This document shows, one piece after another, positions 1-45,191 of a stretch of DNA of 45,191 nt (its first letter is position 1; the number at the start of each line of letters is the position of its first letter). Location: NCBI GenBank assembly GCA_030647655.1, contig JAUSJH010000007.1, positions 1-45,191 of the forward strand. Reading direction: 5' to 3'. The notes beneath the pieces were generated by a model that was given only the letters and a program-made list of their open reading frames with translations, was not told where the DNA came from and searched no databases. Both the position numbers and the translations under genes were made by a program. Source of the stretch: a bacterium (GTDB taxonomy: Bacteria > Patescibacteriota > Minisyncoccia > Phycocordibacterales > UBA2100).

Positions 1-1
1 C

Positions 2-2674
2 GACAGCCTCGATTTGCGCGACGCCAATCTCTCGTACTTCATCGACGGTGGGGTAGGGGCCGCGCCCGCGGGCCTCGGTTGCACCATCCTTACGTGTCTC
101 AATAGCGCGACTTTGCAGATCCTCAACAAGAACGAAGGCACGGTAGACAACGACGTATACGTCCGCGCTGCGACAGGTGAGAACGCGGCGACGACGACCA
201 AGGAAGGCAATATCGATATAGAGACGGGCAATGCGTACGCTTCCGCCGCCGTCCTCAACATGGTCAACACCAATTTCATCAATTCGAAATACCTCGTCGC
301 TACGTTCGACAACTTCGGCGACATGCAGGGCGATATCGTTCTGCCGAGTGCAAGCTTCTTCAGTACATTCTTCAAGAATGGCAATACTCTGCCTGATCTC
401 AATTCGAGTTCGTATATCGTTTCGAATGACAACGATGAGACGTTCACGGGCACCACGACTGCACACGCGCTGACAGGCGGCAACGTCGCGACCACGACCA
501 CACCCGGCGACGGTCACGGAGAAGTAAGGACCGGCAAAGCGTACACCTCGTCGACGAGCTTCACCGCCGCCAACCAAACGCACGTCGGCGGCTCGTCGGT
601 ACTCTTCGTCTTTCACGTCTCCGGCGCGTGGAGCGGGCAGGTGAAAGGATTGCCCGAGGGAATGTCGTGGCGTCAGACGGAATACGGCATCGAGGTCTAC
701 TCCAATGGCGCAGTCGGCTCAACCAGAGGCCAGCAAGGCATCTACAATTCGGCCAACTTCATCGCGTCCTCGACCAACAAGGCGATAGTCAACACCGACG
801 TGAATGTCTGGGCCGAGACGGGCGAGAACCGCACACTGACCGAGAATGGCGTCGGATCGATCAAGACGGGTGACGCGTACGCGATTGCGAACGTCGTCAA
901 CATGGTCAACACCAACGTCGTCAACAGGAACTTCATGTTCGCCGTTTTCAACATCACGGGCGACTGGAGCGGAGACATTGATTTCGGTGGCCACAGCCCG
1001 AATCTTGCAGTGCAGGCATCTGCCACCGGAGCGAACCCCGCGGCGCCAGGTTCTCTGATTACGTACCGCTTCACGGTACGCAACAACGGCGATGTCGCAG
1101 CCGACAACGTCGTGCTTACCACGGCCTATGAGAGGCGTATGGTCTCATACACAGAGTGGAGTAGTGGATATAGCAAGACGGATACGGTCACGGGGACGAG
1201 CTTCGCGCTTGGATCTATCCCAGTAGGAGGCTTCCGCACAATCGAAGTAACGGCGCGCCTCGACGTCCGGTTGTCTGCAAATTCCTCGACCCAGATCCCA
1301 CTTGTTGCAAGCGTCACGAGTAGCCAGCACGATCAAGACGATAACGACAATACGACGACAATCGGCGTCCTTGTATCATCGGGCGCTCCACCACCCCCAC
1401 CCCCACCACCGCCCCCGCCTTCAGGCGGAGGAGGCGGAGGAGGTAGTAGCACCCCACCGCCGTCTGGAGGAGGCGGAGGTGGTACAGGGACAGGTACCGG
1501 CAGTGGCACCGGAACAGATAGCACAGGTACGGGCACCGGCACTGGCACCAACAACGGAAGCACCAATACAAATGGAGCGAACAACGCCAGTAGTACGGGT
1601 GCAGCAGCGGGTGCGGCGGCAGGATCTTCGAGCGGTGGTGGTGGCGGAGGCGGAGGCGGACCGGCAGCGGGGTGGATGCCTGTTTCCTCCAATGATTGGA
1701 CAGCGGCCCCCACGATACGAGTGACGAAGACCGCGAGCGTTTCCACGACAACCGCGCCCACAATAGTTGACTACAAGGTGGTTGTGGTAAACGACAAAAA
1801 TGCTGGGCCCGCATACAAAGGACTCCTCACCGATACTCTCTATGATCCCAAGGGCGCCATAATGTACAATCGCTCGTGGGATCTCGAGACGATAGTGCCG
1901 GGTGATCAAATTACCCTCACCTACAGCGTTGAGTACGGAACGAGCACTGTTCCCGGCATCTATAAGAACCTCGCACGCGTGACGGGAAAGAGCGGCAATC
2001 CGACGTCGGCTATCGCTCCTCCTATGGCTCCCGTCGAAGCGAGGCAGAATGTTGTATTGGTGTCGAGCGGCCTCGTCCTCGGGACCTCAACGTCGACGCC
2101 TAAATTTGCGACGTCGAACATCTCTTCTGCGCCGGCTTCCTGCACGCCGCTTCTCGCGAGCTATATGAAACAGGGGCCGTTGAACAACAAAACCGATGTC
2201 ATGAAGTTGCAGACATTTCTCAATTCACAGGGCGCGAAGCTTCCCACTACTGGGTTCTACGGGTCGCTGACGACAGCGGCCGTCAAGGCTTTCCAGCTCA
2301 AATATAAGAACGAAATTCTCACACCGCTTGGCCTTACGAGGCCAACGGGCAACGTGTACGGCTCGACACAGCGCACGATAAATCGTCTCAACTGCGGCCT
2401 CTCTGCGCCGGCCGCAGGTGCTCCAAGTGCGGTAGGAAGGCCCACTATCGGTATCAAGAGCGCAACGCCTGCATCCGCGGCCGCACCGGCACCGGCGCTC
2501 GCGGCCGCACCCACCGCTTCTCCTTCTCCTGTACCTTCCGTAAAGCCGCCAGTGAAAAAGCCAAAGCCGGCCGCTCCTAAAAAGCCAGTAGCTCCGCAGA
2601 GCACCAAAGTATTGAGCGCCGTGGGGAGCTGGTTCTCCAAGTTTACCGGACAAACTCCAGTGTCCGGACCATAG
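2..2674 (+). CDS. Large secreted/surface protein, 5' truncated by window edge: tandem ~100-aa repeats, DUF11-like domain, Pro/Gly-rich linker, C-terminal PG_binding_1 domain
   Basis: Frame is open to the window edge (D-S-L-D-L before the listed TTG at 14). Repeats share TG..N..TG.AY...VNMVNTN..N. The C-terminus KTDVMKLQTFLNSQGAKLPTTGFYGSLTTAAVKAFQLKY is PG_binding_1-like. Confidence 0.8.
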   Translation, partial: DSLDLRDANLSYFIDGGVGAAPAGLGCTILTCLNSATLQILNKNEGTVDNDVYVRAATGENAATTTKEGNIDIETGNAYASAAVLNMVNTNFINSKYLVATFDNFGDMQGDIVLPSASFFSTFFKNGNTLPDLNSSSYIVSNDNDETFTGTTTAHALTGGNVATTTTPGDGHGEVRTGKAYTSSTSFTAANQTHVGGSSVLFVFHVSGAWSGQVKGLPEGMSWRQTEYGIEVYSNGAVGSTRGQQGIYNSANFIASSTNKAIVNTDVNVWAETGENRTLTENGVGSIKTGDAYAIANVVNMVNTNVVNRNFMFAVFNITGDWSGDIDFGGHSPNLAVQASATGANPAAPGSLITYRFTVRNNGDVAADNVVLTTAYERRMVSYTEWSSGYSKTDTVTGTSFALGSIPVGGFRTIEVTARLDVRLSANSSTQIPLVASVTSSQHDQDDNDNTTTIGVLVSSGAPPPPPPPPPPPSGGGGGGGSSTPPPSGGGGGGTGTGTGSGTGTDSTGTGTGTGTNNGSTNTNGANNASSTGAAAGAAAGSSSGGGGGGGGGPAAGWMPVSSNDWTAAPTIRVTKTASVSTTTAPTIVDYKVVVVNDKNAGPAYKGLLTDTLYDPKGAIMYNRSWDLETIVPGDQITLTYSVEYGTSTVPGIYKNLARVTGKSGNPTSAIAPPMAPVEARQNVVLVSSGLVLGTSTSTPKFATSNISSAPASCTPLLASYMKQGPLNNKTDVMKLQTFLNSQGAKLPTTGFYGSLTTAAVKAFQLKYKNEILTPLGLTRPTGNVYGSTQRTINRLNCGLSAPAAGAPSAVGRPTIGIKSATPASAAAPAPALAAAPTASPSPVPSVKPPVKKPKPAAPKKPVAPQSTKVLSAVGSWFSKFTGQTPVSGP
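1385..1680 (+). repeat. Low-complexity Pro/Gly/(GT)n linker region
   Basis: CCACCCCCACC..., GGCGGAGGA... and GGCACCGG... simple repeats encoding PPPPP/GGGGG/GTGTGT. Confidence 0.85.
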
Positions 2675-2694
2675 ATTTTGAGGCATCTAGTACT

Positions 2695-3129
2695 ATGAGA
2701 AATACACTCGTCATAAGTGTCGCACTTGCTGTATCTCTCCCGCTGTGTGCGTATGCAGAGGGCATCAACTCGATAACCATATCCTCGTCAGAGACCGGTG
2801 GAACTGTCTCGGGTGCGACTACGACGTCGGGCAGTGCAAGCGCATCGGCGCATGTACGCAACGTGATAGGGACGCAGGGCACTACCAGTACCATCGAAGT
2901 AAAAGTGAAGACCGAGCGCGACGGTGTCGTACGCATAGAATCGGTGAATAAGAATATTGAAGGGACCGGAGTGAAGGTAAAGCTCGCGACATCAACCGGT
3001 TCATCTGCGCAAGTTCCGGTATCGGGTTCGTCAACCGCAGTCAAGGAGGTGAGTGAGAAAAAATTCTTCACACTCGAGCCCTTCCTCTCTCTGTTCAGAA
3101 GTTTCTTCAGCTTCTTCCGGCTCTTTTAA
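2695..3129 (+). CDS. Small secreted hypothetical protein
   Basis: Signal-peptide-like N-terminus MRNTLVISVALAVSLPLCAYA. Confidence 0.6.
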   Translation: MRNTLVISVALAVSLPLCAYAEGINSITISSSETGGTVSGATTTSGSASASAHVRNVIGTQGTTSTIEVKVKTERDGVVRIESVNKNIEGTGVKVKLATSTGSSAQVPVSGSSTAVKEVSEKKFFTLEPFLSLFRSFFSFFRLF

Positions 3130-4395
3130 ATGAGCCCTATGGCATCTCTTGTATCCGCAAAACCGGCAAAGAAAGGGGTGAATCTCAAGAATTTTGTTCT
3201 TCCGACGCGTTACCCACGAGCGTCTTTTGATTTTGAAACAGCGCACGTGGTCGCAATAATCCCTACGTACAAACCGGAGGAGCTCACGGTGAAGCTTGTC
3301 GCAGACCTCACAAAGTGGAATCCGCACATACGTGTCATCGTCGTTGATGATTGCACTCCGCAGAGCGCAGAAAGTACGCGCATATTCGGGGAAATTTCCT
3401 CTATTTCGGAGCGGGTCACACTGCTCCGCACTCCCGTCAATAAGTTGAAAGCAGGGGCCCTGAACCACGCTCTGGAGCATATATGGGAGAGGAAAGACGA
3501 ATACGTGCCGGATGTCATTTTGAGTTTGGACGACGATATCGTTATTGCGCCTTCGACCATCCGGAATCTTGTAACCGAGCTCATGAGCTACCCGCATTTG
3601 GGGGCTGTATGTTCGCAGTGCGGCGTTCTCAACAAGAATAAGAATTTCCTGACACGTTTACAGGGGCTCGAGTACCTCGGCTTCAACGCGACCCGATTGG
3701 CGGATGAAGGCTTTTATTGGGGGCCCTTGGTCATGCATGGCATGTTGACCGCCTTCCGCGTTTCGGCTCTCCGTGAAGTGGGGAAGTTTGCCGAAGGACA
3801 TCTTATCGAGGATTACGAAATGACTTCGCGTCTCAAGACACACAGGTGGGGCGTGAAATTGGCAGTCGGCTCTCCTGCGCGGACAGTAGTACCAGAGAGC
3901 TTCTCCCGATTGTGGCGGCAGAGAGCGCGCTGGTCGTACGGCGGGATTACCGTCATTACAAAGGTCAAGTACTTCTCCGCGGTGCTTCAGGATTTGATAG
4001 GACATGGCGTTTTCTTTGCCACCGTTCTGACGATAACCCTCCTGCTCGTGTTCAAAGGCAGTGACCGCATACCGACACAAATCGCATATTGGGTGATTAT
4101 GATGTCTTTGCTACAGCTCGCCCTCTGGTACGGTTTCCAGCTGTGGCTCATGAGGCTCTACAAGGAAAAGGATAGGTATGATTGGCTCATACGCATCAGT
4201 ATCGTCCCCGAATTCGTATACACAAATGTGCTAACCGTAATACTCATGGGCTCGTATCTCTTCCTACTTTTCAATATCCTGACGCACGCGGTTACCAAGC
4301 AAAGCAGAATGCTTGTGCGGCGTCTCGCCGCTTTAGGCGCGGCGCTGTTTTCCGCGTGCGGCTACACGAAGACGTGGGGGACACGGATGAATTAA
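3130..4395 (+). CDS. Membrane glycosyltransferase family 2 (processive, hyaluronan/cellulose synthase-like)
   Basis: VVAIIPTYKPEE, DDD motif (LSLDDDIV), RQRARW (QxxRW-like), C-terminal TM helices. Confidence 0.85.
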   Translation: MSPMASLVSAKPAKKGVNLKNFVLPTRYPRASFDFETAHVVAIIPTYKPEELTVKLVADLTKWNPHIRVIVVDDCTPQSAESTRIFGEISSISERVTLLRTPVNKLKAGALNHALEHIWERKDEYVPDVILSLDDDIVIAPSTIRNLVTELMSYPHLGAVCSQCGVLNKNKNFLTRLQGLEYLGFNATRLADEGFYWGPLVMHGMLTAFRVSALREVGKFAEGHLIEDYEMTSRLKTHRWGVKLAVGSPARTVVPESFSRLWRQRARWSYGGITVITKVKYFSAVLQDLIGHGVFFATVLTITLLLVFKGSDRIPTQIAYWVIMMSLLQLALWYGFQLWLMRLYKEKDRYDWLIRISIVPEFVYTNVLTVILMGSYLFLLFNILTHAVTKQSRMLVRRLAALGAALFSACGYTKTWGTRMN

Positions 4396-4399
4396 AAGT

Positions 4400-4618
4400 A
4401 TGTTGAATTTTAACGGCGGCACGGGAATATCAGGAACGTCACTCACTCCGCTTGGCATGTACGCGGGCTACCTTCTCATGCATTCCGGTAATTTCTGGAT
4501 CGCGGTGTGCTTCCTTGCGCTCACTGGCGCCTATCTTCTCATCGTTATTACGACACTCTGCCGCTACGTAATCAACTACCATCGCAACAAATACATATTG
4601 CAGTACGAAAGTACATGA
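4400..4618 (+). CDS. Small membrane protein
   Basis: 72 aa, two hydrophobic helices, 4 nt after the GT2 stop. Confidence 0.55.
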   Translation: MLNFNGGTGISGTSLTPLGMYAGYLLMHSGNFWIAVCFLALTGAYLLIVITTLCRYVINYHRNKYILQYEST

Positions 4619-4645
4619 TCCGCGATATATGGTGGAACGCCTGCA

Positions 4646-4681
4646 TTGTGCCTGCAGACGGGTAATGCTAGGATACATGCA
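4646..4681 (+). promoter_or_regulatory. Promoter of hicBA-1, predicted leaderless (TTGTGC-17-TAGGAT, 6 nt to ATG)
   Basis: -35 4646-4651, -10 4669-4674, ATG 4681. Confidence 0.6.
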
Positions 4682-4902
4682 TGGCAAAGCATGAATATAC
4701 AGCGGTGTTTAAGAAGCGGGGAAAGTGGATTGCTGCGTGGATCGAGGAGATCCCCGGCGTAAATACGCAAGGCCGCACCATGAAGGAAGCGCGTGAGAAT
4801 CTGCGCGAAGCACTTGCTTTGATAATTGAAGAAAATCGGAGACTTTCCGCAGATAAATACTATGATGCACATCGTGAACGTCTCACGATCGTTGCCGCAT
4901 AA
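4681..4902 (+). CDS. hicB: HicB-family antitoxin
   Basis: YTAVFKKRGKWIAAWIEEIPGVNTQGRTMKEARENLREALALI. Confidence 0.85.
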   Translation: MAKHEYTAVFKKRGKWIAAWIEEIPGVNTQGRTMKEARENLREALALIIEENRRLSADKYYDAHRERLTIVAA

Positions 4903-5100
4903 ATGAAGCGGACGAAACTGATCAAGTACCTTGAGGGGCATGGATGCCGCTTCTTCCGCGAGGGGAGCAGGCATTCTCTGTATCGGAATCCTGAAAACGA
5001 GCACACGACGAGCGTACCGCGACATTCAGAGATCGTAGACATTCTGGCAGACAAAATTTGCAAGGATTTGGGGATCCCACGCATTCGCAGTGGTAAGTAA
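4903..5100 (+). CDS. hicA: HicA-family mRNA interferase toxin
   Basis: MKRTKLIKYLEGHGCRFFREGSRHSLYRNP...SVPRHSEI; starts directly after the hicB stop. Confidence 0.88.
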   Translation: MKRTKLIKYLEGHGCRFFREGSRHSLYRNPENEHTTSVPRHSEIVDILADKICKDLGIPRIRSGK

Positions 5101-5127
5101 TAAACGCCAACAAAGTCTTCGCGTGCC

Positions 5128-5173
5128 CGCAGTCAGGACTGCGAGTGGCAGTAACCCGCAGGTTTAACCTGCG
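5128..5173. repeat. Tandem pair of palindromes, CGCAGTC-AG-GACTGCG and CGCAGGTT-T-AACCTGCG
   Basis: Perfect arms at 5128-5143 and 5157-5173, both with context CCCGCAG...CTGCGA. Confidence 0.8.
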
Positions 5174-5303
5174 ACGATAATGAACCTACAGCAGTATCTT
5201 ATGCACATCCTTACCCACAGCAAATCCACTGTTTTGCGGAGTTGACTACGGGCGGACGGGAGGCATGGACTAATTGGCGTACATATGGTATAACGCAGCC
5301 GAT

Positions 5304-6260
5304 ATGGGAACCCAAAAATCTATAGTCCCAGAGCTCAGCGTCGTCATCCCTGTATATAATGAGCAGGGCAACCTCTCTGTGCTCGATAAAGAGCTAAAAA
5401 CGGCCCTACAGGGCCTCAGGCGCTCCTACGAGATACTCTATGTGAACGACGGCTCGACCGACGATTCGCTGGGCGAATTGAAGGCCCTTTCCGGTATCAC
5501 CATTATCGAGCTCAATCGCAATTACGGGCAAGCTACCGCCCTCGACGCTGGCTTTAAGGCCGCAGAAGGTGACATAGTCATCTCGCTCGATGCCGACGGG
5601 CAGAACGATCCGGCCGATATTTCCGCGCTTCTCAAGAAGTTGGAAGGCGAGAAGTTAGATGTCGTCGCCGGCTGGCGCAAGAAGCGCAACGACAACGGCA
5701 ACATCCGTGTGATAACCATCGCGGCGCGTCTTTTGCGCCGACTCTTCATCGGCGACATCGTCCATGATTCGGGCTGCACACTGCGCGTCTACAGGCGTGA
5801 GGCGGTGAAGAGCCTCGACATCGGCGGGGAAATGCATCGCTTCATCTTGGCGCTTCTCAAATGGAAAGGTTTCAAGATAGGGGAAATGGTTGTGAACCAC
5901 CGGCCGCGCACCATTGGGGTTTCCAAGTATGGTTCGAGCAAGGCTCTGCGCGGGACCATCGATCTCATATACATTTGGTTCATTCACAAGTATTCGCAGC
6001 GCCCGCTGCACCTTTTCGGCTACATGAGCGTGGCAGCGCTCGCGCTCGGCACCATTGCAGGGCTTTGGGCAGTCTATGGCAAACTCTTTATGGGCCTCTC
6101 CCTGAACCGCAACGGATGGTTCTTCCTCACGTTCTTCTTTCTGCTCGCGGGCGTTATCTTCTTTAGTTTTGGTATTGTGATAGACCTTCTCATGCAAATT
6201 CGTTTTAGTACGTCCAAGAACGAGCAACGTTACTACGTGCGCGAAGTCATCAATACGTAG
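5304..6260 (+). CDS. GT2 glycosyltransferase, DPM1/GtrB-like with C-terminal TM helices
   Basis: LSVVIPVYNEQGNL, NDGSTDDS, SLDADGQNDP. Start chosen at the second Met, after a TGGTATAAC box at 5286-5294. Confidence 0.88.
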   Translation: MGTQKSIVPELSVVIPVYNEQGNLSVLDKELKTALQGLRRSYEILYVNDGSTDDSLGELKALSGITIIELNRNYGQATALDAGFKAAEGDIVISLDADGQNDPADISALLKKLEGEKLDVVAGWRKKRNDNGNIRVITIAARLLRRLFIGDIVHDSGCTLRVYRREAVKSLDIGGEMHRFILALLKWKGFKIGEMVVNHRPRTIGVSKYGSSKALRGTIDLIYIWFIHKYSQRPLHLFGYMSVAALALGTIAGLWAVYGKLFMGLSLNRNGWFFLTFFFLLAGVIFFSFGIVIDLLMQIRFSTSKNEQRYYVREVINT

Positions 6261-6293
6261 TGAATTTGAGGCAAATACGCATCAAATTCACTA
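6258..6293. repeat. 12-bp perfect inverted repeat, TAGTGAATTTGA / TCAAATTCACTA (12-nt loop)
   Basis: Left arm begins at the GT2 stop codon; right arm ends 4 nt before the -35 of the downstream TA promoter. Confidence 0.8.
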
Positions 6294-6297
6294 ACTA

Positions 6298-6335
6298 TTG
6301 CCATTTTTGAGTGAATTACAGTATAATAGCTAGTA
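6298..6335 (+). promoter_or_regulatory. Promoter of RelBE-like TA, predicted leaderless (TTGCCA-18-TATAAT, 7 nt to ATG)
   Basis: -35 6298-6303, -10 6322-6327, ATG 6335. Confidence 0.7.
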
Positions 6336-6562
6336 TGACAAAGGCACTGAAAGAAATACTTGAGCGTGTAGGCAGATGGCCAGAAAAGGTTCAGGCGGAA
6401 GCTGTGCAAACACTTCTGACCATAGAGGAGCGCGGCACAGGCATCTATCACGTGAGCGATGGGGAATGGGCGGATATGCAGGAGGGAATTACCCAGGCTG
6501 ATCAGGGAAAATTTGTTTCTGACAAGGTGGTAGCAAAGGCCAATACCCGTCTGGGATTATGA
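6335..6562 (+). CDS. Antitoxin of RelBE/ParDE-type module
   Basis: Small acidic ORF overlapping the downstream RelE-like toxin by ATGA. Confidence 0.7.
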   Translation: MTKALKEILERVGRWPEKVQAEAVQTLLTIEERGTGIYHVSDGEWADMQEGITQADQGKFVSDKVVAKANTRLGL

Positions 6563-6843
6563 GGGTACGGTACACCCCGCGGGCCTTTGCTGAGCGCGAG
6601 GCGATATTCGATTACCTCAACAATAAAAGTCCGCAAGCTGCTTGCGGCATCGTTGGCCTGATCGCCCGCCGCATTGCAGAGCTGGCCGATGAGCCTCGCG
6701 CGGGGCACAAGACAGACCGGAAAGATATCTACACCCTCTGGATCTCGCCGCGACCGTATCGGGTGTTTTACCGTATTGACGGAGATGAGGTAGCGATAGT
6801 CCACATTCGTCACACATCGCGAAGACCTTGGAAGAGCGAATAA
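6559..6843 (+). CDS. RelE/ParE-family toxin
   Basis: MRVRYTPRAFAEREAIFDYL...KDIYTLWISPRPYRVFYRIDGDEVAIVHIRHTSR. Confidence 0.85.
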   Translation: MRVRYTPRAFAEREAIFDYLNNKSPQAACGIVGLIARRIAELADEPRAGHKTDRKDIYTLWISPRPYRVFYRIDGDEVAIVHIRHTSRRPWKSE

Positions 6844-6910
6844 CGGAGAAAATCGGCCTATAGACTTGTGGGAGTTTTTATGATTTAATGCGACCGCATC
6901 AAGCATTGGG

Positions 6911-6947
6911 CCCTAAACCTAGAACCTAATACCTCGAACCTAGAACC
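6911..6947. repeat. Degenerate heptamer tandem repeat (ACCTAGA ACCTAAT ACCTCGA ACCTAGA ACCT)
   Basis: Visible 7-nt period directly upstream of the GT4 start. Confidence 0.8.
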
Positions 6948-6950
6948 TGT

Positions 6951-8066
6951 ATGCAAAGAGTCCTCGTTCTGAATTACGAATTCCCGCCGCTTGGCGGGGG
7001 AGCTTCTCCCGTGAGCTATGAATTGGCGAAACGATTGTCGGAGACCAATGAATACGACATAGATGTCGTAACGATGGGGTACAAGGATCTGCCCGCGTAC
7101 GAGGAAGTAAATCCGAATTTCCGAATCCATCGGGTGAAGTGTTTGCGGAGCAAAAAAGAGATTTGTCATCCGTGGGAGCAGCTGACGTATTTGGTTTCAG
7201 GATACCTGAAATGCCGCGCCCTCCTCGCGTCGCGCGCGGCTGATGTCATTCATTGCCATTTTATTATTCCCACAGGAGTTCTTGCCCTCGTTCTCAAAAA
7301 ACAATTTGGCGTTCCGTATGTCATCACGAGTCACGGCTCTGATGTGCCCGGATTCAATACCGACAGATTCAAACTCTTGCACAAATTCACCGGTCCGCTT
7401 CTGCGGAAGATTGGTCGCGAGGCAAAGACGATAATTTCCCCTTCGAATTATCTAAAAAATCTTATTCTTGCCAATATTTCGCCCGCTCTTGCTGAAAAGA
7501 CAGTTGTGATCCCCAACGGCATAGATACGAAAAAGTTTAAGCCACAGCCCAAAAATAACTATATCTTCTCAAGCGGCCGCTTGCTGCGCCGCAAAGGGTT
7601 TCAGTATCTTATTGAGGCAGTTTCGGGTGAGAATATTGGATGGGAAGTGCATATTGCGGGGGATGGGCCGATGAGGGGGGGGCTAGAGCGGCTCGCCGAG
7701 AAATCAAAGACAAGAATCGTATTTCATGGGTGGCTCGACAATAATAGTAAAGAATACAAGGACTTGCTCGAACAAGCAGCTGTTTTTGTACTCGCATCAG
7801 AAAAAGAGAACGCCAGTAATTCGCTTCTTGAAGCCATGAGTGCAGGCTGCGCAGTAATTACGACTAATACCGGAGGATGTGCAGAGACTGTGGGGGAGGC
7901 AGGGCTTCTTGTGAATCCGAAGGATACGCTTGATTTGCAAAGAGCAATAAAGAGTCTTGTTGATGGTGGTGCGAATATAAATACGTTTCAACAGTCGGCC
8001 GTCCGTCGAGTAGAGTCGAAGTATCTTTGGAATACAGTCGCAAAAGAATACGCCAACGTTTTATGA
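6951..8066 (+). CDS. GT4 family glycosyltransferase
   Basis: EFPPLGGGASPVSYELAKRL; E(x7)E-type region EKENASNSLLEAMSAGCAVITT. Confidence 0.88.
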   Translation: MQRVLVLNYEFPPLGGGASPVSYELAKRLSETNEYDIDVVTMGYKDLPAYEEVNPNFRIHRVKCLRSKKEICHPWEQLTYLVSGYLKCRALLASRAADVIHCHFIIPTGVLALVLKKQFGVPYVITSHGSDVPGFNTDRFKLLHKFTGPLLRKIGREAKTIISPSNYLKNLILANISPALAEKTVVIPNGIDTKKFKPQPKNNYIFSSGRLLRRKGFQYLIEAVSGENIGWEVHIAGDGPMRGGLERLAEKSKTRIVFHGWLDNNSKEYKDLLEQAAVFVLASEKENASNSLLEAMSAGCAVITTNTGGCAETVGEAGLLVNPKDTLDLQRAIKSLVDGGANINTFQQSAVRRVESKYLWNTVAKEYANVL

Positions 8067-9145
8067 AAATCCTCCATATTATAGATTCGTTGGGACTCGG
8101 CGGCGCACAGAGTGTCGTGAAGGGGATTTTTGAGGCACAGAAAGATAACAAAAGTATCTTTCTCTTTGCTTTGCGCAAGCGCGAAATCACGACGGAGATT
8201 AATCATGAGAATGTTTCGATTTTCAATTCAAGCAGCAAGTATTCACTTGCTCCGTTATTTGCCCTCAAAAAGCTTATAGAAAGGGAAAAGATCGATATCT
8301 TGCATTGCCACTTGTTTCGCTCAAATGTATTCGGCTGGCTGTTGAAAGTCATTTGGTTCCCGAAAATTAAACTCATCTTTCACGAACATGGAAGTATAGC
8401 GATTGATGGGATATTCTACAGAATTTTTCTTAGGTTATCTCGTAAATCCGTAATTTTATATATCGCTGTTTCGCAGGCGATGAAACGGGCTTTGGTGACG
8501 CTGCATATACCTGAAGAAAAAATCACCGTTCTATATAATTTTGTGGACACGAAGAAATTCAGTCGAGACAATATTACATGGAACATAGCGGAGGAGCGGA
8601 AGAAGCTGGGCATACCGGCGGACGCATTTGTCGTTGGGTTTGCCGGAAGACTCATCGAACTGAAAGGGTGGCGTGAATTTATAGAAGCGGCAAGGATTAT
8701 CGGAATGCAGGACAAAAGTGTCAGATTTGTTATGGCGGGTGATGGACCCGATCGAGAAAAGATGCTGCGGAAGATAGCACAGTATGGCATTCTCAACCGT
8801 GTCGCGTATTTGGGGTATGTTTCTGATATGTGGAAGTTTTATTCGATTCTGGATTGCTTTGTGGCATCCTCCTCTACGGAATCATTTGGTATCGCTATTC
8901 TCGAAGCTCGATCCATGGCCGTTCCAGTCATTGCCTCGAATGTTCCTGGCTTGGAAGAACTTGTCACAGATCAAGAAAATGGACTATTATTTGAAGCGGG
9001 AAATAGTGAAGAGCTTTCTAACAAAATAGGTCTTCTGAAGGAAGACAGCGAATCAAGCGGTAAGATGGTAAGAAATGGCCTATCGGAGATTCCCACCTAT
9101 TCTCTTGACGCTTACATTACCAAATTAACTGCCATCTGGGTGTAA
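8063..9145 (+). CDS. GT4 family glycosyltransferase
   Basis: MKILHIIDSLGLGGAQSVV; ATGA overlap with the preceding gene. Confidence 0.88.
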   Translation: MKILHIIDSLGLGGAQSVVKGIFEAQKDNKSIFLFALRKREITTEINHENVSIFNSSSKYSLAPLFALKKLIEREKIDILHCHLFRSNVFGWLLKVIWFPKIKLIFHEHGSIAIDGIFYRIFLRLSRKSVILYIAVSQAMKRALVTLHIPEEKITVLYNFVDTKKFSRDNITWNIAEERKKLGIPADAFVVGFAGRLIELKGWREFIEAARIIGMQDKSVRFVMAGDGPDREKMLRKIAQYGILNRVAYLGYVSDMWKFYSILDCFVASSSTESFGIAILEARSMAVPVIASNVPGLEELVTDQENGLLFEAGNSEELSNKIGLLKEDSESSGKMVRNGLSEIPTYSLDAYITKLTAIWV

Positions 9146-9153
9146 GGGAGAGT

Positions 9154-9651
9154 ATGAACGAACTGCAAAAATTAATCCTCGATACAAAAAGGTATCGACT
9201 TATTGATATCTTAACTCAACCGAGCTGGTGGGTGGTTCTGAATTTTAGAATTGCCGCCTTTCTCTGGAGGTTAAATTATTTTAGCTTTTTATACTATATA
9301 TATTTTCCAATTTGGAGATTGATAAGTATCATAACGGGTGTAGAGATTTACGGCAAAACGGAGATAGGAGGTGGACTCAAAGTCATTCATTTTGGACAGA
9401 TTTTTATAAATCCAAAGACAGTGATAGGTAAAAATTGCTTGATTTACAACAATGTCTCTATCGGTTCATCCGATTACGAATCTGGCCCTTGTCCCGTTTT
9501 ACGTGACAACGTTAAGATTGGAGTCGGCGCTAGGATACTCGGGGCGATAGAGATAGGGCATGGTTGTAGAATAGGTGCAAATTCTGTAGTAATTGATTCT
9601 TTTCCTGATGACTCTCTAATTATTGGCATACCAGCAAAAAATGGCCGATAA
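9154..9651 (+). CDS. Serine O-acetyltransferase-like (left-handed beta-helix) acyltransferase
   Basis: Hexapeptide repeats GKTEIGGGLKVIHFGQIFINPKTVIGKNCLIYNNVSIG; SD-like GGGAGAG upstream. Confidence 0.8.
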   Translation: MNELQKLILDTKRYRLIDILTQPSWWVVLNFRIAAFLWRLNYFSFLYYIYFPIWRLISIITGVEIYGKTEIGGGLKVIHFGQIFINPKTVIGKNCLIYNNVSIGSSDYESGPCPVLRDNVKIGVGARILGAIEIGHGCRIGANSVVIDSFPDDSLIIGIPAKNGR

Positions 9652-9762
9652 AATCAAAATGGCACTCAAAGTGCTCGTCGCGGGGAAGACTTTGTATCGA
9701 ACTTTTCTCTCGGTCGTTTTTTTGGAAGGTAAGGCGGATATACCGAGGTCTCTAAATAAAAT

Positions 9763-10599
9763 ATGAAAGAAAGTCAAAATAGGATTTCCGCGTGCCTTGT
9801 TGTATATAACGAGGAGAAGAAAATAGAAGCTTGTCTTAAAAGCTTGCAGGGGTTTGTCGATGAGATCGTGGTAGTTCATGACGGACCCTGCGCCGACTCT
9901 ACTTTATCCATATGTACAAAGTATAACTGTCGGATTTTTATTAAAAATCATATAGGCGATGCAGAACCACACAGGCCTTTTGCACTTCAACAGTGTCAAT
10001 TTGATTGGGTATTGCAAATTGACGCCGATGAAAGGCTTTCCCCGGAACTACAAGCTAATCTTCGCACTTTAGTTAACAATCCAAGTATTGATGCCTATGC
10101 ATTCAATTGGATTGCAACGATTAATAATAAAAAATCAAAATCTCTTAAAAAAGTAGTTTTATTTAGAAAAGAGAAAATGTATGCGATAGGATTACCACAT
10201 ATTATAGCAGAAACGCGCGGTGTACTAAAGTATATTGATTTCGACCTCACCCATGATACGAGTGAATTTGATTCACCAACAAATTTATTGAGAAAGTATA
10301 TTACTAAGGATCGAAAATGGGGAATCGTTAGTGCTTCTTTGCTTTGGGGACCCATAGAAAACATTTCGGTATTTAAATGTACTTTTCCAAGTAGCGAGAC
10401 CAAGCAATCAACTAAACTGATGTTAATGCGGAATCATCCATTAATTGCTCTCTGCATTGTGCCGCTATATAGTTTTCTCTATGGGTATATCAGGCAAGGG
10501 GGTTTCCGCTATGGCTATTTAGGATTTGTACTTAGTTGTCACACACCATTACATGCTTTTTACACGTGCTACTTTCTGCTTAAAAGAAAATTTGTATGA
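9763..10599 (+). CDS. GT2 family glycosyltransferase (WaaE/KdtX-like)
   Basis: NRISACLVVYNEEKKIEACLKSL, QIDADERLSPEL. Confidence 0.85.
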   Translation: MKESQNRISACLVVYNEEKKIEACLKSLQGFVDEIVVVHDGPCADSTLSICTKYNCRIFIKNHIGDAEPHRPFALQQCQFDWVLQIDADERLSPELQANLRTLVNNPSIDAYAFNWIATINNKKSKSLKKVVLFRKEKMYAIGLPHIIAETRGVLKYIDFDLTHDTSEFDSPTNLLRKYITKDRKWGIVSASLLWGPIENISVFKCTFPSSETKQSTKLMLMRNHPLIALCIVPLYSFLYGYIRQGGFRYGYLGFVLSCHTPLHAFYTCYFLLKRKFV

Positions 10600-11867
10600 C
10601 GCCACATTTCTTTTATCTTGAACACAAACGGACACTTCACGATGTCTTTTGGAGAATGCTTCAAGTTGCGAGCCAACAGGGGATAGTTCTGTTCTTGTTT
10701 ATTTTATGCGGGCGATTTTTGTCCCCCAATGATTTTGGTATCTATAATTACACGCTAGCGATTGTTTTATTCTTAGTAATGTTCGGAGACTTCGGGATTT
10801 CTTTGGCGGCATCGAAATATGTTGCCGAATACAACGCGACTAATAGAGAAAAGATCGCCAGCATTCCTTTTAATGCGGGACTCGCCATAGTTGGTTTTGG
10901 GGTGGTTATTTCTGCCCTCGTCTTTCTGTTTGGTCCTCGGTATCTGGGGAGTCATTTTCAGACCATTTTGTATTTATTGCCGCTCGTATTTCTTACTCCG
11001 CTGGTGTCTCTTTATGACGGTATCTATCGAGGACTGCGCCAATTTCGATATCTAACCGCCATCTCATCCGGAATAAGCATCGTCTTTGCGCCCCTCGCTT
11101 ACTACTTGGTCAAATTCCACGGAATTTCAGGTGCCTTATTAGCGCAAGATATTTTTTATCTTTTACTTTTTGTTGGTCTATGTATTGGTTATCGACAGAT
11201 AACTTTCCAATTTGATACTGAGACGATAAAGAGACTCTTGAAATATTCGATCATAGTAGGGATTGGAAGCGTTGGCTTCTTCTTTTTCGGGAAGATAGAT
11301 ACGATTTTTCTTGGTTCTTTCGGGTATATACCGGAAATAGGCTACATTGAGATTCTCAATAAGATATTCGGTGTGTTAGGTACTTTTCCGCTCATTTTGG
11401 CAAGTGTCATAGGTCCCACGATTGCTGGACTTTATGCCAAAAACGAACACGATAGTCTAAAAAAGAAATTGGATAAGTACATCCTCTTATCTTTCTGCAT
11501 CGCTGTGGTTGGCAGCGTTCTTTTCCTGCTTTTTGGCAAATATCTTATAGAATTTGCGTTTCCAAAATATTACGATGCGACGATGCTAAGTATCATTCCC
11601 CTCTATTCTATTTTACTTTTCTCTTATCTTTTTGTAAGCATCATTCCTTCCGGCTTTGCCGTGTATACCGGACACGCAAAATTAAGTGCCTATTTTCTGA
11701 TTGGTTTTGGGGTAATACATGTCGTGCTAAATTATTTTTTCATTCTTAATTTTGGATTTTTTGGTATTATATACTCTATATTGCTTACGCGCGTTCCGTC
11801 AGATTTGCTTTTCATATATGCCTATCGCAAGATTTTGTTATACGCGGAGAAGGTTCAAGTAGGCTAA
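10596..11867 (+). CDS. Polysaccharide flippase (Wzx/MATE-like)
   Basis: 423 aa multi-TM; RMLQVASQQGIVLFLFILCGRFLSPNDFGIYNYTLAIV. Confidence 0.85.
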   Translation: MTPHFFYLEHKRTLHDVFWRMLQVASQQGIVLFLFILCGRFLSPNDFGIYNYTLAIVLFLVMFGDFGISLAASKYVAEYNATNREKIASIPFNAGLAIVGFGVVISALVFLFGPRYLGSHFQTILYLLPLVFLTPLVSLYDGIYRGLRQFRYLTAISSGISIVFAPLAYYLVKFHGISGALLAQDIFYLLLFVGLCIGYRQITFQFDTETIKRLLKYSIIVGIGSVGFFFFGKIDTIFLGSFGYIPEIGYIEILNKIFGVLGTFPLILASVIGPTIAGLYAKNEHDSLKKKLDKYILLSFCIAVVGSVLFLLFGKYLIEFAFPKYYDATMLSIIPLYSILLFSYLFVSIIPSGFAVYTGHAKLSAYFLIGFGVIHVVLNYFFILNFGFFGIIYSILLTRVPSDLLFIYAYRKILLYAEKVQVG

Positions 11868-13945
11868 TTTGCCTCGTCAATTGGCGAAAAAGATTTAGTC
11901 ACCATAGATTGATCAAAATGATAAACCTCCACGTTTGTCTGGTCGACACCGTCTCCATGATACTTGTCAAAGTTTTCATCGATATAATCAATTATTGCTG
12001 GTTGAATATGGTAAGATTTTCTAGTTTCCCACGTAATCCAACCAGAATCGTATTTAGAAAGATCATTTAGAAAAGTATCAAACTCATATTGCTTGTTACT
12101 CAACATACTAACCGTACGTAAGTACTCTCCACCAATTTCTCTCAAGTAATAGGAACGTAAATACTGTTCGAACAGCACATCTTTACTCGGATTAAAATTT
12201 CTCTTGATTACGACGTACGCTTCTTTGAATGAGCCGTAGTCATTGTTAGTGGTATAAATATCGTCGGCGCTGGAGTAAAAATTAAGCAGCACGATCAACA
12301 CAAAGGAAGTGAGGGCTAAGAGTTTTACCGCTTTATTTTTGATGAGCAGTACTATGTAACCATACACGCCCGTAATAAGAATTACGGCTATAGGCACAAT
12401 ATGTGAAATATACACATATCCAGCGTACCTATCTGCTACCCAAATGAAGAATACGAGAGATACAGCTACCGCTAGATAGAGATAAACGAATCTATCTCTA
12501 AAGGTTCTTGTAAGGGCGTATATCAAAGGTAATCCCGAAGTGAGCAGAATAACTCCGGCAGTTTCGGAGAATGGGTATGTGATCAGGTATCCTATATATT
12601 GATGATTTGATTTCCCGAAGAATGAAAGCAGGCCATCAAACGCGTTTATAATGCCAAGGTTATAGAGCAGATATACTCCAAGACATGCGCATACACCGAT
12701 GATGGAAACATTGATGTATCGATTTTCTTGTCGTGCTATCGCAAGGTAAATAATAAAAGCGAGAATAATTGGGAAGACAATAAGAGAATTAACGTGGATG
12801 AAATAGTTCGCAATCAATAATAGGACAACAAACGGCAATAGCAGATAATTGAAATTAAAATGTTTATTGATAACTGTGTTTAGTGTTGTAAGTCCGAGAT
12901 TTATCTCCGATTTTTCGATGATGAGTTTATAAAATATATAAAATAACAACAGAAAAATCGGAAGTAAGACTGCATACATTCGTGTATACCGGAATAGATT
13001 GATAAATGCAGGATTGAAGATAGCTGCAGTTGTAGCCAGTAATGCTATGTGCTTGAAGCCCGTAAAGTATCGTGCGGCGAAATAAACAACAGAAGCGAAA
13101 AATACACCAAACAGAACCGAAACAATGCGAGATGACCATTCTGAGATCCCGAAAATTTTATAGGAAAGGGCAATTAGTAAGGTATGTGGCCATGCGCGGG
13201 TGTAGTTGCAGTCAATATCTGTGGCGAGACAAGAGGTATACTGCCCAGATTTCTGCTGAAGCCAATCCCACTCATAAAACGTACCTGTGTAGTAATACCC
13301 AGCGGCTGCACCAACTACCTGAAATTCATCCTCTCTCAAATCATGCGAACCAACGCGATAACCCAGTACAAATATCGAAGTAATAATCAAAATTACAAGT
13401 CCGATACTATAGAACCACCCTTCGATATAGAACCATCGGACGATGTTTCTGAGAATCGGTACTCGGTTGATGTTAGGAAACTTGTTTCCGAAATTCCCTG
13501 ATCTTCCTTGTTCTTTTTGCTTTTCGCGCAGACTTTCTTGTTCCAAATTATTCAATCTCTCTCTATTGGCAAAGAAAATGAAGAAGCTGGATGCAAAAGC
13601 GACTAAGGCGATGGCGGTGTCGAATGGCTCTAGAAATTCGATTTGAAAAATATTCAGCCCAGAAAGTACGATATACGCAAAGCTTGCTAGAAATAAGTAA
13701 GAAGCGGTCGTCGGTAGCGGCTGCTTTAGTGGATCGGTATCTTTTATTTGAGTGAACCAGTTTAAAAAAGCCATATAACCAAACGCGATGCCAATGAGTA
13801 GAAAGATGTACGGATTGACGAACCAGATTTTTAGTTCACTGAAATAAGTTATCGTTGCGACCGCGGCAATAGCGATCCCGAATGACGTAACAAACCTGGC
13901 TCGCATAAGGCGAGCAACAGCAAGTAAATTACTTTTCAATCGCAT
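11864..13945 (-). CDS. Large multi-TM glycosyltransferase (GT39/PMT-like)
   Basis: DLREDEFQVVGAAAGYYYTGTFYEWDW and many TM helices. Confidence 0.75.
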   Translation of the reverse strand: MRLKSNLLAVARLMRARFVTSFGIAIAAVATITYFSELKIWFVNPYIFLLIGIAFGYMAFLNWFTQIKDTDPLKQPLPTTASYLFLASFAYIVLSGLNIFQIEFLEPFDTAIALVAFASSFFIFFANRERLNNLEQESLREKQKEQGRSGNFGNKFPNINRVPILRNIVRWFYIEGWFYSIGLVILIITSIFVLGYRVGSHDLREDEFQVVGAAAGYYYTGTFYEWDWLQQKSGQYTSCLATDIDCNYTRAWPHTLLIALSYKIFGISEWSSRIVSVLFGVFFASVVYFAARYFTGFKHIALLATTAAIFNPAFINLFRYTRMYAVLLPIFLLLFYIFYKLIIEKSEINLGLTTLNTVINKHFNFNYLLLPFVVLLLIANYFIHVNSLIVFPIILAFIIYLAIARQENRYINVSIIGVCACLGVYLLYNLGIINAFDGLLSFFGKSNHQYIGYLITYPFSETAGVILLTSGLPLIYALTRTFRDRFVYLYLAVAVSLVFFIWVADRYAGYVYISHIVPIAVILITGVYGYIVLLIKNKAVKLLALTSFVLIVLLNFYSSADDIYTTNNDYGSFKEAYVVIKRNFNPSKDVLFEQYLRSYYLREIGGEYLRTVSMLSNKQYEFDTFLNDLSKYDSGWITWETRKSYHIQPAIIDYIDENFDKYHGDGVDQTNVEVYHFDQSMVTKSFSPIDEAN

Positions 13946-15086
13946 GGATCGTTACTGAACGAAGCGAAGTCGTAGCAGTGCTACTTAGGGGGAAGAGCAG
14001 TTCTGAGTCTATCGAAGTTGAGAAAGAAATACCTTGCGGATTTGAGAGTATTGTTTCGTTTGAGAAGTCTGTTCTGTAAAGGCAACCTTTCAAATAGGAA
14101 CCATTGCTGAACCCATTTTTTCCGAAAGTCAGGTTCCTGTTTCCGTATCCTATTGCGATGGTACTAGAAGCGAAAGCAACGTTGCCTGCATTGATTCCAT
14201 CTATATATAAGCCGATAGTTCCTTTCGTTAAAGAGGGAGTATATAAGGCGAGAAGGGAATGTTTCGCATTGAAGAAGTCTTGCTTGATTGGATACGAGAG
14301 AGATTTGATCCCAGTGTTTGTTCGTACCCAGAAAGTAACATTACTCTTGCTTTGTGTGATTTCCCAATTGTAGTGTCCGATAATTTGTTGACCGTCATTT
14401 TCATTATCTTCGGGTTTCCATTCCGCATACACTGTGAAGGGGCCAGTCTCGAACATGTCGCTTGAGCTCGCCATTTCCAATTTGCTCTTGCCATCAAAGT
14501 ACATGCACTCGTCGAAGGGGAAGGCCTTACCGATAAGCTCTGGCGAAGAGCTTGCCTGAGTACTGGTAGCTATGGTGTCGCTTGTTGGCGCATGGTATTC
14601 GAGCGGGTTGCTGCTTGTTTGCACCGAGTTTTGTTGCAGTGAGCCTGCCGTAAAATCCCACGAGTAATCCCACTCTACCGAATCCGGATCGAAATCGAGG
14701 TACGGGGGAATTATTGATACACCGTCTCCCTCGACACTCACGGTGATCTGCGCATTTTTTAATACTGCTTTGGGCTTGAAGACGGCGTAGGCGATGCCGT
14801 TCAATTCGCGGTAGGTCGAGCCGTCGGCCGCGACCTTTCGTTCCGAAAGGTCGCGGCTCGGTTCCAAATAGAATTCGCCGGAGGTGTCGCCCGGAGCGCC
14901 CACATCTATGGTGAAGGTCTTGTCGTACCCGAAGGGGAGGAAGTTCCAGTAGAGGACATATAGAAGAAAGGCGAGGGGAATCGCATATGCTGCAAAGCGC
15001 AATACCCAAATAACCCAAGGCCTGTATTCCGGCTTCTGGAGCTCTACGGGATTTGGGGCTCCCGCAATTGGCTTGATATCGTCCAT
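13929..15086 (-). CDS. Membrane-anchored LamG/ConA-like lectin domain protein
   Basis: N-terminal TM; FTVYAEWKPEDNENDGQQIIGHYNWEITQSKSNVTFWV...GLYIDGINAGNVAFAS. Confidence 0.65.
   Translation of the reverse strand: MDDIKPIAGAPNPVELQKPEYRPWVIWVLRFAAYAIPLAFLLYVLYWNFLPFGYDKTFTIDVGAPGDTSGEFYLEPSRDLSERKVAADGSTYRELNGIAYAVFKPKAVLKNAQITVSVEGDGVSIIPPYLDFDPDSVEWDYSWDFTAGSLQQNSVQTSSNPLEYHAPTSDTIATSTQASSSPELIGKAFPFDECMYFDGKSKLEMASSSDMFETGPFTVYAEWKPEDNENDGQQIIGHYNWEITQSKSNVTFWVRTNTGIKSLSYPIKQDFFNAKHSLLALYTPSLTKGTIGLYIDGINAGNVAFASSTIAIGYGNRNLTFGKNGFSNGSYLKGCLYRTDFSNETILSNPQGISFSTSIDSELLFPLSSTATTSLRSVTIHAIEK
14827..14857. repeat. 14-bp perfect palindrome inside CDS, GCCGCGACCTTTCG-TTC-CGAAAGGTCGCGGC
   Basis: Arms 14827-14840 and 14844-14857, 3-nt loop. 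Confidence 0.92.
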
Positions 15087-15132
15087 TGGCTGGAACTATG
15101 CCACCAGAGAGCCATTTGGTCAAGCTCATCCA

Positions 15133-15146
15133 GCCCAGTACTGGGC
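15133..15146. repeat. Perfect 14-bp palindrome GCCCAGTACTGGGC in a divergent promoter region
   Basis: Lies between divergent starts at 15086 (-) and 15167 (+). Confidence 0.75.
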
Positions 15147-15150
15147 CACA

Positions 15151-15167
15151 TGTTAGGATGCTGCGTA
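15151..15167 (+). promoter_or_regulatory. Extended -10 TGTTAGGAT with ATG 7 nt downstream (leaderless)
   Basis: 15151-15159 box; ATG 15167. Confidence 0.6.
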
Positions 15168-16156
15168 TGGTGAAAAAAGCCTCACGGGGAAAAGCGGTAG
15201 TCATCTATCAGGCAAAGTCTGGCGCTATTGAGCTACGCGGGGATTTTAGTAAGGAGACGATTTGGGCGACACAGGTCCAGATCGCCGATGTTTTCAAGGC
15301 CGAGCGCTCGGTTGTGACCAAGCACATTCGAAACATCCTCAAAGACAAGGAATTGGATGTTAATTCAGTATGTGCAAAATTTGCACATACTGCCGACGAC
15401 GGCAAGGTCTATCAAGTGCAATTTTACAATCTCGATGTGATCCTCGCCGTAGGGTACAGAACCAACTCAAAGCGGGCGATCGAGTTTCGCCAATGGGCGA
15501 CGAAGACACTTCGGAGCTACATCGTTGAGGGCTATGCAGTCAATAAAAAGCGGATTGCTCAGAATTACGAGCAGTTTTTGGGCGTCGTGCGCGATATACA
15601 GAAACTCTTGCCGGAAGGGTCAGCGATGAGCGCGACAGATGCGATGGAGCTTGTGTCGCTCTTTGCCGATACGTGGCTCTCACTCGATGCATACGACAAA
15701 GACATGCTCCCGAAGGGGAAGCTTACGAAGAGGCGCGTCGCGCTGACCGCAGACAAGATGGGAGCCGGCCTTGCCGAACTCAAGCGTGCGCTCGCTGGTC
15801 GGGGAGAAGCAAGCGAGCTTTTTGGTGCGGAGCGGCACACGGGAGCCGTGGCCGGTATTGTCGGCAACGTCATGCAGTCATTCGGTGGCAAGGAGTTGTA
15901 CCCGACCGCCGAAGAAAAAGCGGCGCACCTCTTGTATTTTATGGTCAAGAACCACCCTTTCACCGATGGTAACAAGCGCAGTGGCGCATACGCGTTCGTG
16001 TGGTTCCTCCAGCACGCGAGTATTCTGGATGTGCGCAAGCTCACGCCTTCGGCTCTGACAGCCCTCACCATCTTAGTCGCAGAAAGCGATCCCGCTCACA
16101 AGGAACGGATCGTCCGGCTCATTCTCAATCTTGTAGGAAAGAAACCGGGTACTTAG
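15167..16156 (+). CDS. RhuM-like N-terminal domain fused to Fic/Doc domain
   Basis: ETIWATQVQIADVFKAERSVVTKHIRNIL...FYNLDVILAVGYRTNSKRAIEFRQWATKTLRSYIVEGYAVN; Fic motif HPFTDGNKR. Confidence 0.88.
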   Translation: MVKKASRGKAVVIYQAKSGAIELRGDFSKETIWATQVQIADVFKAERSVVTKHIRNILKDKELDVNSVCAKFAHTADDGKVYQVQFYNLDVILAVGYRTNSKRAIEFRQWATKTLRSYIVEGYAVNKKRIAQNYEQFLGVVRDIQKLLPEGSAMSATDAMELVSLFADTWLSLDAYDKDMLPKGKLTKRRVALTADKMGAGLAELKRALAGRGEASELFGAERHTGAVAGIVGNVMQSFGGKELYPTAEEKAAHLLYFMVKNHPFTDGNKRSGAYAFVWFLQHASILDVRKLTPSALTALTILVAESDPAHKERIVRLILNLVGKKPGT

Positions 16157-17670
16157 AACCGATACACCCACACTTGGGAGTAGTAGTTGATCCTATTATA
16201 GAACACTTGTTCGAAGTTCTTATCTATATAATCGAGCGTCGCTTGGGGAATGCGCCCATCGGTCGCCATGTAGTCCAAGACGAAGAAGCCGTGGCGGGAG
16301 GAAGCGAGCGCTTTGAGCTCTGCAAGGTCGTCTACTACCGTGGCGCCCACGTAGTATTCGCGGTCGTTCTCGACGTATCGTTCTCGATCTCCTGCATCAA
16401 GGTAATCGTATTTGAACCAATAGCCCGCCTCATGCAAAAATATTTTGTTGAACTGCGGCATGCTTGATATCACAATGTCGCTCGATGCGCGATTCTCGGC
16501 AATGTACGCGTAGGCGGCATTCCAATCGGGTTGTGGAGTGTAGGCGTAGTAACTTAAGCCGGGCAGCAATTCCGGATCGTCGGCTTCCAGAAAATAAAAT
16601 GACTGCGGCATGAGGATGCCGCCGCCGATGGTGAAAAAGAGGACAAAGATGAGTCCTACGAGCGCCGCGCGCGCTTTAGGACGCGAGTAGCGTTGGCGGA
16701 GCTCTTCGAGCCCGAGCCCCGCGAGAATGAAAAGTGCGGGGGTTAGATGGAAGAGGTAGCGATAGTGAATGAGCTGCGTCATGCTCATGAGCACAATGGC
16801 GTACGCGGCTATCGCAAGTATGAGTAAGCCGACGGCACGCGCATGTGTCTTCCCCCAACATCGCCACAGTGCCACAGTCCCAAGCACGAGGAAGAGCCAG
16901 TAGGTGAAGAGGTAGAAGCCCACGTAGTAGGGGACGCCATAATAAAAATCTATTTTTGAGGTAAGCAGAGTGGCTGCGCCGGAGAAAAACAGAAGTGCAC
17001 TCCCGGCAAGAAGCGCGAGAAGCACAGGAAGAAGTGCGAGCACGGCCTTACGAATAAAAAGCAGCTCGATAAGTATCCATGCGAGGAAGATGGGAAGGAG
17101 CCCGATACCAAGCCCATGTGTAAGAATAGCGAGCGCAGTAGCTCCCGCGCACAGGCTGGCGTATATGATACGCGTGCGCTTCTTTTCTTCGTAGAGTGCT
17201 TTGTAGAAAGCAAAAAGTGCGAGCCAGAAGAAAAGTTCGAAGAGCGTATACCAACGCGCCTGCCGCGACCATGCTATTTGATAGTACGAGAGCGCGGTGA
17301 ACGCGGATGCAAAAAGCGCGACGGGGAACGAGAAGAGTTGTCGCGCGATGAAAAAGATAAGCGCGATGAGCGCAGTCCCTGCGAGCGCCGCGAGCAGTCG
17401 GTAAGAAAAGGCGTTTTCTCCGAATACTTTTGTGAGCGCCGCCGTGGGATAGCAGTAGGTGGCGCATGAGTAAGGTTTACCGGAATCGAGTACCGTAGTG
17501 CCATGCTCAAGGACGGAGAGCGTTGCGTTTATCGTGAAGCCCTCATCCGTCCAGTAAGGTTGACTTCCGAGTGCATGTATTCGCAAATACCCGCCGGTAA
17601 TAATGAGGACGGCAAGGACAATCACTGAGAAGACCCTAGTATTGTCGAAAATACGCACCAAATCCTTCAT
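16153..17670 (-). CDS. GT39-like membrane glycosyltransferase
   Basis: RIHALGSQPYWTDEGFTINATLS motif, multi-TM. Confidence 0.8.
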   Translation of the reverse strand: MKDLVRIFDNTRVFSVIVLAVLIITGGYLRIHALGSQPYWTDEGFTINATLSVLEHGTTVLDSGKPYSCATYCYPTAALTKVFGENAFSYRLLAALAGTALIALIFFIARQLFSFPVALFASAFTALSYYQIAWSRQARWYTLFELFFWLALFAFYKALYEEKKRTRIIYASLCAGATALAILTHGLGIGLLPIFLAWILIELLFIRKAVLALLPVLLALLAGSALLFFSGAATLLTSKIDFYYGVPYYVGFYLFTYWLFLVLGTVALWRCWGKTHARAVGLLILAIAAYAIVLMSMTQLIHYRYLFHLTPALFILAGLGLEELRQRYSRPKARAALVGLIFVLFFTIGGGILMPQSFYFLEADDPELLPGLSYYAYTPQPDWNAAYAYIAENRASSDIVISSMPQFNKIFLHEAGYWFKYDYLDAGDRERYVENDREYYVGATVVDDLAELKALASSRHGFFVLDYMATDGRIPQATLDYIDKNFEQVFYNRINYYSQVWVYRF

Positions 17671-17824
17671 ATATCCTCGTTATAGTACCTGTCGGCGGCG
17701 TATTGTACACAGGTAACGCACACATAACATCGTTGCCGGCCATCACGTTGTCCTCATAAAACTCTGATACAATATGGGGTGGAAACCAGCTGTTCGATTA
17801 ACAGCTCATTTTTGTTGTCACACT

Positions 17825-18124
17825 ATGACCCACCCCACCTCTCAAGAAAGAACCAGAAATGCTTTGCTCGCCGGCGGATATGCGGCACTTATCCTTGCCA
17901 CCCTATTGTTTTTGGGAATACTGTTTGCGGCTCGGCCTGCGCACGCTCAGAGCACCTCGCTTTTCCCGAACGGTGTGTCGGGGCCCAACATTGATTTTGG
18001 CGACAATTTCCCCTTCGGCTACGGTGGAGGACCGCGTACACCGACCCCGCCGGATACCGCTGGCATCATCGACCGCGTCTTTACGCGCATCAATGCGATC
18101 TTCAATCGCTTGTTCAATCGGTAA
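17825..18124 (+). CDS. Small membrane/secreted hypothetical protein
   Basis: TM segment LLAGGYAALILATLLFLGILFA; start chosen at internal ATG. Confidence 0.5.
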   Translation: MTHPTSQERTRNALLAGGYAALILATLLFLGILFAARPAHAQSTSLFPNGVSGPNIDFGDNFPFGYGGGPRTPTPPDTAGIIDRVFTRINAIFNRLFNR

Positions 18125-18284
18125 GGGTGCTTGAACGGTCACAAAACTTGCCAAGCAGGTGTGTTTGATGTGTAAGACGAGCGCTCACGCGCCGCTATTG
18201 TGTTATTTGGGACTTTGTGGTAGCTTCACGCCGACTTGAAACGCACTCGCTTTTGTGTCGTTTTTTAGTCCAAAACACGATTTT

Positions 18285-18839
18285 ATGCCATATTTTAGCG
18301 ACTTTTCCACCCGATTTGCGTCATTTACGTTGCTTGCAGTGCTTCTTGCCGTGCCCGCAGTTTCCTCGGCCCAAGTGGGCTACGGAGGGGGTGGAGGTGG
18401 CGGCATCCCGAGCCTCATAGGCGTTATCAACGTTCAGGCACCCCAAGCCCCTCAAGCGCCACAGATAGGACCAGTGGGACAGGTTTTGGGCGCATCTATC
18501 TACAATTTCAGAGAGACCCTGCGCCGCGGTGCCTTCGGCGAGGCCGTGATGGAACTCCAGAAGTTCCTTATCCAAGCGGGATTCCTCGAGCTTGAAGTCC
18601 CCAACGGCACCTTCGGTCCTGCGACAGAAGCCGCAGTCAAAGCCTTCCAATCAGCCCACGGCCTCGAACCCGTCGGCATCCTCGGCCCTCTGACCCGTGC
18701 TCTTCTCAACAAAGGAACGGCCCTGGCAAATCCGGCAGCTACGATCTCCCAACAAGAGCGCACCGCACTTTTCCAGCGACTTGTCGCCCAGCTTCACGGC
18801 CTTCTCGCACGCCTGCAGGTGTTGCGGGCCCAGCAGTAG
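18285..18839 (+). CDS. Secreted peptidoglycan-binding domain protein
   Basis: Signal peptide; GEAVMELQKFLIQAGFLELEVPNGTFGPATEAAVKAFQSAHGLEPVGILGPLTRALLN. Confidence 0.8.
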   Translation: MPYFSDFSTRFASFTLLAVLLAVPAVSSAQVGYGGGGGGGIPSLIGVINVQAPQAPQAPQIGPVGQVLGASIYNFRETLRRGAFGEAVMELQKFLIQAGFLELEVPNGTFGPATEAAVKAFQSAHGLEPVGILGPLTRALLNKGTALANPAATISQQERTALFQRLVAQLHGLLARLQVLRAQQ

Positions 18840-18856
18840 AGATGCGAATATGAATC

Positions 18857-18891
18857 TTGCGTTCTCCGAAGGGCGACGTATAATCGCCATA
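18857..18891 (+). promoter_or_regulatory. Promoter of S8 protease, predicted leaderless (TTGCGT-16-TATAAT, 6 nt to ATG)
   Basis: -35 18857-18862, -10 18879-18884, ATG 18891. Confidence 0.7.
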
Positions 18892-20267
18892 TGGGTATAA
18901 AGAGGCACAAGTCTCTGCCGTTTTTGCTGGTCGCAACGGGTATAGTCGCGAGCTTCTTCGCTTTTTGGGTAGTTTCCGCGTCAGTGAATGACAACCTCTC
19001 CGGAGTGGCTCGAGAGAGGGGTGAGAGGATTCCCGGCCAGTACATCGTCGTATTTAAAGACTCGGTCTTGGATGTTGATACGGCTGAAAATGACATTCTT
19101 TCACGAAGCCGCGGTTCGCGGCTCGACTCGTATCGCTCCGCTCTGCACGGTTTTTCCGCCCAGTTTTCCAAGTCCGATCTCGCGGTCATACAAAGCGACC
19201 CGCGCGTTGCTTTCGTAAGCGAAGACAGAGAAGTCTCTATCGCAGATGAAATACGAGGAGTGCGGGCGGGTCCGGAAGTTTTTTCACGAATAGGGAGCTT
19301 GGCAAATCGTCCCGCGCCTTTGTCCCATAATACTGTTCTCGCGAAAGCGCAAACAATTCCCACCGGCGTCAAGCGAATCGGTGCGGTAGGATTGGCGAAT
19401 ACCGGCGCGGGCGTGAATGTCGCGGTCATTGATACGGGAATTCTCGCAAGCCATCCCGATTTGTCGGGAAAGGTTGTCGGCGGAAAGAATTGCACGCGTG
19501 CGAGCGGGGGATACACCGATCAGAACGGACACGGAACGCACGTCGCTGGGACGATTGCCGCAAACTATAATACCCAAGGAGTCGTGGGCGTTGCGCCTAG
19601 TGCTAAGCTCTGGTCTGTGCGCGTGCTTGATAGAAATGGCAACGGCACGTGGTCGTCCGTCATCTGCGGATTGGATTTCGTGACGAGCAATGCCTCCGTG
19701 ATTAAGGTCGCCAACATGAGCTTGGGTGGGGGAGGCGCGAGCGATGATAAGTGCGGTACGACGACCTCCGGACCCGGCTCTAATGACGCATTGCACAAAG
19801 CGATTTGTCGCGCGCGGGCTGCGGGCGTCACAATCGTCGTTGCGGCGGGGAATAGCGGCGTGAACGCAAGTAGCTTTGTGCCGGCCGCCTACGACGACGC
19901 CGTCATTACCGTTTCCGCGCTCGTGGACACGAACGGCATATCGGGAGGCGGGGGAGCTCCCACATCATACGGCGACGACGATACATTCGCTTCTTTCAGC
20001 AATTACGGCACGGTGGTTGATATCGGGGCTCCGGGCGTCTGGATATATTCCACGTGGCTTAAGAACGGCTACAATACGATAAGTGGAACCAGTATGGCTT
20101 CTCCGCACGTGGCGGGTGCGGCGGCTCTTTATATTGCAAAAAATCCAGGTGCGGCGTGGAGCGATGTACGCGACGCACTCGTCCGCATAGGAGAACCTCT
20201 CGACGCTGGGCATACCGACCCTTCACTAAAACATCTGGAACCTGTGTTGCGCGCGGATACCCTGTAA
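18891..20267 (+). CDS. Secreted subtilisin-like S8 serine protease with I9-like propeptide
   Basis: VAVIDTGILASHPDL, NGHGTHVAGTIAA, GTSMASPHVAGAAAL; propeptide IPGQYIVVFKDS. Confidence 0.93.
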   Translation: MGIKRHKSLPFLLVATGIVASFFAFWVVSASVNDNLSGVARERGERIPGQYIVVFKDSVLDVDTAENDILSRSRGSRLDSYRSALHGFSAQFSKSDLAVIQSDPRVAFVSEDREVSIADEIRGVRAGPEVFSRIGSLANRPAPLSHNTVLAKAQTIPTGVKRIGAVGLANTGAGVNVAVIDTGILASHPDLSGKVVGGKNCTRASGGYTDQNGHGTHVAGTIAANYNTQGVVGVAPSAKLWSVRVLDRNGNGTWSSVICGLDFVTSNASVIKVANMSLGGGGASDDKCGTTTSGPGSNDALHKAICRARAAGVTIVVAAGNSGVNASSFVPAAYDDAVITVSALVDTNGISGGGGAPTSYGDDDTFASFSNYGTVVDIGAPGVWIYSTWLKNGYNTISGTSMASPHVAGAAALYIAKNPGAAWSDVRDALVRIGEPLDAGHTDPSLKHLEPVLRADTL

Positions 20268-20292
20268 CCATCAAGGCGACGCCTTGATGGTT
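20266..20292. repeat. 13-bp perfect palindrome over the protease stop codon, AACCATCAAGGCG-A-CGCCTTGATGGTT
   Basis: 1-nt centre; overlaps TAA 20265-20267; no U-tract follows. Confidence 0.92.
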
Positions 20293-20349
20293 CGCGGCAG
20301 GTAGAACTAAGGAGTTTCGAGTTTTGCGCAGGTGTGAGAAAATGAGGAT

Positions 20350-21396
20350 GTGCGAAAACCTAATTCTAATCGCTTGAAGCGCACGACTCGACCTATGCAG
20401 AAGCGCGAACTGCGGCTTCTTGAAGGAGCGGCGCTTGGCATTATCGCCGTCCTCATCGTCGGTCTGCTCTGCGTCTCGGCGCTCCAAATGCTCATCTTGC
20501 GCTCCGGCCAGTCGGCGGCAGTAATTTCAGCCGTGCTGGTTGATCTTGCCAATGGTGACCGTGTATTGAACAGTCTCGGCACTCTTGCCATAAATCAGAC
20601 ACTTGTCAGAGCGGCGCAGGCAAAGGCCAACGACATGGCGGAGAAAAGTTATTTCGCACACAACTCACCCGAAGGCTATGACTCGTGGCATTGGTTCAAA
20701 GAGGCGGGCTACACATTTTCATACGCAGGAGAGAATCTCGCCTTGGATTTTTCGGACTCTGCCGATGTGGAGCGCGCGTGGATGCAGTCCGCCTCGCATC
20801 GCGAGAATCTCCTCGACCCGCACTTTACCGAGATAGGTATTGCACTCGCGCAGGGCACCTTCGAGGGACGCGCGACGACGTTCGTAGTGCAGATGTTTGC
20901 CGCGCCTGCCGTAGCTTCTTCTGTCGCGCAACCAATTCAAGAAATTACGACTCCCCAAGACGCGACGGAGCCCGCGCTCGCAACAACACAATCCACCGCA
21001 AGCGTTTTGGGCGCTCGCCCCGCCGTAGGCGGGGCGAGCGCGGAAGAGCCGGCGCCGCGGCCGCAGGCCGCGGCGCCCATCGCAGACATTCGCACACCAT
21101 CTGCCGAAGCTCCCATCGGCGCCATCGTGCACACTGTGAAATATGCACCCGCGTGGGGCTTCCTCGCGACCTCGCCCAAAACGACGCTCCGCTATGCCTA
21201 CTACGCGCTCGGACTCCTTATCATCTTGGCACTTCTCGTCACGACGGGGCTTGAATTGCGCTGGCACCACCGCAGGGCCTTTGTCACCGCCGCGTGCCTC
21301 CTCGTATTCATGTCTGGGCTCTTCATCGTCGCCGACTACGCAATTTTCTCCGAGCCCGTCCTCGCCGACACAACCGTTCCTACAGAATCAGGCTGA
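20350..21396 (+). CDS. CAP/SCP-like domain protein with TM helices
   Basis: RAAQAKANDMAEKSYFAHNSPEGYDSWHWFKEAGYTFSYAGENLALDFSDSADVERAWMQSASHRENLLDPHFTEIGIA. Confidence 0.9.
   Translation: MRKPNSNRLKRTTRPMQKRELRLLEGAALGIIAVLIVGLLCVSALQMLILRSGQSAAVISAVLVDLANGDRVLNSLGTLAINQTLVRAAQAKANDMAEKSYFAHNSPEGYDSWHWFKEAGYTFSYAGENLALDFSDSADVERAWMQSASHRENLLDPHFTEIGIALAQGTFEGRATTFVVQMFAAPAVASSVAQPIQEITTPQDATEPALATTQSTASVLGARPAVGGASAEEPAPRPQAAAPIADIRTPSAEAPIGAIVHTVKYAPAWGFLATSPKTTLRYAYYALGLLIILALLVTTGLELRWHHRRAFVTAACLLVFMSGLFIVADYAIFSEPVLADTTVPTESG
21011..21041. repeat. 14-bp perfect palindrome inside CDS, GCGCTCGCCCCGCC-GTA-GGCGGGGCGAGCGC
   Basis: In the linker of the CAP protein. Confidence 0.92.
21051..21077. 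repeat. 12-bp perfect palindrome inside CDS, GGCGCCGCGGCC-GCA-GGCCGCGGCGCC
   Basis: 9 nt after the previous palindrome, same linker. Confidence 0.92.
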
Positions 21397-21491
21397 AATC
21401 TAGACTCCGAAGGTTAAATCTCTGCATCATGGAGTCAAACACCTTATCCCCATGAGGATGAATCAGCCGGCAATGAGAGTGACTCGGCCCG

Positions 21492-21497
21492 TATAAT
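21492..21497 (+). promoter_or_regulatory. -10 box TATAAT upstream of a short ORF
   Basis: Consensus TATAAT, about 45-nt predicted leader. Confidence 0.45.
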
Positions 21498-21547
21498 GTA
21501 GTGTAGTAAGTGAAAAGGTCGGCTTTATAAGCCAATCTCAATTCAGC

Positions 21548-21718
21548 ATGAAAAAAATAATCGCAGGTGCGATGGGAATTTTGATGCTTGTACCAGTTAT
21601 CTCAGCCGCTATGGAGCGACCAGCGCGACCAGATCGCGAGGAGAGGGCTGACAGAGGTTCGCGTGAAGTGAGTACGGATAGAGATAGAGGAGAGCGCGAA
21701 GCTCGTCCTTTGAGGTAG
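21548..21718 (+). CDS. Short secreted peptide (56 aa), Arg/Asp/Glu-rich; not in the supplied ORF track
   Basis: MKKIIAGAMGILMLVPVISAAMERPARPDREERADRGSREVSTDRDRGEREARPLR; signal-peptide-like N-terminus. Confidence 0.55.
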   Translation: MKKIIAGAMGILMLVPVISAAMERPARPDREERADRGSREVSTDRDRGEREARPLR

Positions 21719-21758
21719 GTTCGCCGCGCCGGATTCAAGTCCGGCGCATCGAGCCTAC
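21715..21758. repeat. 44-nt imperfect hairpin at the stop of the short ORF
   Basis: GTAGGTTCG/CGAGCCTAC (one G-T) plus GCGCCGGA/TCCGGCGC, 6-nt loop. Confidence 0.75.
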
Positions 21759-21821
21759 CGTGAAGGGGATTAAATTTCCAGAATCCGTGTACTAAAAGCA
21801 CGTAGGTCAGTTCTCTGTGCT

Positions 21822-22238
21822 TTAGCGTTTCGAAATGCGCCAGTATTTCCAGCCGATGAAGATGGCGCTTGCGATGACAAAAAGCTGAACCATGCGCTCT
21901 GTGATGAGTGTGCGGTCGGGGGTAAACATTTCACCGAGAGGGGGAGAGACGATAATGAGCAAGAGAGGGAGAATTGCGAAAAGCGCCCCGAATTTCCACC
22001 ACGATTGAAATACTTCTTTGCGAACGAATATCAGAGCGAAGAAAAAGAACGGGAGCCATTGCGTACCCCAAAAAAGCGGTTTTGCGACACCATACCGCCA
22101 AAATTCACTGAGACAGTTATTGTTGGGATCAGTACACAAACCAACAATCGTTGGATGTAACAAAAGATAACCAGTAAGAATGCCGAGGGCCGCTATCAGA
22201 CACAGTAATCCTGCTACGACTCGGTGATTCATAGTCAT
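21822..22238 (-). CDS. Small multi-TM membrane protein
   Basis: Four hydrophobic segments; start overlaps the upstream stop. Confidence 0.6.
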   Translation of the reverse strand: MTMNHRVVAGLLCLIAALGILTGYLLLHPTIVGLCTDPNNNCLSEFWRYGVAKPLFWGTQWLPFFFFALIFVRKEVFQSWWKFGALFAILPLLLIIVSPPLGEMFTPDRTLITERMVQLFVIASAIFIGWKYWRISKR

Positions 22239-24796
22239 TTCATTGTAACAAGCTTTTTAAGAGTCGAGAGCATATCAAGCAGAGCTTCCGCCTGCGCCGG
22301 AGTAATGCGTTCAATCTGAACTTTGCTTTGTTTCGGTTTTGGATTCGACTTGGCGAGCTGTTTCTTGATGTATTGCTCGATTTTATCGAGTTTTTTGATT
22401 ATGCGTTCTGTCAATTTGCCGGTTTTGTTTGTTTCCTTTCCATCGTCATCTTCGTTATCCCACTTGTCGAGTTTCGATATCATGTAGCCGACGTTGGTAA
22501 ACTTCGCGGTGAGCTGTCGCTTCGTCTTCGAGCCCATATCCATGCCGGTGACACTTGTTTTAATGAGCTTCGCATAGGTGAGCGGATCAGTGGACTGCCT
22601 CGATGACGTGAAGGTCACGTCGGTCTTGCCGTCACCATTCTGGTCGAGGGCAAGCGACTCCGGCACGCCCGATACGCCGATTGTAGTTGTCGCGGTTGTT
22701 GAGGCAGAGACGGGAATGTCCACATACGAAGTCGTCGTCCCTTCCACTCCTCCTATGACCGGCGTAGTTTCAAACGTGAAGGTCCCGAGCGCAAGCCCCT
22801 TGAGCTTGATACTGTACGGCACACCCGCGGGAAGCCCGAGATATTTTCCCTCTCCGAACTCTTCATAGTAGCTGTTGGGGATGTTTTCCTCTTTGTATAA
22901 GAGGTCGGAGCCAGAAATAGGATTAGGCGCCATGCCCGTGTGATTGCCAAGGCTGTCGTATGCGTCGAGTGATATGGGGGAGAGAACACGGAGACGCAGG
23001 CGCTTTTCGTCCGATGTTGGAACAGGAAGTGTTTCAGAAACATATTCAGGAAGAGTCAGCGGAGAGGATGTGGCGAGAAGAAGCACAAAGAGTTCTTTAA
23101 ATGGTTGAGTTTCCGTTAGGTTCGCGTGCCTTAGATTTTTTCGAGTATCATCATTCAATTTCTTTACACTAATATAGTATGTTTGCCAACTACTCGTCGC
23201 CACGGCACTCGCTGTAACGACCGTCTCGTCACCATCAGCTGTCATGTTCACCACGTGCCGCGTTGTTGTGGCAAAAAGGCAGGTGATGGTGCTACAGAAA
23301 GCCTCGCGTTTTTCCACGTACGTTATCCGCTTTGGTGTGTCTAGCCCCCAGCCTGCGATTTGGAACACTTCTACGTCCGAGGGCGGCGTCCATGCGTCGA
23401 GGTCATCGTGGAGAGCTGTTGCGCTGGCAAGAAGCGCTGGCGAGAGCACGTCGGGTATTTCGATGTCTTCATACGCAGGCTTTACTCTGCCGCCAGCGCC
23501 TGTGAGAAAATTCGCGAGTTCTGTAGCACTGTCAACAAGTGGATTCGCGAGACCCGCACCCGCGCGAAGCGCGGGCGCGGCAGAAAGATCCACGACAGGA
23601 TCGGCAACGTGCGCGAAATATTCGGGCGACGGCAAGAGGCCAAATGCGCCAAGCATATTCTCGCCGAGAGCCCGCGCGTTTGCTTGGGAGACGAGAAACC
23701 CTAACCATCCGGGATAATTCTGGAAGTCGCCGTGCAGAATGGAAGCAACCGCCTTCGGCGTACCGAGCTGGGGCGTGCCGACGAAGATGATTTTGTCGAC
23801 GAGACCCGCCTTTCCATCCGCCTCCAGCTTGCGCATCAGTGCTTTTGCCACGAGCCCGCCATTCGAGTGGCCGACAATCGTAACTTTACCGGTCTTTGAA
23901 TCCGCGGCGAGGCTCTCCAACTCGGCAACGGGGTAGTGCGTGCCGTCGTTGTAGCTCGTCCCGTTCTCGACAATATCGTCCACGCTCATACGCCAATCGT
24001 AGGGAAACACTCGGAAGCCAGCCATCGAGTCCCGAGCAGTCAGATTCGCGAGCTGAGCAAGAAAGGTACGGTAGATATCCGTTTGGGAGAAGAAGGGCCC
24101 GACAGAATCAATAGCCGCTCCCGCTTTTGTGTATATGGGATTGATACTGTTCCCATTTTGATCGAGATAGAGTTTGTAGATGTCTGATTGCAGGCTGTTG
24201 GGCTCCCACACCTGATTCTCGGAAATGACAGTGCCCTGATACAGCCGGCTCGCCTGAAATCCGGGTATGAAAAAGACGCTGGAAAAACAGTCTCCCTCGC
24301 AGGCGGTCCCAGCGTCTTGAATGGTGAAATGCAATATCTCACTCTGTCCATCAAATTGCGCATATGCAATCTCTGCAAACAAGAGGTGGGCGAGAAATTT
24401 CTTGATATGGTCGCGCATACTTTGGAAGGCTGGTAAACGGATTTCAAGTTCATACGTGCCGGCCGTCGGCCATGCAAAGCTACTTTGCGAATCAGAGGGA
24501 TAAATGCGGGCTATAAATTCGTACGACGGATCCGACCGGTCGATTGAACCATCAACACGATACAACTCCACAATAGGACTGGGGTTGTCGGGAGGTAGGG
24601 GGATGTCGGAAGAGAAATTCACATACGCAGGTGCTGTTGTGTTGAGCGGCACAGCATAGGTGCCGCCGTCGAAAATCTCGATTTGCGCGGGCGCTCCGTC
24701 TTGGTTACCCCACACAAGAGAGGACGCGTGAGCAAATGAGGGGAGCGCGAGCAGAAGGAAACATGCACCAAGCAACGGAGCCCTAATAAGCTTCAT
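22235..24796 (-). CDS. Secreted alpha/beta-hydrolase (PGAP1/LCAT-like lipase)
   Basis: Signal peptide; SSVFFIPGFQASRLY; GHSNGGLVAKALMRKL nucleophile elbow. Confidence 0.8.
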   Translation of the reverse strand: MKLIRAPLLGACFLLLALPSFAHASSLVWGNQDGAPAQIEIFDGGTYAVPLNTTAPAYVNFSSDIPLPPDNPSPIVELYRVDGSIDRSDPSYEFIARIYPSDSQSSFAWPTAGTYELEIRLPAFQSMRDHIKKFLAHLLFAEIAYAQFDGQSEILHFTIQDAGTACEGDCFSSVFFIPGFQASRLYQGTVISENQVWEPNSLQSDIYKLYLDQNGNSINPIYTKAGAAIDSVGPFFSQTDIYRTFLAQLANLTARDSMAGFRVFPYDWRMSVDDIVENGTSYNDGTHYPVAELESLAADSKTGKVTIVGHSNGGLVAKALMRKLEADGKAGLVDKIIFVGTPQLGTPKAVASILHGDFQNYPGWLGFLVSQANARALGENMLGAFGLLPSPEYFAHVADPVVDLSAAPALRAGAGLANPLVDSATELANFLTGAGGRVKPAYEDIEIPDVLSPALLASATALHDDLDAWTPPSDVEVFQIAGWGLDTPKRITYVEKREAFCSTITCLFATTTRHVVNMTADGDETVVTASAVATSSWQTYYISVKKLNDDTRKNLRHANLTETQPFKELFVLLLATSSPLTLPEYVSETLPVPTSDEKRLRLRVLSPISLDAYDSLGNHTGMAPNPISGSDLLYKEENIPNSYYEEFGEGKYLGLPAGVPYSIKLKGLALGTFTFETTPVIGGVEGTTTSYVDIPVSASTTATTTIGVSGVPESLALDQNGDGKTDVTFTSSRQSTDPLTYAKLIKTSVTGMDMGSKTKRQLTAKFTNVGYMISKLDKWDNEDDDGKETNKTGKLTERIIKKLDKIEQYIKKQLAKSNPKPKQSKVQIERITPAQAEALLDMLSTLKKLVTMK
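23559..23575. repeat. In-CDS palindrome CCCGCGC-GAA-GCGCGGG
   Basis: 7-bp arms, 3-nt loop. Confidence 0.6.
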
Positions 24797-24856
24797 GAAA
24801 GAAATATATCATGACAAGTTTCGAGCCTGCTATTTCATAGGGTAGAATGGTGAGAC

Positions 24857-26077
24857 ATGTCTGAAAAGAAGTTTCCCGAAGGATTTTTGTGGGGCGCGGC
24901 GACCGCGTCGTATCAAGTGGAAGGGGGGATTGAGAATTGTGACTGGGCAAAAGCGGCACGGGAAGGGAAGGTGCCAGCGTGCGGTCGGGCCTGCGATCAT
25001 TACAATCGCTTTGAGGAAGATTTTGATATTGCCAAATCCATAGGGCACAACTGCCATCGAATTTCTATCGAGTGGGCGCGCATTGAGCCGGAGGAGGGGA
25101 AGTTCGACGAGAGGGAGATAGAGCATTATCGACAGGTCATTTCTGCGCTCCGCGCGCGCCACTTGAAGCCCTTTATTACCCTGTGGCACTTTACGCTCCC
25201 ACAATGGTTCGCCGACAAGGGCGGCTTCGAGCATCAGGATGCGCCGCAGACATTCGCGCGGTACTGCAAATATGTTGCGCAAAAATTCGGAAATGATTGC
25301 CGCCATTTCGCCACGATGAATGAGCCCGGCGTGTACGCCTCGAATGGGTGGCGTCGCGGTAGTTGGCCGCCTTTCCAAAGGTGGCCGGGGATGGGACTGT
25401 TAAAAACGGTTCCGGAGCATCGGGATTTCAGGGGGCAAGAGACACGCTGGCGGAATATCTTCCGTTATTTTAGGGTATTGCGACAGCTCGCCCGCGCGCA
25501 CAATGCCGCCTATGACGCAATGAAAACGGCCGCGTTCGGTCTTGAGGTCGGGCTGGTGCATCAGGTCATTCTTTTTCATGCGAACGGAAATCCCCTCAAC
25601 AAGCTTCTGGCCGTGATAATGAATTGGCATTGGACCCACAGTTTCATGCGGCGTGTCTATCGGAAGTGCGATTCTATCGGGGTCAATTACTATCTCCACA
25701 AGAAATTCGGTGATACGCACATGTACGATAAAACCGACATGGGATGGGACGTCTATCCCGAAGGTATTTGCGATGCTTTGCTCATGCTCAAGCGCTACAA
25801 AAGGCCACTTTGGGTGAGCGAGGCCGGTGTCGCCGACGCTGCGGATCGTATCCGTGCCGACTACATCGTGCGGCTCGTACGGTGCATACATGCGGCGATC
25901 GGGAAGGGAGCTGATGTGCGGGGCTATATGTACTGGTCTCTCTTGGATAACTACGAATGGTCTCATGGGTTTTCCAAACGATTCGGGCTTGTCGAGGTGA
26001 ATTACGATACGCTCGAGCGGACTGTGCGACCGAGTGCTTCCGTGTATAAACGCATCGCGGAAGAAAATGCCTGCTAG
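24857..26077 (+). CDS. Glycoside hydrolase family 1 (beta-glucosidase-like)
   Basis: FPEGFLWGAATASYQVEGG, TMNEPGVYA, WVSEAGVAD. Confidence 0.92.
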   Translation: MSEKKFPEGFLWGAATASYQVEGGIENCDWAKAAREGKVPACGRACDHYNRFEEDFDIAKSIGHNCHRISIEWARIEPEEGKFDEREIEHYRQVISALRARHLKPFITLWHFTLPQWFADKGGFEHQDAPQTFARYCKYVAQKFGNDCRHFATMNEPGVYASNGWRRGSWPPFQRWPGMGLLKTVPEHRDFRGQETRWRNIFRYFRVLRQLARAHNAAYDAMKTAAFGLEVGLVHQVILFHANGNPLNKLLAVIMNWHWTHSFMRRVYRKCDSIGVNYYLHKKFGDTHMYDKTDMGWDVYPEGICDALLMLKRYKRPLWVSEAGVADAADRIRADYIVRLVRCIHAAIGKGADVRGYMYWSLLDNYEWSHGFSKRFGLVEVNYDTLERTVRPSASVYKRIAEENAC

Positions 26078-26087
26078 AATAGCAAAA
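26072..26087 (+). promoter_or_regulatory. Extended -10 TGCTAGAAT with ATG 6 nt downstream
   Basis: 26072-26080; ATG 26087; box overlaps the GH1 stop codon. Confidence 0.6.
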
Positions 26088-26980
26088 TGCCAACGTGGAT
26101 CGCGCTTGCGATAGCGGCGCAGCTTTTGGGTGCGGTTGTCGTGTTCGTTGATCGCTATGTTTTGACGCAGAAGAAAGGAATGGGCTTGCCGGTCGTGTAT
26201 GCCTTTTACGTCTCACTGCTCTCCGGCGTTGTTATTGTGCTTCTGCCGTTTGGCTTGGTTTCAGTTCCGAGCCTTTTAATTCTTGAGCTTTCTCTCGTTT
26301 CTGCCGCGTCGTTCATTACGTCACTCCTTCTTTTGTATTCCGCATTGCGCGCAGGTCACGCTTCGGACGTCATGCCCGTCGTCGCGGCTTTTTCAGCGCT
26401 TGCATCATTTACGCTCGCATTCCTCTGGCTCAGCGAACATCTACCTGGGTTCTTTCTTGCGTCGGTCGCACTTTTTATTCTCGGCACATTTTTGATTTCA
26501 CGTTTCCGATTCACAAAGCATCAATTGGTGCTCGTAGTGAGCGCAGGACTCCTTTTCGGTTTTTCGGCATTTCTCATCAAAGTCATGTTTGTACACGCGT
26601 CATTTTGGGATGGTTTCTTTTGGTCGCGTATGGCAAATGTGACCGGCGCATTACTGCTTCTTGTGTGGCCGGGGAATTGGAAAGCGATTATGCACGGCAC
26701 TCGAAGTTCCTCGCACGGTACAAAATGGCTCATCATCGGCAACAAGGCCCTCGCAGGCATTGCCGGTGCAGTGACATTTTTCGCCATTGGTATCGGCTCC
26801 GTGACCGTCGTTAATGCAATGGGGGGCCTGCAGTTCGTGTTTCTTCCCGTGCTTGCATTTCTTTTTGCGCATCAGTTTCCGAATGTCCTTCGAGGCGAGG
26901 TCTTCCACAGCGGCATTTCGCACAAGCTCTTAGGCGTTGTCTGCATCGTCCTCGGGCTCGCTTTTTTGTACGTCGCATGA
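26087..26980 (+). CDS. EamA/DMT-family transporter
   Basis: About 10 TM segments, EamA-like repeat; PTWIALAIAAQLLGAVVVFVDRYVL. Confidence 0.8.
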   Translation: MPTWIALAIAAQLLGAVVVFVDRYVLTQKKGMGLPVVYAFYVSLLSGVVIVLLPFGLVSVPSLLILELSLVSAASFITSLLLLYSALRAGHASDVMPVVAAFSALASFTLAFLWLSEHLPGFFLASVALFILGTFLISRFRFTKHQLVLVVSAGLLFGFSAFLIKVMFVHASFWDGFFWSRMANVTGALLLLVWPGNWKAIMHGTRSSSHGTKWLIIGNKALAGIAGAVTFFAIGIGSVTVVNAMGGLQFVFLPVLAFLFAHQFPNVLRGEVFHSGISHKLLGVVCIVLGLAFLYVA

Positions 26981-27969
26981 GAAATCTTCTGAAATGGTGT
27001 CTCATTGGTATTGCAGCTATAGGTATTTTCGTATGGTTGTTCTCAATGCGCGCGCTTCCGGCGCATACCGATTACGGCGTTTCGTTCTCGAAATTACACG
27101 CCGACGAACTGCATCTTGATTGGAAGGCGACCTATCTCGCAATACTGGATGATCTGGGCGTGAAAAAATTACGCCTTTCTGCGCATTGGCCGATGATAGA
27201 ACCGCAAAAGGACACGTTCAATTTTATGGAACTTGATTTTCAGATGCGTGAGGCAGCGGGGCATGGTGCGTCCGTCATTCTCGCGGTCGGAAGGAAGACG
27301 CCGGGCTGGCCAGAGTGTCATACACCAAGATGGGTGGAGGGGTTGAGTACGAGCGACGAGCATGCAGCACGAGTGGCGTATATCACGGCTGTCGTGGAGC
27401 GTTATAGGAATTCTCCCGCGCTCGGTATGTGGCAAGTCGAGAATGAGCCGTTCTTGAATTTCGCGCGATCCATTTGTGGCGAGCCGGATGAAGATTTTTT
27501 TGCGGAAGAGATTGCGCTCGTTAGGTCGCTCGATCCAAAGCACAAAATTCTGGTCACCGACGGGGGCGAGTTTGGCCTCTGGTATAAGGCACGCCGCCAC
27601 GGCGATATCTTCGGTTCGACGATGTATCTCTACGTATGGTCGACGCATATCGGGTACTGGCGCTATCCGATTTCTGCGGGGTTCTTCCGGTTTAAGCAAA
27701 ATCTCCTCGACGCGATAGCGGGCAAAAAACCGTCGATTTCAATTGAAGTCGGACTTGAGCCGTGGCTCGCACATCCGATTGTTGAGGTGTCGCTCGATGA
27801 ACAATTGCAACATATGAGTATGGATCGGTTCGACGAGATACTCTCGTTCGCTTCCAAGACGGGATTTTCCGAAGAATATCTATGGGGTGCCGAATGGTGG
27901 TATTACATGAAAGAAAAGCACGAGCATCCGGAATTCTGGGACGCGGCGAAGAAGTTGTACAAAGAGTAA
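26977..27969 (+). CDS. Membrane-anchored TIM-barrel glycoside hydrolase (GH5/GH-A clan-like)
   Basis: N-terminal TM; MWQVENEPFLNF (NEP); SIEVGLEPW candidate nucleophile. Confidence 0.7.
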   Translation: MRNLLKWCLIGIAAIGIFVWLFSMRALPAHTDYGVSFSKLHADELHLDWKATYLAILDDLGVKKLRLSAHWPMIEPQKDTFNFMELDFQMREAAGHGASVILAVGRKTPGWPECHTPRWVEGLSTSDEHAARVAYITAVVERYRNSPALGMWQVENEPFLNFARSICGEPDEDFFAEEIALVRSLDPKHKILVTDGGEFGLWYKARRHGDIFGSTMYLYVWSTHIGYWRYPISAGFFRFKQNLLDAIAGKKPSISIEVGLEPWLAHPIVEVSLDEQLQHMSMDRFDEILSFASKTGFSEEYLWGAEWWYYMKEKHEHPEFWDAAKKLYKE

Positions 27970-27972
27970 CAC

Positions 27973-28731
27973 TCACGCACTGCAGGCCACGATAAGCTCG
28001 TCAATAACACGCTCTGTTTCGTCCGGCCCGCCGACGGCGCGTGTCTCTATGCCTGTCGACATGACAACTGCGTCGTTGCCGCCTTCGTAGAGAGCATCAC
28101 CCACGTAGAGCATCTCGTTTGCGGGTATACCGAGATGTGTCGAAAGCCACCGCACCCCGTAGGCCTTGTTCACGTTTTTGCGCGTGATGTCTATCGTCGT
28201 CATGCCCCCCATCAAAATCTCGAATTGGGGGATTTTCTTTTCAAGAATTGCCACCAATCGTTTCCGTTTCGCTTGATCAGGATCCCACGACTGCTTCTCT
28301 TCGAGTGTTGCATCCAATCCGAGTGTGGCGAACGCTATCTGCGCGTCGCGGTCGATTATCATCGGTTCGTGTTTTGGGTGAGCGGGAAACAGCTCCGTAT
28401 CCGCGAGGCTCTCTTGCAGTGCCACGGTGATGGCGTGGCGCTCGTCTTTGGTCAGGCTTTCGCTGTAGGCAGTATGCCATTTTCCACTCTCGCATACATA
28501 GCACTCGGCAGTACTGTTGGGAAAAACATAAAGACGCGATATATACGGCGAGTCCGCAAGTTTGGACAGAAATTGGTCCTCGATGCGTGTAAATCCGGCC
28601 GCGGTCATGATAGCGAGCGGAATACGGTCAAGTAAGAGACCAAGCTTTGTCACCATCTGGTGTTTTGGCGGCTGGAAGCTCTCGGCAAGCGTATCGTCGA
28701 GGTCGAAAATAACGGCGCGTGGACATTGCAT
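27973..28731 (-). CDS. HAD-superfamily phosphatase (PMM/Cof-like)
   Basis: VIFDLDDTLAES; YVGDALYEGGNDAVV. Start moved inward from the listed ORF. Confidence 0.8.
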   Translation of the reverse strand: MQCPRAVIFDLDDTLAESFQPPKHQMVTKLGLLLDRIPLAIMTAAGFTRIEDQFLSKLADSPYISRLYVFPNSTAECYVCESGKWHTAYSESLTKDERHAITVALQESLADTELFPAHPKHEPMIIDRDAQIAFATLGLDATLEEKQSWDPDQAKRKRLVAILEKKIPQFEILMGGMTTIDITRKNVNKAYGVRWLSTHLGIPANEMLYVGDALYEGGNDAVVMSTGIETRAVGGPDETERVIDELIVACSA

Positions 28732-28737
28732 GATTGG

Positions 28738-28760
28738 AGAATAACATGAGATGCTACAAT
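28738..28760. promoter_or_regulatory. Back-to-back extended -10 boxes serving divergent leaderless starts
   Basis: Minus TGTTATTCT (28746-28738) to ATG 28731; plus TGCTACAAT (28752-28760) to ATG 28768. Confidence 0.65.
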
Positions 28761-28767
28761 GTCTGAT

Positions 28768-29355
28768 ATGTCTTTTGAGCCTTTTGCGCCGCGATTGCAC
28801 GAGAAAATGAAGGAGGTGCTCATGAATAAAGATGCATCCGGACCCGCAGTCCATTACTATATGATCCGCGGAGGCTCGGAAAAGCGCAATATTACTGTCT
28901 TGGAGACCGGTACGGTCGGTGGAGAGTACATAAAAACGTATGGCCACTATCACGTCGGCGATCTTGACGAAACCTACTGGTTCATAGAAGGGGAAGGTTT
29001 CGTGCTTCAGCAGAGGCTTGTCGAAGAAGCGGGAGTGCCTCAGCCAGATCGAGTCGAAGAATTCAAGGCAATACGAGTAACAAAAGGTACATCCGTGTAT
29101 ATGCAGTCCGGATACGGCCACTTAATTGTGAATACGGGGAGTGTTTGGCTGGTTACGGTAGATGACTCTCCGGTGCAGGGGTCAAACGATTCGGCTTCAA
29201 TGCCCGGCCACGCCGATTACGAAATGGTCAAGAGTATGCGCGGCTTCGCGTACTACGTCGTTGAAAAAAACGGCACGCCGACCTTGGTGCCCAACAAACT
29301 TTACAAAGAGGTACGAAAAACTGATTTTGGCGGTATCGCGGTTGCCGAAAACTAA
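28768..29355 (+). CDS. Cupin-type (archaeal-type) glucose-6-phosphate isomerase
   Basis: EYIKTYGHYHVGDLDETYWFIEGEGFVLQQ; cupin GPI (PF06560-like). Confidence 0.85.
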   Translation: MSFEPFAPRLHEKMKEVLMNKDASGPAVHYYMIRGGSEKRNITVLETGTVGGEYIKTYGHYHVGDLDETYWFIEGEGFVLQQRLVEEAGVPQPDRVEEFKAIRVTKGTSVYMQSGYGHLIVNTGSVWLVTVDDSPVQGSNDSASMPGHADYEMVKSMRGFAYYVVEKNGTPTLVPNKLYKEVRKTDFGGIAVAEN

Positions 29356-29361
29356 CTTACC

Positions 29362-30162
29362 ATGCATATCGTCGCTGACATCGGGGGGACCAACATGCGC
29401 ATCGCCGCGGCTTCGACGGACTCGTTGGGGGAGATAAAGAAACTTCCGACGCCGAAAAGTCCGAAAGAAGCGATGGCTGAATTTGTGCGACTTGCGCGGG
29501 AATTGGTAGGGGAACGTCAAATCACGGACGTTGTGTGTGGGATCCGGTGGTTTGTCGTGGATGGCATTTTTCTTTCAGGCGATGGACCGCTCGAAGCATG
29601 GGGGGGACTACATCTTCGTAAAGAACTTTCGCGGGCACTGAATGCTCCCGTCACGATCATACATGACACTGCAGCCGTTGGACTTGGTGAAGTCTATGCG
29701 GGAGCTGGACGTGGGTCAAAAATCTGCGCGTACATCACTGTTTCCACGGGTGTTGGCGGCGACAGAATAGTCGATGGCCACATTGATCGCTCGACCTATC
29801 ATCCCGAAATCGGCCGACAACTCGTGAATGGCGAAAGACTGGAAGATATTGTTTCCGGAAGCGCGGTCCAGAGGAAATTCGGCATTCATCCAAAGGAGCT
29901 GGATTCGCTCGACGAGCGCAACAAACTTGCTGACACCTTGGCGATCGGGCTCTACAACACAGTTATGCATTGGTCGCCGGACACCATTGTTCTCGGGGGC
30001 TCAATGATAGTAGGCGTGAATCCCATTCCGATTCCGCGAATCCAAGAATCGCTCAACAAACTCCTCACCATATATCCGAAGCCGCCGGTTATAAAAATGG
30101 CAGAGCTCGGTGATAATGGCGGGCTTTGGGGCGGTCTTGCGCTTCTCAAACAAGCGGAGTAG
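29362..30162 (+). CDS. ROK-family sugar kinase (glucokinase-like)
   Basis: HIVADIGGTNMRIA; IIHDTAAVGLGE; ITVSTGVGG. Confidence 0.87.
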   Translation: MHIVADIGGTNMRIAAASTDSLGEIKKLPTPKSPKEAMAEFVRLARELVGERQITDVVCGIRWFVVDGIFLSGDGPLEAWGGLHLRKELSRALNAPVTIIHDTAAVGLGEVYAGAGRGSKICAYITVSTGVGGDRIVDGHIDRSTYHPEIGRQLVNGERLEDIVSGSAVQRKFGIHPKELDSLDERNKLADTLAIGLYNTVMHWSPDTIVLGGSMIVGVNPIPIPRIQESLNKLLTIYPKPPVIKMAELGDNGGLWGGLALLKQAE

Positions 30163-30757
30163 GAGTTTCTTTTCTTTGTCTGAAATATTCCCGCACGAGC
30201 GGAATACAGGTTACGATTATGATGATGAGAATAATGGGCGTTATGTATGTGTCGATGCCGGGAACTTTTTCTCCAAGATAAAAGCCGAGGAACGTAACGC
30301 CGGAGCCCCAGAGAAGGGCCCCAACTATGTTGTAGGCCACGAACGTCCGGTACCTCATATGCACAATGCCGGCGACGATGGGTGCGAACGTCCGTATTAT
30401 CGGTATAAAACGCGCTAGAACTATCGCAAGGAAGCCGTGCCTATCGTAGAAGTCCTTCGCACGCACGAGATGCTCACGGTGAAAAAAACGTGAGTTGGGC
30501 CGCTCAAAAAGCCGATATCCTACCTTCGCACCGAACCAGTAGCCCGCGTTGTCGCCGAGGATTGCCGCGAGCGTCAGAAGCGGGATAAGTATCCATACAT
30601 TGAATAATCCCTGCGATGCCAGAAGCCCTGCTGTAAAGAGCATTGATGCGCCGGGCAGGAAAAACCCGAAGAAAACGCCGGATTCGAGAAAGACCGCGGT
30701 GAAAAGGCCGGGATAGCCGACAAATTGAATGAGCGCGGGGAGCGAAAGTTCAGGCAT
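30146..30757 (-). CDS. DedA-family membrane protein
   Basis: GYPGLFTAVFLESGVFFGFFLPGASMLFTAG; RFIPIIRTFAPIVAGIVHM. Confidence 0.9.
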   Translation of the reverse strand: MPELSLPALIQFVGYPGLFTAVFLESGVFFGFFLPGASMLFTAGLLASQGLFNVWILIPLLTLAAILGDNAGYWFGAKVGYRLFERPNSRFFHREHLVRAKDFYDRHGFLAIVLARFIPIIRTFAPIVAGIVHMRYRTFVAYNIVGALLWGSGVTFLGFYLGEKVPGIDTYITPIILIIIIVTCIPLVREYFRQRKETPTPLV

Positions 30758-30758
30758 T

Positions 30759-32024
30759 TTAGACGAATGATTCCGGGATAGGGAATCGTTTGCAGAGTGT
30801 ACGGATTTCTTCGCGGATTCCGGCGAGCTTCTTTTCGTCACTCTTATTTTTCATAGCATCCACCATGAGCTCGGCGACCCGCGCCGATTCTTTTTCCATG
30901 AATCCGCGAGTGGTGATGGCGGGAGATCCGAAGCGGATGCCCGAGGGGTCCATCGGTTTTCTAGGATCGTCTGCAATCATGTTCTTGTTGAGAGTCATTC
31001 CAACGCGGTCGAGCAGTGTCTCGGCGTCCTTTCCCGAGATACCGAGAGAGCCGTATACATCAGCGAGAACGAGGTGATTGTCAGTCCCGCCGGTGATAAG
31101 ACGTATATTGTGAGCTTTGAACACCTCTGCCATTGCCTTGGCGTTTTTTATAATTTGCGCGGCATACACTTTGAAATTCGGGTGTTGAGCTTCACCAAAC
31201 GCGACTGCCTTGCCGGCAATATTGTTCATTATCGGTCCACCTTGAAACCCGGGGAACACCATTTTGTCGATCTTTTTTGCAAGTTCTTCGCTTTCTCGGG
31301 TGAGTATCATACCGCCGCGTGGGCCGCGGAGCGTTTTGTGTGTTGTTGTTAACATAATATCGAAACCGAAATCAAATGGATTTTTTGCCGCTTTCCCTGC
31401 GATGAGACCTGCAATGTGTGCGATGTCGGCAATCACGATTGCGCCGACTTCGCGCCCAATCTCGACGAATTTTGCGTAATTTAATTCTCGCGGATATGCC
31501 GAAAAGCCAGCCATAATCACCTTTGGCTTGTTTGCTTTCGCGACCTTCAGCATTTCATCGTAGTCAATCTCGCCCGTCTCTATGTCCTTCATCTTGTAAC
31601 GAATAAAGTTGAAGATCTTCGTTATGTAGGTGACCGGATGTCCATGCGTAAGATGTCCGCCATGCGAAAGATCCATACCCATGAGGGTGTCTCCCGGTTC
31701 CATAAGTGCGAAATATGTTGCTATGTTTGCGGGCGCTCCGGCATGGGGTTGTACGTTGGCATAAGCGCAATTGAAAAGTTTCTTCGCGCGCTCTATGGCC
31801 AATACCTCGACGGCATCAGTAAACTCCTGTCCGCCGTAATAACGTTTTCCGGGGTAACCTTCAGCGTATTTGTTCGTGAGACATGAGCCGTTGGCTTCCC
31901 GGACAGCTCTCGATACATAGTTCTCCGACGGGATAAGTTCCACTCCTTCCGCCTCGCGCTTTTCTTCGCCTTCAAGAGCGGCGAATACTTCGGGATCTTG
32001 TTTTTTCACGGAGTCGTAGTTCAT
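30759..32024 (-). CDS. glyA: Serine hydroxymethyltransferase
   Basis: ELIPSENYVSRAV; TTTHKTLRGPRGGMIL. Confidence 0.97.
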   Translation of the reverse strand: MNYDSVKKQDPEVFAALEGEEKREAEGVELIPSENYVSRAVREANGSCLTNKYAEGYPGKRYYGGQEFTDAVEVLAIERAKKLFNCAYANVQPHAGAPANIATYFALMEPGDTLMGMDLSHGGHLTHGHPVTYITKIFNFIRYKMKDIETGEIDYDEMLKVAKANKPKVIMAGFSAYPRELNYAKFVEIGREVGAIVIADIAHIAGLIAGKAAKNPFDFGFDIMLTTTHKTLRGPRGGMILTRESEELAKKIDKMVFPGFQGGPIMNNIAGKAVAFGEAQHPNFKVYAAQIIKNAKAMAEVFKAHNIRLITGGTDNHLVLADVYGSLGISGKDAETLLDRVGMTLNKNMIADDPRKPMDPSGIRFGSPAITTRGFMEKESARVAELMVDAMKNKSDEKKLAGIREEIRTLCKRFPIPESFV

Positions 32025-32701
32025 AAAATCGATTGTACTGCACGCTCGACATCCTGCCAAACCTCCTCGAGCGAGCGGTCGGCGTTTATGCTGATCGAAC
32101 GACCGTAGTCGTTAATATGCTTGGTGTACCCCTCACGCACACGCTCGTGGAATGCGACCGTCTCCTCGTCAAAGCGGTTCGGCGCCTCAAGGCGCAAATG
32201 TGCGCGCTCAAGCCCGATTTGGGGCGATACATTGAGGAAAATGGTGAAGTCAGGAATACAACCCCGATTCACGATGGCAAAAACGTTCTTGACGAGCGGA
32301 AGATATTCCATTTTTTGTCTCCCATATACTTGATAGGCGATAGTGGAAAGAACAAAACGATCGCAGACGACCATCTTTCCGCTTTCGAGCGCGGGCGCCA
32401 CAAGCTCGGCGATAAGTTGTGTGCGCGCGGCCATGAAGAGGAGAAGTTCGGTCGCGGTATCGATGCCGCGCGTATCTTTTGAAAGGACGAGCCTGCGGAT
32501 ATCCTCGCCGGTCTCCACGCCCCCAGGGTCGCGCGTGAAGACCGTGCCGCGCGGAAGCATTCCCCTCAATCGTTCTACCTGCGCCGATTTGCCCGAGCCT
32601 TCACCTCCTTCAAAAACGATGAATTTCCCGCGGGCCCCGTTAGAGGTGCCGCTTAAGGAGGTTATCTGTTCGTCATAAAGACCTCTAACGGGGCGGGTCA
32701 T
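32021..32701 (-). CDS. tmk: Thymidylate kinase with N-terminal extension
   Basis: GKFIVFEGGEGSGKSAQVERL; VFTRDPGG; CDRFVLSTIAYQ. Confidence 0.93.
   Translation of the reverse strand: MTRPVRGLYDEQITSLSGTSNGARGKFIVFEGGEGSGKSAQVERLRGMLPRGTVFTRDPGGVETGEDIRRLVLSKDTRGIDTATELLLFMAARTQLIAELVAPALESGKMVVCDRFVLSTIAYQVYGRQKMEYLPLVKNVFAIVNRGCIPDFTIFLNVSPQIGLERAHLRLEAPNRFDEETVAFHERVREGYTKHINDYGRSISINADRSLEEVWQDVERAVQSIL
32634..32694. repeat. Palindromic element in the tmk N-terminus, 14-bp perfect arms GCCCCGTTAGAGGT / ACCTCTAACGGGGC, 33-nt loop
   Basis: Arms 32634-32647 and 32681-32694. Confidence 0.93.
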
Positions 32702-32702
32702 A

Positions 32703-33668
32703 TTAGTTTGGTTGGTTCTCAAGATTGCGGAAACCGGCGACGGTGAGCTCGGCTTTTATCGGCGGGTGAGCTTCGTAGCCTTCAAGCGTCACGTGCTCGG
32801 GGCGGAACGCATCGAGTGAGATAACCGCGTCGGAAATCTTCACTTTCGGGAAAGCTTTGGGCTCGCGCGCAAGCTGCTCTTTGACCGCTTCTCTGTGGTC
32901 TTCATAGATGTGCGCGTCGCCGAAGGTGTGCACGAATTCTCCCGCTTCACGTCCGAGTATTTTCGCCACTATCTGGGCCAAGAGCGCGTAGCTCGCAATG
33001 TTGAAAGGGACGCCGAGGAACATGTCGGCGCTTCTCTGATAGAGCTGGAGGCAGACTTTGCCGTGCTTGATGTTCATCTGATACATGTTGTGGCAGATAG
33101 GGAAGTGATTTACCTCTTCGGGCTTTGCCATCGAATAGAGATATTCAGGGTTCCACGAAGTAACTATCGCATTGTGGCAACTCGGGTCATTTTTGAGCTC
33201 CCTCACGGCCCAGCCAAGCTGGTCGATGCCGCGTCCGTCTTTGGCCGGCCACCGTCGCCACATTTCGCCATAAATATGGCGCAGCTCACCCCGCTGTTTT
33301 GCAAAACTAGCATCGGATTTTATTTTCTGGACGAACTCGTCTTTCGTCATTTCAAGTAACTTTTCTTTCTTCGCGCGCTCCATGTAGATGCGATACGGGT
33401 AATCATCCCAAATATGCACGTCGTTATCGACGAGGTATTTGATGTTGGACTGGCCCGACATGAACCAATAGAGTTCGTGCAATACGCCTTTCCAATATAC
33501 TTTCTTCGTTGTCAGAAGCGGAAATCCCCGTGAGAGGTCGAAGCGAATTTGCCGCCCGAAAACGCTGTACGTCTTTTTGCCGTGACCAGTATCCACCTGC
33601 TCGTCGCCGTGTTCGAGCATTTCCCGAAGGAGGTCCAAGTACTGGTGTTCGGCATGACGCGTACCCAT
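32703..33668 (-). CDS. thyA: Thymidylate synthase
   Basis: FPLLTTKKVYWKGVLHELYWF; NHFPICHNMYQ; MFLGVPFNIASYALL. Confidence 0.96.
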   Translation of the reverse strand: MGTRHAEHQYLDLLREMLEHGDEQVDTGHGKKTYSVFGRQIRFDLSRGFPLLTTKKVYWKGVLHELYWFMSGQSNIKYLVDNDVHIWDDYPYRIYMERAKKEKLLEMTKDEFVQKIKSDASFAKQRGELRHIYGEMWRRWPAKDGRGIDQLGWAVRELKNDPSCHNAIVTSWNPEYLYSMAKPEEVNHFPICHNMYQMNIKHGKVCLQLYQRSADMFLGVPFNIASYALLAQIVAKILGREAGEFVHTFGDAHIYEDHREAVKEQLAREPKAFPKVKISDAVISLDAFRPEHVTLEGYEAHPPIKAELTVAGFRNLENQPN

Positions 33669-33670
33669 AT

Positions 33671-34237
33671 TTATTTCTTGACCCTTTTTTTTCCGGAACC
33701 TTTCTCAGACGCGAAATGCTTCCAGTTATCCTTGGCGAATCGTCCGGTCTTCCGATAATTTTGGGAAGGCGGAGACGAGAGCGTCGAGAAAGTTATCTGT
33801 GCGATCTTCATGCCGGGACGTAGGACGATAGGGATGTTGTTCTGGTTGGTTATCTCGAGGGTGATGTGCAAGAAGTGTCCCGGATTCACGATTCCGGCCG
33901 TGTTGTGGATCATAAGGCCAATGCGTGCAAGAGAGGATTTGCCGCTCAGCTGTATCAGATATTCGTTGGAACCGAAGAAATCTTTCGAGGAGCCGAGCAC
34001 CGAGATACCCGGACGCAAGATGAACTCGTTACCATCCCTGACTTTTATCTCGCGCGTCTTCGCATAAATCTTCTCTACCGGATCAATGATGGCTGTCGTG
34101 TATGCGTCATTGAGAAGAAACGTGTTGCCGAGCAGAATGTCATAACTCGCAGGCTGCAGACGTTTTACGTCGAAAGGCTTAAGCACGATTGTGCCGCTTT
34201 TTACGGCTTTTTTTATGTCTACGTCGGAAAGAAACAT
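33671..34237 (-). CDS. dcd: dCTP deaminase
   Basis: LQPASYDILLGN; SGKSSLARIGLMIHNTAGIVNPGH. Confidence 0.92.
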   Translation of the reverse strand: MFLSDVDIKKAVKSGTIVLKPFDVKRLQPASYDILLGNTFLLNDAYTTAIIDPVEKIYAKTREIKVRDGNEFILRPGISVLGSSKDFFGSNEYLIQLSGKSSLARIGLMIHNTAGIVNPGHFLHITLEITNQNNIPIVLRPGMKIAQITFSTLSSPPSQNYRKTGRFAKDNWKHFASEKGSGKKRVKK

Positions 34238-34241
34238 AAGG

Positions 34242-34916
34242 CTACTCTACCACGAAGACTTTTTCGGTCCCATAATACTCCGGCCAGTTGGCATTGTAGA
34301 AAGCAAACATACGCTCAAGCCGCTCCTGTGGCAATTCCTGCACACCGAGCCTCTGCATGAGGGCAGAGACCTCGCGGCGCGCGTCTCCGACGCGCGCCGC
34401 GTCAGTCACCACGAGCTCAAACTCCGCGAGCCAGCCGTAGCCGGCGTTCTTGTCGAGCGTCACATTGACGCCTTTGCAGACGTACTCTTCGCGCTCGCGT
34501 GACCATTTGGCTTGATACGAGAATCCTGCGGAGAGAAGGAGTGCGTCGAGATCCTCCAGCGGTAGCGGCACTTTCTCCTCGAGCTCCATTCTCGAGATGC
34601 CGTTCTCACTTGTCGTATCATCCACCGATACTTTGGTGACGATAAACACGTCACCGTCTTTATCGCGCGTGCGCACGGAGAAATTCTTGGAGCGTGCTAC
34701 AAGGTCGTTCAGTTTCACTTTTGCATCTGGGGAGAGATGCACGGAGAGAATTGTGGCAAGCTTATCGAGCGAGCCGCCTTCGAAATAGTGATTGAGCTGT
34801 TTGTTCTTGGAGTGTAGGGCGCACGAGGGGTCAAGAGTTTTCATAGCCGCGCGCACCTCGTCAGCCCGCTTTGAATTCCCGAGCAAGGCCTTTATTTCAA
34901 CCTCGTACGTTTGCAT
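34242..34916 (-). CDS. CYTH-domain protein (CyaB/ThTPase-like)
   Basis: YEVEIKALLG (ExExK-like), DVFIVTKVSVDD, MELEEKVPL, LAEFELVV. Confidence 0.75.
   Translation of the reverse strand: MQTYEVEIKALLGNSKRADEVRAAMKTLDPSCALHSKNKQLNHYFEGGSLDKLATILSVHLSPDAKVKLNDLVARSKNFSVRTRDKDGDVFIVTKVSVDDTTSENGISRMELEEKVPLPLEDLDALLLSAGFSYQAKWSREREEYVCKGVNVTLDKNAGYGWLAEFELVVTDAARVGDARREVSALMQRLGVQELPQERLERMFAFYNANWPEYYGTEKVFVVE
34373..34401. repeat. 13-bp perfect palindrome in CDS, CGCGGCGCGCGTC-TCC-GACGCGCGCCGCG
   Basis: 3-nt loop, inside the CYTH gene. Confidence 0.92.
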
Positions 34917-34945
34917 AGTTGAGGATACCCATTATAGTCGAGGCA
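34911..34945 (+). promoter_or_regulatory. folA promoter, predicted leaderless (TTGCAT-16-TATAGT, 6 nt to ATG)
   Basis: -10 34933-34938; ATG 34945. Confidence 0.6.
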
Positions 34946-35448
34946 TGAAGAAGTCGGTAGTAGCCGCTGTCGTCGCCATCGGGAAGAATCGCGAGCTCGG
35001 GCTTGGCGGGAAATTGCTCTGGCACATTCCCGACGACTTGAAGCGCTTCAAGCGGTTAACGCTCGGGCACCCTGTCATCATGGGGCGCAAGACGTTTGAG
35101 TCCATTGTCGGGTACATAGGTGGACCACTACCGGAGCGGACGAATATCGTGGTTACGCATGACCCCACATGGAAATACGAAGGTGTGATTACTGCGCCCT
35201 CACTTGAAGAGGCGATTGCAAAGGCGAAAGAACTCGACACGGAGGAAATCCATATCGGAGGCGGAGCCGAGATCTACAAACAAGCGTTGCCGTATATAGA
35301 CAAACTTTATCTAACCCTCATTGATGCCGAAGGTGAAGCCGACACTTTCTTCCCGCCGTACGAAAAGGAATTTACAAAGAAAGTATTTGAAGAGGCGAGA
35401 GAGTGGAACGGATTAAAATATTCGTGGGTGGATTTGGAGCGATGGTAG
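34945..35448 (+). CDS. folA: Dihydrofolate reductase
   Basis: VAAVVAIGKNRELGLGGKLLWHIPDDLKRFKRLTLGHPVIMGRKTFESI; EIHIGGGAEIYKQAL. Start moved downstream of the listed ORF. Confidence 0.95.
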   Translation: MKKSVVAAVVAIGKNRELGLGGKLLWHIPDDLKRFKRLTLGHPVIMGRKTFESIVGYIGGPLPERTNIVVTHDPTWKYEGVITAPSLEEAIAKAKELDTEEIHIGGGAEIYKQALPYIDKLYLTLIDAEGEADTFFPPYEKEFTKKVFEEAREWNGLKYSWVDLERW

Positions 35449-35468
35449 GGCGCGATTCTTGCATCTAG

Positions 35469-35505
35469 TAGACACATGCAGTAATTTTTCGTATACTGGT
35501 CGGCA
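35469..35505 (+). promoter_or_regulatory. Promoter of hicBA-2, predicted leaderless (TAGACA-17-TATACT, 7 nt to ATG)
   Basis: -35 35469-35474; -10 35492-35497; ATG 35505. Confidence 0.72.
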
Positions 35506-35747
35506 TGAAAAAGAAAATGCTGCATACGTTTACTGCGGTCTACAAGAAGGCGCGCGGCGGATACACCGTGTGGATTGAAGAGATTCCCGGAGTTATTTCC
35601 GAGGGTAAGACGAAAGTGCAAGCGACGGCGAACATCAAAGATGCCCTCGCGCTCATGCTTGAAACCAATCGCATCATGTCGTTCAAGGATGCGGTCGGCA
35701 ACATCGAACGTTCCCCCATTTCACTCGCTGTACCGGAAACAGTATGA
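35505..35747 (+). CDS. hicB: HicB-family antitoxin
   Basis: FTAVYKKARGGYTVWIEEIPGVISEGKTKVQATANIKDALALML. Confidence 0.86.
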   Translation: MKKKMLHTFTAVYKKARGGYTVWIEEIPGVISEGKTKVQATANIKDALALMLETNRIMSFKDAVGNIERSPISLAVPETV

Positions 35748-35932
35748 AGCGTGCGCGGCTTCTCGCGCACTTGCAGAGAAACGATTGCGTACTTCTGCGT
35801 GAAGGCGCAAAACATTCTATTTACATGAATCTCAAAACTGGAGCGCGAACGTCTGTGCCGCGGCACGTCACACTCTTGCCGTACACTGTCCGCGCCATTT
35901 GCAAGCAGTTAGGCATTTCGTATCCGCACTAG
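35744..35932 (+). CDS. hicA: HicA-family toxin
   Basis: MKRARLLAHLQRNDCVLLREGAKHSIYMNLKTGARTSVPRHVTL. Confidence 0.86.
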   Translation: MKRARLLAHLQRNDCVLLREGAKHSIYMNLKTGARTSVPRHVTLLPYTVRAICKQLGISYPH

Positions 35933-35963
35933 TGCCTCTTGCGTTCACTCACGCAAGCATCTG

Positions 35964-36041
35964 TTCACGAAAAAAGTATTTGAGGAATCACACGAGTGGA
36001 ACGGATTAAAATATCGCTGGGTGGATTTGGAGAGAGGCTAG
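35964..36041 (+). pseudogene. Remnant/duplicate of the folA 3' end (25 codons plus stop)
   Basis: FTKKVFEESHEWNGLKYRWVDLERG* against folA FTKKVFEEAREWNGLKYSWVDLERW* (21/25 aa, about 62/78 nt identical by eye). Confidence 0.92.
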
Positions 36042-36048
36042 AAACTTC

Positions 36049-36669
36049 TCAGGACTTTGCCGCTTCCGACAAGGCGCCCTTGATCGCGGACATCATTTGC
36101 TGTTCTCTGGGGAACTCACCGTTTGTAAGGGCGCTCTGCGGGTCCTGTTTGTCGATTTTTATGCCTCGCGCCGCATACATTTCCGCAATTACTGAGCCAA
36201 CGGTGTTTTCTTTGAATCCGCCATCTTTAGCTCGGGCTGCTTCGACCGCCTCTGTCGGAAATTGTACTCCACGCGGTGAGACAGAAACGCAGACTCTGCC
36301 GTTCGGAAGTTTTATGGCGGCGACGGCTTTATCTTCCCAGCCGCCATTACCGTCATCAAATATGCCACTCTCGACGCTTACGAAAGCATGAGGTCCCTTT
36401 GCCTCTGTGCCCACAAGACCTTCAGCACTCTGTATTCTGTTCCGTGCTCCTTGCTCCGCCTCGTCGCCAACGGGTTGTTCGTTAATCCCCGACTGAGCTT
36501 TCACACCAACGACATTAAAATTTCTTTTCGGAAAGAGTTCCAGTAAGACTTTTTTTACGGTCCCCACTTTTATCGCACTTGCAGAGGTAACAATGATCGA
36601 ATCGGGGAGTTGTAAGCCCTCAAACGAGTCTCGTAAAACATTCAGCCCAGAGTTAGTTTCTATTGTCAT
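36049..36669 (-). CDS. YjjX-like non-canonical purine NTP phosphatase (DUF84)
   Basis: SASAIKVGTVKKVLLELF; SGINEQPVGDEAEQGARNRIQSA; VSVESGIFDD. Confidence 0.82.
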   Translation of the reverse strand: MTIETNSGLNVLRDSFEGLQLPDSIIVTSASAIKVGTVKKVLLELFPKRNFNVVGVKAQSGINEQPVGDEAEQGARNRIQSAEGLVGTEAKGPHAFVSVESGIFDDGNGGWEDKAVAAIKLPNGRVCVSVSPRGVQFPTEAVEAARAKDGGFKENTVGSVIAEMYAARGIKIDKQDPQSALTNGEFPREQQMMSAIKGALSEAAKS

Positions 36670-36713
36670 GACCTCATTGTTCCAGACAAAACGAATTGGT
36701 CAAGACTAAAAAG

Positions 36714-36768
36714 TAAGAAACCCCGGGGCAGCGCACTACTGCTGCCACAACGGGGTCTCTGTTTCTTG
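36714..36768 (-). terminator. Stem-loop followed by T-rich run on the minus strand, downstream of the LOG gene
   Basis: Minus strand ACCCCG...CGGGGT with inner CAGC/GCTG stem, then TTTCTTACTTTTT. Confidence 0.65.
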
Positions 36769-36783
36769 TAGTTGTAGGTCGCG

Positions 36784-37479
36784 TCAAGCCGCGGCCTGTC
36801 TCGCTTTGAATCGCTCGTGCGCTTCCATGATGATAGGAATAACTTCTTCCATAGTCATCACGTGATGAAGGGTTGGAATTTCCTCAGAACGGCGATGTCC
36901 GTTCTTCACCATGCCTGTATCCATCCAGTCGAGCAATCCGAGCCATTTTTCGCCCACAAGTATAAGCGGCACATCCGCGAGATGCTTCTCCTTGAGCATT
37001 TGCCAGACCAGCAACATTTCCAGGACCGTTCCCACACCCGGGTCTGTCACTACGAATGCCGACGACAGTCGGACGAAGCAGTGCAGGCGCGAGTAGAAGG
37101 TCAGGTGGCGGATTAGCTTGTCGATGAACCGATTAGGCGGTTCACCAGCAATCGGAACTTTCACACCGTAGGTTCGGATGAAAGTATTCAAGCTGGCTTT
37201 CGCGCCAGCAAGTGCTGCCTCCATCACCCCTGGGCCCCCGCCTGTGACAATGTCGAATCCGCGCCCCGCGAGGTACTTGCAGAGCTCGAAAACCGACTGG
37301 TACAGACTGTCACCAGGGACTGCACGTTTTGTGCCCCAAACGCAGACGCGAAAGCGGTACGGGCGAGGCAGCAAGCTTTCGATCAAGTTGATAACCTCCC
37401 ACAACTTGAAAAGGGCCCATTCGTTGACCGGGATTGTCAGGCCTCTGAATGGCAGACGTATTCGCTTAACTTCACTCAT
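36784..37479 (-). CDS. LOG-family (lysine decarboxylase-like) protein
   Basis: VCVWGTKRAVPGD; VTGGGPGVMEAALAGAK; DPGVGTVLEMLLVWQ; GAGG-like SD upstream. Confidence 0.8.
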   Translation of the reverse strand: MSEVKRIRLPFRGLTIPVNEWALFKLWEVINLIESLLPRPYRFRVCVWGTKRAVPGDSLYQSVFELCKYLAGRGFDIVTGGGPGVMEAALAGAKASLNTFIRTYGVKVPIAGEPPNRFIDKLIRHLTFYSRLHCFVRLSSAFVVTDPGVGTVLEMLLVWQMLKEKHLADVPLILVGEKWLGLLDWMDTGMVKNGHRRSEEIPTLHHVMTMEEVIPIIMEAHERFKARQAAA

Positions 37480-37596
37480 TGGATTCCTCAACTTTCATGA
37501 GGTTACTGGCCCGCTCGTTTTTGATCGGGCCCGCAGTTGCATTTATCCTCCGCTGCAACATGCGGTGTCACACTCATCCGTAGTGACCACGGCACT

Positions 37597-37848
37597 TTAG
37601 CGCACCAACGCAGCGAACGCGATGATGATCCACACGGTCTGGAGACAAACTCCCGACCATGCGACTTTGGTGTAGAGCTCGTACCCGAAGAGGGCGGAAC
37701 CGGCGATATTCATCGCCAAGTACCACCACGCCGTCGGACTGACTCCGAAGTTTGTCGTCAGCAGGTATCCGCCAACGATCATGCTCATCCCAATCCATCC
37801 GAGGATGGGGGGATGGTATTTCCTCAAGAGTTCCAACATTTTAGTCAA
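37597..37848 (-). CDS. Small TM protein (CBU_0592-like)
   Basis: GWIGMSMIVGGYLLTTNFGVSPTAWWYLAMNIAGSALFGYELYTKVAWSGVCLQTVWIIIA. Confidence 0.55.
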   Translation of the reverse strand: MTKMLELLRKYHPPILGWIGMSMIVGGYLLTTNFGVSPTAWWYLAMNIAGSALFGYELYTKVAWSGVCLQTVWIIIAFAALVR

Positions 37849-37939
37849 ACTCCTTTGCTTTTCGCGTTTCTAGCCTTATGGGCTGCGACAGCCGCAGCAC
37901 TAGTTCGCATTATAATACCAAAATTGGATTCGTCAAGTC

Positions 37940-38971
37940 TTATTTCGCAAGGCTTTTCAGAACCTTCAAATATAAGTTTTCAACTATCTTCTGTTGGGCT
38001 TTGCCCCCCTTTACATAGTGGTCAAGGCCCGGCGCGGCGTTCACTTCTAGGACCCAGTATTTTTTGGGCTTTTGGCGGATGTCGCCGGCAATCATCAAGT
38101 CGACGCCGCAGAGGCGCAATCCCATATCGCGAGTGAGTTTGATTGCGAGCTTTTTAAAACCAAGATGAATGGGCTTGGTGACGTCTACAGCATCCCCGCC
38201 GGAGGAGAGATTCGCGTTATCAAGAAGATAGACACGGTACCCGCGCGCTGGGACAGAGCGGAGTGCAAGCTCCTGATGGCCGAGTTTGTTCGCAATGCGT
38301 ATGTCGTCGACCTTGATCTGCGTATCGCGGGTCGACGCAATGAACCCTTTCTGTTTTTCACGCAGTAGCGCACGAATACTTGACCTGCCGTCGCCAACTA
38401 TGTTGAGCGGTATCCGCTCGTACGCGGATATGACCTTGCTGTCGAGAACAACAATGCGATAGTCTTTTCCATATACGACCCGCTGCACCAAAGCGACACG
38501 ATCACGAGCGAATACGAATCGCATGGCACGATAGAGTTCGCGCTTATTGTGGACGAGAAATACTCCCACGCCCTGACTGCCACTGTTGGGCTTCACGACG
38601 ACGGGGAAGCCGAGGCTTTTCGCATAGCGGTATCCCGCACGTATATCCCTTCGTGAACCGATAGTCTCGCACCACTCATCCGAGAAGAATGTTCTGCCGA
38701 TAATTGTCGGATAGCCCATTTTGTGCATGAAGAAGTTCGCATAATCTTTATCCTTGGAAATGTCGGAAGCGCCCACGGAATTGAGATCGAGCGTGTTGTA
38801 GCGGAAGTACCGGTTGGAGGCTCTCTTACCCTTTCCGCCGGGGTAGTGTATCTGGCCTGCAATGTTCCATTCAGGCTCCAGTACTACCCGCGCACCAACT
38901 TTTGGAGCGAGCCGCTGAAGCATTTTTGCGAGGACGAGATGTTCGGATTTCCTCCTCATGTGAGGTATCAT
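37940..38971 (-). CDS. ATP-grasp ligase (cyanophycin synthetase/GshF/RimK-like)
   Basis: AKSLGFPVVVKPNSGSQGVGVFLV; VVYGKDYRIVVLDSKVISAYERIPLNIVGDG; WVLEVNAAPGLDHY. Confidence 0.83.
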   Translation of the reverse strand: MIPHMRRKSEHLVLAKMLQRLAPKVGARVVLEPEWNIAGQIHYPGGKGKRASNRYFRYNTLDLNSVGASDISKDKDYANFFMHKMGYPTIIGRTFFSDEWCETIGSRRDIRAGYRYAKSLGFPVVVKPNSGSQGVGVFLVHNKRELYRAMRFVFARDRVALVQRVVYGKDYRIVVLDSKVISAYERIPLNIVGDGRSSIRALLREKQKGFIASTRDTQIKVDDIRIANKLGHQELALRSVPARGYRVYLLDNANLSSGGDAVDVTKPIHLGFKKLAIKLTRDMGLRLCGVDLMIAGDIRQKPKKYWVLEVNAAPGLDHYVKGGKAQQKIVENLYLKVLKSLAK

Positions 38972-38995
38972 GACACAGTGAATTGTTTTCCACGC

Positions 38996-39029
38996 TTGAC
39001 TTTTTGCGCGAAGATAGTATCATAGACCA
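38996..39029 (+). promoter_or_regulatory. purL promoter, predicted leaderless (TTGACT-16-TATCAT, 5 nt to ATG)
   Basis: -35 38996-39001; -10 39018-39023; ATG 39029. Confidence 0.6.
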
Positions 39030-41962
39030 TGGCAAATCGCATTGCGATCTCCTCAGAAATCTCGGACGCGCGGGCCCAAAACTATCTTCACGCGCTCAAA
39101 AGTGTCTTTCCCCAAAGCGGCCTCACGGCCGCATCTTTCGTACAGGTTTACACCATCGATGCGAAATGTTCTGCCTCCGAACTTGTAAAAGCTGCAGAGC
39201 GGCTCGCGAACCCCATCATCGAAACGTTCTCGATAGGGGATGTTCCAGAGCCAGTGTCGTATGCATACGCGATTGAGATAGGATTTTTGCCCGGCGTTAC
39301 AGACAACGTTGGCAAAACGGCGCAAGAGACCATTGAAGATTCGATTGACCGGAAATTCGCAGAAGGAGAGCACATCTATTCGTCGGTGGTACTGTTCCTG
39401 CAAGGAACCATAGCAGAGAGCGAAGCGACTGCGTTTGCGCGCGAGCTTCACAACCCGCTCATCGAGCGGGCGAGTATCTTTGCAGCGGGAAAAAATATTC
39501 CCGTCGTTGTTCCGAAAGTAAAACTCGGAAAAGTCTCGGCCCGCGCCGACGATATCAACCTCGACGTCAGTGACATGGAACTCACGAAGCTTGGCAAAGA
39601 GGGGATTAAGAACGCTGACAAAACGAGGCGTGGGCCACTTGCACTTTCTATAAAACAACTGAAGGTTATTCGCGAGCACTTTCGCAAGCAAAAAAGGAAT
39701 CCCACGGACATCGAATTGGAGTCGCTTGCACAAGCGTGGTCCGAGCACTGCAAACACACGATATTCGCCGATCCGCTCGACGAGGTGAAAGAGGGGATTT
39801 ACCGCCGCTACATCAAAGGTGCGACAGAGAAAATACGAAAGGCAAAAGGCAAAAAGGATTTTTGCGTTTCTGTATTTAAGGACAACTCCGGCGCTATTGC
39901 ATTCGACGAAAGATATCTCATCACTCACAAAGTAGAGACGCACAATTCTCCCTCTGGTCTCGATCCGTTCGGCGGCTCGGTGACAGCTATCGTCGGGGTG
40001 AATCGTGATTGCCTCGGATTTGGCTTGGGCGCGAAACCCATCGCGAATGTGTACGGATTTTGCATTGCTGACCCACACGACACAAAGGAACTCTTTCGCG
40101 ATAAAGCTAAAAGTCAGCCGCTCTTGCCGGCGCGCCGCATTCTCGAAGGAGTGATTCACGGCATCAATGCAGGTGGAAACCAAAGCGGTATTCCGACTCC
40201 GCTCGGATTCATCGCTGTGGATCCTTCGTACCGCGGCAAGCCGCTTGTCTTCGGCGGCACCGTTGGACTTATTCCCCGAAAGCTGAAGGGCAGAAAATTG
40301 TACGAAAAGAAAGCAAAGTCAGGGGACTACATCGTCATGATCGGGGGGAAAGTGGGGCTCGATGGCATCCACGGAGCGACATTTTCCTCTGAATCGCTCT
40401 CACACGGCTCTCCTGCGACAGCTGTGCAGATAGGCGACCCCATCACACAGAAGAAACTTTCTGACGCGCTTATCCGCGAAGCCCGCGACAAAGGCCTGTA
40501 TTCCAGCATTACCGACGACGGCGCGGGAGGGCTTTCGGGCTCGGTGGGGGAAATGGCGAAAGAAAGCGGCGGCTGTGAAGTAGAGCTTGAAAAAGTGCCG
40601 CTCAAATATCACGGCCTCTCCCCGTGGCAGATATGGCTCTCCGAATCGCAGGAGCGCATGACACTCGCGGTCCCGAAAAGGAATTGGCCGAAGTTCAAAA
40701 AAATATTCGACAGACATGATGTGGAAGCGACTGTTATCGGCACATTTACCAAATCTGGGCGATGTGTTGTTCGCTATTCCGACAAAACCGTGATGGATAT
40801 CGGATTGGATTTTCTCCACGACGGCCGACCCATAGAAAATCAAGTATCTGAGAAGCCTAAAGGTCGGACCTTTGGGAATTCTCAAGGTCCGACCTTGAAG
40901 AATTCAGAACTTGGCAAGACGATTCTCGATGTTCTCGCACGACCCGATATCGGCTCAACCTCGTTCATTTCACAGCAATATGACCACGAAGTGCAGGGCA
41001 CGTCCGTCACGAAGCCGCTGCAGGGGAGAGGACGTGTCAACGCAGACGCCGCTGTTTTGCAGCCGCTACCGCATTCGCAAAAAGGAATCGTACTCGCACA
41101 TGGATATGCACCGTGGTATTCAGAAATTGATACATACGCTATGGCTGCTGCCGCTATTGATACGGCTGTACGCAATGCGGTGTGCGCCGGGGCAAAGCGC
41201 GATTATCTCTCAATTCTCGACAATTTCTGTTGGTCCAGCTCGGATACTCCGGAGCGACTCTATGAATTGAAACAAGCTGCGAAAGCCTGCTACGACGTCG
41301 CGACTGCATACGGTACGCCATTCATTTCTGGCAAAGACAGTATGTTCAACGACTTTCGTGGATACACGGCAGACGGTAAGCCGATCCATATCGCGGCTCT
41401 GCCCACACTTTTGATTTCGGCGCTCGGTGTCATTCCAGACGTCACGAAAGCGATGACCGTCGATTTCAAGCGCGTCGGCGACCTTGTCTATGTGATAGGC
41501 GAAACCAACGACGAACTCGGTGCGTCGGAATACAGTGGAGCTGGTACTGTGCCAGTAGTTGATGCAAAGAAAAACGCCAAAGCCTACGATGCGCTCTCAA
41601 AAGCGATACAAAAAGGACTCGTCGCATCCGCCATCGGTGTCGGTCGTGGAGGCCTCGCGGTCGCACTCGCGAAATCTGTGATAGCGGGACAACTCGGCGT
41701 ACAGGCCGACCTCTCGAAGGTTCGCGGCAACGTGAAGAAAGACGATGCCATTCTTTTTTCCGAATCCCAAGGCCGTATGCTCGTTTCGGTGCGCCGCAGT
41801 GCGCAAAAGAAATTTGAGAAGCTCTTCAAAAGTGTCACACTCTCAAATATCGGCGAAATTGTTGAGGCGCACGAAGTTTCCATCTCGCTCCCGAAGCAAA
41901 AGGTCGAGCTTCCGCTTGCCGCACTCACCGAAAGTTACAGGAGCTTTTTCAAAAACTGGTAA
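39029..41962 (+). CDS. purL: Phosphoribosylformylglycinamidine synthase (PurS-like region fused to PurL)
   Basis: LAQAWSEHCKHTIFADP; HKVETHNSPSGLDPFGGSVTAIVGVNRD; SDTPERLYELKQAAKACYDVATAYGTPFISGKDSM. Confidence 0.95.
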   Translation: MANRIAISSEISDARAQNYLHALKSVFPQSGLTAASFVQVYTIDAKCSASELVKAAERLANPIIETFSIGDVPEPVSYAYAIEIGFLPGVTDNVGKTAQETIEDSIDRKFAEGEHIYSSVVLFLQGTIAESEATAFARELHNPLIERASIFAAGKNIPVVVPKVKLGKVSARADDINLDVSDMELTKLGKEGIKNADKTRRGPLALSIKQLKVIREHFRKQKRNPTDIELESLAQAWSEHCKHTIFADPLDEVKEGIYRRYIKGATEKIRKAKGKKDFCVSVFKDNSGAIAFDERYLITHKVETHNSPSGLDPFGGSVTAIVGVNRDCLGFGLGAKPIANVYGFCIADPHDTKELFRDKAKSQPLLPARRILEGVIHGINAGGNQSGIPTPLGFIAVDPSYRGKPLVFGGTVGLIPRKLKGRKLYEKKAKSGDYIVMIGGKVGLDGIHGATFSSESLSHGSPATAVQIGDPITQKKLSDALIREARDKGLYSSITDDGAGGLSGSVGEMAKESGGCEVELEKVPLKYHGLSPWQIWLSESQERMTLAVPKRNWPKFKKIFDRHDVEATVIGTFTKSGRCVVRYSDKTVMDIGLDFLHDGRPIENQVSEKPKGRTFGNSQGPTLKNSELGKTILDVLARPDIGSTSFISQQYDHEVQGTSVTKPLQGRGRVNADAAVLQPLPHSQKGIVLAHGYAPWYSEIDTYAMAAAAIDTAVRNAVCAGAKRDYLSILDNFCWSSSDTPERLYELKQAAKACYDVATAYGTPFISGKDSMFNDFRGYTADGKPIHIAALPTLLISALGVIPDVTKAMTVDFKRVGDLVYVIGETNDELGASEYSGAGTVPVVDAKKNAKAYDALSKAIQKGLVASAIGVGRGGLAVALAKSVIAGQLGVQADLSKVRGNVKKDDAILFSESQGRMLVSVRRSAQKKFEKLFKSVTLSNIGEIVEAHEVSISLPKQKVELPLAALTESYRSFFKNW
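40859..40905. repeat. Paired palindromes in purL, AAAGGTC-G-GACCTTT and TCAAGGTC-C-GACCTTGA, second flanked by GAATTCT/AGAATTC
   Basis: AAGGTCGGACCTT (left) is the exact reverse complement of AAGGTCCGACCTT (right). Confidence 0.92.
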
Positions 41963-41963
41963 T

Positions 41964-42284
41964 ATGGATCAAATTTCTTACTTAAAGAATATGTTTGATC
42001 AAGCCAATGACCTTTTCAACAAGGTTCAGGATATTTTAGAGCAACGTGGTGACGATGTTGCTATTGATGGCACGAGAAAGATTCTCAGATTCGCTCAGCA
42101 GCTAGCCAAAAAATATCCAGACGACTTCGATCAGTACGCTACCTATGATGTGATTACCATGAGTACTCCGACCTTCGATGACAAAACCCCGGACCGTAGA
42201 CCCGTCACCAAGTTTGATTTTCCTGGCGATGATTCGGTCATGAAATTTTTGCAAGAATACCGCAGAGAACTTTTATCTTCATAG
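41964..42284 (+). CDS. Hypothetical 106-aa protein between purL and purQ
   Basis: ATG 1 nt after the purL stop, stop 1 nt before the purQ start; operonic spacing. Confidence 0.7.
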   Translation: MDQISYLKNMFDQANDLFNKVQDILEQRGDDVAIDGTRKILRFAQQLAKKYPDDFDQYATYDVITMSTPTFDDKTPDRRPVTKFDFPGDDSVMKFLQEYRRELLSS

Positions 42285-42285
42285 T

Positions 42286-43059
42286 ATGAAAAACAAACCA
42301 CACGTCATAATTTTCTCTGGATACGGTCTCAATACCGAAGATGAAACGAAGGCTGCGTTCGAGTCGGTCGGTGCCACTGCCGACATCATCCACCTTAACG
42401 ACATTATCGCGAAGCCGTCTGTACTCGACAAAGCGCAGATACTCGTTTTCGGCGGCGGATTTTCGTACGGCGACGATACCGGAGCGGGGAAGGCATATGG
42501 CAACAAGGTCAAACAGCATCTGGGTAAGGAAATAGAGAAATTCCTTGCTCGCGACACCTTGCTTCTTGGTATCTGCAATGGCTTCCAGATACTTACGAGC
42601 GCCGGCATATTGCCGGGGGCTCTGATAGCGAATGATTCGGCGCGCTACACATGTCGCTGGGTAGATCTCGAGGTTCAGGGGAATAGTCCATGGCTCAAAG
42701 GCATCAAGACGCTCTCCGTCCCGATTGCCCACGGGGAAGGAAAATATTACGCCTCTCCCTCCGAATTCACTTTACTAAGTAAAGTTGGGGGAGTGGCGCT
42801 GAAGTATGTGGAAGGCGAAACGTCAAAGCATTTTGATATGCCCGCAAATCCCAACGGCTCGCTTGAGAACATCGCAGGTATCACGGGATACAACGGCCGG
42901 GTCTTGGGCCTCATGCCGCACCCCGAACGTGCGGTGCGCTTCACCCAGCTGCCGCACTGGACCTTTCTCAAGGAGCAGTATGTCCGTGGCGGATTGGAGA
43001 TTCCCACAGAGGGCGCAGGCCTCCAAATATTTAAAAATGCTGTCAACTACTTCACATAA
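42286..43059 (+). CDS. purQ: Phosphoribosylformylglycinamidine synthase glutaminase subunit
   Basis: VFGGGFSYGDDTGAGKAYGNKV; LGICNGFQIL; PIAHGEGKYY; GLMPHPERAVR. Confidence 0.95.
   Translation: MKNKPHVIIFSGYGLNTEDETKAAFESVGATADIIHLNDIIAKPSVLDKAQILVFGGGFSYGDDTGAGKAYGNKVKQHLGKEIEKFLARDTLLLGICNGFQILTSAGILPGALIANDSARYTCRWVDLEVQGNSPWLKGIKTLSVPIAHGEGKYYASPSEFTLLSKVGGVALKYVEGETSKHFDMPANPNGSLENIAGITGYNGRVLGLMPHPERAVRFTQLPHWTFLKEQYVRGGLEIPTEGAGLQIFKNAVNYFT
42769..42785. repeat. Palindrome ACTTTACT-A-AGTAAAGT in purQ
   Basis: 8-bp arms; 16 of 17 positions match the purE palindrome core. Confidence 0.85.
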
Positions 43060-43063
43060 AAAA

Positions 43064-43091
43064 GAAGTCGCCCGAACGGTCGTGCGACTTC
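43064..43091 (-). terminator. Intrinsic terminator of the 43103-43408 minus gene
   Basis: GAAGTCGC/GCGACTTC stem followed by TTTTTT on the minus strand. Confidence 0.7.
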
Positions 43092-43102
43092 CGCACTTTC
43101 GT

Positions 43103-43408
43103 TCAGGCGATTTCGAAGCGCTTGATCCGCTTAGGATCCCAGATACAAAGAGATCCTTTGGTAGCGGATTCAAAATTCCAATCTTCGATTGCCGACGCGA
43201 GCTCACATTTGCTAGCAGCGTCTTTAAACAACCCAATGAGCGCGGTGACCGCATCCACTGTGTCGAACATCGTGTTGAAATGGGATTCCTCAGGATCACT
43301 CAATCGGAGCTTAAGAAACCCTTGTTCGAGGAAGTTCCCGAGGAGTATCGGGCCGATGTGAGGCTTTTGATATTGCCCCAGGTCTCGACGAATCGTAGAT
43401 GTGGCCAT
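43103..43408 (-). CDS. Hypothetical 101-aa protein, antiparallel within the purine cluster
   Basis: SD AAGGAGG upstream, promoter TTGACA-16-TATAAA, terminator downstream. Confidence 0.75.
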   Translation of the reverse strand: MATSTIRRDLGQYQKPHIGPILLGNFLEQGFLKLRLSDPEESHFNTMFDTVDAVTALIGLFKDAASKCELASAIEDWNFESATKGSLCIWDPKRIKRFEIA

Positions 43409-43456
43409 GGTGTCCTCCTTAGACTGGTTGGCCGCTTGGGATCATTCCCACACAGA

Positions 43457-43484
43457 TTTATACGGTACGCAGGAAATATGTCAA
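43457..43484 (-). promoter_or_regulatory. Consensus-like promoter TTGACA-16-TATAAA for the minus-strand gene
   Basis: TTGACA at 43484-43479 and TATAAA at 43462-43457 (minus strand). Confidence 0.7.
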
Positions 43485-43512
43485 ATTATCAGACATGCGC
43501 TAGAATGTCCCT

Positions 43513-44091
43513 ATGGTAAACAAACCACTCGTTGGCACATTCGGATCTGGTGACCTCAGTACCTCCTCGCCTCCGCTCGTCGGCATATTAATGGGCTCGG
43601 ATTCGGATCTTTCGGTCATGTCCGAGGCCGCAAAGGTTTTGTCGGAATTCGGTATCGGCTCGGAGGTGCACACGCTTTCGGCGCATCGCACACCGGAGGC
43701 GGTCGTTGAGTACGTCAAAGCCAGTGAGGCAAGCGGGTACAAAGTATTCATTTGCGGCGCCGGAGGCGCCGCACACCTCGCAGGCGTTGTCGCCGCGCAC
43801 ACCGCACTTCCCGTCATCGGTGTTCCTATCATGAACAAAACTACTGCGGGAGTGGACGCGCTTTTCGCGACCGCACAAATGCCGCCCGGAGTACCGGTAG
43901 CAACGGTCGCCATCAACGGCGCAAAAAATGCGGGCATCCTCGCTGCACAAATCATCGCCACCTCCGATAACACTTTACAAAGTAAAGTGTTTGAATACAA
44001 AAAGCGGATGGCGGCCGATGTCCTGAAAAAAAACGGCGAGTTGCAGGATAAAGGTTTTAGAAAGTACCTCGAGGACCATGGATTGATATGA
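43513..44091 (+). CDS. purE: N5-carboxyaminoimidazole ribonucleotide mutase
   Basis: VGILMGSDSDLSVMSEAAKVL; SAHRTPE; FICGAGGAAHLAGVVAAHTALPVIGVP. ATG 6 nt after TAGAAT. Confidence 0.95.
   Translation: MVNKPLVGTFGSGDLSTSSPPLVGILMGSDSDLSVMSEAAKVLSEFGIGSEVHTLSAHRTPEAVVEYVKASEASGYKVFICGAGGAAHLAGVVAAHTALPVIGVPIMNKTTAGVDALFATAQMPPGVPVATVAINGAKNAGILAAQIIATSDNTLQSKVFEYKKRMAADVLKKNGELQDKGFRKYLEDHGLI
43969..43991. repeat. Palindrome AACACTTTAC-AAA-GTAAAGTGTT in purE
   Basis: 10-bp perfect arms; core shared with purQ. Confidence 0.88.
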
Positions 44092-45125
44092 AAAAGCTAT
44101 CGTATAAAAAATCTGGAGTTGATATAGATACGGCTAACAAGACAAAACGCCAGATAGCAGAGATTCTACAAAGCAACAATGCGAGAGTTCTCAATAAAGT
44201 CGGGGCCTTCGCCTCGCTCTTCGACGGTTCGTTCCCCGAATACAAACATCCGATCCTTGTGCTGAAGACGGAAGAACCAGGCTCCAAACAAAAGCTTGCG
44301 TTTGAACAGGGGGGTATCGAGACGATATGCCAGGACCTTGTCGGCCATCTGGTGAACGACGCAATCGTGATGGGTGCACGTCCGCTTTCTGTACAGGATT
44401 GTATCGTATGCGGGAAGCTGGAAAAAGAAGTCGTTTTGAATATTGTCTCGGCACTTTCTGCTGCGTGCAAAGAGAACGGCTGTGTTTTAACGGGTGGCGA
44501 AACGTCCGAGCAACCGGGAGTTGTCGAAGCGGGCACCTATATTCTGACCGCGAGCATTGTCGGTGTCGTTGAGCGTGAGCGCATCATCGACGGCTCCAGA
44601 ATCCGTGCCGGCGACGTTGTGCTTGCACTCGCTTCAAACGGCGTGCACACCAATGGATTCTCACTCGTCCGCAAAATCATAGAAACATCTCCGGAGATTT
44701 TGAAAGAAAAAATAGGCGGCAAACCGTTCATCGAGGCGGTCCTCACGCCGCACCGTGCTTATTACAATTGCCTCAAAGATCTATTCCAGAATGACGGGCT
44801 TGTGGGCCTTGCACATATCACCGGCGGCGGCATTCAGGAAAACCTGAACCGCATCTTACCCGCGAGCCTCAATGCAAGCATCGACCTTTCAAAAGTTCGC
44901 ATCCTACCAATATTCAAAACGCTTAAGAAATTCGGCGATCTTGAAGACGCCGATATGCTACGGACCTTCAACATGGGCGTCGGCATTACCGCTGTCGTGC
45001 GGAAGGAATTCGCGGAAGAAGCGATGGCTCATATAAAGTCGCTCGGTGTCGAAGCATACGAGGTGGGGACCATTACAGAAGGGAACAAGACGGTCACGTT
45101 TACCGGTGAGCTCGATTGGCACTAG
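44088..45125 (+). CDS. purM: Phosphoribosylformylglycinamidine cyclo-ligase
   Basis: YKKSGVDIDTANKTKRQI; GGETSEQPG; HITGGGIQENLNRILP; ATGA overlap with purE. Confidence 0.94.
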   Translation: MKKLSYKKSGVDIDTANKTKRQIAEILQSNNARVLNKVGAFASLFDGSFPEYKHPILVLKTEEPGSKQKLAFEQGGIETICQDLVGHLVNDAIVMGARPLSVQDCIVCGKLEKEVVLNIVSALSAACKENGCVLTGGETSEQPGVVEAGTYILTASIVGVVERERIIDGSRIRAGDVVLALASNGVHTNGFSLVRKIIETSPEILKEKIGGKPFIEAVLTPHRAYYNCLKDLFQNDGLVGLAHITGGGIQENLNRILPASLNASIDLSKVRILPIFKTLKKFGDLEDADMLRTFNMGVGITAVVRKEFAEEAMAHIKSLGVEAYEVGTITEGNKTVTFTGELDWH

Positions 45126-45126
45126 T

Positions 45127-45191
45127 ATGGAAGTCCTTCGCGAAACGAATTTTGATTTCCTCGGCAAGAAAAAGACCGGCAAAGTGCGCGA
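45127..45191 (+). CDS. purC: SAICAR synthetase, N-terminal fragment truncated by window edge
   Basis: MEVLRETNFDFLGKKKTGKVR, matching the GKVRD start of PurC; 1 nt after the purM stop. Confidence 0.7.
   Translation, partial: MEVLRETNFDFLGKKKTGKVR

Follow-up and report, generated by a model that had tools for sequence, protein, structure and literature searches.

The tmk locus and its palindrome

The window analysed here is a 45,191-nt stretch of a patescibacterial genome. On its minus strand thyA is followed by the thymidylate kinase gene tmk, and the stop of the first and the ATG of the second (32701) overlap. The identification of the second gene as tmk is upheld by protein family matches (TIGR00041, E=8e-44; PF02223, E=4.5e-38). 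The features are listed below (TSD, target site duplication).

32021–32701, minus strand: tmk (thymidylate kinase), ATG at 32701, with 21 inserted residues PVRGLYDEQITSLSGTSNGAR after MTR
32703–33668, minus strand: thyA, upstream of tmk and overlapping its start (TAATATG); open reading frame and protein match
32635–32693, minus strand: mobile palindromic element, CCCCGTTAGAGG-35 nt-CCTCTAACGGGG, 59 nt; empty site in relatives
32635–32647, no strand assigned: left 13-bp arm CCCCGTTAGAGGT (plus-strand letters), inverted repeat
32648–32680, no strand assigned: loop, 33 nt, its sequence not common to other 59-nt copies
32681–32693, no strand assigned: right 13-bp arm ACCTCTAACGGGG (plus-strand letters), inverted repeat
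32631–32634, no strand assigned: TSD copy CGGG (coding strand CCCG), which L079 and L087 have only once at their empty sites
32694–32697, no strand assigned: TSD copy CGGG (coding strand CCCG), which L079 and L087 have only once at their empty sites

An earlier note on this DNA described a perfect 14-bp inverted repeat with a 33-nt loop. The repeat is real: GCCCCGTTAGAGGT at 32634–32647 and ACCTCTAACGGGGC at 32681–32694 are exact inverted arms within the minus-strand tmk reading frame, with 33 nt between them. The extent given to the element has to be corrected, in that the G/C pair at the outer end of the 14-bp arms is part of the flanking TSD. The element proper is 59 nt with 13-bp arms around the 33-nt loop, and together with one TSD copy the whole insertion measures 63 nt, or 21 codons.

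Exact CCTCTAACGGGG is found in the 904,636-base genome only as the two arms of the window. The loop by itself does not fold significantly (z +1.3 to +1.6), and the cloverleaf-like fold or internal hairpins of several 59-nt relatives are absent from the window copy. Rfam covariance models gave zero matches for the palindrome up to E=1, and it was not found in the plasmid collection. An integron attC site was considered and rejected; attC sites have the order RYYYAAC ... GTTRRRY, and the order here is GTTAGAG ... CTCTAAC. Within thyA, at 33526–33537, there is a lone near-match to an arm, CCCCGTGAGAGG, with one mismatch and no pairing partner, probably a chance occurrence.

Empty sites in related genomes

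Tmk proteins were said in the earlier note to start normally a short distance before the P-loop. The homology of the window protein to the best-matching solved Tmk begins at its residue 21, which is the element end. Tmk was matched in 36 other genomes of the same genus (52 searched), and these matches begin at query residues 12–26, near the P-loop region. The N-terminal extension, claimed to be element-derived, is absent from all 36. The note's own condition for refutation, an extension conserved in related Tmk proteins and DNA that occurs nowhere else, therefore fails, because relatives are without the extension and the DNA recurs in frame in unrelated genes, as described below.

Same-genus relatives have kept the empty site, ATGACCCGCGGGAAA. 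L079 (73% identical) and L087 have ATGACCCGCGGGAAR where the window has ATGA-CCCG-59 nt-CCCG-CGGGAAA, and the DNA that precedes the P-loop strand in these two loci is ATGACCCGCGGGAAG/A. Relative to the empty sites, the window tmk contains a 63-nt in-frame insertion in codon 3 with a perfect 4-bp TSD (CCCG). The empty site shows that the palindrome is mobile. Of the tmk loci fetched from relatives, 29 in all, 28 are without arms, the exception being L098 (genome G024). There, a TCCCGTTAGAGG/CCTCTAACGGGA palindrome with a 108-nt offset is seen at 595–714, about 0.8 kb from the tmk match.

One could still regard the extension as an old, conserved N-terminal domain of Tmk and the palindrome as a chance or regulatory structure, given the position of the arms immediately after the ATG, from which a hairpin could regulate translation. 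The exact empty sites already refute this, and both the absence of the extension in all 36 relatives of the genus in which Tmk was matched and the dispersal of the arms among unrelated genes speak against it, so that it can be set aside almost completely. The Tmk residues predicted to derive from the insert include LYDEQITSLSGTSNGAR; that they are translated is inferred, without proteomic evidence.

In-frame copies in other genes

A search for the element in unrelated genes, proposed as a check in the earlier note, shows that it recurs there in frame. Gaps in the host proteins were read from phmmer alignments to PDB chains. In SecA the known protein has a 21-aa in-frame gap at the element, in UvrB the gap is 17 aa and contains the 11-aa element, and in DnaE it is 11 aa. 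The alignment of TsaD breaks at the element and resumes behind it. In the genome of the window itself there is at least one further in-frame palindrome: DPIRDTSRSNGA lies in a 718-aa GyrB/ParE-like reading frame (C7:27760–27789; L424), its family recognized by eye, and another copy is in a 327-aa reading frame (C5:54324). Prepilin-like reading frames at L201 and L233 open with TPLE...PLTG, a stretch that comes from the element and is immediately followed by the FTLIE motif.

The dispersed family

Exact CCTCTAACGGGG is present in 25 of 40 same-genus genomes, with up to 22 copies in one, compared with about zero for a reversed-pattern control. A relaxed form with paired arms was detected in 30 of 52 genomes (control zero). 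Carriers among named genomes of Patescibacteria include Kaiser-, Nomura-, Giovannoni-, Yanofsky-, Nealson-, Staskawicz-, Vogel-, Jorgensen-, Doudna- and Gribaldobacteria, and the same arms occur in some Nitrospirae, Betaproteobacteria, Planctomycetes and Omnitrophota. None of the named-genome matches listed is from Rickettsiales.

Family statistics are based on 107 distinct copies from named genomes, which are 29 nt (50 copies), 50 nt (22), 59 nt (19) or of other lengths (16). Exact 4-bp direct repeats lie outside the arms in 59 of these copies, versus 4.1 when the right flanks were shuffled (maximum 12). TSDs of 5 bp or more were seen in none of the 59. The consensus is YNNR; the first base is T or C in all 59 and the last is A or G in 57.

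The length plus four is divisible by three in 94 of the 107 copies; the main lengths of 29, 50 and 59 nt each give a multiple of three with the TSD, and copies of these lengths are free of stops in two of three frames. All 50 copies within reading frames of at least 200 aa conform, and the 13 exceptions are all outside (Fisher p=1.5e-4). As most copies outside long reading frames also fit three, the data suggest that coding-compatible length is a property of the palindrome family. Such lengths are probably retained because gene-dense genomes offer little else to land in, although this is an inference. The observation that phase 0 never occurs was discarded as evidence, since a TAG within the arm closes that phase to any reading frame that spans it.

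The lengths also bear on whether the insert is translated at all. In T4 gene 60 and the mitochondrial byp elements, ribosomes bypass a hairpin that lies between take-off and landing sites, and a stable hairpin between short direct repeats, here the TSD, resembles this arrangement. Bypassing, however, would work with an insert of any length and without an open frame, and 50 of 50 copies in reading frames have a length that fits three and an open frame, the latter being partly a product of how the copies were counted. An untranslated insert is thus very unlikely.

The central triplet of the 29-nt copies is nearly random, the 52 copies having 20 of the 32 strand-collapsed types between them. The search required an exact match in both 12-nt arms of these copies; at the 13th pair, 46 of the 52 have C-G. 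Loop sequences vary freely even among copies with intact TSDs, the arms being perfect by search, and the mechanism proposed below does not account for this. Some 59-nt loops (L010, L016, L030, L052, L063) fold into two hairpins to give a three-way junction, with z of −2.3 to −5.1 on the better strand despite unrelated loop sequences. There is also an offset-20 class (L021, L024, L028, L064, L067, L070, L072) of the form CCTG-CCCCGTTAGAGG-n8-TCTCTAATGGGG-TC, without TSD. The listed copies of this class lie in reading frames, in the orientation that reads DPIREPxASNGA or similar, and their arms therefore pair by G.U on one strand only.

GIY-YIG elements as candidate mobilizers

Elements of about 280 bp share the arm core CCCGTTAGA and 4-bp TSDs with the palindromes, and their sole product is a GIY-YIG nuclease of about 85 aa. 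The element at L010 is 277 bp in length, has arms TCCCGTTAGAGA and TSD TTCA on both sides, and its only gene encodes an 87-residue GIY-YIG protein; the right arm encodes the SLTG at the C-terminus of this protein. The nuclease domain matches PF01541 (E=1.1e-15) and PDB entries 1zg2 (E=6.5e-10) and 1mk0 (E=0.004). The GIY residues Y4, Y6, Y17, G19, R27, H31 and E63 are invariant in four aligned proteins.

In a scan of 104 distinct small GIY-YIG reading frames from the genus and the class, with inverted ends of at least 10/11 matching required, terminal inverted repeats with an exact 4-bp direct repeat were found around 37, as against 2 of 206 shifted controls. Arms include TCCCGTTAGAGA, CCCCGTTAGAGA, CCCCGTTAGAAG and CCCCGTTAGAAA, and some ends are unrelated (CCCCCACACTAA). 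Arm similarity tracks nuclease similarity (Mantel rho 0.42, p<=0.0005) with the arm-overlapping C-terminus excluded from the protein comparison. Palindromes are more numerous in genomes that carry the SLTG nuclease sub-family (5.5 vs 1.6, p=0.003). At L108 (TSD TGAA) there is a 191-bp derivative that has kept 18–27 nt of the GIY-YIG element ends around a shorter, different interior. GIY-YIG elements that end in CCCCGTTAGAGA are not confined to Patescibacteria (L428, TSD TAAA, is from outside). Elements of about 280 bp with only the GIY-YIG gene were seen among the loci L304–L309, L315, L316, L328, L334–L339, L344–L350, L364–L401 and L427–L431, though not at every locus. Where the TSD is TGAA, the site ATGAA provides the start codon and the right copy the stop TGA.

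These elements are the best candidate for the mobilizer, and mobilization of the palindrome in trans by their nuclease is an inference that is favoured, if only slightly. No GIY-YIG element with exact CCCCGTTAGAGG arms was found; those seen have GAGA, GAAG or GAAA instead and differ at positions 11–12. Their TSDs are mostly TGAA and those of the palindromes are diverse. Among palindrome carriers, a GIY-YIG match (E<=1e-5) is missing in one Nealsonbacteria genome and in three genomes from outside Patescibacteria, two of which have several copies; all four are MAGs.

Terminal inverted repeats with a fixed 4-bp TSD are a signature of DDE transposition. The palindromes could then be MITEs that belong to a classical insertion sequence yet to be identified, with the GIY-YIG gene a passenger of the same vehicle. 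No GIY-YIG enzyme is known to join DNA ends, and the genomes without a GIY-YIG partner also fit this view. However, no arm pair 0.3–4 kb apart that encloses a transposase was recognized in the fetched loci; in the search for a full-length insertion sequence with the same arms, pairs at this distance only joined separate small elements or enclosed ordinary genes. Moreover, the 280-bp elements have no reading frame other than GIY-YIG, and sequence variation in the nuclease follows that in the arms. An undetected DDE enzyme is possible but doubtful.

Mobilization by RAYT, a Y1 transposase that acts on single-stranded hairpins, would make the palindrome a REP. RAYT genes (PF01797) are abundant in the genus, in 45 of 52 genomes, and the shortest palindromes (29–32 nt) are REP-sized. 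RAYT was nevertheless rejected as mobilizer. No CCCGTTAGA arms lie near ten RAYT loci, palindrome number does not track RAYT number (rho 0.22, p=0.12), and about half of the copies are in long reading frames rather than extragenic. In addition, exact 4-bp TSDs are observed, which Y1/HUH transposition is not known to make. A REP origin is thus improbable.

Comparison with known repeat elements

Rickettsia palindromic elements (RPEs) are palindromic and dispersed, lie in frame in conserved genes and have terminal inverted repeats of about 12 bp (Ogata et al., 2000, 2002, as summarized in PMC2229807 and PMC10969869). They are rickettsial and 105–146 bp in length; their TSD is given as ‘?’, and an enzyme for them is not known (PMC2229807). 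There is a related report from Wolbachia. The likening of the window element to RPEs in the earlier note is largely right. The family is palindromic, dispersed, coding-compatible and in frame in unrelated conserved protein genes, and so meets the in-frame criterion. It is not RPE by length or taxon: copies are 29, 50 or 59 nt, the window element at 59 nt falls short of the RPE length of about 105–150 bp, and carriers are mainly Patescibacteria plus other phyla and not Rickettsiales. The clear, exact 4-bp TSD and a candidate partner nuclease also set it apart.

With bacterial MITEs (RUP, Correia, MITEAba12) the family shares short length, the lack of a gene of its own, terminal inverted repeats and a TSD of fixed length. 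Ends in common with a larger coding element, a further MITE trait, are seen in part: the CCCGTTAGA core and the TSD length are shared with the GIY-YIG elements, but none of those found has identical 12-nt arms. MITEs are usually intergenic and DDE-linked, whereas this family is often genic and in frame, and the coding element has GIY-YIG only. The nuclease domain is homologous (PF01541) to that of homing endonucleases such as I-TevI and of UPF0213/COG2827, but here the gene is framed by its own terminal repeats and 4-bp TSDs and is neither intronic nor free-standing. REP/RAYT systems have GTAG/CGTC-tagged palindromes (PMC3733652). They resemble the family as small palindromes in many copies, but the latter has no fixed flanking tag, its exact TSDs (59/107) vary in sequence, and no RAYT link was found, with arms absent at the 10 RAYT loci.

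Proposed mechanism and significance

Very probably, a MITE-like, non-autonomous mobile palindrome has recently inserted into the tmk gene of the window, at codon 3. The element, its dispersal, TSD, empty site and in-frame position are observed; mobilization by a GIY-YIG enzyme is inferred. The nuclease would recognize the arms and break the two target strands 4 nt apart at YNNR; the TSD would arise when repair fills in these ends. At tmk, the insertion duplicated the target CCCG; with 59+4 = 63 nt gained, the frame stays open and 21 aa would be added. The new residues would sit at a putatively tolerant spot just before the first strand and P-loop. Because most lengths are multiples of three with the TSD and two frames are free of stops, the palindrome can live inside essential genes, in the manner of RPEs.

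The TSD, the empty site and the GIY-YIG link are additions to the earlier reading. It is an even question whether the 280-bp elements constitute an undescribed minimal transposon class, with two 12–14-bp inverted ends, one nuclease of about 85 aa and 4-bp TSDs, that spawns coding-compatible palindromes which spread in frame through essential genes in Patescibacteria and beyond. No account of the palindromes, or of bacterial GIY-YIG elements framed by terminal repeats and TSDs, was found in the open-access literature; this absence is weak evidence, since most subscription papers were outside the search.

Coding palindromes have hitherto been seen as a rickettsial peculiarity of unknown mobility, and are now found in the streamlined Patescibacteria and several other phyla. 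They account for recurrent peptides in these genomes (PVRG..SNG, TPLE..LTG), for which an annotation as real protein features would otherwise be expected. If the minimal GIY-YIG transposon proves true, it would supply an enzyme for RPE-like coding palindromes, whose mobilizer has been unknown since 2000, and the candidate is small enough for testing in E. coli.
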